Source: Endomicrobiaceae bacterium (lineage in GTDB: Bacteria > Elusimicrobiota > Endomicrobiia > Endomicrobiales > Endomicrobiaceae). From it: DNA of 49,021 nt. Of the stretch, positions 1-49,021 are shown piece after piece; the first letter of the stretch is position 1, and each line of letters opens with the position of its first letter. Position numbers and translations under genes: made by a program. Below the pieces are notes generated by a model, which worked only from the letters and a program-made list of their open reading frames with translations, had not been told where the DNA came from and ran no database searches. Location of the stretch: contig JAQVBD010000008.1 in NCBI GenBank assembly GCA_028690485.1, positions 1-49,021 of the forward strand, given 5' to 3'.

Positions 1-584
1 GTTAAATCTGCAATTCTTTCTAAATTACTTGATATAGCTATAAGTTTTAAAGCATTTTTTATAACATCACTGTTTTCTTTCATTAGTACATATAAATCTT
101 CTTTAATAATTTTATTTAATTTATCTATTTGATCATCTCTTAAGCAAACATCTTTTGCAAGACAAATATCCTCATTAACAAATGCTTGGATACTATCTTT
201 CAACATACTGTTCGTGAACATAGCCATCTTAGGCAAATCTATCAATTGTTTAATATCAGGTTCTTTTATCAAAGATAAACTATATTCTGCTATATTTACA
301 CAATGGTCAGCCATTCTTTCTAAATCATTACTCATTTTAATAATACTAATAAGAGTCCTTAAATTCTTTGAAACAGGCTGATATTGTGCAATTGTATTAG
401 TACAGATTTCATCAAACTCAATTTCATATTGATTGGCAATCGGTTCTTTTATATTTATTACATCATTCAATAAATCTTTATTTTTATCTAAAAGTCCTTT
501 CGTGGTTGTCTGTAACATTTTCTCTACAAGATTACTGTAATCGATCAAATGTTTTTTTAAATCTTTTATTCTTTCATTTAACAT
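1..584 (-). CDS. phoU: Phosphate signalling regulator PhoU (partial, C-terminus outside window)
   Basis: About 194 residues are visible from the ATG at 584; the gene runs off the left edge. PhoU is a cytoplasmic all-helical protein that links the Pst transporter to the PhoR kinase and keeps the Pho regulon off when phosphate is plentiful. The start MLNERIKDLK, the helical repeats and the stretch SNDLERMADHCVNIAEY near residue 100 (the PhoU metal-binding E/D-rich motif), repeated as SNLERIADL at the cut end, are typical of the two PhoU domains. An SD-like GAGGAAAAAGGGA precedes the ATG. It is the last gene of the pstC-pstA-pstB-phoU run and starts 41 bases after pstB ends. Family assignment is firm; only the end is unseen. 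Confidence 0.93.
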   Translation of the reverse strand, partial: MLNERIKDLKKHLIDYSNLVEKMLQTTTKGLLDKNKDLLNDVINIKEPIANQYEIEFDEICTNTIAQYQPVSKNLRTLISIIKMSNDLERMADHCVNIAEYSLSLIKEPDIKQLIDLPKMAMFTNSMLKDSIQAFVNEDICLAKDVCLRDDQIDKLNKIIKEDLYVLMKENSDVIKNALKLIAISSNLERIADL

Positions 585-624
585 TCCCTTTTTCCTCTAC
601 AAGTATTTAATTTCATATATAAAA

Positions 625-1395
625 TTAACCGAATTTTCCTGACAAATATTCTTCTGTCTTTGGCTGTTTTGGAACAGTAAATATTGTTGATGTTTTATCA
701 AATTCAATAAGTTCTCCTAAATACATAAATGCTGTATAATCTGAAACTCTTGCTGCCTGTTGCATATTATGTGTAACTATCACAATTGTATAAAAGTTTT
801 TAAGCTCTAAAATTAATTCTTCAATTTTATTAGTTGATATAGGGTCTAAGCTTGCACATGGCTCATCAAACAAAATAACCTTTGGTTCAACAGCTAAACA
901 TCTTGCAATACACAATCTTTGCTGCTGTCCGCCGGATAACATTAAAGCACTTGTATGAAGTCTTGATTTTACTTCTTCCCACAAAGCTGCTTTTTTTAAT
1001 GAATCTTCTACTCTTTTTCTTATAAATTCTTTATCTTTAACCCCATTAACTTCAAGTCCATAAGCAATATTTTGGAATATAGTTTTCGGAAATGGATTAG
1101 GTTTTTGAAATACCATACCAACTTTTTTTCTTACACCGACAACATCTATATTTCTTTCCAGTATATTTTGTCCATCAAACAGTAAACTTCCATCTGCTCT
1201 GGTATTTGGAACTAAATCATTCATTTTGTTTAACATTCTTAAAAAAGTTGATTTCCCGCAACCTGACGGACCGATAAAAGCTGTAACTTTATTATCGTGA
1301 ATATCTATACTTAAATTTTTGATTGCATGAGTTTGTCCATAGTAAAAATTTATATTACTAGCTTTTATTTTAACTCTATCATTATTAGTTGACAT
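625..1395 (-). CDS. pstB: Phosphate ABC transporter ATP-binding protein PstB
   Basis: This is the cytoplasmic ATPase subunit that drives phosphate import through PstC/PstA. The 256-residue protein has the usual PstB length. Walker A (GPSGCGKST) is at residues 42-50, the ABC signature LSGGQ at 153-157, and Walker B with the catalytic Glu (VILFDEP) at 173-179, followed by the H-loop histidine in [14 protein letters not shown]. The phrase [17 protein letters not shown] and the dimerising [14 protein letters not shown] stretch are diagnostic for PstB among ABC ATPases. The start codon lies 11 bases inside the end of pstA, which points to translational coupling. Confidence 0.97.
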
Positions 1396-2236
1396 AAGTA
1401 CTCCTATATTTATTTCTTAATATTATTGCAAAGGCTGATATAAGCAACACTATTACTAAAAGAATTAATGAACATCCGTAAGCTATTGCAACTTGTTTAT
1501 CAGGATGAGTTCCTTCTGTCATAAGTGCATATATATGATATGGCAAAGCCATCGTTTCATCCATTGGAGAATTAGGATAACTTCTTCTATAAAATGTTGC
1601 TGCTGTAAAAAGTATAGGAGCTGTTTCACCTGCTGCTCTGCCTATACTTAAAATTACTCCTGTCATAATTCCAGGTAAAGCTGTCGGTAATACAATTTTT
1701 TTAATTGTTTGCCACTGTGTTGCACCTAAAGCAAGAGAAGCTTCTCTGATTGAATATGGAACTGCCATTAAAGACTCTTGAGAAGCTGATATAATGCTTG
1801 GTAAAATCAGCATTGCTAATGTCAAACTTCCTGATAATATTGATACTCCAAATCCAAAGAAATTTACAAAAACTGCAAGTCCAAATAATCCGAAAACAAC
1901 GGAAGGAACACCGGCAAGATTATTGATACTCATTCTTATTATATTAACTGCATACCCTGTTGGGCTGTATTCATTTATATAAATTGCACAAGCTACACCC
2001 AAAGGCAAAGCTATAATTATGGACCCAATCACCAAATAAAAAGTTCCAATGATTGCAGGCGCTACTCCGCCTTCTGTCATAGATTTTCTTGGTATACTCG
2101 TTAAAAATTCCCAAGATATTGAACTAAAACCTTTCGATGCAATTAAATATATAATGCTAGCTAAAAATAAAAGTGTAATGATTATACAAAGTGTTATAAT
2201 TGAAAAACCTAAAAATTGATATATTTTATTTTTCAT
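1385..2236 (-). CDS. pstA: Phosphate ABC transporter permease PstA
   Basis: One of the two inner-membrane permease subunits of the high-affinity phosphate importer. The 283-residue protein has about six membrane segments, beginning with residues 8-33. The binding-protein-dependent transport loop (EAA motif) is visible as [27 protein letters not shown] around residues 164-190, where PstB docks, and the [14 protein letters not shown] stretch is characteristic of PstA. The ATG overlaps the stop of pstC by four bases, and the end overlaps pstB, so C-A-B are translationally coupled. Confidence 0.96.
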
Positions 2237-3117
2237 CTGTTTAACCCTAATTTAACTCTATATTTTTTGCTTATATGTTCAGCTACAACATTAAAAATTA
2301 GTGTAATTAAAAATAAAATTAAACCGATTGCAAAAAGAGCATGATAATGTTGTGAACCAACTGCTGATTCTCCCATTTCAGCTGCAATTGTTGAAGTCAT
2401 TGGTCTAACAGGATCAAAAATAGATTTAGGTATAATTGCAGAACCGCCTGAAACCATAAGAACTGTCATAGTTTCACCGACTATCCTGCTCATACCTAAA
2501 ATTATTGATGTAGATATACCGGATATTGAAGCAGGAATTATAACTTTTACTAATGTCTGCCAACGATTTGCACCAAGGGCATAAGAAGCTTCTTTAAAAC
2601 TTTTCGGTACAAAACTTAATGCATCTTCAGATAAACTTGCTACTGTTGGTATTGCCATTACTCCTAATACTAAACTTGCAGTAAAAGCACATAAACCTGT
2701 CGGAATATTAAAAAGATTTTGTAAGAATGGGGCAACTATCAGCATACCGAAAAATCCATAAACAATTGATGGTATACCGGCAAGTATTTCTATAATAGGC
2801 TTTAATATTTGTTTTTGTTTAAATGAAGCAAGTTCATTAATATATAAAGCACTTCCAAGACCAAGAGGAATACATACAAACATTGCGCCTAATGTAACCC
2901 AAAAAGATGCCACTATTAATGGTAAAATACCGTATTCTGCCGGTTCGTATGTCGGATACCAATGTCTGCCAAAAACAAAATCAAATACATTTATGTTTTT
3001 GAATATAGAAAAGCTTTCTTTAAATAATACAATTATTATACCTAATAAAAATAATAGCGATGCGAATGCTAAAACTGTAAATATCAATTTAATAATTTTT
3101 TCTTTTTTACTATTCAT
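2233..3117 (-). CDS. pstC: Phosphate ABC transporter permease PstC
   Basis: The partner permease of PstA in the inner membrane. The 294-residue protein has a first membrane segment at about residues 9-31, the PstC-specific loop FVFGRHWYPTYEPAEYGILP at 48-67, and the EAA loop KEASYALGANRWQTLVKVIIPAS near 180-202, followed by SRIVGETMTVLMVSGG. It is the first gene of the pstCAB-phoU transcript. Upstream are 171 gene-free bases holding a candidate Pho box with a -10 element and the terminator-like hairpin of pstS. Confidence 0.96.
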   Translation of the reverse strand: MNSKKEKIIKLIFTVLAFASLLFLLGIIIVLFKESFSIFKNINVFDFVFGRHWYPTYEPAEYGILPLIVASFWVTLGAMFVCIPLGLGSALYINELASFKQKQILKPIIEILAGIPSIVYGFFGMLIVAPFLQNLFNIPTGLCAFTASLVLGVMAIPTVASLSEDALSFVPKSFKEASYALGANRWQTLVKVIIPASISGISTSIILGMSRIVGETMTVLMVSGGSAIIPKSIFDPVRPMTSTIAAEMGESAVGSQHYHALFAIGLILFLITLIFNVVAEHISKKYRVKLGLNR

Positions 3118-3147
3118 TTTATTTAACTCTTTTGTAACTTTTGTAAA

Positions 3148-3201
3148 ATTGTATAAAATATAAGTTAATAAAGAATAAATTATTTGTTAAGAAATTGTTA
3201 A
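3148..3201 (-). promoter_or_regulatory. Candidate Pho box and -10 element of pstC
   Basis: On the minus strand TTAACA occurs twice with an 11-bp period (TTAACA-N5-TTAACA; 3184-3201, seen on the plus strand as TTGTTAA at 3184-3190 and 3195-3201). Thirty bases downstream of the repeat is TACAAT at 3148-3153, a good -10 hexamer, and no -35 hexamer is needed. Pho-family response regulators (PhoB, Bacillus PhoP) bind 11-bp direct repeats in place of a -35 element. The same arrangement with the same spacing lies upstream of the porin gene. Binding by PhoB is inferred. Confidence 0.75.
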
Positions 3202-3226
3202 AATTTTTAACCATTTATAAAATGAA

Positions 3227-3259
3227 GAAATGCAAGTGTATATAAAACACTTGCATTTC
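3227..3259 (-). terminator. Hairpin downstream of pstS, probable terminator
   Basis: A perfect 12-bp inverted repeat (GAAATGCAAGTG / CACTTGCATTTC) with a 9-base loop lies 30 bases after the pstS stop. On the minus strand it is followed by TTCATTTTAT, an imperfect U-rich tract. It sits between pstS and the separate pstC promoter, as expected of a terminator that sets the level of pstS apart from pstCAB. The weak U tract means it could also be an mRNA 3'-end stabiliser. Confidence 0.6.
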
Positions 3260-3288
3260 AAAAGTTAACAACAATACAAAACTATTGT

Positions 3289-4095
3289 TTATTTCAATCC
3301 TATAAAACCTTCTCTCTTTACTAATGTCTGACCATCTACACTAAGAACAAAATCTAAATATTCTTTTGCTTCCCCTTTAGCATTACCATCTGTATACATA
3401 AACAATGGTCTTGAGTAAGGATATTTATTAGAAAGAACTGTCTCAGGTGTTGCTCTAATTCCATCTATTGAAACATCTGCTAAGTCTTTTACATAACCTA
3501 TTCCAACATAGCCAATAGCACCTTTTGTATTTCTTACTGTTGTAGCCACTGCTTGGTTAGATGCCTGCATAAGAGCATCAGCCCTTACTTTTGCTTTATT
3601 TAATGCTAGTTCATTAAAAGCTTCAAATGTCCCGCTTGAACTGTCTCTTGAAACAATGACTATTTTCACATTTGATCCGCCAACTTCTGACCAATTAGAA
3701 ATTTTACCTGTAAAAATATCTTTTACTTGTGACTTGCTAAGTTTTCTAACCGGATTGTCAGAATTGACAACTACTGCTATACCATCCATAGCAACTACAT
3801 ATGCTTTTGGAGCAACTCCGTTTGAACTAGCTTTATTTAATTCTGAATCTTTGATTGCTCTTGATGCTGTTGCAATATCACATTTCTTTGATATAAGAGA
3901 GTTAATCCCTACTCCTGAACCTCCGCCTCTTACTGTTATTTCTATTTGACTATTTGAATCCATTAATTCTTCAGCTGCTCTCTGGGCTATAGGCAGAACA
4001 GTTGTAGATCCTTCAACAATAACTTTTGCCAACAATACCGAATTTACACAAGTTATCATCAGCATTACTGCAAACAAACTTTTTAATAATTTCAT
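3289..4095 (-). CDS. pstS: Periplasmic phosphate-binding protein PstS
   Basis: This is the high-affinity phosphate receptor that delivers phosphate to PstCAB. The 268-residue protein starts with a signal peptide (residues 1-23, cleavage after LLA). The phosphate-binding loops are visible: VEGSTTVLPIAQ at 27-38, GGGSGVGI near 58-65, the ATASRAIKDSE segment, and SRDSSSGTFEAFNE, the classic PstS anion-binding serine/threonine loop. It is shorter than E. coli PstS but normal for the PstS family of many other phyla. It lies 18 bases after the porin gene, so both are probably on one transcript started at the Pho box at about 5450. Confidence 0.95.
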   Translation of the reverse strand: MKLLKSLFAVMLMITCVNSVLLAKVIVEGSTTVLPIAQRAAEELMDSNSQIEITVRGGGSGVGINSLISKKCDIATASRAIKDSELNKASSNGVAPKAYVVAMDGIAVVVNSDNPVRKLSKSQVKDIFTGKISNWSEVGGSNVKIVIVSRDSSSGTFEAFNELALNKAKVRADALMQASNQAVATTVRNTKGAIGYVGIGYVKDLADVSIDGIRATPETVLSNKYPYSRPLFMYTDGNAKGEAKEYLDFVLSVDGQTLVKREGFIGLK

Positions 4096-4113
4096 TTTTT
4101 ATCTCCTTTTTTC

Positions 4114-5352
4114 TTAAAACTTACACACAAAATCAAACTGGCAAAGACTTTTTGGAACATCGCCGTTAATATTTGTCATCTGATAATAATCTATTCCTAA
4201 AGAAAGTGCTTTTGTTAATCCAAAGTTCGCAACAATTTCAAATCCTTTTCCTGCACTTCCTCCGTATGCATCTGAATCTCCCAATTTATCAGGTGCAGCA
4301 TATGCTTCAAGATATCTATACATAGCTTTTAAATTCCATGTTCCGAAAGTATCAAGTTTCGCATGACCAAAACCTAAACCTGCAAGATAACCCTTAGTTT
4401 GATCATCACCATTAGAATCTTTTGGCAAATCACTTTGTATATTTTGCGCCATATCGCCGAATAAACTTAATGTATAAGAACCGGCAACATTGCTGAAATC
4501 AACTGACAAACTTGGATTTACTATTTTATAATTTACATTACCTATAGAAGCTTCTCTAAGCATAGTTTGATTTCTTCCTTCAAAATTAAACTGCTGATAT
4601 GCCAAAGCTGCTTTTACCTTGATGTCGCCTTCTTTATATTCAATAACAGGCTGCAATATATATGCATCGGCAGCATCTTTTCCTTTTCTTGTTTCACCGA
4701 AGGTATACAATCCTGCATTTCCTGTCAATTTTATACTTTCTGACAACTGTGTTGATGCTGTTGCATTTAGTCCGTCCGGATTATAATCTCCATCCCATAT
4801 TAAATCGCTTGAATTCCATACTTGAGTTTTTGCTTTTACTTTACCGCCTCTTACGGCAATCCAGTTATAAGGTTCGTACTGAATATACGCATAATCAACA
4901 AATAAATTAGGTTTGTCCATATATTGAAATGTGTGATTTGTAGAACTTGAACTGGAATCTGCACCGGTTGAGGATGATAAAGCACCGGTTGCAAAACCAA
5001 AACCAACTGTCAACTTATCAATAGGTCTTGTTTCTGCGCCCATTCTGAATCTTAATCTTTCTCTTATTCTTACTTTGTCAGATGCACTCCAATCATACTG
5101 GGCTCTTACCCTGAGATCACCTTTAAACGTTAAATTCTGCACCCATGCAGGAGCAGTTTTAGCTTTTCCACTTGCTAATTCCTGTCTTGCCTGTTCATTT
5201 GATTCTGTAATTATCTGTTGTGCCTGCCCGTAAGTAATTACTCCCTGTTCTGCAAGCAAGTTTGCAAGATCATCAACTCCTGATGCAAATGTTTTAACTG
5301 ATAACATCATTGCACATCCTAAAACTAACATCATGCTTCTTTTTAACTTCAT
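4114..5352 (-). CDS. Outer-membrane porin, Porin_5-like, probably phosphate-starvation induced
   Basis: The chosen start is the ATG at 5352, behind a strong GGAGGA SD; it opens a signal peptide MKLKRSMMLVLGCAMMLS ending near KTFA. A longer frame from 5415 exists, but the predicted -10 (5407-5412) lies inside that extension, so it is unlikely to be translated. The mature 390-residue protein begins with a helical segment (VDDLANLLAEQGVITYGQAQQI), as in the putative porin family PF16930, followed by many amphipathic strands (FKGDLRVRAQYD, VRIRERLRFRMGAE). It ends in an aromatic residue (FVCKF), the Bam-recognition signature of beta-barrels. Linkage to pstS and the Pho box suggests a phosphate- or anion-admitting channel, by analogy with PhoE/OprP; specificity is inferred. 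Confidence 0.85.
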   Translation of the reverse strand: MKLKRSMMLVLGCAMMLSVKTFASGVDDLANLLAEQGVITYGQAQQIITESNEQARQELASGKAKTAPAWVQNLTFKGDLRVRAQYDWSASDKVRIRERLRFRMGAETRPIDKLTVGFGFATGALSSSTGADSSSSSTNHTFQYMDKPNLFVDYAYIQYEPYNWIAVRGGKVKAKTQVWNSSDLIWDGDYNPDGLNATASTQLSESIKLTGNAGLYTFGETRKGKDAADAYILQPVIEYKEGDIKVKAALAYQQFNFEGRNQTMLREASIGNVNYKIVNPSLSVDFSNVAGSYTLSLFGDMAQNIQSDLPKDSNGDDQTKGYLAGLGFGHAKLDTFGTWNLKAMYRYLEAYAAPDKLGDSDAYGGSAGKGFEIVANFGLTKALSLGIDYYQMTNINGDVPKSLCQFDFVCKF

Positions 5353-5406
5353 ACTTCCTCCTTTTTTCTTATAATTTTCATTTACAAAATTATTGTTCAT
5401 GGCACA

Positions 5407-5460
5407 ATAATACAAAATGAAAATTAAATAAAAATGAAGAAATTGTTAAGGATTTGTTAA
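5407..5460 (-). promoter_or_regulatory. Candidate Pho box and -10 element of the porin-pstS transcript
   Basis: Minus-strand TTAACA-N5-TTAACA (5443-5460; plus-strand TTGTTAA at 5443-5449 and 5454-5460) is followed after 30 bases by TATTAT at 5407-5412. Repeat period and repeat-to--10 distance match the pstC promoter exactly. The predicted transcription start near 5400 leaves a leader of about 48 bases with the SD GGAGGA. Confidence 0.75.
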
Positions 5461-5545
5461 TATGAAATATTGAATTTACACCAATGAGTAAAACGAGGTC
5501 TGAATTCTAAAAACAACTCTAAGAAATGATAAAAAATTTTAAAAG

Positions 5546-7273
5546 TTAAAATCTAATCGTAAAAGTAGTACCAATATTTTGTTTGCTTGAAACTTCAATA
5601 ATTGCATTGTGGTTGTTAACTATATATTTAACAATAGCTAAACCTAACCCTGTCCCACCGGTCTTTCTGCTTCTTGCTTTATCAACAACATAAAACCGTT
5701 CAAATATTCTTGATAAATGTTCTTCAGCTATTCCTATACCTGTATCTGCTATTTCTAATATAACCTTATCTTTATCTTTGTCTAGTTTAATAGTAATTTG
5801 TCCTTCTTCTGTATATTTTATTGCATTTTCTATTAAGTTTATAAGCATTTGTTCTATATAAAACTCGTTTGCGAGTATTGTATATTTTTCTCCATCTTTT
5901 TTTATAAAATTAAATGATAAATTTTTAGCATTTAGTTTATTGGTAAACAGATTCATAGTATTTGATATTATTTCTTCTAACTGTAACGGAATCAATTCTA
6001 TATTTCTGTTATGTTCCATTTCTGACAGAGATAATAAATCCGTAACTATTCTAGATAATCTTAATGAATGTTTTTTAATTATTTCAATATAATGTTTAAT
6101 ACTTTCTATATCAGTTTCCGTTTCTATTGTTTCAACAAAACCATTAATTGCTGTAAGAGGTGTTTTTAATTCATGTGAAGCATTTGCTACAAATTCTCGT
6201 TTTATTAATTCCATTTGTTTCATTGATGTAATATTATGAAAAGTTAAAACAATATTATCACTTGTTAAAACAGAACAAGCGGTAAACAAAAAATATTTTT
6301 CCTCTTCTTTTATTTCTTTCGATATTGTAATATTCTTTTTCTTTATTAAATCATTAATAGACAGATCTATTTGTTCGGCTCTAAAAACTTCCCAATAATA
6401 TTTATTATCGGGATTTATATTTTTAAAATGTTTATTGAAAGCATTATTATGCAATAAAATTTTACCTGATTTATCCAATAAAATAATAGTATCATCAATA
6501 GAAGAAAGAATTTTATCTAATTTATCATTTTGTTCTTTTGTTTGAGAAAACAATTGTTCTATTTTTTCACTCATAAAATTAAAACTTTCAGCCAATTTAT
6601 CAAGTTCATCTTCTGATTTTGTAAGAATTTTTATTTTAAAATCCCCTTTTGCCATTTTGTCAGAAGCATTTTTTAATTTTGTAATTTTATTAGAAATCTT
6701 TTTTGTAAAAAAATATGATAAAAATAAAGCTATAAAACAAGCAATTAAAATAATAATTAAAATATTTTTTCTCATTTCTTGTGAAAAGATATTTATTGTA
6801 CTAAGAGGCATACTTAACCTTAAAATTGCAACTATTTGTGAATTTATTTCTATTGGACAAGCAATATATAACATTTCTTGATTTAATGTAGAACTATAAC
6901 GAATATCATGAGCTGTCTTTCCTGTTAAAGCATTTTTAATTTCACTTCTGTTTAAATGATTTTGCATTTCCAAAATATTTTTGTCTGAATCTGCAATAAC
7001 TTTGCCATTAATATTTATTATTGTTATTCTTCTTTGCATTGTTTTTGAAAGAACATTTACGAAAACAGTAAGTTCTTTAATATTCTTATTTTTCAGTAAA
7101 GGTATAACTTCTTTTAAAACAATATCTTTATTTATAGATAATTGTTCAATAAAAATTTGTTGATTTTGTTTTTTGATATATTGATTTGTTGCGATAAAAA
7201 AAATTGATGACACACAAAATATACTTATAAAAAAAGACAAGAACAACTTAATAAAAAAACTATTGATCTTCAA
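5546..7273 (-). CDS. phoR: Phosphate-regulon sensor histidine kinase PhoR-like
   Basis: A membrane-bound kinase of 575 residues. Membrane segments are at residues 7-29 and 169-190, with a periplasmic domain of about 140 residues between them, so the protein is of the large-sensor PhoR type rather than the short E. coli type. A HAMP domain (190-242), a PAS domain (about 252-350) and a HisKA domain with FVANASHELKTPL (phospho-acceptor His367) follow. The ATPase domain has the N box NLIENAIKYT, G1 DTGIGIAEEH and G2 GTGLGLAIV. The start overlaps phoB by 14 bases. The adjacent pst genes and Pho boxes support phosphate as the controlling signal. Confidence 0.9.
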   Translation of the reverse strand: MKINSFFIKLFLSFFISIFCVSSIFFIATNQYIKKQNQQIFIEQLSINKDIVLKEVIPLLKNKNIKELTVFVNVLSKTMQRRITIININGKVIADSDKNILEMQNHLNRSEIKNALTGKTAHDIRYSSTLNQEMLYIACPIEINSQIVAILRLSMPLSTINIFSQEMRKNILIIILIACFIALFLSYFFTKKISNKITKLKNASDKMAKGDFKIKILTKSEDELDKLAESFNFMSEKIEQLFSQTKEQNDKLDKILSSIDDTIILLDKSGKILLHNNAFNKHFKNINPDNKYYWEVFRAEQIDLSINDLIKKKNITISKEIKEEEKYFLFTACSVLTSDNIVLTFHNITSMKQMELIKREFVANASHELKTPLTAINGFVETIETETDIESIKHYIEIIKKHSLRLSRIVTDLLSLSEMEHNRNIELIPLQLEEIISNTMNLFTNKLNAKNLSFNFIKKDGEKYTILANEFYIEQMLINLIENAIKYTEEGQITIKLDKDKDKVILEIADTGIGIAEEHLSRIFERFYVVDKARSRKTGGTGLGLAIVKYIVNNHNAIIEVSSKQNIGTTFTIRF

Positions 7274-7943
7274 TTTTATAACCTACACCATGAATATTTT
7301 TTATAATATTCCCAAATTTACCAAGCTTTGATCTTAAATGTCTTATATGCACATCTATAGTTCTATCAAAAATATCCTTATCTTCCCATATATAATCTAA
7401 AATTTTATCTCTGGAAAATACAAATCCTTTTTTTGACATTAACAGTTCTAACAATTTAAATTCTGTATTTGTAACATCCACTTTTTTGCCGTCTACAATT
7501 ATGTTAAATTCTTCTCTATTAAGTTTTATTTTCCCATCAGCAATAAAACAAGCTTTTGAAGTTTGTTTAGTTTCATTTCTTCTTAACACAGCTTTGACTC
7601 TTGCAACTAATTCTTTAGGAGAAAACGGTTTTGTAACATAGTCATCTGCACCAAGTTCAAGTCCTATAATTTTATCTGTTTCTTCAGACTTAGCACTTAA
7701 CATTATTATTGGAATATTACTAAGAGTTGAATCGTTTTTAATTTTTTTACATATATCATAACCATCCATATCAGGAAGCATGATATCTAATATAATTAAA
7801 TCCGGAATTTTTTTATTTATTTGTTTGAATAAATCTGCAGCATTTGTATATGTTTGAACATTATATCCATTCTTTTTAAGATTAATAGATAAAAGTTCTA
7901 GTATATCTTCTTCATCATCAACAATTGTAATAAGTTTAGCCAT
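7260..7943 (-). CDS. phoB: Phosphate-regulon response regulator PhoB (OmpR/PhoB family)
   Basis: A 227-residue DNA-binding response regulator. The receiver domain (1-120) has the acidic pair D9/D10, the phospho-acceptor Asp53 in LIILDIMLPDMDG, and the lysine in DDYVTKPFSPKELVARV. The winged-helix trans_reg_C domain (about 130-227) ends in FDRTIDVHIRHLRSKLG and NIHGVGYKI, typical of OmpR/PhoB proteins. An SD (GAGG) precedes the ATG. It is co-transcribed with phoR and is the probable activator at the paired TTAACA boxes near 3190 and 5450. I see no such box upstream of phoB itself. Confidence 0.92.
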   Translation of the reverse strand: MAKLITIVDDEEDILELLSINLKKNGYNVQTYTNAADLFKQINKKIPDLIILDIMLPDMDGYDICKKIKNDSTLSNIPIIMLSAKSEETDKIIGLELGADDYVTKPFSPKELVARVKAVLRRNETKQTSKACFIADGKIKLNREEFNIIVDGKKVDVTNTEFKLLELLMSKKGFVFSRDKILDYIWEDKDIFDRTIDVHIRHLRSKLGKFGNIIKNIHGVGYKIEDQ

Positions 7944-8012
7944 TTATTACCTCTATAATTATACTAATATTATCTTTATATTACTAAAAAATATTATTAT
8001 AAACAAATAAAA

Positions 8013-8702
8013 CTAAAATATAATTTTAATTATTAACGGTGCGATTATTGCAGTTGTAACACAAGATAAAACTAAAGTAATAGTACTAACAGCTGCCTGC
8101 AATGAGTTTTGATCGTAGCATTTTGCTGTACCAAGAACATGACTAACAGAGCCTATAGCAACTCCGATAGCAAGATTATTTGTTACATTGATACCTTTCA
8201 ATATCCAATGCCCAAAAATAGCGCCAAACATTCCTGAAAAAATTGTAAGCAAAATTGTTATCTCAGGTTTACCGCCTAAGACTTTTGATATTTCAATAGC
8301 TACCGGTGTAGTAACTGCTTTTGGAACTATAGACAACATAATATTTGTATTTGCTTTTAAAACTAATGCCACACAAACAACAGATAAAATGGCAAATATT
8401 GTTGAAATACAAACACCTATAAGAATAACACTATAATTTTTTTGTAAAACTTTTAAATTTTTTATAAGCGGTAAAGAAAAAGCAATAATTGCCGGTCCTA
8501 ATAGAAATGTAAGAACCTTTCCTCCGTTATTATATGTATTATAATCTATTTTCAATAATATATTTAAAGCATAAATTATTATTGCACACAAAATAACCGG
8601 CGGAATAATTGACATATATTTTATATGTTTAATTTTTGTAGTTAACTTATATATTAATATTGTAGATATTAGTATTAAAATTTTTATAATTATATTTTCC
8701 AT
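8013..8702 (-). CDS. lrgB: LrgB/CidB-family inner-membrane protein
   Basis: A 229-residue hydrophobic protein with about seven membrane segments. The family signature is visible in FLLGPAIIAFSLPLIKN near residues 66-83 and in SVSHVLGTAKCYD and VPKAVTTPVAIEIS. LrgB and CidB pair with LrgA/CidA and have been described as murein-hydrolase or holin-like regulators and, more recently, as pyruvate or glycolate transporters. The exact substrate here is unknown. It follows lrgA by one base. A 69-base gap separates it from phoB. Confidence 0.9.
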   Translation of the reverse strand: MENIIIKILILISTILIYKLTTKIKHIKYMSIIPPVILCAIIIYALNILLKIDYNTYNNGGKVLTFLLGPAIIAFSLPLIKNLKVLQKNYSVILIGVCISTIFAILSVVCVALVLKANTNIMLSIVPKAVTTPVAIEISKVLGGKPEITILLTIFSGMFGAIFGHWILKGINVTNNLAIGVAIGSVSHVLGTAKCYDQNSLQAAVSTITLVLSCVTTAIIAPLIIKIIF

Positions 8703-8703
8703 A

Positions 8704-9093
8704 TCATCTTTTTGAAAGTTGTACCTTTCTTTTTTTATATATTTTTTTCATTAATAAATATTGTACTAATAAACCTGTTACTATTATTAAGATTACCGAA
8801 GTTATTATAAAAATTTCAAAAATCATTATTAAATCATTTTTAACCACAAATAAATAACCTATCCCGCCGACTAAAAGCGGAACAAAAAATAAACTTATAT
8901 TATTTAATAATAATTCCCCGCCATATTCTATAAATTCAATTTTGATAATTTTAAAATACATTAACAAACTTAAAATTATCATACCGATTAAAGATGCCGG
9001 AAAATTAATATTTAATACTGATACTAACCATTGGCAAAAAAAGTTCAAGCCAATAATAAAACATAATGAAATGATAGTTTGTATTATTTTCAT
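8704..9093 (-). CDS. lrgA: LrgA/CidA-family inner-membrane protein
   Basis: A 129-residue protein with four predicted membrane helices and the family hallmark NFFCQWLVSVLNINFPASLIGMIILSLLM (residues 18-46, the Pro-Ala-Ser-(L/I)-(I/L)-G-(M/L) loop). A basic C-terminal tail (KKIYKKRKVQLSKR) follows the last helix. It is the partner of the downstream LrgB protein and begins 5 bases after the M20 amidohydrolase gene, so it belongs to the acpS-nnrD-M20-lrgAB run. Confidence 0.88.
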   Translation of the reverse strand: MKIIQTIISLCFIIGLNFFCQWLVSVLNINFPASLIGMIILSLLMYFKIIKIEFIEYGGELLLNNISLFFVPLLVGGIGYLFVVKNDLIMIFEIFIITSVILIIVTGLLVQYLLMKKIYKKRKVQLSKR

Positions 9094-9098
9094 ATTTT

Positions 9099-10259
9099 TT
9101 ACTTATTTAAAATAAGTTTTGCTGTGTAAGCAATATAATTAGAAGCTTCCGGAAGAGCCTTTTCGTCTAAATCAAACTGTTCATGATGCCAAGGATAAGA
9201 GGTAGCTTTATTTGAAGATGTTCCGATATATATAAAACAACCTTTAACATCTTTTAAGTATTCTGCAAAATCTTCTCCGCCCATTGACGGCTCTGTCAAT
9301 AAATCAACTGATTTTTTACCATAACATTCTTTTGCACTTTTCAAACAGATATCAACGATTGAATCATCATTAATAAGAGGGCTGCCTAACAATCTATAAT
9401 CTATATTATAAGTCATACCATAAATTTTACAAATTCCTTCTAGTCTCTTTATTATTTCTTTCTTTATTTGTTCTCTGGTTTTTTTATTTAATGTTCTTAC
9501 TGTACCTACTAGTTTTACTTTATCACAAATAATATTATATCTTTCTCCGCCTGAGATTTCTCCAACAGTAATAACTGCCGGCTCAAGCGGACTTAATGTT
9601 CTTGAAATTATATTTTGTAATGATGTAACAAAAGCTGAAGCTGCAACAATTGAATCTTTTGACAAATGAGGATATGCCCCATGTCCTAAAAGACCATTTA
9701 TTTCAATCACAAATTTATCAACGCCTGCCATCATTGCGCCATATCTAAGTGCAACTCTTCCGGTTTTTACCCAAGGACTTACATGAACACCCAAAATACA
9801 ATCTACTTTATTTTTTGATAATACACCTGCTTCTATCAGCCTTTGTGCACCACCGGATGCTTCTTCATTAGGCTGAAATATAAATTGAACTTTCCCGGAG
9901 AATTCTTCAGTTTGCTGTGATAAAAGTATTGCTGTGCCAAGCATTATTGTAGTATTGCCGTCATGCCCGCAAGCATGCATAATACCGTTATTTTTTGATT
10001 TGTAACTTGTTTTATTTTTTTCTAATATTGGCAATGCATCTAAGTCGGCTCTTAATGCTATTATTTTTGTTTTGCTTTTACTTTGTTTCTTTCCTTCTAT
10101 AATACCAACAACTCCGGTATCACATAATCTATATGTTTTTATTTTATGTTGTTTTAAGATTTTTTCAACAAAATCAGCTGTTTTAAATTCTTCATTACCT
10201 AACTCCGGATTTTGATGTATAGTTCTTCTTATTTTTTGCAATTTTTCAAACATATTCAT
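9099..10259 (-). CDS. M20 family metal-dependent amidohydrolase
   Basis: A 386-residue cytoplasmic aminoacylase/carboxypeptidase-like hydrolase of the AmhX/HipO/IAA-amino-acid hydrolase group. Metal-binding motifs are visible: HACGHDGN near residue 96, the catalytic-glutamate region FQPNEEASGGAQRLIEAG near 138-155, GVHVSPW near 158, and PSMGGEDFAEYL and WHHEQFDLDE close to the C-terminus. The middle segment (about 175-290) is the lid/dimerisation domain. The family removes acyl or aminoacyl groups from amino acids; the physiological substrate (N-acetyl-amino acid, N-acetyl-diaminopimelate or hippurate-like) cannot be told. The start overlaps the nnrD stop (ATGA-type coupling). Confidence 0.88.
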   Translation of the reverse strand: MNMFEKLQKIRRTIHQNPELGNEEFKTADFVEKILKQHKIKTYRLCDTGVVGIIEGKKQSKSKTKIIALRADLDALPILEKNKTSYKSKNNGIMHACGHDGNTTIMLGTAILLSQQTEEFSGKVQFIFQPNEEASGGAQRLIEAGVLSKNKVDCILGVHVSPWVKTGRVALRYGAMMAGVDKFVIEINGLLGHGAYPHLSKDSIVAASAFVTSLQNIISRTLSPLEPAVITVGEISGGERYNIICDKVKLVGTVRTLNKKTREQIKKEIIKRLEGICKIYGMTYNIDYRLLGSPLINDDSIVDICLKSAKECYGKKSVDLLTEPSMGGEDFAEYLKDVKGCFIYIGTSSNKATSYPWHHEQFDLDEKALPEASNYIAYTAKLILNK

Positions 10260-11125
10260 TTTATGCTCCTAATGGCTGATGCAATATTATCAATTATATC
10301 ACTTGCTATAAGTGATGTTTGTGTTTTTTCTTTACTTGCTTTGTCACCTGCAAGACCATGTATATATACTGCCGTAGCAACCTTTAAAATTAAACTTTTA
10401 TCTTTATTGCATACAAAAGCTGAAATAATTCCTGTTAAAACATCACCACTTCCGGCAGTTGCCATGCCTGCATTACCAGTATTATTATTATAAATATTAT
10501 TGCCGTCACTGACAACCGTTCTATGTCCCTTTAATACACAAATTATATCATTATTTTTAGCAAAAGTTTTAGTTATTTGTTCTCTAAAAAAATCTGTAGA
10601 GTTGTAAGTTATACCTGATATTCTTTCAAATTCTTTTGGATGCGGAGTAATTATAATTTTAGCTTTGGCATTTACAAAATCTTTAATCACCCCATTTTTT
10701 TGTTCTTTTTGAAAAGAATTAATACCATCAGCATCAATTACAACATAAATATCAAATTTATTAATGATAGATTTTATAATCTGTTTAATATTTATATCTT
10801 GACCTACACCACAACCTATTGCAACAGATTTAATATTCTTTTTTTCTATAAACTCCAATATTTCTTTCTGTGCTTTATTAGTTATTTTTTTATTTTTTTC
10901 TTTAAGAGGTAAAAGCATTATTTCCGGCTTAATATTTTTAGCAATTACAGGATAAGCAGATTCAGGGAATGCAAATGTGACAAGTCCGGCACCGCTACGA
11001 ATTGCCGAGTTGGCACATAATACACCAGCTCCAGGCATATTGTAAGAACTGCCTATAACCAAAATATGCCCAAAATCATTTTTATAACTCAATGGAGATC
11101 TATCAAAAATATTATGAATTTTCAT
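10256..11125 (-). CDS. nnrD: ADP-dependent (S)-NAD(P)H-hydrate dehydratase
   Basis: This enzyme repairs hydrated NADH/NADPH, using ADP to dehydrate the S form. The 289-residue protein is the stand-alone kinase-like (YjeF C-terminal) domain. N-terminal GHILVIGSSYNMPGAGVL and SAIRSGAGLVTFAFPES match the family, as do the central VIDADGINSF and TPHPKEFERI and the nucleotide-binding NTGNAGMATAGSGDVLTGII near residues 216-235. The epimerase domain (NnrE), fused in many bacteria, is absent and must be encoded elsewhere if present. Pairing with acpS 2 bases upstream is common in bacteria. Confidence 0.93.
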   Translation of the reverse strand: MKIHNIFDRSPLSYKNDFGHILVIGSSYNMPGAGVLCANSAIRSGAGLVTFAFPESAYPVIAKNIKPEIMLLPLKEKNKKITNKAQKEILEFIEKKNIKSVAIGCGVGQDINIKQIIKSIINKFDIYVVIDADGINSFQKEQKNGVIKDFVNAKAKIIITPHPKEFERISGITYNSTDFFREQITKTFAKNNDIICVLKGHRTVVSDGNNIYNNNTGNAGMATAGSGDVLTGIISAFVCNKDKSLILKVATAVYIHGLAGDKASKEKTQTSLIASDIIDNIASAIRSIK

Positions 11126-11127
11126 AG

Positions 11128-11463
11128 TTATTTGGATACTATAGCAACTGCAACTACTGTATTTTTTGTATGTGAAAAAGAAATATCAATATAAGATATC
11201 CTTTTGTTTTTTATATAGACCTCTGGTTTTCCATTGTCTATATTTTTAAAAGAAATATCGGTTATTGAAATATTTTTTTTGCTGTTGATTGCTTTCCAGA
11301 CAGCTTCTTTGCCGGCAAATCTGACTGCAAAATGTTGTGATAAATTTTTTTTTGATAAGCAATAATCTATTTCATTTTGAGAAAAGATTCTTTTAAGGAA
11401 TGTATCATCTTTAACAAGTTTAGAAAATCTTTTTACTTCTTCAATATCTATGCCAATTTTCAT
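11128..11463 (-). CDS. acpS: Holo-[acyl-carrier-protein] synthase
   Basis: It transfers 4'-phosphopantetheine from CoA to the serine of apo-ACP. The 111-residue protein has the standard AcpS length and the two conserved Mg2+/CoA-binding motifs: GIDIEEVKRF at residues 4-13 and FAGKEAVWKAI near 49-59. The C-terminal SFSHTKNTVVAVAIV also matches the family. It is preceded by only a modest AGG SD. It lies 81 bases after a 34-codon peptide gene with its own promoter, which may drive the whole acpS-nnrD-M20-lrgAB string. Confidence 0.95.
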   Translation of the reverse strand: MKIGIDIEEVKRFSKLVKDDTFLKRIFSQNEIDYCLSKKNLSQHFAVRFAGKEAVWKAINSKKNISITDISFKNIDNGKPEVYIKNKRISYIDISFSHTKNTVVAVAIVSK

Positions 11464-11544
11464 ATTTACCTACAGAAAAAACAATATACCCACTTTCGCA
11501 GGTACATGTTTTATAACTATTTAAAAACCAACAAGCAATATGCA

Positions 11545-11649
11545 TTAATAATACATGTCGCTTGCAGATATTATAGAATCCAATTCAACTTTTATTTTAG
11601 TAAGCTTAGGCTTTGACCAAACCTTCTTCTTTGCTTTTTTTATTGTCAT
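11545..11649 (-). CDS. 34-residue peptide of unknown function, RiPP-precursor-like N-terminal motif
   Basis: A short gene with ATG at 11649 and TAA at 11545. The product starts MTIKKAKKK, has a central WSKPKLTKIKVEL (residues 11-23) and ends SASDMYY. It carries good expression signals: an SD (GAGG) 8 bases before the ATG and a promoter TTGATT-N17-TATAAT at 11682-11710. The basic start followed by an aromatic-x-K-P-K-L-x-x-(I/V) motif resembles leader regions of small ribosomal peptides such as lasso-type precursors. No maturation enzyme, transporter or cysteine core is nearby, so this is resemblance only. It could also be a leader peptide affecting acpS. It lies 89 bases after pheT. Confidence 0.6.
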   Translation of the reverse strand: MTIKKAKKKVWSKPKLTKIKVELDSIISASDMYY

Positions 11650-11681
11650 AAAAAAACCTCTTTAAAACATCTCTCATATTA

Positions 11682-11710
11682 ATTATATATTATGAATATC
11701 AAAAAATCAA
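11682..11710 (-). promoter_or_regulatory. Promoter of the 34-aa peptide and probably acpS operon
   Basis: TTGATT (11705-11710) and a perfect TATAAT (11682-11687) are separated by exactly 17 bases on the minus strand. The predicted start near 11675 leaves about 25 bases to the ATG at 11649. Its position just after the pheT stop (11739) indicates a new transcription unit. Confidence 0.7.
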
Positions 11711-11738
11711 TATATTCATTTATTTTTACATATTGGTT

Positions 11739-14108
11739 CTAACTTCTTAACTTAATATCTAAATCTTTATTTAGTTTATCCAAAAGCAATTGCATATCTG
11801 TATTAACCTCTATATCATTCAAAGTTTTATCATTATGCCTATAAAACAACCTAAATGAATAGCTGATTTTATCTAATCCTAACTTTTCACTTTCGTAAAC
11901 TGAAAACAAATTAAATTCTTTCAAAATCCCGCCTGTTTTCATTATTTGCTTTATAACTTTTTCAATTTTATCAAATTTAATTTTTTTATCACTTACAACA
12001 GAAATATCTCTTTTTACAGAAGGAAATTTTGCTATATGTTCATAAGGATGAATTTTACTTTGATAATTATTTTCTATATCTTCAATATCAATTTCTGCAT
12101 ATACAACATCATTTTGAACATCTGATGTAATATCCGGCCTAAGTACACCAAATTGACCAACCACTTTACCCCTGTATACTATAGCAGCTGTTTTCCCGGG
12201 ATGATAATATTTTTGAGGAGATCTATTTTCTGATATAGTAAATTCGTTAGATGGTAATATACTGCTTATTACTCCGCCGGCAAAATAAAAATCAAATATA
12301 GGATTTATTTTATTTTCTTCCCATTTCCACCATGTTTGCCATATAGGACCCGACATTAAAATACCTAGAACTTTTCTTTCACCTTTATCATCAAAAACTC
12401 TTCCAATTTCAAAGAATTTTATATCATTAGTAGCTTGTCCGATATTAAAAACAAAATTTTTCATAAGACCAACTAAAAGAGAAGGTCTTAAAACTTCATT
12501 TTCCTTTGAAATAGGATTAGCTATTTTATAACTATAATTTAAATATAATTTATCTAAATCTTTTATTTCTGAAAAACTATAATTCATAACTTCACAAAAA
12601 CCAAGGCCAACAAGACTATTGCTAATATTTTTTATTACTTTACTTGAATTGGTATTTTGCTTTCCTGTATTTACAAATGAATTTGAATCTTTGATAACCG
12701 GAATATTTTCATATCCATTTACCCTTGCAATTTCTTCTATCAAATCAATTTCTTCTTTTATATCATTTCTATAAGATGGAACTTCTGCAGTAAGTACTTT
12801 TTCAACTTTTGTAGTTATTTCCATACCTAAAAATCTCAATATATTTGCAATGGTTTTTTCATCTATTTCATATCCTAAAATCTTTGCAACTCTTTCAACT
12901 CTTAATTGAATAAAAACCTTTTTATTATCCGAAGAATTGATATCTTCTCTAAGTTCTAATCTTCCACCGGCAATTTCTACAATCAAATTTATGGCTCTCC
13001 AACTAGCCATTTCTGCAACTTCCCAGGATGTCCCTCTTTCATATCTATATGAAGCATCTGTTGATATATTTAAAGTTCTTGCTGTTTTTCTTATATTACC
13101 AGGATTAAAAACAGCGCTTTCTAAAAATATATCTGTTGTAGCTTCAGTAATTGATGAAAATTCTCCACCTATAATACCTGCAATTGCTAAAGGCTTTGAT
13201 GCATCAGAAATAAGAAGCATATTTTCTGTAAGCTCATGAATTTTACCGTCTAATGCAGTTATTTTTTCTGTAGGGTTTGCTCTTCTAACAATAATCTTCC
13301 CTCCACTAATAGTAGATGCATCAAAAGCATGCAAAGGATGACCTAATTCCAAAAGAATATAATTTGTTATATCTACAACATTGTTAATTGATTTAATGCC
13401 ACAACTTTCAAGTTTATCAACTATCCATTTAGGAGATGGTGCTATCTTAACACCTTTAATTTGGCAACCAATATATCTGGTACATAAATCTTTATCTTTT
13501 ATTTCTATAATGTTACTGTCAGCAAATTTTGCAGTCTTGATTTGTGGTAAATTAGGAATTTTCTGAAGTTTTGCTGATATTTCTCTTGCTATTCCCCAAT
13601 GACTTAAACAATCTCCCCTATTTGTAGTAACTTCTATTTCTAAAATAGTATCAATATCTTGTAAAACATCTTCTAATTTTTTACCTAAAGGAGTCTTTTC
13701 ATCAAGTACCATAATGCCATCTGACTCTTCTTTAAGTCCAAGTTCTTGTTCTGAACATATCATACCTTCTGAATCAACACCTCTGATTTTTGTAGGTTTT
13801 ATAATGAAATCTCCAGGCAAAACAGCACCTATTGTTGCCAAAGCAATAGTCTGACCAGCTTCAACATTTTGGGCGCCACAAACAATTTCATAATCTTTTT
13901 CGCCATCATTAACTTTGCATATTGAAAGTTTATCTGCATTTGGATGTTTTTGTTTTTCTAAAACTTTTGCAGTAATAATACCTTCCCATTTTATTCCACC
14001 ACTAACAACAGAAGTTTCAACTCCCAAAAAAGTTAATGTATGACAAAGGTCTTGTGGTAACAAGTCAAAATCAACTATATCTTTGAGCCAATTGTACGAA
14101 ATCTTCAT
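11739..14108 (-). CDS. pheT: Phenylalanyl-tRNA synthetase beta subunit
   Basis: The 789-residue large subunit of the alpha2-beta2 enzyme that charges tRNA-Phe. Domains in order: N-terminal segment starting MKISYNWLKDIVDFDL, the EMAP/tRNA-binding OB domain (about 40-150, with HPNADKLSICKV), the B3/B4 editing region (about 205-375, with GHPLHAFDA), B5 (about 400-470, SYRNDIKEEIDLIEEIARVNGYENIP), the catalytic-like core, and the C-terminal ferredoxin-fold anticodon-binding domain (about 695-789, KFPSVKRDISVV). It follows pheS by 28 bases at the end of the infC-rpmI-rplT-ktrBA-tpr-pheST string. Confidence 0.97.
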   Translation of the reverse strand: MKISYNWLKDIVDFDLLPQDLCHTLTFLGVETSVVSGGIKWEGIITAKVLEKQKHPNADKLSICKVNDGEKDYEIVCGAQNVEAGQTIALATIGAVLPGDFIIKPTKIRGVDSEGMICSEQELGLKEESDGIMVLDEKTPLGKKLEDVLQDIDTILEIEVTTNRGDCLSHWGIAREISAKLQKIPNLPQIKTAKFADSNIIEIKDKDLCTRYIGCQIKGVKIAPSPKWIVDKLESCGIKSINNVVDITNYILLELGHPLHAFDASTISGGKIIVRRANPTEKITALDGKIHELTENMLLISDASKPLAIAGIIGGEFSSITEATTDIFLESAVFNPGNIRKTARTLNISTDASYRYERGTSWEVAEMASWRAINLIVEIAGGRLELREDINSSDNKKVFIQLRVERVAKILGYEIDEKTIANILRFLGMEITTKVEKVLTAEVPSYRNDIKEEIDLIEEIARVNGYENIPVIKDSNSFVNTGKQNTNSSKVIKNISNSLVGLGFCEVMNYSFSEIKDLDKLYLNYSYKIANPISKENEVLRPSLLVGLMKNFVFNIGQATNDIKFFEIGRVFDDKGERKVLGILMSGPIWQTWWKWEENKINPIFDFYFAGGVISSILPSNEFTISENRSPQKYYHPGKTAAIVYRGKVVGQFGVLRPDITSDVQNDVVYAEIDIEDIENNYQSKIHPYEHIAKFPSVKRDISVVSDKKIKFDKIEKVIKQIMKTGGILKEFNLFSVYESEKLGLDKISYSFRLFYRHNDKTLNDIEVNTDMQLLLDKLNKDLDIKLRS

Positions 14109-14136
14109 TTATGTCCTCTTTCTATAATATAAAAAT

Positions 14137-15159
14137 TTAAAATTGTCTTAAAACTCTTAAGTCGTTTTCATATAGTACTCTCATATCGTCAATACCATAT
14201 TTAAACATTGCAAATCTTTCTACCCCTAATCCAAAAGCATAACCTGTATATTTTTCCGGGTCATATTTAACAGATTTAAAAACATTAGGATGAACCATTC
14301 CGCATCCAAGCATTTCAAGCCAACCTGTACCTTTACAAACTCTACAGCCTTTACCGCCACATAAGACACACTTAATATCTACTTCGGCTGAAGGCTCTGT
14401 AAATTGAAAATGAGAAGGTCTGAATCGCAAATCTACTTCTTGACCAAAAAGTCTATGAATAAACAACGATAAAGTTCCTTTGAGTTCTGCAAAAGTTACT
14501 TTTTCACCAACTACCAAACCTTCTATTTGATGAAAGATTGCAGAATGAGAAGCATCTGTCGCTTCATTTCTATATACTCTTCCCGGTATTATTACTTTTA
14601 TTGGAGGTTTCGATTCTTCCATAATATGTATCTGAGCAGGAGAAGTATGAGTCCTTAAAAGATTTGATGAATTTTCAAGATAAAATGTATCCTGAGTATC
14701 TCTTGCAGGATGATCTTTAGGAATATTTAAAGCTTCGAAATTATACCAATCTGTTTCTATTTCTCTGCCTTGTGCAACATCAAAACCTAAAGAAACAAAA
14801 ATATTACTCATTTCTTCTATAGTTTGATTTATTATATGATAATGTCCTTTAGGAAAAGCAAATGAAAAAGCAGAAGAAATATCAATCTTTTCATTTTGCA
14901 TTTTCTCTTCTAAAAGTTTATTTGTGATTTCTTTTTTCTTACTATCAATAGCTTCATTAAGAGTATTTTTTACAGTGTTAATTTCTGAACCAATTTGTTT
15001 TTTTTCTTCTATTGATAAAGATGAAATGGTTTTTAATATTTCGGTAATTTTACCTTTTTTACCCAAATATTCAACTTTAACATTTTCAATAGTATCAAGT
15101 TCTGCTGTTTTAATTTTATCTAATGCTTCTTTAAGTATTGAATCAATCTTGTTCATCAT
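14137..15159 (-). CDS. pheS: Phenylalanyl-tRNA synthetase alpha subunit
   Basis: The 340-residue catalytic subunit. An N-terminal coiled coil (1-85) with VEYLGKKGKITEILK is followed by the class II catalytic core: motif 1 region HIINQTIEEMSNIFVSLGF, the DTFYL loop, motif 2 PGRVYRNEATDASHSAIFHQIEGL around residues 190-215, and motif 3 GYAFGLGVERFAMFKYGI near 307-324. The four cysteines of CVLCGGKGCRVCKGTG form an apparent extra zinc knuckle seen in a subset of PheS proteins. The start overlaps the preceding TPR gene by 17 bases, indicating coupling. Confidence 0.97.
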   Translation of the reverse strand: MMNKIDSILKEALDKIKTAELDTIENVKVEYLGKKGKITEILKTISSLSIEEKKQIGSEINTVKNTLNEAIDSKKKEITNKLLEEKMQNEKIDISSAFSFAFPKGHYHIINQTIEEMSNIFVSLGFDVAQGREIETDWYNFEALNIPKDHPARDTQDTFYLENSSNLLRTHTSPAQIHIMEESKPPIKVIIPGRVYRNEATDASHSAIFHQIEGLVVGEKVTFAELKGTLSLFIHRLFGQEVDLRFRPSHFQFTEPSAEVDIKCVLCGGKGCRVCKGTGWLEMLGCGMVHPNVFKSVKYDPEKYTGYAFGLGVERFAMFKYGIDDMRVLYENDLRVLRQF

Positions 15160-15418
15160 TAAATCCTATAAGTTTATTAATATGATCTCTTGCAACCTTA
15201 TTATTTTTATCTATTCCTAAACACTTTTCATACATTTTTTTTGCTTCACTTTGTTGCTTTCTATTTTCATATATCAATCCCAAATTACAGTAAACATCTG
15301 CATTTAACGGATTAATTTTTAAAACCTTTTTAAACTCTATAATAGCCTCATCAAATTTACTATTTAAAAAATAAAACTTTGCCATTTCTAATAATTCTTC
15401 TTGTTCTTTTATATCCAT
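15143..15418 (-). CDS. Small tetratricopeptide-repeat protein
   Basis: A 91-residue, soluble, helical protein containing about two TPR units: residues 9-42 (KFYFLNSKFDEAIIEFKKVL) and 43-76 (ADVYCNLGLIYENRKQQSEA), plus a capping helix. No signal peptide or membrane segment is present. TPRs mediate protein contacts; no specific partner can be named. It lies 8 bases after ktrA and overlaps pheS by 17 bases, so its synthesis is tied to pheS. Role unknown. Confidence 0.8.
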   Translation of the reverse strand: MDIKEQEELLEMAKFYFLNSKFDEAIIEFKKVLKINPLNADVYCNLGLIYENRKQQSEAKKMYEKCLGIDKNNKVARDHINKLIGFNDEQD

Positions 15419-15426
15419 ATATACCC

Positions 15427-16119
15427 TTATATTTTCTTTAACTTCTCAAGTTCTTCTTGCTTACCAACTACAACTAAAACATCATTTTCCAAAATTTCAT
15501 CATCAGGACCCGGAGCAATATTAGTATCTTCCTTTATATCTGTTTGCCCGTCATCATTGACAAAAGGAATTTGTCTTTTTATTGCAATAATGTTTATTCC
15601 ATATTTATTTCTGACTCCGGAACTTTTTATCGTTTTTCCCCAAAATTCCTTAGGAGCAATTATTTCAACAAGATTATAATCATGCGAAAACTCTATTTGT
15701 TCTAAAATATTTGGTGAAACCATACTTTCAGCTAATTTCTTTGCCATTTCAAGTTCAGGATATACAACTTTGTCAGCACCAATTTTAACTGCAATTTTAG
15801 AATGCCACTGACTTACACATTTTACAATAACATTTTTGACACCCAAATCTTTAACTATTAAAGTTGCCAAAATGCTTGTTTCAACATCTTCACCTATAGA
15901 AATAATAACACTGTCGCAATCTGTTATCCCTGCATTTTTCAATGCATTATCGTCAGTTGCATCAGCAACGATTGCTTGAGTTACAAAAGGACTTATCTTA
16001 TTAACTAATTCTTCATCATGGTCAATTGCAAGAACAGGAAAATCTCTTTTAAATAGTTCTTTTGCTACATTTGAACCAAATGTTCCAAGACCAATTACAC
16101 CAAATTGTTTTTTTGTCAT
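15427..16119 (-). CDS. ktrA: Potassium uptake regulatory subunit KtrA/TrkA-like
   Basis: A cytoplasmic RCK-domain protein that gates a K+ channel-like subunit. In 230 residues it has one RCK_N Rossmann fold (IGLGTFGSNVAKELFKRDFPVLAIDHD at 9-35, with the nucleotide-binding GxGxxG) and one RCK_C domain (about 145-230, VEIIAPKEFWGKTIKSSGV, ending NDVLVVVGKQEEL). A single RCK_N+RCK_C pair is the KtrA size; E. coli TrkA is double. It is encoded 24 bases after the membrane subunit, as in ktrB-ktrA operons. Confidence 0.9.
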   Translation of the reverse strand: MTKKQFGVIGLGTFGSNVAKELFKRDFPVLAIDHDEELVNKISPFVTQAIVADATDDNALKNAGITDCDSVIISIGEDVETSILATLIVKDLGVKNVIVKCVSQWHSKIAVKIGADKVVYPELEMAKKLAESMVSPNILEQIEFSHDYNLVEIIAPKEFWGKTIKSSGVRNKYGINIIAIKRQIPFVNDDGQTDIKEDTNIAPGPDDEILENDVLVVVGKQEELEKLKKI

Positions 16120-16143
16120 AAATACTCCATTAAAAACTTATTA

Positions 16144-17460
16144 TTATATTAAAAGTTTTCCATCTGGATATTTTATATTACTTTGAACAAATTTGCTATT
16201 CATTAAATATATTAATACTGTTACAGCACCAACTCTGCCTATAAACATTGCAAATATTAAAATTACTCTTCCCAAATTCGAAATATCAGAAGTAATACCA
16301 AAAGTAAGTCCAACTGTACAACAAGCAGATACTGCTTCAAAAATAACTTTAAGTGGATCAAGATTTGGTTCTGCCCAAAGCAATGCCGCAATAAACGTTA
16401 ATACAAATATAATCATCAACACAAATACCGCCAATGATTTCCTAACTAAATCTATATCCATATTTTTACCGGCAAAAGGATATGAATCGTTCCCTTTTAA
16501 AATACTTCTAACAAATACAAAGACCAAAGTTATAGTAGTAATTTTTACTCCACCGGCAGTACTACCGGATCCTGCACCTATAAACATCAATATCATCAAA
16601 ATAAATGCTGAAAAAGTTGTTATAAATCCAGAAGGTATAGAATTAAAACCTGCTGTTCTTGCACTTATCGTTTGAAAAAAAGAATTATTTACAATATAAG
16701 ATAAAGATTTCTGTTTTTCTATTAAAGGCAAAAATTCACTACAACAAAAAGCTAAAAAGCCTAAAATTATTATACCAAATGTCATCCATAAAGTAACTTT
16801 TGAATGAAATGTAAGTCTAATATTTTTCCCTCTAAATGTATCAATAACATCAACTAATACGAAAAAGCCAAGTCCTCCTAAAATTACAAGTGAAGCTATT
16901 GTATATAATACTGCAGGACTTTGAGAAAAGCCTTCCAAACTATTTGAAAAAGGACTAAAACCAGCATTACAAAATGCTGAAATTGAGTGAAAAATACCTA
17001 AATAAATGGATCTTCCGATAGACGAAGTTTCCATAAAAATAAATGTTAAAATTGTCGCACCAATTAATTCAAGACCAAGCACAATTAAAACAGCTTTTTT
17101 TAGTAATTTAAACAAATCATTAAAAGAATTTATATCAAACAGTTCCTGCATTATTTTTCTATCTTTTAATGCCATCTTCCCTATTAAAATTCCCAATCCT
17201 GTTGAAACTAACATATATCCTAAACCGCCAAGCTGAATCAAAATCAAAACAACCCATTGGCCAAAAGTTGAATAATATGTTCCTATATCAACAACAGACA
17301 GCCCTGTTACGCACACTGCTGACGTAGCTGTAAAAAGACAAGACAATATAGAAAGGACAGCATTATCTTGTCTTGAAAAAGGTAAACACAACAATACTGT
17401 CCCAAATAATATAAGAGCTATAAAAAACAATATTATAGTCTTTAATGGTGATGCATTCAT
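16144..17460 (-). CDS. ktrB: Potassium uptake membrane subunit KtrB/TrkH family
   Basis: The 438-residue K+ (or Na+)-translocating subunit. It contains four M1-P-M2 repeats; the selectivity-filter loops are visible as TATSAVCVTGLSVVDIGTYYS near residues 41-61, ISAFCNAGFSPFSNS near 160, SARTAGFNSI near 267 and EAVSACCTVGLTFGIT near 376. The glycine in each filter is conserved. Forms a unit with the downstream RCK protein. Its location between rplT and pheS in a translation operon is unusual. Confidence 0.92.
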   Translation of the reverse strand: MNASPLKTIILFFIALILFGTVLLCLPFSRQDNAVLSILSCLFTATSAVCVTGLSVVDIGTYYSTFGQWVVLILIQLGGLGYMLVSTGLGILIGKMALKDRKIMQELFDINSFNDLFKLLKKAVLIVLGLELIGATILTFIFMETSSIGRSIYLGIFHSISAFCNAGFSPFSNSLEGFSQSPAVLYTIASLVILGGLGFFVLVDVIDTFRGKNIRLTFHSKVTLWMTFGIIILGFLAFCCSEFLPLIEKQKSLSYIVNNSFFQTISARTAGFNSIPSGFITTFSAFILMILMFIGAGSGSTAGGVKITTITLVFVFVRSILKGNDSYPFAGKNMDIDLVRKSLAVFVLMIIFVLTFIAALLWAEPNLDPLKVIFEAVSACCTVGLTFGITSDISNLGRVILIFAMFIGRVGAVTVLIYLMNSKFVQSNIKYPDGKLLI

Positions 17461-17468
17461 ATTAATAA

Positions 17469-17816
17469 TTATGAAGCTTTTGCAATCTCAACAAGTTGTT
17501 TAAAAGTAACATTATCTGTAACAGCAATTTCTGCAAGCATCTTTCTGTCAATTATAACATTTGCTTTTTTCAAACCTGAAATAAATCTATTGTAAGACAT
17601 ACCTTCTTCTCTAACAGCAGAATTAAGTCTTACTATCCACATACTTCTAAAAACGCCTTTCCTGTCTTTTCTGTCATTATATGCATATACTAAAGATTTT
17701 TCTACTTGTTGAATTACCATTCTCCAACGGTTTTTCTTTGTTGCATAATAACCTTTAGCTAATCTAAATGTTTTTTTCTTTCTTTGTCTTGTATAAACTA
17801 CACTTTTTGCCCTCAT
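17469..17816 (-). CDS. rplT: Ribosomal protein bL20
   Basis: A 115-residue protein of the large subunit needed early in 50S assembly. The N-terminal basic extension (QRKKKTFRLAKGYYATKKNRWRM) and the globular domain (DRKDRKGVFRSMWIVRLNSAVREEGMSYNRFISGLKKANVIIDRKMLAEIAV) match L20 closely. The usual start MPRVK is replaced by MRAKSVVYTRQRKKK, a variant seen in some phyla. It follows rpmI by 38 bases. In several bacteria L20 represses its own operon through the leader RNA, a possibility relevant to the structured infC leader here. Confidence 0.97.
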   Translation of the reverse strand: MRAKSVVYTRQRKKKTFRLAKGYYATKKNRWRMVIQQVEKSLVYAYNDRKDRKGVFRSMWIVRLNSAVREEGMSYNRFISGLKKANVIIDRKMLAEIAVTDNVTFKQLVEIAKAS

Positions 17817-17854
17817 TATACTGTCTCCTTATTTTTTTTGGAAAAACTACATTA

Positions 17855-18055
17855 TTACATAGAATATGGCATAAATTTTTTCATTCTTGTCATATCTGTA
17901 TCATTTACTATGTCAGATTTTCTAAGGCTTCTGCCTTTATTCGGTTTCATTCCGGTAAGTAAATGTCTTTGTCCAGGTTTTTTGTATTTTAATTTACCGG
18001 ATCCGGTAACTCTAAACCTTTTTTTTGCACCACTATGAGTCTTCATCTTAGGCAT
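17855..18055 (-). CDS. rpmI: Ribosomal protein bL35
   Basis: A 66-residue basic protein of the 50S subunit. The start is set at the ATG at 18055: it gives the canonical N-terminus [21 protein letters not shown] and sits 7 bases after the SD GGAGGG. A TTG two codons upstream is in frame but less likely. The conserved [14 protein letters not shown] and the C-terminal [12 protein letters not shown] are typical of L35. Confidence 0.97.
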
Positions 18056-18081
18056 GATCAACCCTCCAATTATATTATATT

Positions 18082-18633
18082 TTATTTTTTTGTTTCTTTT
18101 TTCTTAGGACTTAAAGTTAAGAAAGATCTTGTTCCCATAGAAGCAATTCTACCTTCTATTGTTGCAATATCTAAAACTTTTTCTTTAACCTTTTCAAGAA
18201 CTGCAAAACCTAAATCTTTATGTTGCATTTCTCTACCTGAAAACATTACAGTAAGCTGAACTTTATCACCATCTTCCAGAAAAGCTCTTATTCTTTTCAG
18301 TTTGACTTCAAGATCATGTTCTGCAATTCTCGTTCTCAATCTTACTTCTTTCAATTGAACATTTTTTTGTTTTTTCTTAGCTTCTTTTTCTTTTTTTGCT
18401 AATTCATACCGAAACTTAGAAAAAACTATTATTTTACATACAGGCGGCTTTGCTTGAGGAGATATTTCTATCAAATCCTGCCCACATGCTTGTGCTCTTG
18501 ATAAAGCATCCGCAATAGAAACAATTCCAACTTGCCCACCATTTTCATCAATAAGTCTAACCTCTGGAACTCTTATGTACTGATTAGTACGATATCTTTT
18601 TGTATCGACGACACCCTCCCACGTAGGAAAAAT
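18082..18633 (-). CDS. infC: Translation initiation factor IF-3 with non-canonical start codon
   Basis: IF-3 keeps 30S subunits free and checks the start codon. IF-3 homology clearly continues upstream of the first in-frame TTG (18474): [15 protein letters not shown] and [19 protein letters not shown] encode the normal N-domain, and the C-domain ([35 protein letters not shown]) follows. No ATG, GTG or TTG exists in frame between 18474 and the upstream attenuator. The only AUU/AUC/AUA-type codon far enough upstream is ATT at 18633 (183 residues). A strong SD (GGGAGGG, 18614-18620) instead points to initiation near a GTC codon at 18609 (175 residues). The true start is unresolved. Rare start codons are a known self-control device of infC. 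Confidence 0.85.
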
Positions 18634-18638
18634 CCTAC

Positions 18639-18674
18639 AAAATAAAAAATAGAACGGATAAAGATACCCGTCCC
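18639..18674 (-). terminator. Attenuator in the infC leader
   Basis: In the leader RNA a 9-bp hairpin (5' arm GGACGGGUA, 3' arm UAUCCGUUC, loop UCUU; 18652-18673) is followed by UAUUUUUUAUUU, an intrinsic-terminator shape, only about 20-40 bases before the infC start. It lies after the promoter and before the gene, so it can act as an attenuator. The segment UCGUCCCGA at 18739-18747 can pair over 9 bp (two G-U) with UUGGGACGG in the terminator's left arm, giving a mutually exclusive antiterminator. Confidence 0.7.
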
Positions 18675-18766
18675 AATATAAATATAAAACATAACACCTA
18701 ATTTACATTAACCTTTTCCCATACAAGGTAAAGGTGAGTCGGGACGACTTCTTTAATCATTTAACT
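18652..18766 (-). promoter_or_regulatory. Structured infC-rpmI-rplT leader RNA
   Basis: From the predicted transcription start near 18766 the leader holds: a compact hairpin AGUCG-UCC-CGACU (18737-18749); a long-range helix CACCU/AGGUG (18732-18736 with 18695-18699) enclosing a CCUUU/AAAGG hairpin; and the attenuator hairpin. The loop/arm of the first hairpin is complementary to the attenuator. L20 or IF-3 operon leaders with terminators are known in other bacteria; which ligand acts here is not known. It may match a described ribosomal-protein leader class or be lineage-specific. Confidence 0.6.
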
Positions 18767-18772
18767 TTTTTC

Positions 18773-18802
18773 ATTATATATAAAAATACTATCAATTGTC
18801 AA
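18773..18802 (-). promoter_or_regulatory. infC: Promoter of the infC operon
   Basis: Perfect hexamers TTGACA (18797-18802) and TATAAT (18773-18778) with an 18-base spacer on the minus strand. The strong consensus fits an operon for ribosomal proteins and synthetase subunits. It overlaps the region of the divergent cutA promoter. Confidence 0.8.
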
Positions 18803-18831
18803 TCAGATAAAAACTATTTACATTTATAATC

Positions 18832-18860
18832 TTGAATGATATTTTTGATTATTGTAATAT
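18832..18860 (+). promoter_or_regulatory. Candidate promoter of cutA-maf
   Basis: TTGAAT (18832-18837), 17-base spacer, TAATAT (18855-18860) on the plus strand, 18 bases before the cutA ATG. The SD AGGAG lies between. Hexamers are near consensus; the short leader is the main caveat. Confidence 0.45.
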
Positions 18861-18878
18861 AACTAACAGGAGTTTATT

Positions 18879-19235
18879 ATGCAATATATAGCTATTACTA
18901 TAACAGTCCCAAATAAAACTGTTTCAAATAAAATAACAACATATCTTATAGAAAATAAATTTGTATCTTGTGTTAATGTTACATCCAAAATTAAATCCAC
19001 TTATTGGTGGGAAAATAAAATTTGCAAAAAAGACGAGTATTTACTTATTTGTAAAAGCACTAAATCAAATTTTAAAAAAATAGTTGAAGAAGTTAAAAAA
19101 ATTCATCCGTATAAGGTACCGGAAATAATATGCTTTGATATAAAAGATGGAAACACTGATTATCTTAATTGGATAAAAGACAATACTATGCAAAGGACAA
19201 ATAGATGTCTAAAAACAATATTAAAGAACAAATAA
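18879..19235 (+). CDS. cutA: Divalent-cation tolerance protein CutA
   Basis: A 118-residue protein of the trimeric ferredoxin-like CutA1 family, associated with copper/divalent-metal tolerance although the molecular role is unsettled. Family features: AITITVPNKTVSNKITTYLIENKFVSCVNV (residues 4-33), the TYWWENKICKKDEYLLICKS strand pair (46-65), and HPYKVPEIICFDI near 84-96, the conserved HPYExPE motif with Glu replaced by Lys in the fourth place. The C-terminus beyond about residue 107 (MQRTNRCLKTILKNK) overlaps maf by 31 bases. SD ACAGGAG precedes the ATG. Confidence 0.92.
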   Translation: MQYIAITITVPNKTVSNKITTYLIENKFVSCVNVTSKIKSTYWWENKICKKDEYLLICKSTKSNFKKIVEEVKKIHPYKVPEIICFDIKDGNTDYLNWIKDNTMQRTNRCLKTILKNK

Positions 19236-19783
19236 TACTTGCTTCCAAGTCTCCTAGACGAATTGAGCTATTAAAACAATGGGGCCTGAATTTCAAAATA
19301 ATATCAAGTAACATAGAAGAAAAAACTAATTTAAAAAGGCCTTCTTCTATTGTAAAATATTTATCATTAGAAAAAGCTAAAAATGTTAAACAGAATATTA
19401 AAAATGCTGTTATAATAGCTGCCGATACCATTGTAGTTTTGAATGGGAAAATTGTTGGAAAACCAAAAGACCATAAACATTCTATGGAAATATTAAATGA
19501 GCTTAATGGTAGTTTACACAAAGTATATACCGGTGTTACAATAAAAGATGACAACAAAACTGTTGTTTTTTATGATGTAGCAACTGTTAAAATGCAAATG
19601 TTGCCAAAAAGCAGATTGAATACTTTAATTGGTAAACATATGGACAAAGCAGGTGCATATGCTGTCCAAGATAAAGATGATTGTTTTGTAAAAAAGATAT
19701 ATGGCGATTACTACACTGTTGTAGGATTACCATATATAAAATTAAAAAAAGAAATGAAAAAATTTAATATTGCACTAAAATAA
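19205..19783 (+). CDS. maf: Maf-family nucleotide pyrophosphatase
   Basis: A 192-residue house-cleaning enzyme that hydrolyses non-canonical nucleoside triphosphates (dTTP/UTP or m7GTP class) to the monophosphate. The N-terminal ILASKSPRRIELLKQWGLNF (residues 10-29) carries the family SxSPRR motif; IIAADTIVVLNGKIVGKPKD (around 76-95) carries the catalytic Asp and Lys; GKHMDKAGAYAVQDKDDCFVKKIYGDYYTVVGLP is the C-terminal signature. The DT and YAxQ variants fit the dTTP/UTP branch (YhdE type). It starts within the end of cutA. Confidence 0.94.
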   Translation: MSKNNIKEQIILASKSPRRIELLKQWGLNFKIISSNIEEKTNLKRPSSIVKYLSLEKAKNVKQNIKNAVIIAADTIVVLNGKIVGKPKDHKHSMEILNELNGSLHKVYTGVTIKDDNKTVVFYDVATVKMQMLPKSRLNTLIGKHMDKAGAYAVQDKDDCFVKKIYGDYYTVVGLPYIKLKKEMKKFNIALK

Positions 19784-19784
19784 C

Positions 19785-20447
19785 TTACTCTTTACCTTCC
19801 ATTGTAATCTTTAAAGCTGTTTTTTGTCTTATATTTTCAAACCAATCATTTAATACTTCATTCATTTTCATTTGTATCAATGTATTATCATCAACATTTG
19901 GATAAAGTTTATGCAATTCTTCGAATTCAGAATCTGTTATTTTTGATGCAGAAGCAATAAAAACCTGTAATTTATTAGATGCCAACTGCTTTCTTCTTAA
20001 ACTTTCGAAATCTTTTGGAGACAATCTCATATTGTTTAAAAAAGTAAAGTAATATCTGCTGTCAAACTGTCCCTTTTCATTTAAGAAATATGGATAGTTT
20101 TGTATATCCAGAGCAAGTTCTTCATCTGAAACAGATATTCCATAGTATTTTGTCTGTTGCCATATAATTTCATCTTGAACTAAATTTCTTAATATATCAT
20201 TTTGTACTTTTTTTGACATATCGTCACTTAAATCTTTATTTGTTTGTCTCATCATATTTAGTGTATTATTATAAAGAGCATAGTATGTTTTATACGGAAT
20301 TTTATATCCATTAACAACTGCAACTGTATCATAATATGTCTTTTCACCAAAAAGATAACTACCAAAACCGACAAAAGAACCGGCTAAAAAACCTAATATT
20401 GTTATTAAAAATATCTTAACTTTGTGTTTTATTAAAAATGTCATCAT
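19785..20447 (-). CDS. SurA-N-type periplasmic chaperone-like protein without PPIase domain
   Basis: A 220-residue protein anchored by an N-terminal membrane segment (about residues 10-33) and otherwise periplasmic. AVVNGYKIPYKTYYALYNN near residues 43-61 and LRNLVQDEIIWQQTKYYGISVSDEELALDIQNYPYFLNEKGQFD near 90-133 match the SurA/PpiD N-terminal chaperone domain. There is no parvulin domain after it; the protein ends in a helix (EVLNDWFENIRQKTAL). It probably assists envelope protein folding, by analogy to PpiD. Its ATG overlaps the bactofilin stop by four bases. Confidence 0.8.
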   Translation of the reverse strand: MMTFLIKHKVKIFLITILGFLAGSFVGFGSYLFGEKTYYDTVAVVNGYKIPYKTYYALYNNTLNMMRQTNKDLSDDMSKKVQNDILRNLVQDEIIWQQTKYYGISVSDEELALDIQNYPYFLNEKGQFDSRYYFTFLNNMRLSPKDFESLRRKQLASNKLQVFIASASKITDSEFEELHKLYPNVDDNTLIQMKMNEVLNDWFENIRQKTALKITMEGKE

Positions 20448-20827
20448 AATTTTTCTTCCTCATTATCTAATTTATCTTTTTCTGTTTTTGACATGGAACT
20501 TTTACCATCAAAAAATGCACCTTCACCTATTGAAAGAATTGATGTCTGTATATCACCAATTACTTTCGATTTATTTAATAATTCTATTCCATCATTTGCT
20601 ATTATATTACCTTCAATAATACCGCTCACTATAATATATTTTGTATTGATATCCCCTTTTATTTCTGCACTATCTCCAACAATAACACCTTCTGATTTTT
20701 TTATATCGCCATAAAGTTTCCCGTCTATTCTGACTATTTTATCTGAAACAATATCACCGGTAAAAACAGTATCCAAACCTATCCATGTTTCTATCGTATC
20801 AAAACGTTTTTTGTTTTTTTTACTCAT
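20444..20827 (-). CDS. Bactofilin (polymer-forming cytoskeletal protein)
   Basis: A 127-residue bactofilin. The right-handed beta-helix core runs over residues 14-110 with regularly spaced hydrophobic turns such as DTVFTGDIVSDKIVRIDGKLYGDIKKSEGVIVGDSAEIKGDI and IEGNIIANDGIELLNKSKVIGDI. Short charged, disordered tails flank it. Bactofilins polymerise without nucleotide and often work with M23 peptidases in cell-shape control. The M23 peptidase gene lies 15 bases upstream, which is the common gene pairing. Confidence 0.92.
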   Translation of the reverse strand: MSKKNKKRFDTIETWIGLDTVFTGDIVSDKIVRIDGKLYGDIKKSEGVIVGDSAEIKGDINTKYIIVSGIIEGNIIANDGIELLNKSKVIGDIQTSILSIGEGAFFDGKSSMSKTEKDKLDNEEEKL

Positions 20828-20842
20828 AAAATAACCTTATTA

Positions 20843-21775
20843 TTAATTAAGATAACTACTTAAATACTTCATAGGATTTATTGGTCTTTTGTTATAATGA
20901 ATTTCATAATGAACATGTGTTCCTGTAGATCTTCCAGTATTTCCCATTTTTGCTATTTCTTGCCCTTTTACAACAATTTCACCTTTTTTAACTAATATTT
21001 TAGCAAGATGAGCATAAACAGTTCTATAATTATATCCATGTTCAACAGATACAACATATCCGTATCCTGACTGCCAACCAGCAAAAATAACTATTCCATC
21101 AGCAGTAGAAAATATCGGCGTATTTTTAACATTTGCAATGTCTATTGCAGTATGAAAAAATTTATTTCTAAAAATTGGATGTAATCTAAACCCAAATGGA
21201 GAAGATATAACGCCTTTACAAGGCCATATAGATGGGGTATATCTAAATTTTTCCCTTTGTGCACTTATATGGTTAACAACTTCAGAATAACTTTTCATAG
21301 AAGTTTTATATTCTTCTAATAAATCAAATGATTCTTTTGCTATATTTTCATAAGAAATACTATTTATATTACCTGATAACAAAACGGATAATGCACTGGA
21401 CTCTACAGGAGTAGGTCCGCCTGAACCTAAACCATTTTCAATAATCATTCTTTTTGAATCCATAGATAAAAGAGAACGAATATGATCATCATTTTCTCTT
21501 ATTTGTGATAACATTTCTTTTGATTTTTGTATTTGTTCAGCAAAAAACAACATTCTTATCTGCATTATTTTATTATCTGCTTTTACTTTCCAATAATCTA
21601 TATGCTGCCCAGATATAAAACCTGCCCACAAAGTAAATACTGTCCAAGATACAACAAACACCAGCAAAAAAGGTAAAGAAAAACTAAACCTCATAGGTTT
21701 TACACATCCATGATGGATAAAAACTATAGTTATTTTTCTTTTTAATTCCTTTAAAATTATCTTTAAATATTTCAT
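20843..21775 (-). CDS. Membrane-anchored M23 family metallopeptidase (LytM type)
   Basis: A 310-residue envelope peptidase. An N-terminal basic cytoplasmic tail, one membrane helix (about 31-53), a coiled-coil stretch (60-110) and the LytM/M23 domain (185-305) follow in order. Zinc ligands are intact: His208 and Asp212 (FHTAIDIAN) and the HxH motif His287/His289 (GTHVHYEIH), with YAHL (His256) also present. It is therefore likely to be an active peptidoglycan endopeptidase. Linked to bactofilin, as in shape-determining modules of other diderms. Confidence 0.92.
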   Translation of the reverse strand: MKYLKIILKELKRKITIVFIHHGCVKPMRFSFSLPFLLVFVVSWTVFTLWAGFISGQHIDYWKVKADNKIMQIRMLFFAEQIQKSKEMLSQIRENDDHIRSLLSMDSKRMIIENGLGSGGPTPVESSALSVLLSGNINSISYENIAKESFDLLEEYKTSMKSYSEVVNHISAQREKFRYTPSIWPCKGVISSPFGFRLHPIFRNKFFHTAIDIANVKNTPIFSTADGIVIFAGWQSGYGYVVSVEHGYNYRTVYAHLAKILVKKGEIVVKGQEIAKMGNTGRSTGTHVHYEIHYNKRPINPMKYLSSYLN

Positions 21776-21825
21776 AAATTTCTTTTAAAGTATAACAGAA
21801 AAATAGATATAATTCAACCTTAAAA

Positions 21826-23271
21826 CTATCTTTTCCCTGATATCTTTTTAATATTATATTGGCGAACAATGTTATTATGTCTTATTGTCTTTTGACTTAA
21901 TATTTCATCAGAAACATTTGAAAATAATATTCCTATATCGTAAGGTTCTTCCCCATTTTCTTTAGGTTCATAAACGAATGCTCCGATTTGATTACTACAT
22001 TCTTTTGGAAATCCCCAAAGATCATATTGGCTTTTTTTTGTATGGCTAGAATATGCCCATGTTTTGATTTTATTATTTGAATAATAAGCAATAGAAGCAG
22101 CTACTTGATGGGCTGGTGTCACAACAAATTGAACGTTTTCTTCCAGCAATCTTTCAGCTAAATCCTTATATCCATAAAAATAATTTGTTGCATCTGCAAC
22201 GGCTATTTTATCTGAAAATTTTTCCAAAGGTATAATAGTATATTTTGCATGCAATCCTATGAGAACAGAAATAACTAAATTGAAACAAATCCCTATTATC
22301 AGTAATTTATGTTTTATTTTCCCACCTTCAAGAAAATATGCAGCAGCAATTATTGAAAATGTAAAATATGCAGGTATCGGCCAATTTGCTCCCGGTAATT
22401 TTTTGAGTGCAGTAACAGCATAAAATAAAATTATAGGTAAAGAAAATGATGCAAGAAAAACTTTCTTTTTATCTTTGGAAAACAGATATATAAAACTTAT
22501 AATAAATGTAGGTAAAAATACTAAAATGTTGAAAATTATCATTTGTGTACCAAGATATTCGAATAAGTAATTAAATCTATATCCTGTATTTGATAACCCA
22601 TGCTTAAATTGATACGAGAATGATACCCATTCATTCGTATAATTCCAATATATTACCGGTAAAAAACATATTAATGAAATTAATAATGCTATATATAACT
22701 GGTATTGTTTAAACCAAGATATTTTTTTTGAAAATATGCAATATATAAATAAACTTAATATAAAAAGAATCGCTGTATATTTTGACAAAAGAGATAAGCC
22801 GAAGAATAAACCAATCAAATACCAATAATTTTGATTTTCTGTCTCTATTAAACTCCATACATAGAAAGTTGCTATTGATAAAAATAAAAATGATGGAGTA
22901 TCCGGTGTAATTATAATAGATGCAGTAAACATCATTGGCATAGCATGTAATAATATAACTGAAACAGATGCTACCTGCTCATTATTGAATAATTTTATAA
23001 CTAATTTCCATAAAAATACGCTTAATATAACTGTAGCTATAATACTAGAAAATCTTACTGCAAGTTCTGAATTAGAAAACAATGTTGTCAATTTAATAAA
23101 ATATGCAATCATTGGAGAATGGTCATAATAACTTAATTGCAGGTTTGTTGACCATAACCAGTAATAAGCTTCATCTGAATGTAAACTGAGAACAGCTGAA
23201 AGGAAAATCTTCCAAAGTACTGATACAAAAACAAAAATAATGGTATTTCTTAAATTAAATATTTTTGTCAC
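21826..23271 (-). CDS. ArnT-like/GT39-83 family membrane glycosyltransferase
   Basis: A 481-residue polytopic protein with about 11 membrane helices (PMT_2 superfamily). The catalytic first periplasmic loop is visible as SLHSDEAYYWLWSTNLQLSYYDHSP (residues 29-53), with the acidic residues expected for a dolichyl/undecaprenyl-phosphate-sugar donor. A periplasmic C-terminal domain of about 130 residues follows (AVADATNYFYGYKDLAERL to the end). Such enzymes transfer sugars from polyprenyl phosphate to lipid A or proteins; the acceptor is unknown. The start is a GTG behind GGAG, 17 bases inside the end of the PHP gene. Confidence 0.85.
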   Translation of the reverse strand: MTKIFNLRNTIIFVFVSVLWKIFLSAVLSLHSDEAYYWLWSTNLQLSYYDHSPMIAYFIKLTTLFSNSELAVRFSSIIATVILSVFLWKLVIKLFNNEQVASVSVILLHAMPMMFTASIIITPDTPSFLFLSIATFYVWSLIETENQNYWYLIGLFFGLSLLSKYTAILFILSLFIYCIFSKKISWFKQYQLYIALLISLICFLPVIYWNYTNEWVSFSYQFKHGLSNTGYRFNYLFEYLGTQMIIFNILVFLPTFIISFIYLFSKDKKKVFLASFSLPIILFYAVTALKKLPGANWPIPAYFTFSIIAAAYFLEGGKIKHKLLIIGICFNLVISVLIGLHAKYTIIPLEKFSDKIAVADATNYFYGYKDLAERLLEENVQFVVTPAHQVAASIAYYSNNKIKTWAYSSHTKKSQYDLWGFPKECSNQIGAFVYEPKENGEEPYDIGILFSNVSDEILSQKTIRHNNIVRQYNIKKISGKR

Positions 23272-24586
23272 TTAAACTCCAAATAACAATCCATATAACA
23301 GTTAAACTTATTGTTACAGGAAGGATAGTCTCTGGAATAATAACATTAGTCATTAGATTAAATGATAAAATATATGAAAAATAAAATAAGACAATTGAAA
23401 AAAATAAAGCAAATAATAAACTTGAAAACCTTAGTATTTTATTAAATTTGACTTTAACAAACAATAAAAGCACTATACTAATCAACATATAAAAATTTAA
23501 AACATATTTTAATTCCGTATTTATTATATAATAATAAAATGCTGAAAATGGTTCAAATATATATCTTATTATAGATTGATTACCTTTTACATCATGTACA
23601 ATTATTTGTGTATCTGATTTTAATGATAATAATTTGAATAAATTATTATCACCGTTTTTCTTTATAACTGTCCAGACATTTGTCATATATCCCAATCCAT
23701 GCCAATCAGTAGTTCCAAACATTAACAATTTATTTTTGTTACAAATATCTATAATTTCTTGTCTTGTTTGCTGTGATATATATCTGTATCCGCAATTATA
23801 TATTTCAAAACCGTCTATTCCCATATTTACTAATTCTTGTAAACCAGGTCTATGCCATTTCCACCAATGAGGCATTACAACAAGTATTCCTTCTGCATGA
23901 GCTAAATCAATCATTTCTTTTATACTTTTATCTTGATAATCTCTATATCTAAATTGATATTTTGACAAAAGCAAAACGGAAACACCTTCTGATGTTCTTA
24001 TTTGTATTCCAGGGAAAATATTACTGCTATCTATATCGCAAGGTATTGAATAAAAACCATTTGTATTATCATGTTCTGTAATAAAAAAGTCTGTAAACCC
24101 TTGTTTATTATGATAATTAATACTTGATAAAACATTAGAAATATTATCTTTTGATGCAATTGTATGTGAATGGATATCAGCGACTTTGTAATCACTGGAA
24201 ATTACTAACTTTGGTCCTATAACCGGCAAAATAATAACTGCATATATAATTGTTATTAAAAAAAATAAAGACCAAAGACAATAAGCAATAGTTCTTTTAA
24301 TTGTTTCTTTTCTATATATTGAAAATGTTATAACAAAAGCAAGAATCCAAAAACTCCATGATGATATTGCAAGTATATACCCGGATCTTTCTAAAGTCAA
24401 AATATAATATGAAAATGCATAAAAAGGTTCAATAAACAATCTTAATTTAGGCCATTGTAAGAAACAGTTAGTTACATTTTGATTTGTAACAATATCGATC
24501 AAATGTGGAGAATAAAGAAATGAATTTAAGAAAACTGATAATAGAATAAAAGATATAAAAATATATATTTTCTTCATTTTATTCAT
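23255..24586 (-). CDS. Polytopic membrane protein with an embedded PHP phosphoesterase domain
   Basis: A 443-residue protein with membrane helices at about 7-26, 70-90 and 100-122, a PHP domain at about 133-340, and three more helices (362-378, 388-410, 418-437). The metal ligands of the PHP fold are intact: His139 and His141 (ADIHSHT), Glu171-His172-Asp173 (TEHDN), His240 and Asp294/His296 (TDWHG), so phosphoesterase activity is likely. The motif EPFxAFxYYI occurs on both sides of the domain (residues 53-62 and 345-354), as if a membrane module had been duplicated. It is coupled to tolR upstream (ATGA) and to the glycosyltransferase downstream. Substrate unknown; a lipid-linked phosphate is an inference. 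Confidence 0.8.
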   Translation of the reverse strand: MNKMKKIYIFISFILLSVFLNSFLYSPHLIDIVTNQNVTNCFLQWPKLRLFIEPFYAFSYYILTLERSGYILAISSWSFWILAFVITFSIYRKETIKRTIAYCLWSLFFLITIIYAVIILPVIGPKLVISSDYKVADIHSHTIASKDNISNVLSSINYHNKQGFTDFFITEHDNTNGFYSIPCDIDSSNIFPGIQIRTSEGVSVLLLSKYQFRYRDYQDKSIKEMIDLAHAEGILVVMPHWWKWHRPGLQELVNMGIDGFEIYNCGYRYISQQTRQEIIDICNKNKLLMFGTTDWHGLGYMTNVWTVIKKNGDNNLFKLLSLKSDTQIIVHDVKGNQSIIRYIFEPFSAFYYYIINTELKYVLNFYMLISIVLLLFVKVKFNKILRFSSLLFALFFSIVLFYFSYILSFNLMTNVIIPETILPVTISLTVIWIVIWSLSDKNI

Positions 24587-24996
24587 TTCCCTCGTTTTTT
24601 AGCAGATGTTTCTACTGCAAGTGCAAATTTTGTTGCTCCGGCTTTTTTAGCTTGATCCATTACTTTAACAACAAGATCATATTTTATATCTTTATCACCT
24701 TTTACAACCACTGCTCTTTCCGGATGCTTTGCAATGATACTTTTTATAGCTTCTTCAAAATATTTGGAATGCAATTGAAGCCCGTCTAAATATATAACGC
24801 CATCTTTATCTATAAGAACCTCTATATTTTTCTTATCATCTTGCTCAGTGTTTTCAGCTTTTGGCAAATTCACTTTTATTCCATGCTGAGATAACATTGG
24901 CGTAGTAATCATAAATATAATCAACAAGACTAAAACAACATCTGTAAATGGAGTTATATTAATATCTGCTACAAGTTTATTTTTCTTATTTTTCAT
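24583..24996 (-). CDS. tolR: ExbD/TolR family biopolymer transport protein
   Basis: A 137-residue inner-membrane protein. The single membrane helix (about 14-36) holds the proton-path aspartate in INITPFTDVVLVLLIIFMIT (Asp19), and a periplasmic domain of about 100 residues follows. It works with TolQ to energise TolA/TonB from the proton gradient. It overlaps tolQ by 11 bases. ExbD and TolR cannot be separated by sequence alone; the Tol-Pal context argues for TolR. Confidence 0.92.
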   Translation of the reverse strand: MKNKKNKLVADINITPFTDVVLVLLIIFMITTPMLSQHGIKVNLPKAENTEQDDKKNIEVLIDKDGVIYLDGLQLHSKYFEEAIKSIIAKHPERAVVVKGDKDIKYDLVVKVMDQAKKAGATKFALAVETSAKKRGK

Positions 24997-25627
24997 CTTT
25001 TAATACCGAATCTATAATTTCTTTTAATGCGGAAACAGAATAATCCATTTCAACAGCAAAATTATCAATTACTTTCATGAAAAAGTTATATGCAATAACA
25101 GCCGGAATTGCAACACAAAGACCGGTAGCAGTAGCTATTAAAGACTCAGATACACCACCAATGACAACAGAAATTCCACCGGAACCAGCCAATGATATAT
25201 CATGAAAAGAACGAATGATACCTATAACAGTTCCAAATAATCCTACATATACAGATATTCCGCCAATGGTACCAAGAATTGTTGTATACTTTTCTAATTT
25301 AACAGTTTCAATTGAAATTTCTCTATTCATTGCATCTTTTACATCTGATGACTTTGTTCTTTGAAAATATAAAATCCCAGATTTAATTACATTTGATACC
25401 GGTGTATTAGAATCTTCACAAAAACTCAATGCACTTTCAATAGATTGTTTTTGTAATCTTACTTTTATTTTTAGCAACAAACTTTTAGTATCAACTTTAG
25501 CTTTTTTTCTGAATTCAATAAATTTAAATACAATTATAGATATTGATACCATAGATGCTAATAACAAAATATACAAAGTCCATCCGCCGATAGCCAATAT
25601 CTCTAATAAACTTTTTCCCTCAAACAT
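24986..25627 (-). CDS. tolQ: MotA/TolQ/ExbB family proton-channel protein
   Basis: A 213-residue protein with three membrane helices: about 14-35, 112-135 and 155-180. The conserved LEKYTTILGTIGGISVYVGLFGTVIGIIRSFHDI block and the SESLIATATGLCVAIPAVIAYNFF helix with its threonine are the TolQ/ExbB hallmarks. Forms the pentameric stator with TolR. It lies 21 bases after tolB in an order unlike the E. coli operon. Confidence 0.93.
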   Translation of the reverse strand: MFEGKSLLEILAIGGWTLYILLLASMVSISIIVFKFIEFRKKAKVDTKSLLLKIKVRLQKQSIESALSFCEDSNTPVSNVIKSGILYFQRTKSSDVKDAMNREISIETVKLEKYTTILGTIGGISVYVGLFGTVIGIIRSFHDISLAGSGGISVVIGGVSESLIATATGLCVAIPAVIAYNFFMKVIDNFAVEMDYSVSALKEIIDSVLKDEK

Positions 25628-25648
25628 TATCTAATCCTTTTTATTAAA

Positions 25649-26944
25649 TTATAAACCTTGCGACCATGAAGGGGTAAAAGAACTTTCCGGAATATCCGCC
25701 AATTTTCTTATCCCTGAGCCATCAAGACCCATTATATATATTTCACTCTTACCTGAACGTGTTGACGAGAAAACAATAAATCTTCCATCTTGTGACCAAC
25801 ATGGATTTTCATTATTCCCTTGTTCTTCAGTTAATCTTATTATCTTTGATTTTGGTAAATCATATAAAAAGATATCAAAAGTGTTATCTAATTTCATTGT
25901 GAAAACTATTTTATCACCTTTTGGTGACCATGCAGGAGAATCACAATTACCTTTTGTTGATAATCTTCTAAGATTGACGCCATCTATATCCATTATATAA
26001 ACTTGAGGATATCCTGCTCTATCTGAAATAAAAACAATTTCTCTTCCGCTTGGAGAAAAAGAAGGGCTGGTATCAATATATTTACCCTGTGTTAATCTTC
26101 TTATAATAACTCCATCAGAACTTAATAAATATAAATTAGGATAAACTCCTCTGGATAATGTTGAGACCATTGTCTTCTTATCCGGAGAAACAGAAGTAGG
26201 AGAATTTAGACCTTGTATTGTAGATATTGCTTTTCTTTTATTTTTTGTTATATCAACCAAAAACAAATCGGGATTATTATAAAGATATGATGTATATAGA
26301 ATCTGTGTAGAATTTGGTACCCATTTAGGTAAAACATTCAGCCTGTTATCTTTTGTTATTCTTCTTAAATTATAGCCATCATAATCAATTACATATAATT
26401 CTTTAAATTTTGTACTATTATTAATAAATGCTATTTTTGAACGGGCAATACCTTCTTCCCCTGTAAATCTTTTAACAACTTCATCATTAATTTCATGCGC
26501 TATATATCTATAATTTGAAACAACATCACTATATTTGCCTTCCCATACCAATTGTCTGCTTTCTATATCATAAACCTTAACAGAAATTGTTAATTTTATC
26601 ATATCAGATATAGCAATCGATCCTGTTAATAGAACTGATACATTTTTTAGTTCCCAATATGAAAATTGAGAATCCATATCAAATTTATATGATGTGTTAG
26701 CTATGGCGACATTAAAATGTCTTGATAAAATTAAATCATTTTCCAAAACATCCTTAAAATCTCTTGATAAACTCATTTCTTCGAATAACCCGTTTACAGG
26801 TAAGAAATCGGAAAGTCCAATACTAGCTCTGCTTCCTGTTGATGATAAAGACAAATAAACATCATTACTTGCATATGCACAAACAGTAAAAAAGAATAAA
26901 CAATATATCGGAAATAATAGTTTTTTAACGAAATTTAAACTCAA
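25649..26944 (-). CDS. tolB: Tol-Pal system beta-propeller protein TolB
   Basis: A periplasmic protein that cycles between Pal and TolA. The start is placed at TTG 26944: SD GGGAG is 6-7 bases upstream, and it opens a signal peptide (MSLNFVKKLLFPIYCLFFFTVCAYA) directly. The open frame itself reaches 26992 but that would add 16 residues before the signal peptide. The 431-residue length equals E. coli TolB. The N-terminal domain (30-160) is followed by a six-bladed propeller with repeated motifs such as GYNLRRITKDNRLNVLPKWVPNSTQILY, ISDRAGYPQVYIMDIDG and NENPCWSQDGRFIVFSSTRSG. It overlaps the tonB/tolA-like gene by 20 bases. Confidence 0.93.
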   Translation of the reverse strand: MSLNFVKKLLFPIYCLFFFTVCAYASNDVYLSLSSTGSRASIGLSDFLPVNGLFEEMSLSRDFKDVLENDLILSRHFNVAIANTSYKFDMDSQFSYWELKNVSVLLTGSIAISDMIKLTISVKVYDIESRQLVWEGKYSDVVSNYRYIAHEINDEVVKRFTGEEGIARSKIAFINNSTKFKELYVIDYDGYNLRRITKDNRLNVLPKWVPNSTQILYTSYLYNNPDLFLVDITKNKRKAISTIQGLNSPTSVSPDKKTMVSTLSRGVYPNLYLLSSDGVIIRRLTQGKYIDTSPSFSPSGREIVFISDRAGYPQVYIMDIDGVNLRRLSTKGNCDSPAWSPKGDKIVFTMKLDNTFDIFLYDLPKSKIIRLTEEQGNNENPCWSQDGRFIVFSSTRSGKSEIYIMGLDGSGIRKLADIPESSFTPSWSQGL

Positions 26945-27587
26945 AATAAACTCCCAAACTGTCTTCTTTATAACCATCCGGTAACGGAGCAAAAGGACTT
27001 GCTAATTCTATAGCTCTTATAGCATTTTGGTCAAAACTATCATCTCCGGAAGATTCTTTGATAACTGTTGATGATACAAAACCGTCTTTAGCAATTTTAA
27101 AATAAACCAATGCTCTGAAAGAAGAATCTACATTTGACCACTGCCAAGATTTACTAATTTTTTTAACTATCAAAGATGTATAATAAGAATACTTAAAATC
27201 GGCATTCTCTATCATTATACCTTTATTAGCCGCCATAGAACCACCGTCAACTTTGTTCTTAACATTTTCTTCTTTTGGAAGTTCTTGTTTAGGCTTTTCT
27301 TTCTCTTTTACTTTTGTTTTTTCTTTCTTTTTATCTTTATCTAAAATTATATCTTCTTTATTTACTTTTTCTTTCTTTTTTTGTTCGATTTTAGGCTCTA
27401 TCTTTTCTTCAGTTTTTAATTTTTTTTCTATATCATCTCCAGGAGAATAAAAAGAAACTTCCACAGGTATCTGCATAAACATTACTTTAGATGTTTTATG
27501 ATAAAAAATTATAAAAAAAACAAGAAAATGAATAACAATAGATAAAATAAAGTATGGGAAAATACTATTTTTGTTGAGATTTAGCAT
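26925..27587 (-). CDS. TolA/TonB-like energy transducer
   Basis: A 220-residue protein with a cytoplasmic N-terminus, one membrane anchor (about 12-30 with the SxxxH-like SIVIH), a highly charged Lys/Glu helix (about 50-112, with runs such as KKKEKTKVKEKEKPKQELP), and a TonB_C domain (about 125-220, FRALVYFKIAKDGFVSSTVIKESSG and AIRAIELASPFAPLPDGY). Position between cpoB and tolB suggests the TolA role; the C-terminal domain belongs to the TonB/TolA clan. It might also serve the TonB-dependent receptor at 29-30.7 kb, since no second TonB is in the window. It overlaps the end of cpoB by 23 bases. Confidence 0.85.
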   Translation of the reverse strand: MLNLNKNSIFPYFILSIVIHFLVFFIIFYHKTSKVMFMQIPVEVSFYSPGDDIEKKLKTEEKIEPKIEQKKKEKVNKEDIILDKDKKKEKTKVKEKEKPKQELPKEENVKNKVDGGSMAANKGIMIENADFKYSYYTSLIVKKISKSWQWSNVDSSFRALVYFKIAKDGFVSSTVIKESSGDDSFDQNAIRAIELASPFAPLPDGYKEDSLGVYFEFKFR

Positions 27588-28269
27588 TTGTATATATCTT
27601 TATTTTCTCTTTTGCTGTAAAGGCTTCCGCACTATTTGGATAATCTAGCAAAATTGATTCTAAAATTGCCGCAGAATCATTCTTTTTACCAAGCAATTCT
27701 AAACATAAAGCCATTTTTAATCTTGCAGAAGATACAAACTCCGAATCAGCATATTTATCTTCTATTTTTTTATACTGTTCGTAAGCTTCAGCCCATTTAT
27801 TACAAGCATATAAAGACTCTCCTATGTAATACTGCGCTTGCGGTGCTAATTCATTGTTTGAATATTTCTTTATAAAAGACTTAAAACCAACTATAGCCAC
27901 ATCATATTTACCAATCAAAAAATCATTATATGCATTTTTATATACATCAGACGGAAGAGGTCCTGAAGCAGCTTTTGTATCTGAAGATATATTGCCCTTT
28001 TTGGCTAAAATCTCTAAATCTTGAAGCCTTTGTGATAATTGTGATATTTTTTTATACAATTCCTGTATAGAAGCGTTAGTTGTGTCGGTTGTTACTAAAT
28101 TCGTTTCATATTTAGAATATACATCTGCCTGCTTAGATTCAATAGAATTGAAACTTACTTGTAGTTGTGCAATCTCACTTTTCATGTTAGATAAATCTGA
28201 CTGAAAGGTGGTTGCACAACCAACAAATAAAAACGGCATTAATAATACTGATAAAATTTTTATATACAT
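27565..28269 (-). CDS. cpoB: Tol-Pal associated TPR protein CpoB/YbgF, lipoprotein
   Basis: A 234-residue protein that in E. coli coordinates peptidoglycan synthesis with outer-membrane constriction. A lipobox (LFVGC, Cys18) marks it as a lipoprotein, unlike soluble E. coli CpoB. A coiled coil (about 24-95, many heptads such as LYKKISQLSQRLQDLEIL) precedes a TPR domain (about 108-230, AYNDFLIGKYDVAIVGFKSFIKKYSNNELAPQAQYYIGESLY), the standard YbgF C-terminal layout. It lies between pal and the tolA-like gene. Confidence 0.9.
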   Translation of the reverse strand: MYIKILSVLLMPFLFVGCATTFQSDLSNMKSEIAQLQVSFNSIESKQADVYSKYETNLVTTDTTNASIQELYKKISQLSQRLQDLEILAKKGNISSDTKAASGPLPSDVYKNAYNDFLIGKYDVAIVGFKSFIKKYSNNELAPQAQYYIGESLYACNKWAEAYEQYKKIEDKYADSEFVSSARLKMALCLELLGKKNDSAAILESILLDYPNSAEAFTAKEKIKIYTNAKSQQK

Positions 28270-28290
28270 TTATATTAAAAACAAACCTGT

Positions 28291-28818
28291 TTATTTATTA
28301 ACTATTACTTTTGTTTCTGCTCTTCTGTTTTTTGCCCAACCTGCTTCATTATTTCTCTTATCTGCAGGCATTTCTTCACCGTAAGAAACTGTTGCTATTC
28401 TCTTTGGGCTAACACCAAGTTGTACATAATATTCTTTAATTTTTACAGCTCTTCTTTGACCAAGAGCTAAATTATATTCAGTTGTCCCTCTTTCATCACA
28501 ATGACCTTCTATAACTATGTTAACTTTAGGATTATTCTTTAAATAATTAGCATTTGATTTTAAAGTTGATAATGCCTCTCCGCTAACATTGCTGCTGTCT
28601 AATGAAAAGTATATGATTGATAATGTTGATTTTGAATCAATATTTATATCTCTTATAGATGGTTCTTCAGCAAATTCAGGTGAATCTATATTAGTATCTA
28701 CTGCAGTCCCCTGTTCAACACCAGGTTCTGTATCTTCCGGAGCAACTGTCTGTTTTTTTGCACAAGCACTGACAACTAAACATAAAGACAACAAACCAAA
28801 AACTAAATACTTTTTCAT
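28291..28818 (-). CDS. pal: Peptidoglycan-associated lipoprotein Pal
   Basis: A 175-residue outer-membrane lipoprotein. The signal peptide ends in a lipobox (VVSAC), followed by a flexible acidic linker (about 20-65) and the OmpA-like domain (70-175). The peptidoglycan-binding motif is intact: VIEGHCDERGTTEYNLALGQRRAVKIK, and RNNEAGWAKNRRAETKVI at the end. It leads the operon behind a perfect sigma70-type promoter (28858-28886). The SD AGGAG precedes the ATG. Confidence 0.96.
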   Translation of the reverse strand: MKKYLVFGLLSLCLVVSACAKKQTVAPEDTEPGVEQGTAVDTNIDSPEFAEEPSIRDINIDSKSTLSIIYFSLDSSNVSGEALSTLKSNANYLKNNPKVNIVIEGHCDERGTTEYNLALGQRRAVKIKEYYVQLGVSPKRIATVSYGEEMPADKRNNEAGWAKNRRAETKVIVNK

Positions 28819-28857
28819 TTCTTTCTCCTGTTTCTTAAAATAATACTATTTCCTAAC

Positions 28858-28886
28858 ATTATATCTATAATATAACTTTGTGTCAA
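28858..28886 (-). promoter_or_regulatory. pal: Consensus sigma70 promoter of the pal-tol operon
   Basis: Perfect TTGACA (28881-28886), exactly 17 bases, perfect TATAAT (28858-28863) on the minus strand. The predicted start near 28851 gives a 33-base leader to pal. It is the only all-consensus promoter I found in the window and should be strong and constitutive. Confidence 0.85.
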
Positions 28887-28891
28887 CAAGA

Positions 28892-28933
28892 CTAATCAAA
28901 ATTATAATTTTATTATATTATAATTTTGATTAG
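28892..28933 (-). terminator. AT-rich 17-bp inverted repeat between the receptor gene and the pal promoter
   Basis: CTAATCAAAATTATAAT and its exact reverse complement flank an 8-base loop (28892-28908 and 28917-28933). It is 32 bases after the receptor stop and 5 bases upstream of the pal -35. Position fits a terminator for the receptor gene, but there is no U tract after the stem and little GC, so termination is unproven. Confidence 0.45.
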
Positions 28934-28965
28934 AACTTGATTCAAAACTGTGGGATTAATTTACA

Positions 28966-30717
28966 CTAAAATTTAATTTGTGTACCAAAAGAAACTGTTG
29001 CACCTGCCATTTCCATAATCCTACCGCCGTCTCTATCTAAGAACATAGAATATCCTTCGTTTGTGATATTTTGGCCATCTATATATAATTTTATATCTTC
29101 TTTAACTTCATATGATAATTTTGTATTTATCACAACAAAATCATTTAATCTGTTTATTTTATTATCAGCTCCGTAATATTCACCAATATACATTCCATCT
29201 ATAACTAATGAAAATTTACCAACTTTGCAAATTATATCCGTATCCACTTTGCTACCAGGTCTGCCTTGAGTATTATCTCCTGCATCAAAATATGTGTAAC
29301 CTAAACCGGCATTTAAATACTGATTAAATGTATAACCTAAAGAAACTTCTGAACCTTTAAATTCATAATCTCCTGTATTTTGTAACTTACCACTTTTATT
29401 TTCTATTATATTATCTCCATTCATAACAAAACCGGTAATATCAAAAGAAAAATTATCAGACTTTGCGCCAAAACCTATCTCATAGTTATTAACTTCTTCA
29501 GCTTTTAAATCTGAATTTCTTGCAGGAACAAGATAAAGTTCATTCAAATATGGAGCTCTAAATCCTTTACTATATAATGCTTTTGCAGAAAATATTTCTG
29601 TAATCTTATATTCAACCCCTGCTCTTGAAGAAAAAAAACTACCGGATATTTCATCTTCGTTATACCTTGCACCTAAAACACCGCTTAGCTTTTCTGTAAA
29701 ATTATGTTGATCCAGTGCAAATACTGAATAATCAGACATTTTCCATCCATCATGTTTCATATATACCGGACCGGCAAGAAGTTTCCCTTCTTGTTGTCTA
29801 AATTCTGCACCTGTTTTTAATGTGTCTTCATCCGTTATTTCATTATTATAATTTACAATTGCACCTGTAAGTCTGTCTTTTGAATGCCACCCATCAGAAA
29901 ATTGATGATCTCCATAATTTGTATATGCCTTAATTGCTACATCACTTCTAGAAAAAGTTTTATCGTAATTTAACTGAACAGAACCTCTTTCATAATCTTC
30001 CCAATAACCCGGATTATAAGGATAAGGTTCATGTCTGAGCCCTGAATACTGTTTTGCTTCAACAGATAATATAGAATCATCATCAAAAATATAACCTAAC
30101 TTTTCATAGAAATCACTTGCATCATATTGAGCATTTTCTAAATGTCCGTCACTAACCATTTTATTTGCAGAAACGGCATATAAAAATTTATTTTGTTTAC
30201 CACCTAAATATAACTGTGAATTTTGTGTATTAAATGAGCCTACAGAAATATCAATACTTCCTTCTAATGGTTTTACAGGTTCTTTTGTTATAATATTAAT
30301 TACTCCGCCTAATGCACCGGAACCATAAAGGACTGAATCCGGTCCTTTAATGACCTCTATTCTATCAACATTTCCTGATAAAATAGACTGGGATACACCA
30401 CATCCGAATAATGACATTTTTTCAGGTTTACCATCAATTAAAATAGCAATTCTTCTGCAACTGTCGCCTAAACCCCTTATCACAGGATCACTTCTTCCTG
30501 CATCTCCTGTTTTTTGGACAAAAACTCCGGTCATTGAAGATAATAAATCTAATGCTTGTACTGAATTTTTGTTTTCTATTTCTTCTTCTGTTACTTCATC
30601 AGTTGTAACAATTGTATCTTTCTGTTGAGAATATTTCTCAAGACTTAAATTAATTTCAGCTCCATAAATACTGCTAAAACCGAATACAAACATTAATGCA
30701 TAACACCATTTTTTCAT
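28966..30717 (-). CDS. TonB-dependent outer-membrane receptor, candidate nickel-regulated
   Basis: A 583-residue outer-membrane beta-barrel transporter. A signal peptide (about 1-20, ending SIYGA) is followed by the plug domain (about 35-150, with VRDSDPVIRGLGD-like GRSDPVIRGLGDSCRRIAILIDGKP and GPDSVLYGSGALGGVINIITK) and the barrel, which ends in VSFGTQIKF. It is small for the family, closest in size to BtuB-like receptors. The operator-like dyad at 30727-30756 and nikR immediately upstream suggest nickel (or another metal chelate) as substrate; this is inference. No inner-membrane transporter gene is adjacent. Confidence 0.88.
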   Translation of the reverse strand: MKKWCYALMFVFGFSSIYGAEINLSLEKYSQQKDTIVTTDEVTEEEIENKNSVQALDLLSSMTGVFVQKTGDAGRSDPVIRGLGDSCRRIAILIDGKPEKMSLFGCGVSQSILSGNVDRIEVIKGPDSVLYGSGALGGVINIITKEPVKPLEGSIDISVGSFNTQNSQLYLGGKQNKFLYAVSANKMVSDGHLENAQYDASDFYEKLGYIFDDDSILSVEAKQYSGLRHEPYPYNPGYWEDYERGSVQLNYDKTFSRSDVAIKAYTNYGDHQFSDGWHSKDRLTGAIVNYNNEITDEDTLKTGAEFRQQEGKLLAGPVYMKHDGWKMSDYSVFALDQHNFTEKLSGVLGARYNEDEISGSFFSSRAGVEYKITEIFSAKALYSKGFRAPYLNELYLVPARNSDLKAEEVNNYEIGFGAKSDNFSFDITGFVMNGDNIIENKSGKLQNTGDYEFKGSEVSLGYTFNQYLNAGLGYTYFDAGDNTQGRPGSKVDTDIICKVGKFSLVIDGMYIGEYYGADNKINRLNDFVVINTKLSYEVKEDIKLYIDGQNITNEGYSMFLDRDGGRIMEMAGATVSFGTQIKF

Positions 30718-30726
30718 ACAATCTCC

Positions 30727-30756
30727 CGTAACACATTATTTAATTTTCGTGTTACG
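30727..30756. promoter_or_regulatory. Candidate NikR operator
   Basis: Perfect inverted repeat CGTAACAC-N14-GTGTTACG, 10 bases upstream of the receptor ATG and overlapping the predicted -10. The half-sites resemble the GTAACAC/GTGTTAC words reported for non-enterobacterial NikR sites, from memory, though the orientation of the halves here may be reversed. No other GTGTTAC occurs in the window intergenic regions. Being between nikR and the receptor gene supports regulation by NikR. Confidence 0.65.
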
Positions 30757-30783
30757 ATATCAAATTATAATATTATTTGTCAA
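30755..30783 (-). promoter_or_regulatory. Candidate promoter of the TonB-dependent receptor
   Basis: Perfect -35 TTGACA (30778-30783), a 17-base spacer and a weak -10 ATATCG (30755-30760). The dyad operator starts within the -10, so repressor binding would block polymerase. Confidence 0.55.
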
Positions 30784-30794
30784 GCAGTTATTTT

Positions 30795-31205
30795 TTATTT
30801 AGATAAAAATATCCGGCACTTACTATGTTTAATACCTTTGGTAGCTTTTAACATGCCGGAAAGTTTTTTGATATTAGATTTTAAACCCTTAACTACTATA
30901 AGTTCTAAACATAAATCATGATTTATATGAACATGTTGCGATGATAAGATAATATCATGAAATTTATGCTGAATTTCTGTAATTTTATTAAGCAACTGCC
31001 TTTTATGATGATCATATATCATATCAATATAACCTATTGATACTGTATCTTCATCACTGAAAATATCAGAATTATCAATTGTCTCTATAATCAAATCTTC
31101 TATTGCTTTTGATCTGGTAGGATATTTTTGTTTATGTACCAAAGAATCAAATTTCTTTAACAAATCATCATTTATTGAAACACCAAATCTAGCTAATTTT
31201 GACAT
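30795..31205 (-). CDS. nikR: Nickel-responsive regulator NikR
   Basis: A 136-residue repressor. The ribbon-helix-helix DNA-binding domain (1-50) starts LARFGVSINDDLLKKFD and contains YPTRSKAIEDLI. The ACT-like metal domain holds all four high-affinity nickel ligands at the spacing of E. coli H76/H87/H89/C95: His80, His91, His93 and Cys99 (IQHKFHD, QHVHINHDLC). Nickel responsiveness is therefore well supported by residues. It follows the UDP-glucose dehydrogenase gene by 23 bases and precedes the receptor gene. Confidence 0.94.
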   Translation of the reverse strand: MSKLARFGVSINDDLLKKFDSLVHKQKYPTRSKAIEDLIIETIDNSDIFSDEDTVSIGYIDMIYDHHKRQLLNKITEIQHKFHDIILSSQHVHINHDLCLELIVVKGLKSNIKKLSGMLKATKGIKHSKCRIFLSK

Positions 31206-31228
31206 AAATTAATCCTTTTATAATAATT

Positions 31229-32479
31229 TTATAACTTATATCTTAAATCAAAAACTATTTTTTTACTTAATAAATCTTTGTTATCTAAAAATTCCTGCCA
31301 AGCTGTTGCCAGAATAATAACATCTGATTTAGAAACTGCACCCTTCATTGAAGAAGCATACTTTACTGGAACATTATATACTTTATCAAACAATTTATTT
31401 GATAATGGGTCATAAGCTGTTATATTTTTATAACCTTTTTTTATTAACATTTTAATAATTGCAGACGAAGGAGTATCTCTTACATCTTCAGTATCCGGTT
31501 TAAAAGATAAACCTAATACTGCTATTTTTGTATCCTTCCTAAGATTTTTTGTAATTTTGTTTATCCAAAAAACTTTAATTTCTTCATTTATATCTATAAC
31601 ATCTTTTAATATTTTAGCATTATATCCAAATTCTGATGATTTATTTATCAAACTTTTAATATCTTTTGGTAAACATGAACCTCCAAAACCACAACAAGGA
31701 TAAGCATAACCTTGCATAGATGCAGGTTTGCCAAACCACCTTTTATCTTCATGGAATAATTTAAATGCTGATTTAATATCAATATTACCTATTGAATCTG
31801 CTATCATTGACATTTCATTAGAATAACTTAATAATGTCGCTAAAAATGAATTTGATAAATATTTAACAAATTCACTTGTATTTAATGACACAAAATATAC
31901 AGGCGCTTTAAAAGGTTTGAAAATTTTATTTAAAACTTGTTTAGAATACTCATCATTAACTCCGGCAATAATTCTGTCAGGTTTTATAAAATCTTCCAAT
32001 GCCGTTCCTTCCCTAAGAAATTCCGGGTTATATGCTATATGGACATCATATCCTGCCTTAAATCCTAATCTTTTAATAAACGGAATAATTTTTTTCGTAG
32101 TGGTTGATGGAGGAACAGTTGATTTTATTACGATAAGTTTTTTATCTTTTGGTTTTATCACGGATAACACAGATTTTAATGCTGCTTGCAAATAAGTTAA
32201 ATTTGCTTTACCTGTATCATCAACAGGAGTTTCAACACATACAAATATTACTTCTATATCATCAACACATTCAGATAAAGAATTTTTTACAAAGAATTTT
32301 TTATTTAATTTTTTATTTAATATTTCCGGTAAACCTTTTTCAAAAAAAGGAATTTTATTTGCAATAATAGAATTCAACTTTTCTTTGTTGTTGTCAATCC
32401 CATATACTTTAAAGCCTTTCTCGCTAAATCCTAAGGCTGTTGTTAAACCAACATATCCCAGACCTATTACTGCTATCAT
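31229..32479 (-). CDS. UDP-glucose/GDP-mannose dehydrogenase family protein
   Basis: A 416-residue NAD-dependent enzyme that oxidises a nucleotide sugar at C6 to a uronic acid. The Rossmann motif GLGYVGLTTALGFSEKG is at residues 6-22, the catalytic cysteine is Cys269 in CGFGGSCLPKD, and the C-terminal domain includes VLGLSFKPDTEDVRDTPS. These are the UDP-glucose 6-dehydrogenase signatures; UDP-N-acetyl-sugar dehydrogenases of the same family cannot be fully excluded. Product probably feeds surface polysaccharide synthesis. Confidence 0.88.
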   Translation of the reverse strand: MIAVIGLGYVGLTTALGFSEKGFKVYGIDNNKEKLNSIIANKIPFFEKGLPEILNKKLNKKFFVKNSLSECVDDIEVIFVCVETPVDDTGKANLTYLQAALKSVLSVIKPKDKKLIVIKSTVPPSTTTKKIIPFIKRLGFKAGYDVHIAYNPEFLREGTALEDFIKPDRIIAGVNDEYSKQVLNKIFKPFKAPVYFVSLNTSEFVKYLSNSFLATLLSYSNEMSMIADSIGNIDIKSAFKLFHEDKRWFGKPASMQGYAYPCCGFGGSCLPKDIKSLINKSSEFGYNAKILKDVIDINEEIKVFWINKITKNLRKDTKIAVLGLSFKPDTEDVRDTPSSAIIKMLIKKGYKNITAYDPLSNKLFDKVYNVPVKYASSMKGAVSKSDVIILATAWQEFLDNKDLLSKKIVFDLRYKL

Positions 32480-32498
32480 TTAAATATCCTTACTTATA

Positions 32499-33365
32499 TC
32501 ACCCTCTAGGATGATATTTTTTATGTTGTTCTTTTAATCTTTCCTGAGTAACATGTGTATATATTTGTGTCGTTGATATTGAACTATGTCCTAACATTTC
32601 CTGAACGAATCTGATATCTGCTCCACCCATTAACAAATGTGTTGCAAATGAATGCCTTAATGTATGCGGTGTTATCTTTTTTATAATTCCTGCTTTTATT
32701 GAAATATTTTTTAATTGTCTCCAAAATTCTATTCTTGAAATAGGTTTCTTTAATTTTGTCAAAAAAACAAATTCACTGTCTTTGTTTTTTCTTGTTCTTA
32801 AATATCTTTGTAAATATAATTTTGCTTTTTCTCCGAATGGGATAAGTCTCTCTTTATTACCTTTTCCAATAATTCTAACAAAACATTCGTCTATATTTAT
32901 ATCTGTAAATTTTAAATTAATTAACTCTGAGACTCGCAGTCCGGTAGCATAGAGCAATTCTAACATTGCTCTGTTCCTAACTGAAATTTTATCATTATCC
33001 GAAACAGAATTTAATAACAAATCAACTTCTTGATTACTTAACATATCCGGTAAAATAATTGGTATTTTAGGAGCAGACAAATACATTGTCGGGTCAATTT
33101 TAATATGATTTTCTGAAAGCAAAAATTTATAAAATTGTCGGATTGATTCTATCATACGATAAATGCTTCTAGGCTTAAGATTTAAAGTTTTTAAATGCCA
33201 CAAAAAATCTGTTATTTCAAGATGCTGAATGTTTTCATAGGAAATATTTTTTTCTTCTAAATATTTTAAATATGTTTGTAAATCTGTTTTATAGGCAAGT
33301 GATGTATTTTTAGCCAGACCTTTTTCTATAAGAATATAACTGATGAAATCTTCTAATATCTGCAT
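32499..33365 (-). CDS. xerD: Site-specific tyrosine recombinase XerC/XerD
   Basis: A 288-residue recombinase that resolves chromosome dimers at dif. The N-terminal SAM-like core-binding domain (1-90) is followed by the catalytic domain with all active residues: Arg144 (ATGLRVSEL), Lys168, His234 and Arg237 (HTLRHSFATHLL), His260 (LGHSSISTTQIY) and nucleophile Tyr269. The TQIYTHV(T) end favours XerD. It sits among housekeeping genes with no phage or integron context, so a core Xer protein is more likely than an integrase. Confidence 0.9.
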   Translation of the reverse strand: MQILEDFISYILIEKGLAKNTSLAYKTDLQTYLKYLEEKNISYENIQHLEITDFLWHLKTLNLKPRSIYRMIESIRQFYKFLLSENHIKIDPTMYLSAPKIPIILPDMLSNQEVDLLLNSVSDNDKISVRNRAMLELLYATGLRVSELINLKFTDINIDECFVRIIGKGNKERLIPFGEKAKLYLQRYLRTRKNKDSEFVFLTKLKKPISRIEFWRQLKNISIKAGIIKKITPHTLRHSFATHLLMGGADIRFVQEMLGHSSISTTQIYTHVTQERLKEQHKKYHPRG

Positions 33366-33373
33366 AATTTTAT

Positions 33374-34015
33374 TTATCTCAAAAATGGATTGTTTAAAAG
33401 TTCTTGTTCAATTGTACTGCTTGGACCATGACCTGGATATACAATAATTTTTTTGTTTAATTTTTTTAATTTATTTAAAGATTGAATTATTTCCTGATAA
33501 TTCCCGCCGCCGGGTAAATCTGTTCTTCCTATTGATCCGCAAAACAATGTATCACCGGAAAAAAGAAATTCATTCATTAAAATACATATAGAGCCGTGTG
33601 TATGTCCCGGAGTATAAATTATTGAATATTTACAGAAACTTGCTTCTTTCTCTTCTTCTTTATCAAACAATATTTCTGCAGGTTTTATCTCAGTTGGTAT
33701 TCCAATCATTGTTGAAGCATTTTCTGATGAATCTAAAAGCATTGGTAAATCGATTTTATGTATAGCTAACGGAATATTATATTTTTTTCTGATAATATCA
33801 TCTGCTAATATGTGGTCAAAATGTCCGTGGGTGTTTATTAGAAGTTCCGGTTTGAGATTTAATGCATTTATTTTATTTATAACAGTTTCGTCATCTTGTC
33901 CCGGGTCTATAATAATTGCTTTCTGAGTTATATCATCATAAACAAAATAGCAGTTAACTTCCAGTTCCCCTGAAATTACATAATCTACTTTTATCATTCT
34001 ATTTATTGTGTACAA
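33374..34015 (-). CDS. Metallo-beta-lactamase-fold hydrolase (glyoxalase II-like)
   Basis: A 213-residue cytoplasmic hydrolase. The metal-binding motif THGHFDHILA is near residue 63, followed by the GHTHGSICILM histidine, the SGDTLFCGSIGRTDLPGG aspartate block and the final YPGHGPSS histidine. This is the arrangement of glyoxalase II-like (hydroxyacylglutathione hydrolase-like) YcbL/YqgX proteins. Exact substrate is unknown. It starts 17 bases inside the end of pgsA. Confidence 0.85.
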   Translation of the reverse strand: MYTINRMIKVDYVISGELEVNCYFVYDDITQKAIIIDPGQDDETVINKINALNLKPELLINTHGHFDHILADDIIRKKYNIPLAIHKIDLPMLLDSSENASTMIGIPTEIKPAEILFDKEEEKEASFCKYSIIYTPGHTHGSICILMNEFLFSGDTLFCGSIGRTDLPGGGNYQEIIQSLNKLKKLNKKIIVYPGHGPSSTIEQELLNNPFLR

Positions 34016-34619
34016 AAATATTTTTATGTTTCATCATATAGCTGATACCTGAATATAAGGTTAAAATCGTAACAATAAACATAAGCCAATAAGGTAAATT
34101 AATTAAGCACCAACCTACTACCCCTTTCCAAGATGGCATATTAACCAAATCGTAAGATGTTATTGAATAGAATTTAATTAATGTAGAATTGATTATCAAA
34201 ATAACTAAAATAGTAATAATTGCAACTATTTGAGATGTTGTTTTGAATTTACCTGATGTACTTGCAGAAATAATAATATTTTGTGATGCAGCAAGTGACC
34301 TTAACCCGGTAATAAGAAATTCTCTGGATATTATACATATTACCATCCAAGCCGGTATATTTAAAGTATATATAGCTACAAAAGAAACCAGTGCAGATGT
34401 AACTAATAATTTATCTGCTAACGGATCAAGAAAAATTCCAAATGTTGTTATAATATTTTGTTGTCTGGCAATTCTGCCGTCATAAAAATCAGTGATTGAT
34501 GCTATTATGAAAACAAGTAAAGCTATAATATTTGTATGAAATGAATCAAGCGCTAAAAATAATATAAATACAGGCACTAAAATCACTCTGAGCATTGTTA
34601 ATTTATTTGCTAAATTCAT
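33999..34619 (-). CDS. pgsA: CDP-diacylglycerol-glycerol-3-phosphate 3-phosphatidyltransferase
   Basis: It makes phosphatidylglycerophosphate, the first committed step to phosphatidylglycerol and cardiolipin, in the inner membrane. The 206-residue protein starts MNLANKLTMLRVILVPVFI, carries the CDP-alcohol phosphotransferase motif (DFYDGRIARQ... then GIFLDPLADKLL, residues about 43-72) and has about five membrane helices. Two loops are longer than in E. coli PgsA, as in several other phyla. SD AGGTAAG lies before the ATG. Confidence 0.93.
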   Translation of the reverse strand: MNLANKLTMLRVILVPVFILFLALDSFHTNIIALLVFIIASITDFYDGRIARQQNIITTFGIFLDPLADKLLVTSALVSFVAIYTLNIPAWMVICIISREFLITGLRSLAASQNIIISASTSGKFKTTSQIVAIITILVILIINSTLIKFYSITSYDLVNMPSWKGVVGWCLINLPYWLMFIVTILTLYSGISYMMKHKNIFVHNK

Positions 34620-34696
34620 AATTATATCTTACCTTTCATAAATCTACTTTATATCTTTTTAACTATATTTCTAGGGTTAATTATACATTAAACATT

Positions 34697-36013
34697 CTAA
34701 ATTGTACATTGTTTTCCAACTAAATCATAATCTTTAAAACCAGTTACTGTAATCTTCTTAAAGTCTCCGACTTTTAAATTATTTACATTGATAATAATAT
34801 TATTATCAATTTCCGGCGCTTGAAAATATGCTCTGCAATAAGCTTTTTTATTATCAATTGATTCAATTAAAACTTCAAAATTCTGTCCGATTTTCTTGGA
34901 ATTATTTTTAATTACATTATTAAATTGTATATTTGCAAGAATTTGTTTTCTTTGTTCAATAATATCTTTATCTATTTTATTATTAAATTTGAAAGAACCT
35001 GCAGCTTTTTGATCTGAATATCCAAAAATACCGATATGTTCAAACCAATTTTCTTTTACAAATTCTTCTAATTCTGCAAAATCTTTTTTCGTTTCATTTG
35101 GGAAACCTGTTATCAACGATGTTCTTAAAAATATATTTGGAAATTTCTTTTTAATGTTTTCTATAATTTTACGAGTATTTACAGGACGATTCATATCAGT
35201 AAGAATATTCTTACTGATATGTTGTACAGGAATATCTATATAATTACAAATGTTGTCATGCTCATAAATTGTTTCTAATAAAGACGAAGTTACTGTTGAC
35301 GGATAAGAATATAACAACCTAATCCATTTTAAATTATTTATTTTAGATATTTCCTGCAATAACTTATCTAATCTGGGTTTACCATAAATATCTGTACCAT
35401 ATGTTGTTGTATCCTGCGCTATGATATTTATTTCTTTAATACCAAAATCAACAAGAGCTTTTGCTTCATCAACTACTGACTTTATCGTTCTGCTTTTATA
35501 TTTTCCCCTTAACTTGGGAATAATACAAAAGCTACATTTATGATTGCATCCTTCTGCTATTTTAATATATGTAGTTGGTAAATTATCTGACAAAATTCTT
35601 CTTCTTGAATCGTTCATACCGCCGGCACATTGCGTATCAGCAAAAAATTTGTTTTTTTTAATTAGATGAACAATATTTCCAAACGAACCGGTACCTACAT
35701 ATCCATCTATTAACGGATATTTTTTTAACATACTTTCTTTCAATAATTGGGGTAAACAACCGGATACAAAAACTTTTAAATTTTGGTTTTTTTGTTTTAT
35801 TAAACATGCTCGTTCTATTTGGCTCTGTGATTCTAATTGAGCATCTAAAATAAAAGAACATGTATGAATTAAAATTATATCTGCACAATTAATATCATTC
35901 GTTAATAAGAAACCGTCTTTAACAAATAAACCTGCAACAGATTCAGATTCAACTGTATTTTTAGAACAACCTAAAGTTATTATTGCTACTTTCTGATTTT
36001 TCAAAATATTCAA
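34697..36013 (-). CDS. rimO: Ribosomal protein uS12 methylthiotransferase RimO
   Basis: A radical SAM enzyme that methylthiolates an aspartate of ribosomal protein S12. The 438-residue protein has three domains: the UPF0004 domain with cluster cysteines Cys16, Cys52 and Cys86; the radical SAM domain with Cys156, Cys160 and Cys163 (EGCNHKCSFCIIPKLRG); and a C-terminal TRAM domain (about 372-438). The N-terminal TLGCSKNTVESE is the RimO rather than MiaB version. It overlaps rodZ by 4 bases. Confidence 0.94.
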   Translation of the reverse strand: MNILKNQKVAIITLGCSKNTVESESVAGLFVKDGFLLTNDINCADIILIHTCSFILDAQLESQSQIERACLIKQKNQNLKVFVSGCLPQLLKESMLKKYPLIDGYVGTGSFGNIVHLIKKNKFFADTQCAGGMNDSRRRILSDNLPTTYIKIAEGCNHKCSFCIIPKLRGKYKSRTIKSVVDEAKALVDFGIKEINIIAQDTTTYGTDIYGKPRLDKLLQEISKINNLKWIRLLYSYPSTVTSSLLETIYEHDNICNYIDIPVQHISKNILTDMNRPVNTRKIIENIKKKFPNIFLRTSLITGFPNETKKDFAELEEFVKENWFEHIGIFGYSDQKAAGSFKFNNKIDKDIIEQRKQILANIQFNNVIKNNSKKIGQNFEVLIESIDNKKAYCRAYFQAPEIDNNIIINVNNLKVGDFKKITVTGFKDYDLVGKQCTI

Positions 36014-36720
36014 CTTCGTTTTAAAGTGATGGTATTGACCTTGTTTTCACTTGCACCTGTTAATATATCAACTTTCTTGTCATTAAAATATACATCAACA
36101 CCTTCTATATTTCCTATTTTAATTATAAAATTGTCATATGCAAATGCTTTATATTGTTTACCGGCATATAAAGTTTCTTCATAAATTTTTTTATTATCCG
36201 AATCAATTCTTATCCAAGTATTTTTATTAGCTTCAATTAAAAGCATTTGTTTTGTCCTTTCCGGGACTAAGTCTTTAACGGGCTCTGATTGTTCAACAAC
36301 AACTACAGATTGTTTGTTTGCATCTTCATTTACATCATTTGTAATAACACTATTTGATATTAATAAGAAAACAAATAACACTACAGATATTATAATTGTT
36401 ATTATTAATTTTGAGCGATTATATTTATTAACACTATCAATAACTCTATCAAATTTATTATCTTGTTTAAATAAATCTTCTTCTTTTATTAACTTACTCT
36501 GTTCATATAATTTTAAAATTTCATCAGGATTTAAACCTAAATATTTAGAATAAGTTTTTAAAAAATTTTTATAATAAAGTTCTGCTGGAAAAGAATCAAC
36601 GTCGGAATTTTCTAATCCAACGATATAAGACTCTTTAATTTTAGTCATTTTATGAACTTTTTCTAAAGAATATCTCTTCTTTTTTCTTGCTTGCTGCAAA
36701 ATTTTTCCAATTTCATTCAT
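36010..36720 (-). CDS. rodZ: RodZ-like helix-turn-helix membrane protein
   Basis: A 236-residue bitopic inner-membrane protein related to the MreB-binding shape protein RodZ. An N-terminal HTH_25 domain (residues 1-70, IGKILQQARKKKRYSLEKVHKMTKI and YYKNFLKTYSKYLGLNPDEIL) is followed by a linker, a membrane helix (about 104-123) and a periplasmic DUF4115 domain (about 157-236, EANKNTWIRIDSDNKKIYEETL). The layout matches RodZ. It lies between lolA and rimO, envelope and ribosome genes. Confidence 0.85.
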   Translation of the reverse strand: MNEIGKILQQARKKKRYSLEKVHKMTKIKESYIVGLENSDVDSFPAELYYKNFLKTYSKYLGLNPDEILKLYEQSKLIKEEDLFKQDNKFDRVIDSVNKYNRSKLIITIIISVVLFVFLLISNSVITNDVNEDANKQSVVVVEQSEPVKDLVPERTKQMLLIEANKNTWIRIDSDNKKIYEETLYAGKQYKAFAYDNFIIKIGNIEGVDVYFNDKKVDILTGASENKVNTITLKRS

Positions 36721-36734
36721 TACAAAATCCCCGC

Positions 36735-37385
36735 CTATAATTCTATAACATCTATATCTTTAGTTGACTTAAACTTAAATATATCTGTTTGCAAACCGAC
36801 ATTTAATTTATAATCTGTTAATTTAACTTTTATTACAAAATTTTTATTATCAAATACTGCCCCATTTACAAGCAATGTTTCTTTATCCACATTAATATAC
36901 ATCTGCCAAGTTTGTTTAGGATTGTTAGATTTCATTAACAAAGTATATTCTTTATCATTTTGAGATTCTAATATAATTGAATGATCTTTTTCAAATGTTC
37001 TGAAATTTTTACTAAATCCAATAATAGTTGTAAGTATAATATCACTATTTAGCACATCTTTCCAACTTTCAACTATAGCTTGTTTATTTGCCGGCACATA
37101 TATTGTTATTTTTTTACCATCAATATAAGTATATTGTTCATTTGGATTTTTTTGATACATATAAATATAATTTGGTTTTTTATGTTTTACTGCTCCTGAT
37201 GATATCTGCTTTTCATCTGTTGAAATATAATCTATTTCCTGCGTGAAATTAAATTCCATATCTTGTATATTTTTATCAATTTTTTCCATTTTCATTAATA
37301 TATCGTTAACTTTAATATCATCACTATAAGATATATTAAATGAACTACAAACCAATATTAAAACTAGAATATAAAAATTTTTCAT
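36735..37385 (-). CDS. lolA: Outer-membrane lipoprotein carrier protein LolA
   Basis: A periplasmic chaperone that moves lipoproteins to the outer membrane. The 216-residue protein has a signal peptide (about 1-20, ending ISYS) and the LolA fold: residues 33-60 (MEKIDKNIQDMEFNFTQEIDYISTDEKQ), SSGAVKHKKPNYIYMYQ, and the C-terminal strand TDIFKFKSTKDIDVIEL. Encoded right after ftsK (6-base gap), an order conserved in several diderm phyla. Confidence 0.9.
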   Translation of the reverse strand: MKNFYILVLILVCSSFNISYSDDIKVNDILMKMEKIDKNIQDMEFNFTQEIDYISTDEKQISSGAVKHKKPNYIYMYQKNPNEQYTYIDGKKITIYVPANKQAIVESWKDVLNSDIILTTIIGFSKNFRTFEKDHSIILESQNDKEYTLLMKSNNPKQTWQMYINVDKETLLVNGAVFDNKNFVIKVKLTDYKLNVGLQTDIFKFKSTKDIDVIEL

Positions 37386-37391
37386 TATTCC

Positions 37392-39554
37392 TCAATTATT
37401 ATGCGATAAATATTCTTCTATCATATCAAAACGAATTTCCCAACGGTTTGTTCCTTCCGGTTTAGAAATGAATTCTTTCATTTCTAAAACACTCAAAATA
37501 TTTGTGGCTCTTGCTGAAGACCCAAAATTTGCTTTTAACAAATCCTGAGAAATCCTTCTTCTTTCCATAATCAATTTTAATGCCGGTACCAAGTCTTTAT
37601 TTGCTTTATCTGTAGCACTTGCAGCTGCATTAGCGCTTACCTCAACTACTAATGGTTCATATATTCTTGGGAACTCCTGATCAGCTATAAAATTTACTAC
37701 TTTTTCAGCTTCTTTTGTAGAAACAAATGCACCCTGAAGTCTGACAGGTCTTGCTTCTGAAGGCGGTAAAAACAACATATCTCCTTTACCTATTAAATCC
37801 TCAGCGCCGACAGTATCAAGAATAACTTTAGAATCTATATAAGATGTTGTTTGAAAAGACAATCTTGCAGGAAAATTAGCTTTTATTACACCTGTAATAA
37901 CATTGATTGATGGTCTTTGTGTTGCCAAAATTAAATGTATCCCGACAGCTCTTGCCATTTGAGCAAGTCTTTGTATTGAATCTTCAATTTCTTTTGAAGC
38001 AACTAACATAAGATCTGCAAGTTCATCTATGATAACAACAATAAAATAATCTTTTTCTCCGCCGGTTTCTGTCATTTTATTATTATAATCATCTATATTT
38101 CTTACCATTTCTTGTGCATATTTTTCATATCTTGCTTCCATAATAGTTACTAATCTTTTCAGTGATGCTGATGCATTTTTTGGTTGTGTAATTATACCGG
38201 CATCTTCGGCCATACAACAAGGGTCATATAAATGGGGTAAATCTTTATACACAGTCATCTCAACACGCTTAGGATCAATTAACATAAATTTAACTTCATC
38301 CGGTCTTGCTTTATAAAGAATAGACAATATAATACTATGAATACCTACACTTTTCCCGGAACCGGTTGAGCCTGCTATCAATAAATGCGGCATTTTTGCT
38401 AAATCAGATACATATCCTTTGCCGTCTGTTGTAGTCCCTAAAGCTAATGATAACAATGATTTTGAAGTAATAAATTCTTGTGTTTCCAATATTCCCTGCA
38501 ATCCGACTAAAGAAGCTTTTGGATTTGGAATTTCAACACCAACTGCTGACTTTTCAGGGACAGGAACAATTCTTATTGCTGAAGTTTTCATTGCTAAAGA
38601 TATATTATCTGTTAAATTTAATACTGATTGAATTTTTATTCCCGGTGCTAAAATAATATCATACCTTGTAATAACCGGACCCGGAATAATATCTTTTACT
38701 ACAGCATCAATATTAAAGTCTGCTAAAGTTTGTCTCAATCGGTCTGCTCTGTCTTGCAACTGTTCATCACTTAACACTGTATTTAAATCGCCGCCGTCTT
38801 TTAACAAATTTAAAGTAGGCAGTGTATATTTGAATTTTGTACTGTCAACTTTTTCTTGTATTTTTTCAAAAGGAATATTTTTTACAGCAACTGAATTTTG
38901 TTGAGGTTTTTGTTCAATAATTTTTGGTTTTTCTATCTGGATAAAAGGTTCTTGTTTTTTTATTTCTTTTGATTTACTATTTTGTATTATTCTGGCTTTT
39001 TCCTGTTTTTTGAATTTTCTATCTTCTCTCCATGATTTTATATCATTGATTAACGAAAACCAGAAATAAGAAACCATACTTCTTATAGATAATCTAAATA
39101 ATCTTGTCATAAGAAATATTAAACCTAATAATATCAATACAATTGAAAAATAAAGACCTAAAAATTTGATAAAAAATGGTTCTAAAGCATTTCCTAACCA
39201 TCCTCCGCCATTATATAACTTTAAATTGAAGGTATCTTTCGTTAATGAAAAAAAAGAAGATACTAAAGTAATTATTAGTATCGATAAAATTAAATCTAAC
39301 CGGGTTCTTAATTCTGTGGATATTTTGAAATGTTGTATTGCAAACCATAAACAAACAGCAGGTATAACATAGGAAGCTGCACCAAATATGGCTACCATTA
39401 TTGCATAAAAAGCTTGCCCGACAATCCCTGTGTTTTCTTTTGATATTAAACAATATAACAAGAAAAAAGAAAAAAGGCAGTAAATAGCTCCAACCAATAA
39501 TCTTTTACTTTTTTTGTATTCTTTTGGTGTTTGTGATTTTAAAATATTTCCCAT
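37392..39554 (-). CDS. ftsK: DNA translocase FtsK
   Basis: A 720-residue division protein that pumps chromosome termini through the septum. About four N-terminal membrane helices (21-40, 52-78, 86-104, 130-152) are followed by a short charged linker (about 175-240, far shorter than in E. coli). The alpha/beta motor domain has Walker A LIAGSTGSGKSVGIHS near residue 393 and Walker B FIVVIIDELADLMLV near 510. The gamma winged helix (about 655-720) recognises KOPS. XerCD-like recombinase is encoded 6 kb downstream. Confidence 0.95.
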   Translation of the reverse strand: MGNILKSQTPKEYKKSKRLLVGAIYCLFSFFLLYCLISKENTGIVGQAFYAIMVAIFGAASYVIPAVCLWFAIQHFKISTELRTRLDLILSILIITLVSSFFSLTKDTFNLKLYNGGGWLGNALEPFFIKFLGLYFSIVLILLGLIFLMTRLFRLSIRSMVSYFWFSLINDIKSWREDRKFKKQEKARIIQNSKSKEIKKQEPFIQIEKPKIIEQKPQQNSVAVKNIPFEKIQEKVDSTKFKYTLPTLNLLKDGGDLNTVLSDEQLQDRADRLRQTLADFNIDAVVKDIIPGPVITRYDIILAPGIKIQSVLNLTDNISLAMKTSAIRIVPVPEKSAVGVEIPNPKASLVGLQGILETQEFITSKSLLSLALGTTTDGKGYVSDLAKMPHLLIAGSTGSGKSVGIHSIILSILYKARPDEVKFMLIDPKRVEMTVYKDLPHLYDPCCMAEDAGIITQPKNASASLKRLVTIMEARYEKYAQEMVRNIDDYNNKMTETGGEKDYFIVVIIDELADLMLVASKEIEDSIQRLAQMARAVGIHLILATQRPSINVITGVIKANFPARLSFQTTSYIDSKVILDTVGAEDLIGKGDMLFLPPSEARPVRLQGAFVSTKEAEKVVNFIADQEFPRIYEPLVVEVSANAAASATDKANKDLVPALKLIMERRRISQDLLKANFGSSARATNILSVLEMKEFISKPEGTNRWEIRFDMIEEYLSHNN

Positions 39555-39612
39555 ATAACCTTTTGAATTAGATATTTTAAAAAGAAATAAAGGGATTACT
39601 GCTTATGCAAAA

Positions 39613-39816
39613 CTAATCTCTTATGAGAGATATTTTATAAGTATACTCAAATTGAACTATTGACACTTTATTCTCTCTAGAAAGCCAACCAAGTGCAAGA
39701 TAAAGCATTGTATTAGAAAGTCCTAACTGTGCCTTAATTTTTATTGGAGTTGATTCCCCAACTAAATCAAGATGATGCCATATCTGACCTGCAACATTTC
39801 CAATAATATTTATCAT
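39613..39816 (-). CDS. Small winged-helix protein (DUF2582-like)
   Basis: A 67-residue single-domain protein. The pattern NIIGNVAGQIWHHLDLVGESTPIKIKAQLGLSNTMLYLALGWLSRENKV matches the stand-alone winged-helix DUF2582 family found in several diderm phyla. There is no effector domain; function unknown. It lies between accB (13 bases upstream) and ftsK. Confidence 0.75.
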   Translation of the reverse strand: MINIIGNVAGQIWHHLDLVGESTPIKIKAQLGLSNTMLYLALGWLSRENKVSIVQFEYTYKISLIRD

Positions 39817-39829
39817 TAAAGTTCCTTTA

Positions 39830-40291
39830 TTATAGTTTTTCTATACTAAACAAAGCTTGATCACTATTAATAGTCTTTCCATTCTCAACTAAAATATTTA
39901 CAACTCTGACTTTCTCTGTTGCCTTTATTTCATTCATTACTTTCATAGCTTCAATTATACATAATGTTTTGCCTGCATCAACAACATCTCCCTCATTAAC
40001 AAACATTGGTGATGACGGTGATGGAGATCTATAAAAAATACCTGTAATAGGAGATTTTATAGTGTCCCCTGAAACTGTTGGCGCTGATGATACTTCGCTA
40101 TTATCTTGTTGAATAGAAATATTTTCAATAACTCCAGACCTTACTTGTTGAGGCCCGGAATTATTTTTTCTTTTTATATGTAACTTAAATTCCGGAGATT
40201 TTATTTCCAGTTCTTCAACTTTTTCTTCCTGCATAACCTCATATAAAGATTTTACCTTTTCTGTTATTTCCATTTCTTTATTTGGAGCCAT
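39830..40291 (-). CDS. accB: Biotin carboxyl carrier protein of acetyl-CoA carboxylase
   Basis: A 153-residue carrier that shuttles carboxybiotin between AccC and the transferase. The N-terminal segment (KVKSLYEVMQEEKVEELEIKS) and the disordered linker lead to a biotinyl domain (about 75-153) with the biotinylation site EAMKVMNEI (modified Lys about residue 117) and the AccB-type thumb near GIFYRSPSPSSPMFVNEGD. accC is not adjacent. It starts 24 bases after pnp. Confidence 0.93.
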   Translation of the reverse strand: MAPNKEMEITEKVKSLYEVMQEEKVEELEIKSPEFKLHIKRKNNSGPQQVRSGVIENISIQQDNSEVSSAPTVSGDTIKSPITGIFYRSPSPSSPMFVNEGDVVDAGKTLCIIEAMKVMNEIKATEKVRVVNILVENGKTINSDQALFSIEKL

Positions 40292-40314
40292 ATTGCACCT
40301 TTTTAAGTTAATTT

Positions 40315-42375
40315 TTATATACTTTTACTTAAATTAATTCTACCTTGTTTATCTATTTCATCAACTTTAACAACTATTTCTTCACCTTCAGAAACAACAT
40401 CTTCTACCTTGTTAACTCTTTGCTTGGAAAGTTTTGAAATATGTACTAAACCTTCTTTGCCAGGCAAAATTTCTACAAAAGCACCAAATGCCATAATCTT
40501 AGTTACTTTACCTTTATATGTTTTGCCAACTTCTACTTCTGCTGTTAAACCTTCAACCATATTTCTTGCATTATCAACAGAAACAGAATCGTCACCGGAA
40601 ATAAATACAGTACCGTCTTCTTCTATATCTATTTTTACCCCTGTAGTTTCTTGAATATTTCTAATATTTTTACCACCAGGACCTATCAATCCGCCAATTT
40701 TATTTTGTGGAATTGTTAAAGATACCATTTTTGGAGCAAACTCTGAAAGTGTTGTGTTTGGCTGAGCTATGGCTGCTTCCATTTTGCCAAGAATTTCCAT
40801 TCTTCCAACTCTTGCCTGTTCCAAAGCCTGTGCCAAAATCTCTGTTGTAAGACCTGTAATTTTTATATCCATTTGTAAAGCTGTAATACCTTTTCTAGTT
40901 CCTACAACTTTAAAATCCATATCTCCTAAATGATCTTCCATTCCCATAATATCTGTCAAAATAACATAATTGTCATCTTCTTTCATAAGTCCCATAGCAA
41001 TACCGGCACAAGCTGCTTTTACCGGTACACCTGCATCAAATAAAGCAAGTGATCCTCCACAAACTGAAGCCATTGAAGATGAACCGTTTGATTCTAATAT
41101 ATCAGATACTATTCTTATTGTATAAGGAAACTCTTTTTCTCCAGGAAGAATAGCTTGTAAGCCTCTTCTTGCTAAAGCACCATGACCAATTTCTCTTCTG
41201 CTGGTTGATCTTTCAGGCTTAGGTTCACCTGTTGCAAATCCAGGGAAATTATAATGCAAAATAAATCTTTCTTTGTACTCACCTGTAAGTTCATCCATAA
41301 TCTGCTTATCTGCCGGACTACCAAGCGTAACAGATACTAAACCTTGAGTCTGACCTCTTGTAAAAAGTCCTGAACCATGAGTTCTAGGCAAATAACCAAC
41401 TTCACAAGTTATAGGTCTGATTTCTGTCAAAGCTCTGCCGTCAGTTCTTGTCTTTTTTGTTAAGACAAGTTCTCTAGCTTTTGTATAAAAAGTATTTTCT
41501 AATATAGAATTAATATTTGCTGATTGTCCTACATATTTTTCAGAAAGTCTTGCTAAAATATCTTTTTTGAAAATTGCCCAAGTTGTGTCTCTTTGTGCTT
41601 TATCTTTTATTACAACACATTCTTCAGCTTTTACAATTGCTTCAGCTTCAACTTCTGCTTTCATAGCAGCATCAATAACAGGTTCTACTATTGCAATTTT
41701 TTCTTTTGAAGGAAAAGTCTTTATAAAAGCACAAATATTACTTATTTCTGCTTTTGCAAGATTTAATGCTTCTAACATTTCTGTTTCGGAAAGTTCACTT
41801 GCACCGGCTTCAACCATTGTTAAAGCTTCTTCTGTACCACTGACAATTAAATCCAAATCACTTTCAGTTTGTTCTGTAATAGTTGGATTAATTATAAATT
41901 GCCCGTTTACTCTGCCAACTCTGACTGAAGCTATTGGCTTTTCAAAAGGAATATTTGATACTGTTAATGCAATAGAAGCACCTATAATACTTATTATATC
42001 TGCTTCATTTTCTAAATCATGTGATAAAACTACAGATGTAATCTGTGTATCATTTCTCCAAAACTCAGAAAACATAGGTCTTATACTTCTATCTATTAAT
42101 CTGCTAACTAAAATTTCGCTGTCTCTAGGTTTTGCTTCTCTTTTAAAAAATCCGCCCGGGATTTTACCTGAAGCATATGATCTTTCTCTGTAATCAACGG
42201 TTAATGGCATAAAATCTATGCCTTCTTTTGGTGATGTTGATGCAACAGCATTAACTAATACCATTGTATCACCCATTCTGACAACACAAGAACCGTTTGC
42301 TTGTTTTGCAAGTTTACCTGATTCAACAAGAATCTCTTTACCTGCAACTGTCAATGATCTTTTTATAAACTCCAT
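40315..42375 (-). CDS. pnp: Polyribonucleotide nucleotidyltransferase (PNPase)
   Basis: A 3'-5' exoribonuclease and core of the RNA degradosome. The 686-residue protein has two RNase PH domains (about 10-230 and 315-540, second active site [20 protein letters not shown] and [16 protein letters not shown]-like [16 protein letters not shown]), a KH domain (about 550-610, [15 protein letters not shown]) and an S1 domain (615-686, [26 protein letters not shown]). It follows rpsO, the common bacterial order. A long leader hairpin precedes it. Confidence 0.97.
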
Positions 42376-42387
42376 ATACTACTCCTC

Positions 42388-42472
42388 GTCCGCCTATAAA
42401 CATCACACAAAAGATCCAAAAAGTCACATTATAAAAATGAAATTTTTTGCATCCTTTGTGTTTATGACGGAC
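42388..42472 (-). promoter_or_regulatory. Long hairpin in the pnp leader, candidate RNase III site
   Basis: The transcript between rpsO and pnp folds into a long imperfect stem: GUCCGU/GCGGAC, then AUAAACA/UGUUUAU, then CAAAGGAU/AUCUUUUG, then CAAAAA/UUUUUG. It ends 13 bases before the pnp ATG, just ahead of its SD (GGAG). In E. coli an equivalent leader stem is cut by RNase III and then acted on by PNPase in self-repression. The same mechanism here is inference. Confidence 0.7.
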
Positions 42473-42479
42473 TATTTTT

Positions 42480-42740
42480 TTACTTTCTCAAATCAAGCTT
42501 TCCCAAAATAGTTGTATAAGCTTCTTTATTTGTTCTTTTTAAATAATCCAAAAGTCTTCTTCTTTGACCAATCATTTTTAAAAACCCAATTCTTGATGCA
42601 AAATCTTTAGGAAATTTTTTAAAATGGTCTGCCAAATAATTAATTCTTGTTGTTAATAATGCAACCTGAACTTCAGGTGAACCTGTATCTGTTGCATGTG
42701 TTTTAAACTTTTCTACGACTTCTTTCTTTTGTAATAACAT
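42480..42740 (-). CDS. rpsO: Ribosomal protein uS15
   Basis: An 86-residue protein of the 30S subunit with the S15 fold. The conserved TGSPEVQVALLTTRINYLADHFK motif (16S binding), DFASRIGFLKMIGQRRRLLDYLK and the C-terminal LGKLDLRK match the family. The SD GGGGGAG lies before the ATG. The promoter TTTACA-N17-TAAAAT is at 42796-42824, with a perfect 16-bp palindrome just upstream. Confidence 0.97.
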   Translation of the reverse strand: MLLQKKEVVEKFKTHATDTGSPEVQVALLTTRINYLADHFKKFPKDFASRIGFLKMIGQRRRLLDYLKRTNKEAYTTILGKLDLRK

Positions 42741-42795
42741 TGTACTTCTCCCCCGTATTATTTACTTATATTTTTCTTTTAAAACTTAATGTATA

Positions 42796-42824
42796 ATTTT
42801 ACCAAATTATTTTTTATATGTAAA
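42796..42824 (-). promoter_or_regulatory. rpsO: Promoter of rpsO-pnp
   Basis: TTTACA (42819-42824), 17-base spacer and TAAAAT (42796-42801) on the minus strand. The predicted start is near 42790, leaving a leader of about 50 bases before rpsO, long enough for S15 feedback binding. Confidence 0.65.
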
Positions 42825-42831
42825 CATCTAC

Positions 42832-42847
42832 TCAAAACCGGTTTTGA
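42832..42847. repeat. Perfect 16-bp palindrome upstream of the rpsO promoter
   Basis: TCAAAACCGGTTTTGA reads the same on both strands and ends 8 bases upstream of the rpsO -35. It is not followed by a U tract, so a terminator for the upstream CoA-disulfide reductase gene is not favoured. A regulator-binding site is possible. Confidence 0.45.
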
Positions 42848-42920
42848 TAATAACTATATGTATTATGTGTATAATTATAAAATTTTAAACAAAAGCCATC
42901 AATTTAACTAATACTTTCTT

Positions 42921-45311
42921 TTATATAAACAGATTTGAGTTTGCATTGTTTGACTCTGCAATATACTTTGCAACTCCGCCAATTTCAACTCCATCTATCA
43001 ATTCTTCCTGTTTTACCCCCATAACATCCATAGACATATTACATGCAATGAATTTAACACCGTTTTTTTGGGCATCATCAATTAATTGCTGCAATGTTGA
43101 AACATTTTTACTTTTCATAACCATTTTCATCATTAAAGTACCAAAACCCAACATATTCATTTTTGACAATTTCAATTTATTAATACCTTTAGGCATCATC
43201 ATTGAAAACATCTTTTCAATGATATTTTTCTTTACTTTTTTATTTAAGATTGATTTTCTTAAAACATTAAGTCCCCAAAAAGTAAAAAACATTGTTACTT
43301 TTTTCCCGCTTGCAACTGCTCCGTTTGCAATAATCATTGATGCTATTACTTTATCTAAATCATTTGAAAAGACAACAATAGTCTGACCGGAACTATTATT
43401 TACAATATTATTTGAAAATGAAGGAGAATTTCCTTTTCCTTTACATATAATTGCTTTGATTATTTTATTTTCTGTTGTTAAATTCAACAATGTATTTCCT
43501 GTAATCTGACACCAGCCCTCTATATCAGATTTAAAACCCGCATCTGTTGTAGACAATTCCACTGATTGTCCTTCTTGTATATTTTTTATAGTTTCAGATA
43601 ACTTCATAATTGGTCCCGGACATTGCATACCACAGGCATCAAGTTTGATAACAGTACATGTTATTGGAATATTTGTTTTTTTATTGTTCATATTTAAAAC
43701 ACCTTGTTTATCCTTAATTATTTCTTCATATAACATTATTCCGCCGCTTAAACTGTAAATATTATTAAAACCGCTTTGTGTTAAAATTCTTGAAGCTATA
43801 TAACTTGTAAAACCTTTTGCACAATAAAGTACAACTTTTTTATCTTTTGGTATCTCTGAAAGCCTTTCTCTTAATTCTTGTGCAGGAATATTTACGGCAT
43901 TCGGAATAGATTTTAAATCAAATGATATTTTAGGTCTTACATCTATAATATAAGAATCTTTTAAATCTTCATAAAAAACCGGCTTTACCAAATTATTCAA
44001 AATATTTTCAGCTGCCATAGCAACTATATTAACAGGGTCTTTAGCTGATGAATACGGCGGAGCATAACATAATTCACTGTTCAGCAAATCACTAATTTTT
44101 CCATTTAATCTTATAACTGAAGAAATAACATCTATTCGTTTTTCAACACCTTCTAACCCTGCTGCCTGAGCTCCGAATATTTTCCCTTTTTCATCAAACA
44201 ATATCTTAATTAATAATGGGAAAGAATTTGGGTAATATCCGGCATGCGAATTACCCCATATATGAACTTTTTTATAACTTATATTCTTTTTCTGCAATTG
44301 TTTTTCATTATTCCCCACACTTGCAACTGTTAAATCAAAAACTTTTACAACAGCAGTCCCTTGAGTTTTTTTATAACCGGACTTAGTACCCGCTATATTA
44401 TCCGCAATAATTCTGCCTTGTCTGTTTGCCGGTCCGGCTAAAGGAATAAGGGTCTGGCTATCAGTTATAAAATCTGTAACTTCTATACTGTCACCGGCAG
44501 CATATATATCAGGATTTGATGTCTGCATAAATTCATTTACTTTTATACTGTCATGAAGTCCTAACTGCAAACCGCAATCTTTTGCTATTTTAGTTTCAGG
44601 TTTCACTCCTATTGATAAAACAGCAATATCATAAGGAATTTTTTTATCCGAATTTAAAACAATATTTTCTTGTTCAAATCTTTTAACACCATCTTGTAAA
44701 TATAAATTTACTCCGTTTTCTCTCATTTGATTCTGTGCAAAAGCAACAACATCTAAATCAATTGGAGCAAGTATTTGGTTTGAGAGTTCTACTAAAGAGG
44801 TATTAAGATTAATATGTGCAAAGTTTTCTGCCATTTCCACGCCAATAAAACCGCCGCCGATAACAACTGCATTTTTTACATTATTTTTCTTTATAAATTC
44901 TTTTATTTTATCTGCATCTTCCAATGTTCTTACCGTAAATATCTTATTATTATTTATACCTTCAATGTTAGGAATAACAGGACTTGCACCTAATGCTAAA
45001 ACTAACTTATCATAAGACAAACGTTCACCGGTTATAGTTTTAACTTTTTTGTTTTCACTATCAATTTCTATAATTTCACAATTAAGTTTAACATCAATAT
45101 TAAATAAATTTTTAAAAGTTTCAGGATTTGACACTAAAATATTATTTCTGTCACTTATTACATCGGAACAATAATATGGAAGTCCGCAATTTGCTATTGA
45201 TACTTCACTTGTTTTTTCAAGTATAGTAATTTCAGCATGTTCCAAAACTCTTCTTAATCTGGCAGCACAACTTGCACCTGCTGCTCCGCCGCCAACAATT
45301 AAAACTTTCAT
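42921..45311 (-). CDS. CoA-disulfide reductase/rhodanese/TusA/DsrE four-domain fusion
   Basis: A 796-residue cytoplasmic flavoprotein. Domains: FAD/NAD(P)-binding disulfide reductase (1-440) with GGGAAGASCAARLRR, active Cys42 (SIANCGLPYY), GGGFIGVEMAENFA and AAGDSIEV; rhodanese (445-535) with Cys497 in VVLYCAKGFTSYIA; TusA/SirA domain (552-625) with Cys560 and Cys564 (LDACGMQCPGP); DsrE-like domain (640-796) with a cysteine at 757. Persulfide would pass between the domain cysteines; the fused set fits CoA- or sulfur-trafficking redox chemistry. This fusion type is known in anaerobes. It starts 3 bases after the C_GCAxxG_C_C gene. Confidence 0.9.
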   Translation of the reverse strand: MKVLIVGGGAAGASCAARLRRVLEHAEITILEKTSEVSIANCGLPYYCSDVISDRNNILVSNPETFKNLFNIDVKLNCEIIEIDSENKKVKTITGERLSYDKLVLALGASPVIPNIEGINNNKIFTVRTLEDADKIKEFIKKNNVKNAVVIGGGFIGVEMAENFAHINLNTSLVELSNQILAPIDLDVVAFAQNQMRENGVNLYLQDGVKRFEQENIVLNSDKKIPYDIAVLSIGVKPETKIAKDCGLQLGLHDSIKVNEFMQTSNPDIYAAGDSIEVTDFITDSQTLIPLAGPANRQGRIIADNIAGTKSGYKKTQGTAVVKVFDLTVASVGNNEKQLQKKNISYKKVHIWGNSHAGYYPNSFPLLIKILFDEKGKIFGAQAAGLEGVEKRIDVISSVIRLNGKISDLLNSELCYAPPYSSAKDPVNIVAMAAENILNNLVKPVFYEDLKDSYIIDVRPKISFDLKSIPNAVNIPAQELRERLSEIPKDKKVVLYCAKGFTSYIASRILTQSGFNNIYSLSGGIMLYEEIIKDKQGVLNMNNKKTNIPITCTVIKLDACGMQCPGPIMKLSETIKNIQEGQSVELSTTDAGFKSDIEGWCQITGNTLLNLTTENKIIKAIICKGKGNSPSFSNNIVNNSSGQTIVVFSNDLDKVIASMIIANGAVASGKKVTMFFTFWGLNVLRKSILNKKVKKNIIEKMFSMMMPKGINKLKLSKMNMLGFGTLMMKMVMKSKNVSTLQQLIDDAQKNGVKFIACNMSMDVMGVKQEELIDGVEIGGVAKYIAESNNANSNLFI

Positions 45312-45314
45312 TAT

Positions 45315-45782
45315 TTATACCTCTTTTTTAGACTCTTTTTCTGTTAATATTAATTCTTCCAAAATATCAGCAGCATAACAAACTAATTCTATACATGGCC
45401 TTTTTTGATAATATTCTTTAGTTCGTTCGGAAGGTATATAATCACTTTTTTGTTTGTCTAACCCTAATAAATCTCTGCAAACTATAAAACCATACTTATC
45501 ACTAAATTTTTTAGCCAATAATTGAATCAATTTATAATGTTGTGATTTTGCTTTCTGGTCTTTAGGGTCAGTATATCCATATTTTATGCCTGCAACCATA
45601 AACATAGCAGTAACTGCTCCGCAAACTTCTCTAAGTCTTCCCATTCCGCCGCCAAAAGAAGAAGATATTTTCAATGCTGTATCCAAATCAATACCTATAT
45701 CATCACAAAAAGCACATAAAACAGATTGGGAACAATTATATCCTTTTTGAAACAAGTCTCTCGCACTATCAGATTTTTTCAT
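45315..45782 (-). CDS. C_GCAxxG_C_C family redox protein
   Basis: A 155-residue protein of the family named for its cysteine pattern. Visible parts: KGYNCSQSVLCAF (residues 14-26), GGGMGRLREVCGAVTAMFMVAG (45-66), the VCRDLLGL segment and a C-terminal CIELVCYAADIL. The conserved cysteines suggest a metal or disulfide redox role; the family's function is not established. It is co-oriented and almost fused to the sulfur-transfer flavoprotein gene, which suggests a joint job in thiol/sulfur chemistry. Confidence 0.88.
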   Translation of the reverse strand: MKKSDSARDLFQKGYNCSQSVLCAFCDDIGIDLDTALKISSSFGGGMGRLREVCGAVTAMFMVAGIKYGYTDPKDQKAKSQHYKLIQLLAKKFSDKYGFIVCRDLLGLDKQKSDYIPSERTKEYYQKRPCIELVCYAADILEELILTEKESKKEV

Positions 45783-45810
45783 TTTCTATATCCTATAAAA
45801 TACATTTTTA

Positions 45811-45839
45811 ATCATACATACTATAGATATACAATACAA
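45811..45839 (-). promoter_or_regulatory. Candidate promoter of the C_GCAxxG_C_C/CoA-disulfide reductase unit
   Basis: TTGTAT (45834-45839), 17-base spacer, TATGAT (45811-45816) on the minus strand, 28 bases before the ATG at 45782. The rest of the 226-base divergent region (45783-46008) is AT-rich; no firm plus-strand promoter for the neighbouring gene was identified. Confidence 0.5.
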
Positions 45840-46008
45840 AATTTTTAATGATAAAAAAATACTTATTTCATAAAATCATTTAAAAAAATATTAATTTGGA
45901 CTATAATAATATTATTAAAAAACAGTTGTAAAGCTATACTCTTTTAAGATTGATTGTACATTTTTTATTTAACAAGAATATGCTAACATAAATTAGGCGG
46001 TTAATATT

Positions 46009-48345
46009 ATGAAGAGCTTTTACAAAGTCTATATTATGATTTTTTGTAGTATTATTGTAATTGTTGTATCTTCATATGTTGTATTTAATTTTTTTAATGT
46101 ATTAAAATCAAACATTCAAGAACAAATAGAAATAACACTCCATGAAATAGCTGTTCAAAACTCAAAAATTTTAGAAATAAAAATCAATGACAGCTTAGAT
46201 TTTTTAACACATATTTCCGAAGAAATTGCTCCGATCCTTGTCTCAGACAGAAATAAAGCTATGCAATATTTGATTAAATCAACAAAACAACTGCATTTTG
46301 ATAATATGGCCATTGTTTATACAGACGGAAGCGGCTACAATATTGATAACATAAAACTGGATGTAAGCGACAGAGAATATTTTCAGAGAAGTCTTCAAGG
46401 CGAAAGATTAATATCAAATCCCGTAATCAACAAAATCAGCAAAGACAAAACTTCTATTTTTGCGGTGCCTATTTACTACAAAGATAAAATTATAGCCATT
46501 CTGCTTACAGTTTACTCAACAAAAAAAATGAATGAATTGCTTGCAAATCATTCATTTGAAGGACGTTCTTACACATATATAGCAAGATTAAACGGCGATA
46601 TTATCATAAATTCGGATTATACAACAAACTCTAAATTTATAGAAAATCTCTTTGACTCATTACAAACTTCAGATAATAATTCAAAAGAAATGGCAGAAAT
46701 CCTACAATCAAAGATTAGACAAAACAAATATGGTTCTATGAAATTTGAAAACAAAGTAAACAAATATATTTACTATTATCCGACAACAATAAACGACTGG
46801 TACATTTTCATAATTACTCCTATAAATGTAGCTGACAATATTTTAAATTTATTGCTTAAACAAACTATAAATGTAAGTATTATCAATTTTGGTTTATTCT
46901 TATCATTGTTTATAATGATTTTATATTTCCAGTTTAAAAGCAAAAAAGAATTAATACAAATTGCATATGTTGATAAACTAACAGGTGGAGATTCTTTTAC
47001 AAAATTTTGTATTGAGGCAACTAAAACTTTCAAAAAATATAATGCCAATAATTCTACAATTAATATCGCAATTTTAAGTATTAATATTGATAATTTTAAA
47101 AATATAAATAATTTGTTTGGACATAATGAAGGAGATAAAATCCTTCGTTTTATTTGGGAAACATTAAATAATATTAAAATGTATGATGAATTACATACTC
47201 GTCATATCGCAGATCAGTTTTATGCCCTATTTTTCTTTGACAGCAAACAATCTTTGATAGATAGATTAACTTATCTTTCTGAAGCGCTTCAAAGCTATGA
47301 CGTACTCAACGAAGAAAAATATAAAATTAAAGCATCTATTGGAATATGTGAATTAACAGAAAGAAATGAAGATATCAATGATATGATAAATTCTGCAAAT
47401 ATTGCTTTAAAATCAATTAAAGGGAAAATTACTCCTTTTTATGCATTTTTTGATGATACTATAAAAGATAATATACTTAAAAAAAATATACTTGAAAATC
47501 AAATGTTAAAAGCTTTACAAAATAAAGAGTTCATAGTATACTTCCAGCCTAAATTTAATGCTGTTACTAATAAAATAATTGGTGCTGAAGCTTTAGTTAA
47601 ATGGGTTAAAAAAGACGGTACAGTAATACCAAATTCAGATTTTATGCCATTATTTGAAAAAAACTTTTTTATTACAACTTTAGATAAATATATATTTTCT
47701 GTAATATGTAAAAAACAAAAAATATGGTTAAATACCGGTTTAAATCCTCTTCCTGTATCAATTGGTTTATCTAAACTGCATTTCTATAATCCAAATTTTG
47801 TAAAAGAATTTAAACAAATTTTAGATGAAAATAAATTACCGGCAAAATATATTCAATTAGAAATATCAGAAATGTCTTTATATGAAAATACTGCTTTGGC
47901 AACTGATTACATAAGTAAATTACGAAGCATTGGTTTTGCAATAACATTAAAAGATTTTGTAATAGGGTATTCAGCTATTATAACAGTAAAAGATATTCAA
48001 ATAGATTCTGTAAAGTTAAATAAAAAAGTTGTCGGCGATATCCGTGATGAAATAAACAAAAAAATAACTGCTAATATTCTTCAACTTTCTCATTCTTTAA
48101 ATGTTAAAACAGAAGTAGAAAATATTGAAAATGAAGAGGAATATAATTTCTTTAAATCTATTAAATGTGATATCATGCAAGGCAATTATTTATCTGCCAC
48201 TGTTGATGACAAAGAATTTGAAAAAGTACTGTTAAGTATGCAATCTTATAAAATATATGAACCTGAGATGTATGAGCCTAATATTGGAGAACCTTTTGCA
48301 GAACTTAAAACAGATGAACCTACAAAAACTGATGATCCTAAATAA
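46009..48345 (+). CDS. Membrane dCache receptor with degenerate GGDEF and EAL domains
   Basis: A 778-residue signalling protein. A membrane helix (8-30), a periplasmic dCache sensor (about 35-275, with YTDGSGYNIDN, DREYFQRSLQGERLISNPVI and SKDKTSIFAVPIYY), a second helix (287-309), a GGDEF domain (315-480) and an EAL domain (490-745) follow. The GGDEF signature is IADQF (400-404). In the EAL domain E527 of EAL is kept, but DDFGTG is KDFVIG (648-653), the NLS asparagine is glycine (IGLS, 585-588) and KLD is KLN. Cyclase and phosphodiesterase activities are therefore doubtful, so a c-di-GMP-binding or scaffold role is more likely. A Glu-Pro-rich tail ends it. The SD AGGCGG precedes the ATG. Confidence 0.9.
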   Translation: MKSFYKVYIMIFCSIIVIVVSSYVVFNFFNVLKSNIQEQIEITLHEIAVQNSKILEIKINDSLDFLTHISEEIAPILVSDRNKAMQYLIKSTKQLHFDNMAIVYTDGSGYNIDNIKLDVSDREYFQRSLQGERLISNPVINKISKDKTSIFAVPIYYKDKIIAILLTVYSTKKMNELLANHSFEGRSYTYIARLNGDIIINSDYTTNSKFIENLFDSLQTSDNNSKEMAEILQSKIRQNKYGSMKFENKVNKYIYYYPTTINDWYIFIITPINVADNILNLLLKQTINVSIINFGLFLSLFIMILYFQFKSKKELIQIAYVDKLTGGDSFTKFCIEATKTFKKYNANNSTINIAILSINIDNFKNINNLFGHNEGDKILRFIWETLNNIKMYDELHTRHIADQFYALFFFDSKQSLIDRLTYLSEALQSYDVLNEEKYKIKASIGICELTERNEDINDMINSANIALKSIKGKITPFYAFFDDTIKDNILKKNILENQMLKALQNKEFIVYFQPKFNAVTNKIIGAEALVKWVKKDGTVIPNSDFMPLFEKNFFITTLDKYIFSVICKKQKIWLNTGLNPLPVSIGLSKLHFYNPNFVKEFKQILDENKLPAKYIQLEISEMSLYENTALATDYISKLRSIGFAITLKDFVIGYSAIITVKDIQIDSVKLNKKVVGDIRDEINKKITANILQLSHSLNVKTEVENIENEEEYNFFKSIKCDIMQGNYLSATVDDKEFEKVLLSMQSYKIYEPEMYEPNIGEPFAELKTDEPTKTDDPK

Positions 48346-48391
48346 TCATTTCTAGTTTTTCAATTTTTAAAAGTACTTATGTTTTTTGTCT

Positions 48392-48862
48392 TTATTGTAT
48401 TATGATATCAGAAAGGGTAAATTTTATAACTTTTTGAAGTTCTGATAATGTAGTATCAATCTGATAACCTATTTTACCTGCACTGAATATTATATTTTGA
48501 CAGTTACCGGCACTGGCATCAATTACTGTAGTAAAAACTTTTTTCATACCAATTGGCGAACATCCGCCGTGTATATAACCGGTTGTCGGCAGTAAATCTT
48601 TAGACTTTAACATCTCTACAGATTTTTCATTTACACTATTTGCAGCTTTTTTTAAATCTAATTCTTTAGCTACAGGTATCATAAAAACATAATGTTGTTT
48701 AGATTTTGCAACTGTTACTAATGTTTTAAAAACTAAATCCGGATTTTGGTTTAAAGCTTGTGCAACTTCAATTCCGCTGATTGCATTAGCACTGTCATAA
48801 GAGTATGTTTTATATTCAATTTTATTTTTATCTAAAATTCGCATTGCATTGGTTTTTTCCAT
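48392..48862 (-). CDS. ybaK: Cys-tRNA(Pro)/Cys-tRNA(Cys) deacylase YbaK/EbsC family
   Basis: A 156-residue cytoplasmic trans-editing protein that hydrolyses mis-charged Cys-tRNA(Pro). The start is placed at ATG 48862 (MEKTNAMRILDKNKIEYK), with GGAG 11 bases upstream; an in-frame ATG at 48907 adds 15 residues that match nothing. Visible motifs: QNPDLVFKTLV near residue 39, VAKELDLKKAA near 63, and GYIHGGCSPIGMKKVFTTVIDASA near 95-118, the YbaK signature. The gene is convergent with the GGDEF-EAL gene, with 46 bases between them and no clear terminator. Confidence 0.92.
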   Translation of the reverse strand: MEKTNAMRILDKNKIEYKTYSYDSANAISGIEVAQALNQNPDLVFKTLVTVAKSKQHYVFMIPVAKELDLKKAANSVNEKSVEMLKSKDLLPTTGYIHGGCSPIGMKKVFTTVIDASAGNCQNIIFSAGKIGYQIDTTLSELQKVIKFTLSDIIIQ

Positions 48863-49021
48863 AATACAAAGTCTCCGTATATATTTATAATTTGAATTAT
48901 TATACAATTTTTATTATTGAAGTTTTAAGTTATATAATTGAATAATTGATTATTTAATACTATTTTAAAATAAATTCTTTGATTTTTTTTGTTTTTCTCT
49001 TTTTTCAGTGCAAGAGCTATT

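Follow-up and report, generated by a model that had tools for sequence, protein, structure and literature searches.

The window, i.e., the whole 49,021-nucleotide stretch of DNA that was analysed, contains a real, conserved coding gene of 34 codons with a near-consensus promoter, a Shine-Dalgarno sequence, and a terminator (Table 1). The gene probably encodes the precursor of a RiPP (a ribosomally made, post-translationally modified peptide) with dispersed parts: the peptide, a discrete PqqD-type RRE, and a TPR-radical SAM-SPASM maturase. This reading is directly supported by coding constraint, a transcription unit separate from the neighbors, co-occurrence, an operon-like adjacency in one genome, an RRE fold match, and a leader motif. 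Radical SAM RiPPs as such are known; we are aware of no description of this arrangement, of a TPR-bearing maturase, or of such a system in this lineage. RiPP finders expect the precursor, the RRE, and the enzyme to be adjacent, and here they occupy three unlinked places. Such systems are missed because their parts are unlinked and the precursor is below the ordinary gene-calling length, a point the sequence-only reading had rightly made about this frame of 34 codons.

A conserved short gene between pheT and acpS

The source genome (G000 in the comparison) is an Endomicrobiaceae MAG (Elusimicrobiota) of 1.63 Mb in 122 contigs; the closest relative with a name is Candidatus Praeruminimicrobium purgamenti, of the same family and phylum. 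Praeruminimicrobium and Proruminimicrobium are from anaerobic digesters and branch earlier than the rumen lineages (PMC11257099). The gene product is MTIKKAKKKVWSKPKLTKIKVELDSIISASDMYY, and the gene has pheT and acpS-nnr as its neighbors, all of them read from the minus strand (gene names are based on similarity and on the sequence-only reading). The TTGATT-N17-TATAAT promoter, the Shine-Dalgarno sequence, and the clean stop claimed earlier are borne out by the sequence; the promoter has a consensus score of 10/12 and is among the two top sigma-70-like sites of the region. As the peptide gene is followed by a terminator of its own, it looks like a separate transcription unit between pheT and acpS.

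Table 1. Features of the putative precursor-peptide gene and its surroundings in the window.
Feature	Position	Strand	Basis
Putative precursor-peptide gene, ATG to TAA, 34 aa	11545..11649	-	ORF, seven homologues, purifying selection, third-position bias
Promoter TTGATT-N17-TATAAT	11682..11710	-	TTGATTTTT..TATAATATATAAT-like sequence kept upstream in G001, G007, G017
Shine-Dalgarno AGAGG, ATG 7 nt downstream	11657..11661	-	Sequence; homologues with similar upstream GAGG/GGAG
W-S-K-P-K-L, codons 11-16, aromatic-xxPxL leader motif	11602..11619	-	W, K, P, K, L/I invariant in 7/7
D-S-I-I-S-A-S-D-M-Y-Y, codons 24-34, conserved C-terminal region	11548..11580	-	Alignment
Intrinsic terminator separating the peptide gene from acpS	11484..11507	-	Sequence; hairpins at the same place in relatives
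acpS (holo-ACP synthase), next gene downstream of the peptide	11128..11463	-	Name from the sequence-only reading and position

Profile searches of 84 genomes from the order detected the peptide in seven (E 1e-18 to 1e-21). The same seven holders alone gave good matches among 295 sampled genomes of the phylum, the other 288 having no comparable match. Each holder carries one copy, and the holders belong to three genera: G000 and G001 to the first, G007 and G017 to the second, and G024, G028, and G034, which are three of the 11 members, to the third. There are six distinct peptide sequences, with K-x-W-x-K-P-K-[LI]-x-K-I-K and a C-terminal D-x-x-I-x-A-x-D-M-x-Y common to all. The genes of G007 and G017 differ at eight of 99 nucleotides, all eight at the third codon position and all synonymous, and the differences between G000 and G007 are distributed over the three codon positions as 2/0/11. 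The comparison shows that the peptide sequence is under purifying selection as far as the C-terminus. Conservation and coding constraint, the lack of which had been named earlier as counting against the gene, were both found. The third-position bias, the synonymous differences, and the seven homologues therefore place the ORF beyond chance. Short length is the only point in favor of a chance ORF, a reading that these findings and the conserved signals already contradict and that we regard as hardly credible.

No match of the peptide to Pfam or NCBIfam models was found at E<=10, and its profile gave a single, meaningless match (RNase P) among PDB sequences. Paralogue searches with the pattern WxKP[KE] in 12 genomes and with a DMxY-stop pattern in eight genomes returned the peptide itself only. 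One paralogue candidate, in G028:C148, was rejected as an out-of-frame artefact within another reading frame.

The gene acpS is located directly downstream of the peptide in G000, G001, G007, G017, and G028, while the other flank of these copies varies (pheT, a ClpB-like AAA protein, or a DUF4912/GH57 pair). In the acpS-linked copies a promoter-like element recurs upstream, and a stable hairpin is present 3' of the peptide in five out of five; the hairpin sequences are unlike each other, with -14.5 to -20.3 kcal/mol at the terminator position in G001, G007, G017, and G028. The position immediately upstream of acpS in five of the seven genomes, with a hairpin between, would suit a leader peptide or attenuator controlling acpS, as the sequence-only reading had suggested. 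However, in G034 the peptide sits upstream of the accA-aldolase region, and in G024 it lies between valS and a 536-aa TPR-radical SAM-SPASM gene on the same strand. In both genomes acpS is on another contig than the peptide, which excludes a fixed acpS-leader role. Furthermore, the hairpin is a plain terminator of divergent sequence that stands between the peptide and acpS, the selection on the amino acid sequence extends to the C-terminus, a search for structured RNA gave no Rfam match, and none of the non-holder relatives examined has a comparable peptide upstream of acpS. The two relocated copies are enough to contradict the leader reading, which we consider very improbable. Although peptide-linked in five of the seven genomes, acpS is not part of the peptide's system.

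The leader motif, the RRE, and the candidate maturase

All seven peptides contain W-[STI]-K-P-K-[LI], which by sequence fits the published leader motif [Y/W]xxPx[L/V/I/F/A] bound by discrete lasso RREs (PMC13381572). PqqD, StsC, and others have been grouped with leader motifs of the W/Y/LxxP type (PMC12710340). The earlier proposal that W-x-K-P-K-L resembles the leaders of modified peptides is in line with these motifs. In the C-terminal region, the alignment of the seven peptides shows Asp24, Ile27, Ala29, Asp31, Met32, and Tyr34 to be invariant, and the peptides end in MYY, MTY, or MSY. Codons 24-34 are presumed to be the modified core. None of the seven homologues contains a cysteine, so that thioether classes are excluded by sequence.

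A discrete PF05402 PqqD-type RRE of 86 residues was found in six of the seven holders with 42.8-50.8 bits (cut-off 23.4). In the genome of the window its gene is located on contig C66 (2996-3256, minus strand). The PF05402 search of the remaining holder, G034 (86% complete), found no RRE. Two genes for SurA-type rotamases and pdxA invariably follow the RRE gene, which never adjoins the peptide. The 86-residue RRE was also missing from G010 and G019, the two complete non-holders examined, which are of the same genus as three of the holders and have just a weaker, different PqqD-like frame of 145-152 aa in another genomic setting. The eight best PDB matches of the RRE AF2 model were all RREs (Foldseek probability 0.96-1.0), although with modest E-values of 0.013-0.15. 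The top match was the lasso protein TbiB1 with the bound TbiA leader, and the others included lasso B1 6jx3 and the PqqD structures 5sxy and 3g2b.

Two further observations were made around these genes. A ThiF-family gene adjoins the RRE gene in both genomes of the window genus and in none of the others (L229:3415-4137(-), L230:8234-8974(-)). A second, unlike PqqD-like protein of about 145 aa occurs in G010 (L235:7205-7642(+)), where its gene is beside glycosyltransferase-like genes, in G019:C11, and in G028:C206; its distribution is unrelated to that of the peptide.

The sequence-only reading had stated that no maturase lies within the window, and indeed the sole CxxxCxxC gene there is RimO-like (UPF0004, radical SAM, and TRAM; 34697-36013). 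A candidate was identified in G024, where the start of the 536-aa gene follows the stop of the peptide by 44 nt; this adjacency points to the radical SAM enzyme as a likely partner. The enzyme has TPR, Radical_SAM (9.8e-16), and SPASM (3.7e-6) domains. It exceeded no NCBIfam cut-off, the best model giving 75 bits vs 170, and its AF2 model was too poor outside the TPR part for use.

Relatives of the G024 enzyme at E<=1e-45 were found in eight of the 295 phylum genomes, namely the seven peptide holders and G037, which has the enzyme relative and PqqD-like proteins with no detectable peptide. The best matches in G001, G007, and G017 reached 388-411 bits, with the runner-up at most at 203. A direct orthologue was seen in these three genomes as well as in G024 and G034, and in G028 it is present as a C-terminal fragment ending GQIRNKLCRPVEDK, as read from the sequence. 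In G000, contig C15 ends inside the array gene preceding the orthologue and C107 carries the genes following it. The break between C15 and C107 is an assembly gap, which explains the absence of the exact orthologue from the assembly; G000 is counted among the eight genomes via other array members. Peptide and enzyme are adjacent in G024 only and unlinked in the six other holders, among which the G000 orthologue falls into the assembly gap. The nominal hypergeometric P values for the co-occurrence, 2e-13 across the phylum sample and 0.006 when the third genus is taken alone, overstate the evidence, because the holders are related and on the acpS tree three gains or losses suffice for the peptide distribution. 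The co-occurrence therefore rests on few independent events.

These few independent losses are one point in favor of a small protein that acts without modification, be it secreted, bioactive, toxin-like, or regulatory; its loss alongside the RRE and the radical SAM genes would then reflect no more than the shedding of one gene set during genome reduction in host-associated lineages. In five of the seven genomes the peptide is near acpS and away from the enzyme, and a Lys-rich N-terminus would suit a nucleic-acid- or membrane-binding peptide. On the other hand, the peptide immediately precedes the enzyme in G024, both minimal genomes (G024 and G034) retain just this one array gene plus the peptide, the [Y/W]xxPxL motif is invariant with a matching RRE present, and no hydrophobic stretch resembling a signal peptide was seen. 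We consider an unmodified peptide unlikely. Among the three options of the sequence-only reading, it is the modified peptide with enzymes elsewhere that gains support, from the G024 adjacency, the enzyme co-occurrence, the RRE elsewhere in the genome, and the motif. The acpS leader was not borne out, and a toxin-like or bioactive role as an unmodified peptide found no positive evidence.

As expected for an RRE-dependent radical SAM RiPP, a constrained short precursor with a conserved leader and core, an RRE-type leader motif, and an RRE in the same genome were found. We infer the RRE-peptide binding, the enzyme-substrate pairing, and the modified residues as follows. The Lys-rich N-terminal part with W-x-K-P-K-[LI] would be the leader, bound by the discrete PqqD-type RRE through contacts at W11-P14-L16. 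The RRE would present the C-terminal part LDSIISASDMYY to the TPR-radical SAM-SPASM maturase, which may use radical chemistry to modify the C-terminal half, forming no cysteine thioethers and acting most plausibly on the invariant Asp/Met/Tyr. Likely changes are a carbon-carbon or carbon-oxygen cross-link, epimerisation, or modification of the C-terminal Tyr. The linkage in G024 yields a small tractable set consisting of the peptide, the RRE, and one TPR-radical SAM-SPASM enzyme.

Comparison with known peptide systems

Mycofactocin is made from a short precursor whose last residue is an invariant Tyr, with an RRE and a radical SAM-SPASM enzyme (MftA/MftB/MftC); the present system likewise has such a precursor, an RRE, and a candidate radical SAM-SPASM enzyme. 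It differs in that the peptide has neither a C-terminal Val-Tyr nor a match to the MftA model, the genes are unclustered, and the candidate enzyme either scores far under the MftC cut-off or gives no score. In view of the C-termini MYY, MTY, and MSY and the lack of an NCBIfam match, a mycofactocin precursor was rejected. A sactipeptide or ranthipeptide was rejected likewise, as no Cys donors are present in any of the seven peptides.

With the PQQ system (PqqA, PqqD, PqqE; PMC10906245) the present system shares a precursor of very small size, the conserved part of which has W-x-K-P close to its beginning, a discrete PF05402 RRE, and, as a candidate, a radical SAM-SPASM enzyme, the precursor, RRE, and enzyme being separate proteins. 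Unlike PqqA, the peptide has no E-V-T-x-Y with the modified Glu-Tyr pair and no Glu-x3-Tyr in its C-terminal half, and it matches no Pfam or NCBIfam precursor model, the likeness to PqqA being local and confined to the leader. The candidate enzyme is TPR-bearing and not called PqqE, and the genes are dispersed. A PqqA/PQQ precursor was thus rejected, there being no E-x-x-x-Y pair, no PqqA model match, and no PqqE equivalog. Lasso systems with a discrete B1 RRE (TbiB1, paeninodin PbaB1; PMC13381572) resemble the present one in the [Y/W]xxPx[L/I] leader motif and in the best structural match of the RRE model, TbiB1 with bound leader, but use an ATP-dependent cyclase where the candidate here is a radical SAM enzyme. 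The B2-type leader peptidase/transglutaminase PF13471 was found in none of ten genomes, including all holders, while the positive controls matched, and a lasso precursor was therefore rejected.

Tandem radical SAM arrays

In the genomes with an array, the enzyme orthologue is an array member, and it is the sole array gene retained in G024 and G034. In G007, 28 consecutive same-strand ORFs contain CxxxCxxC (G007:C23:231736-273410; L090, L091, L102), and radical SAM arrays of up to 28 genes are also present in G001:C2 (L088, L089), G017:C38 (L092, L093, L103), and G037:C4 (L110, L111). Many of the array genes have TPRs or SPASM and one has a B12-binding domain; eight out of eight tested proteins of the G001 array matched Radical_SAM. 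The 5' end of the array encodes a giant right-handed beta-helix (NosD-like) protein (L089:7767-11660(-), L103:1-2757(+), L111:13152-18860(-)), in the C-terminal part of which GSSDID may represent a nucleotidyltransferase-like motif. Small ORFs in the array gaps included no precursor-like candidate.

We know of no substrate for such arrays in Elusimicrobiota. Work by Meheust et al. in the ISME J in 2020 reportedly described loci of groundwater Elusimicrobia that combine a nitrogenase paralogue with a large set of radical SAM genes, for which no precursor peptide report is known to us. These loci are alike in phylum and in their long radical SAM runs. Unlike them, the seven holders, as well as G037, have no nitrogenase-like PF00148, for which the search was positive in G011 and the controls; by that feature the array therefore differs from the nitrogenase-paralogue locus. 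A literature search for Endomicrobia with radical SAM found nothing relevant, and the genus paper mentions neither radical SAM nor RiPPs (PMC11257099).

With considerable doubt, one may picture a dispersed pathway of Elusimicrobiota, guided by the RRE and leading to a radical RiPP or to a cofactor derived from the peptide. In it, a single scaffold of 34 residues with a promoter of its own, encoded at a housekeeping locus, would supply a line of as many as 28 radical SAM enzymes encoded in tandem, several of them TPR-bearing; if true, the product would be of a hitherto unknown chemical class. That the whole array builds a complex product or cofactor on the peptide as its scaffold, in a PqqA- or mycofactocin-like manner, seems quite improbable. 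The presence of the array in five of the seven holders, the membership of the maturase orthologue in it, the invariant C-terminal Tyr, and the PqqA-like leader half (W.KP....[KR].GL[DE], shuffle P 0.0002-0.004) would fit such a role. Against it, G024 and G034 have the peptide and the enzyme without the rest of the array, the array of G037 occurs without a detectable peptide, and the array is headed by its own giant beta-helix/nucleotidyltransferase-like protein. The peptide system could also offer a way into the tandem radical SAM arrays of Elusimicrobiota, which are so far unexplained.

Besides the arrays, a further radical SAM gene is located beside PhoU/PstB-like genes in several holders (L096:4977-7135(-) in G000:C69; compare L114, L115). 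In the window itself, 42921-45311(-) encodes a fusion of NAD(P)-disulphide reductase, rhodanese, TusA, and DsrE-like domains, a multi-domain protein of the CoA-disulphide-reductase type.
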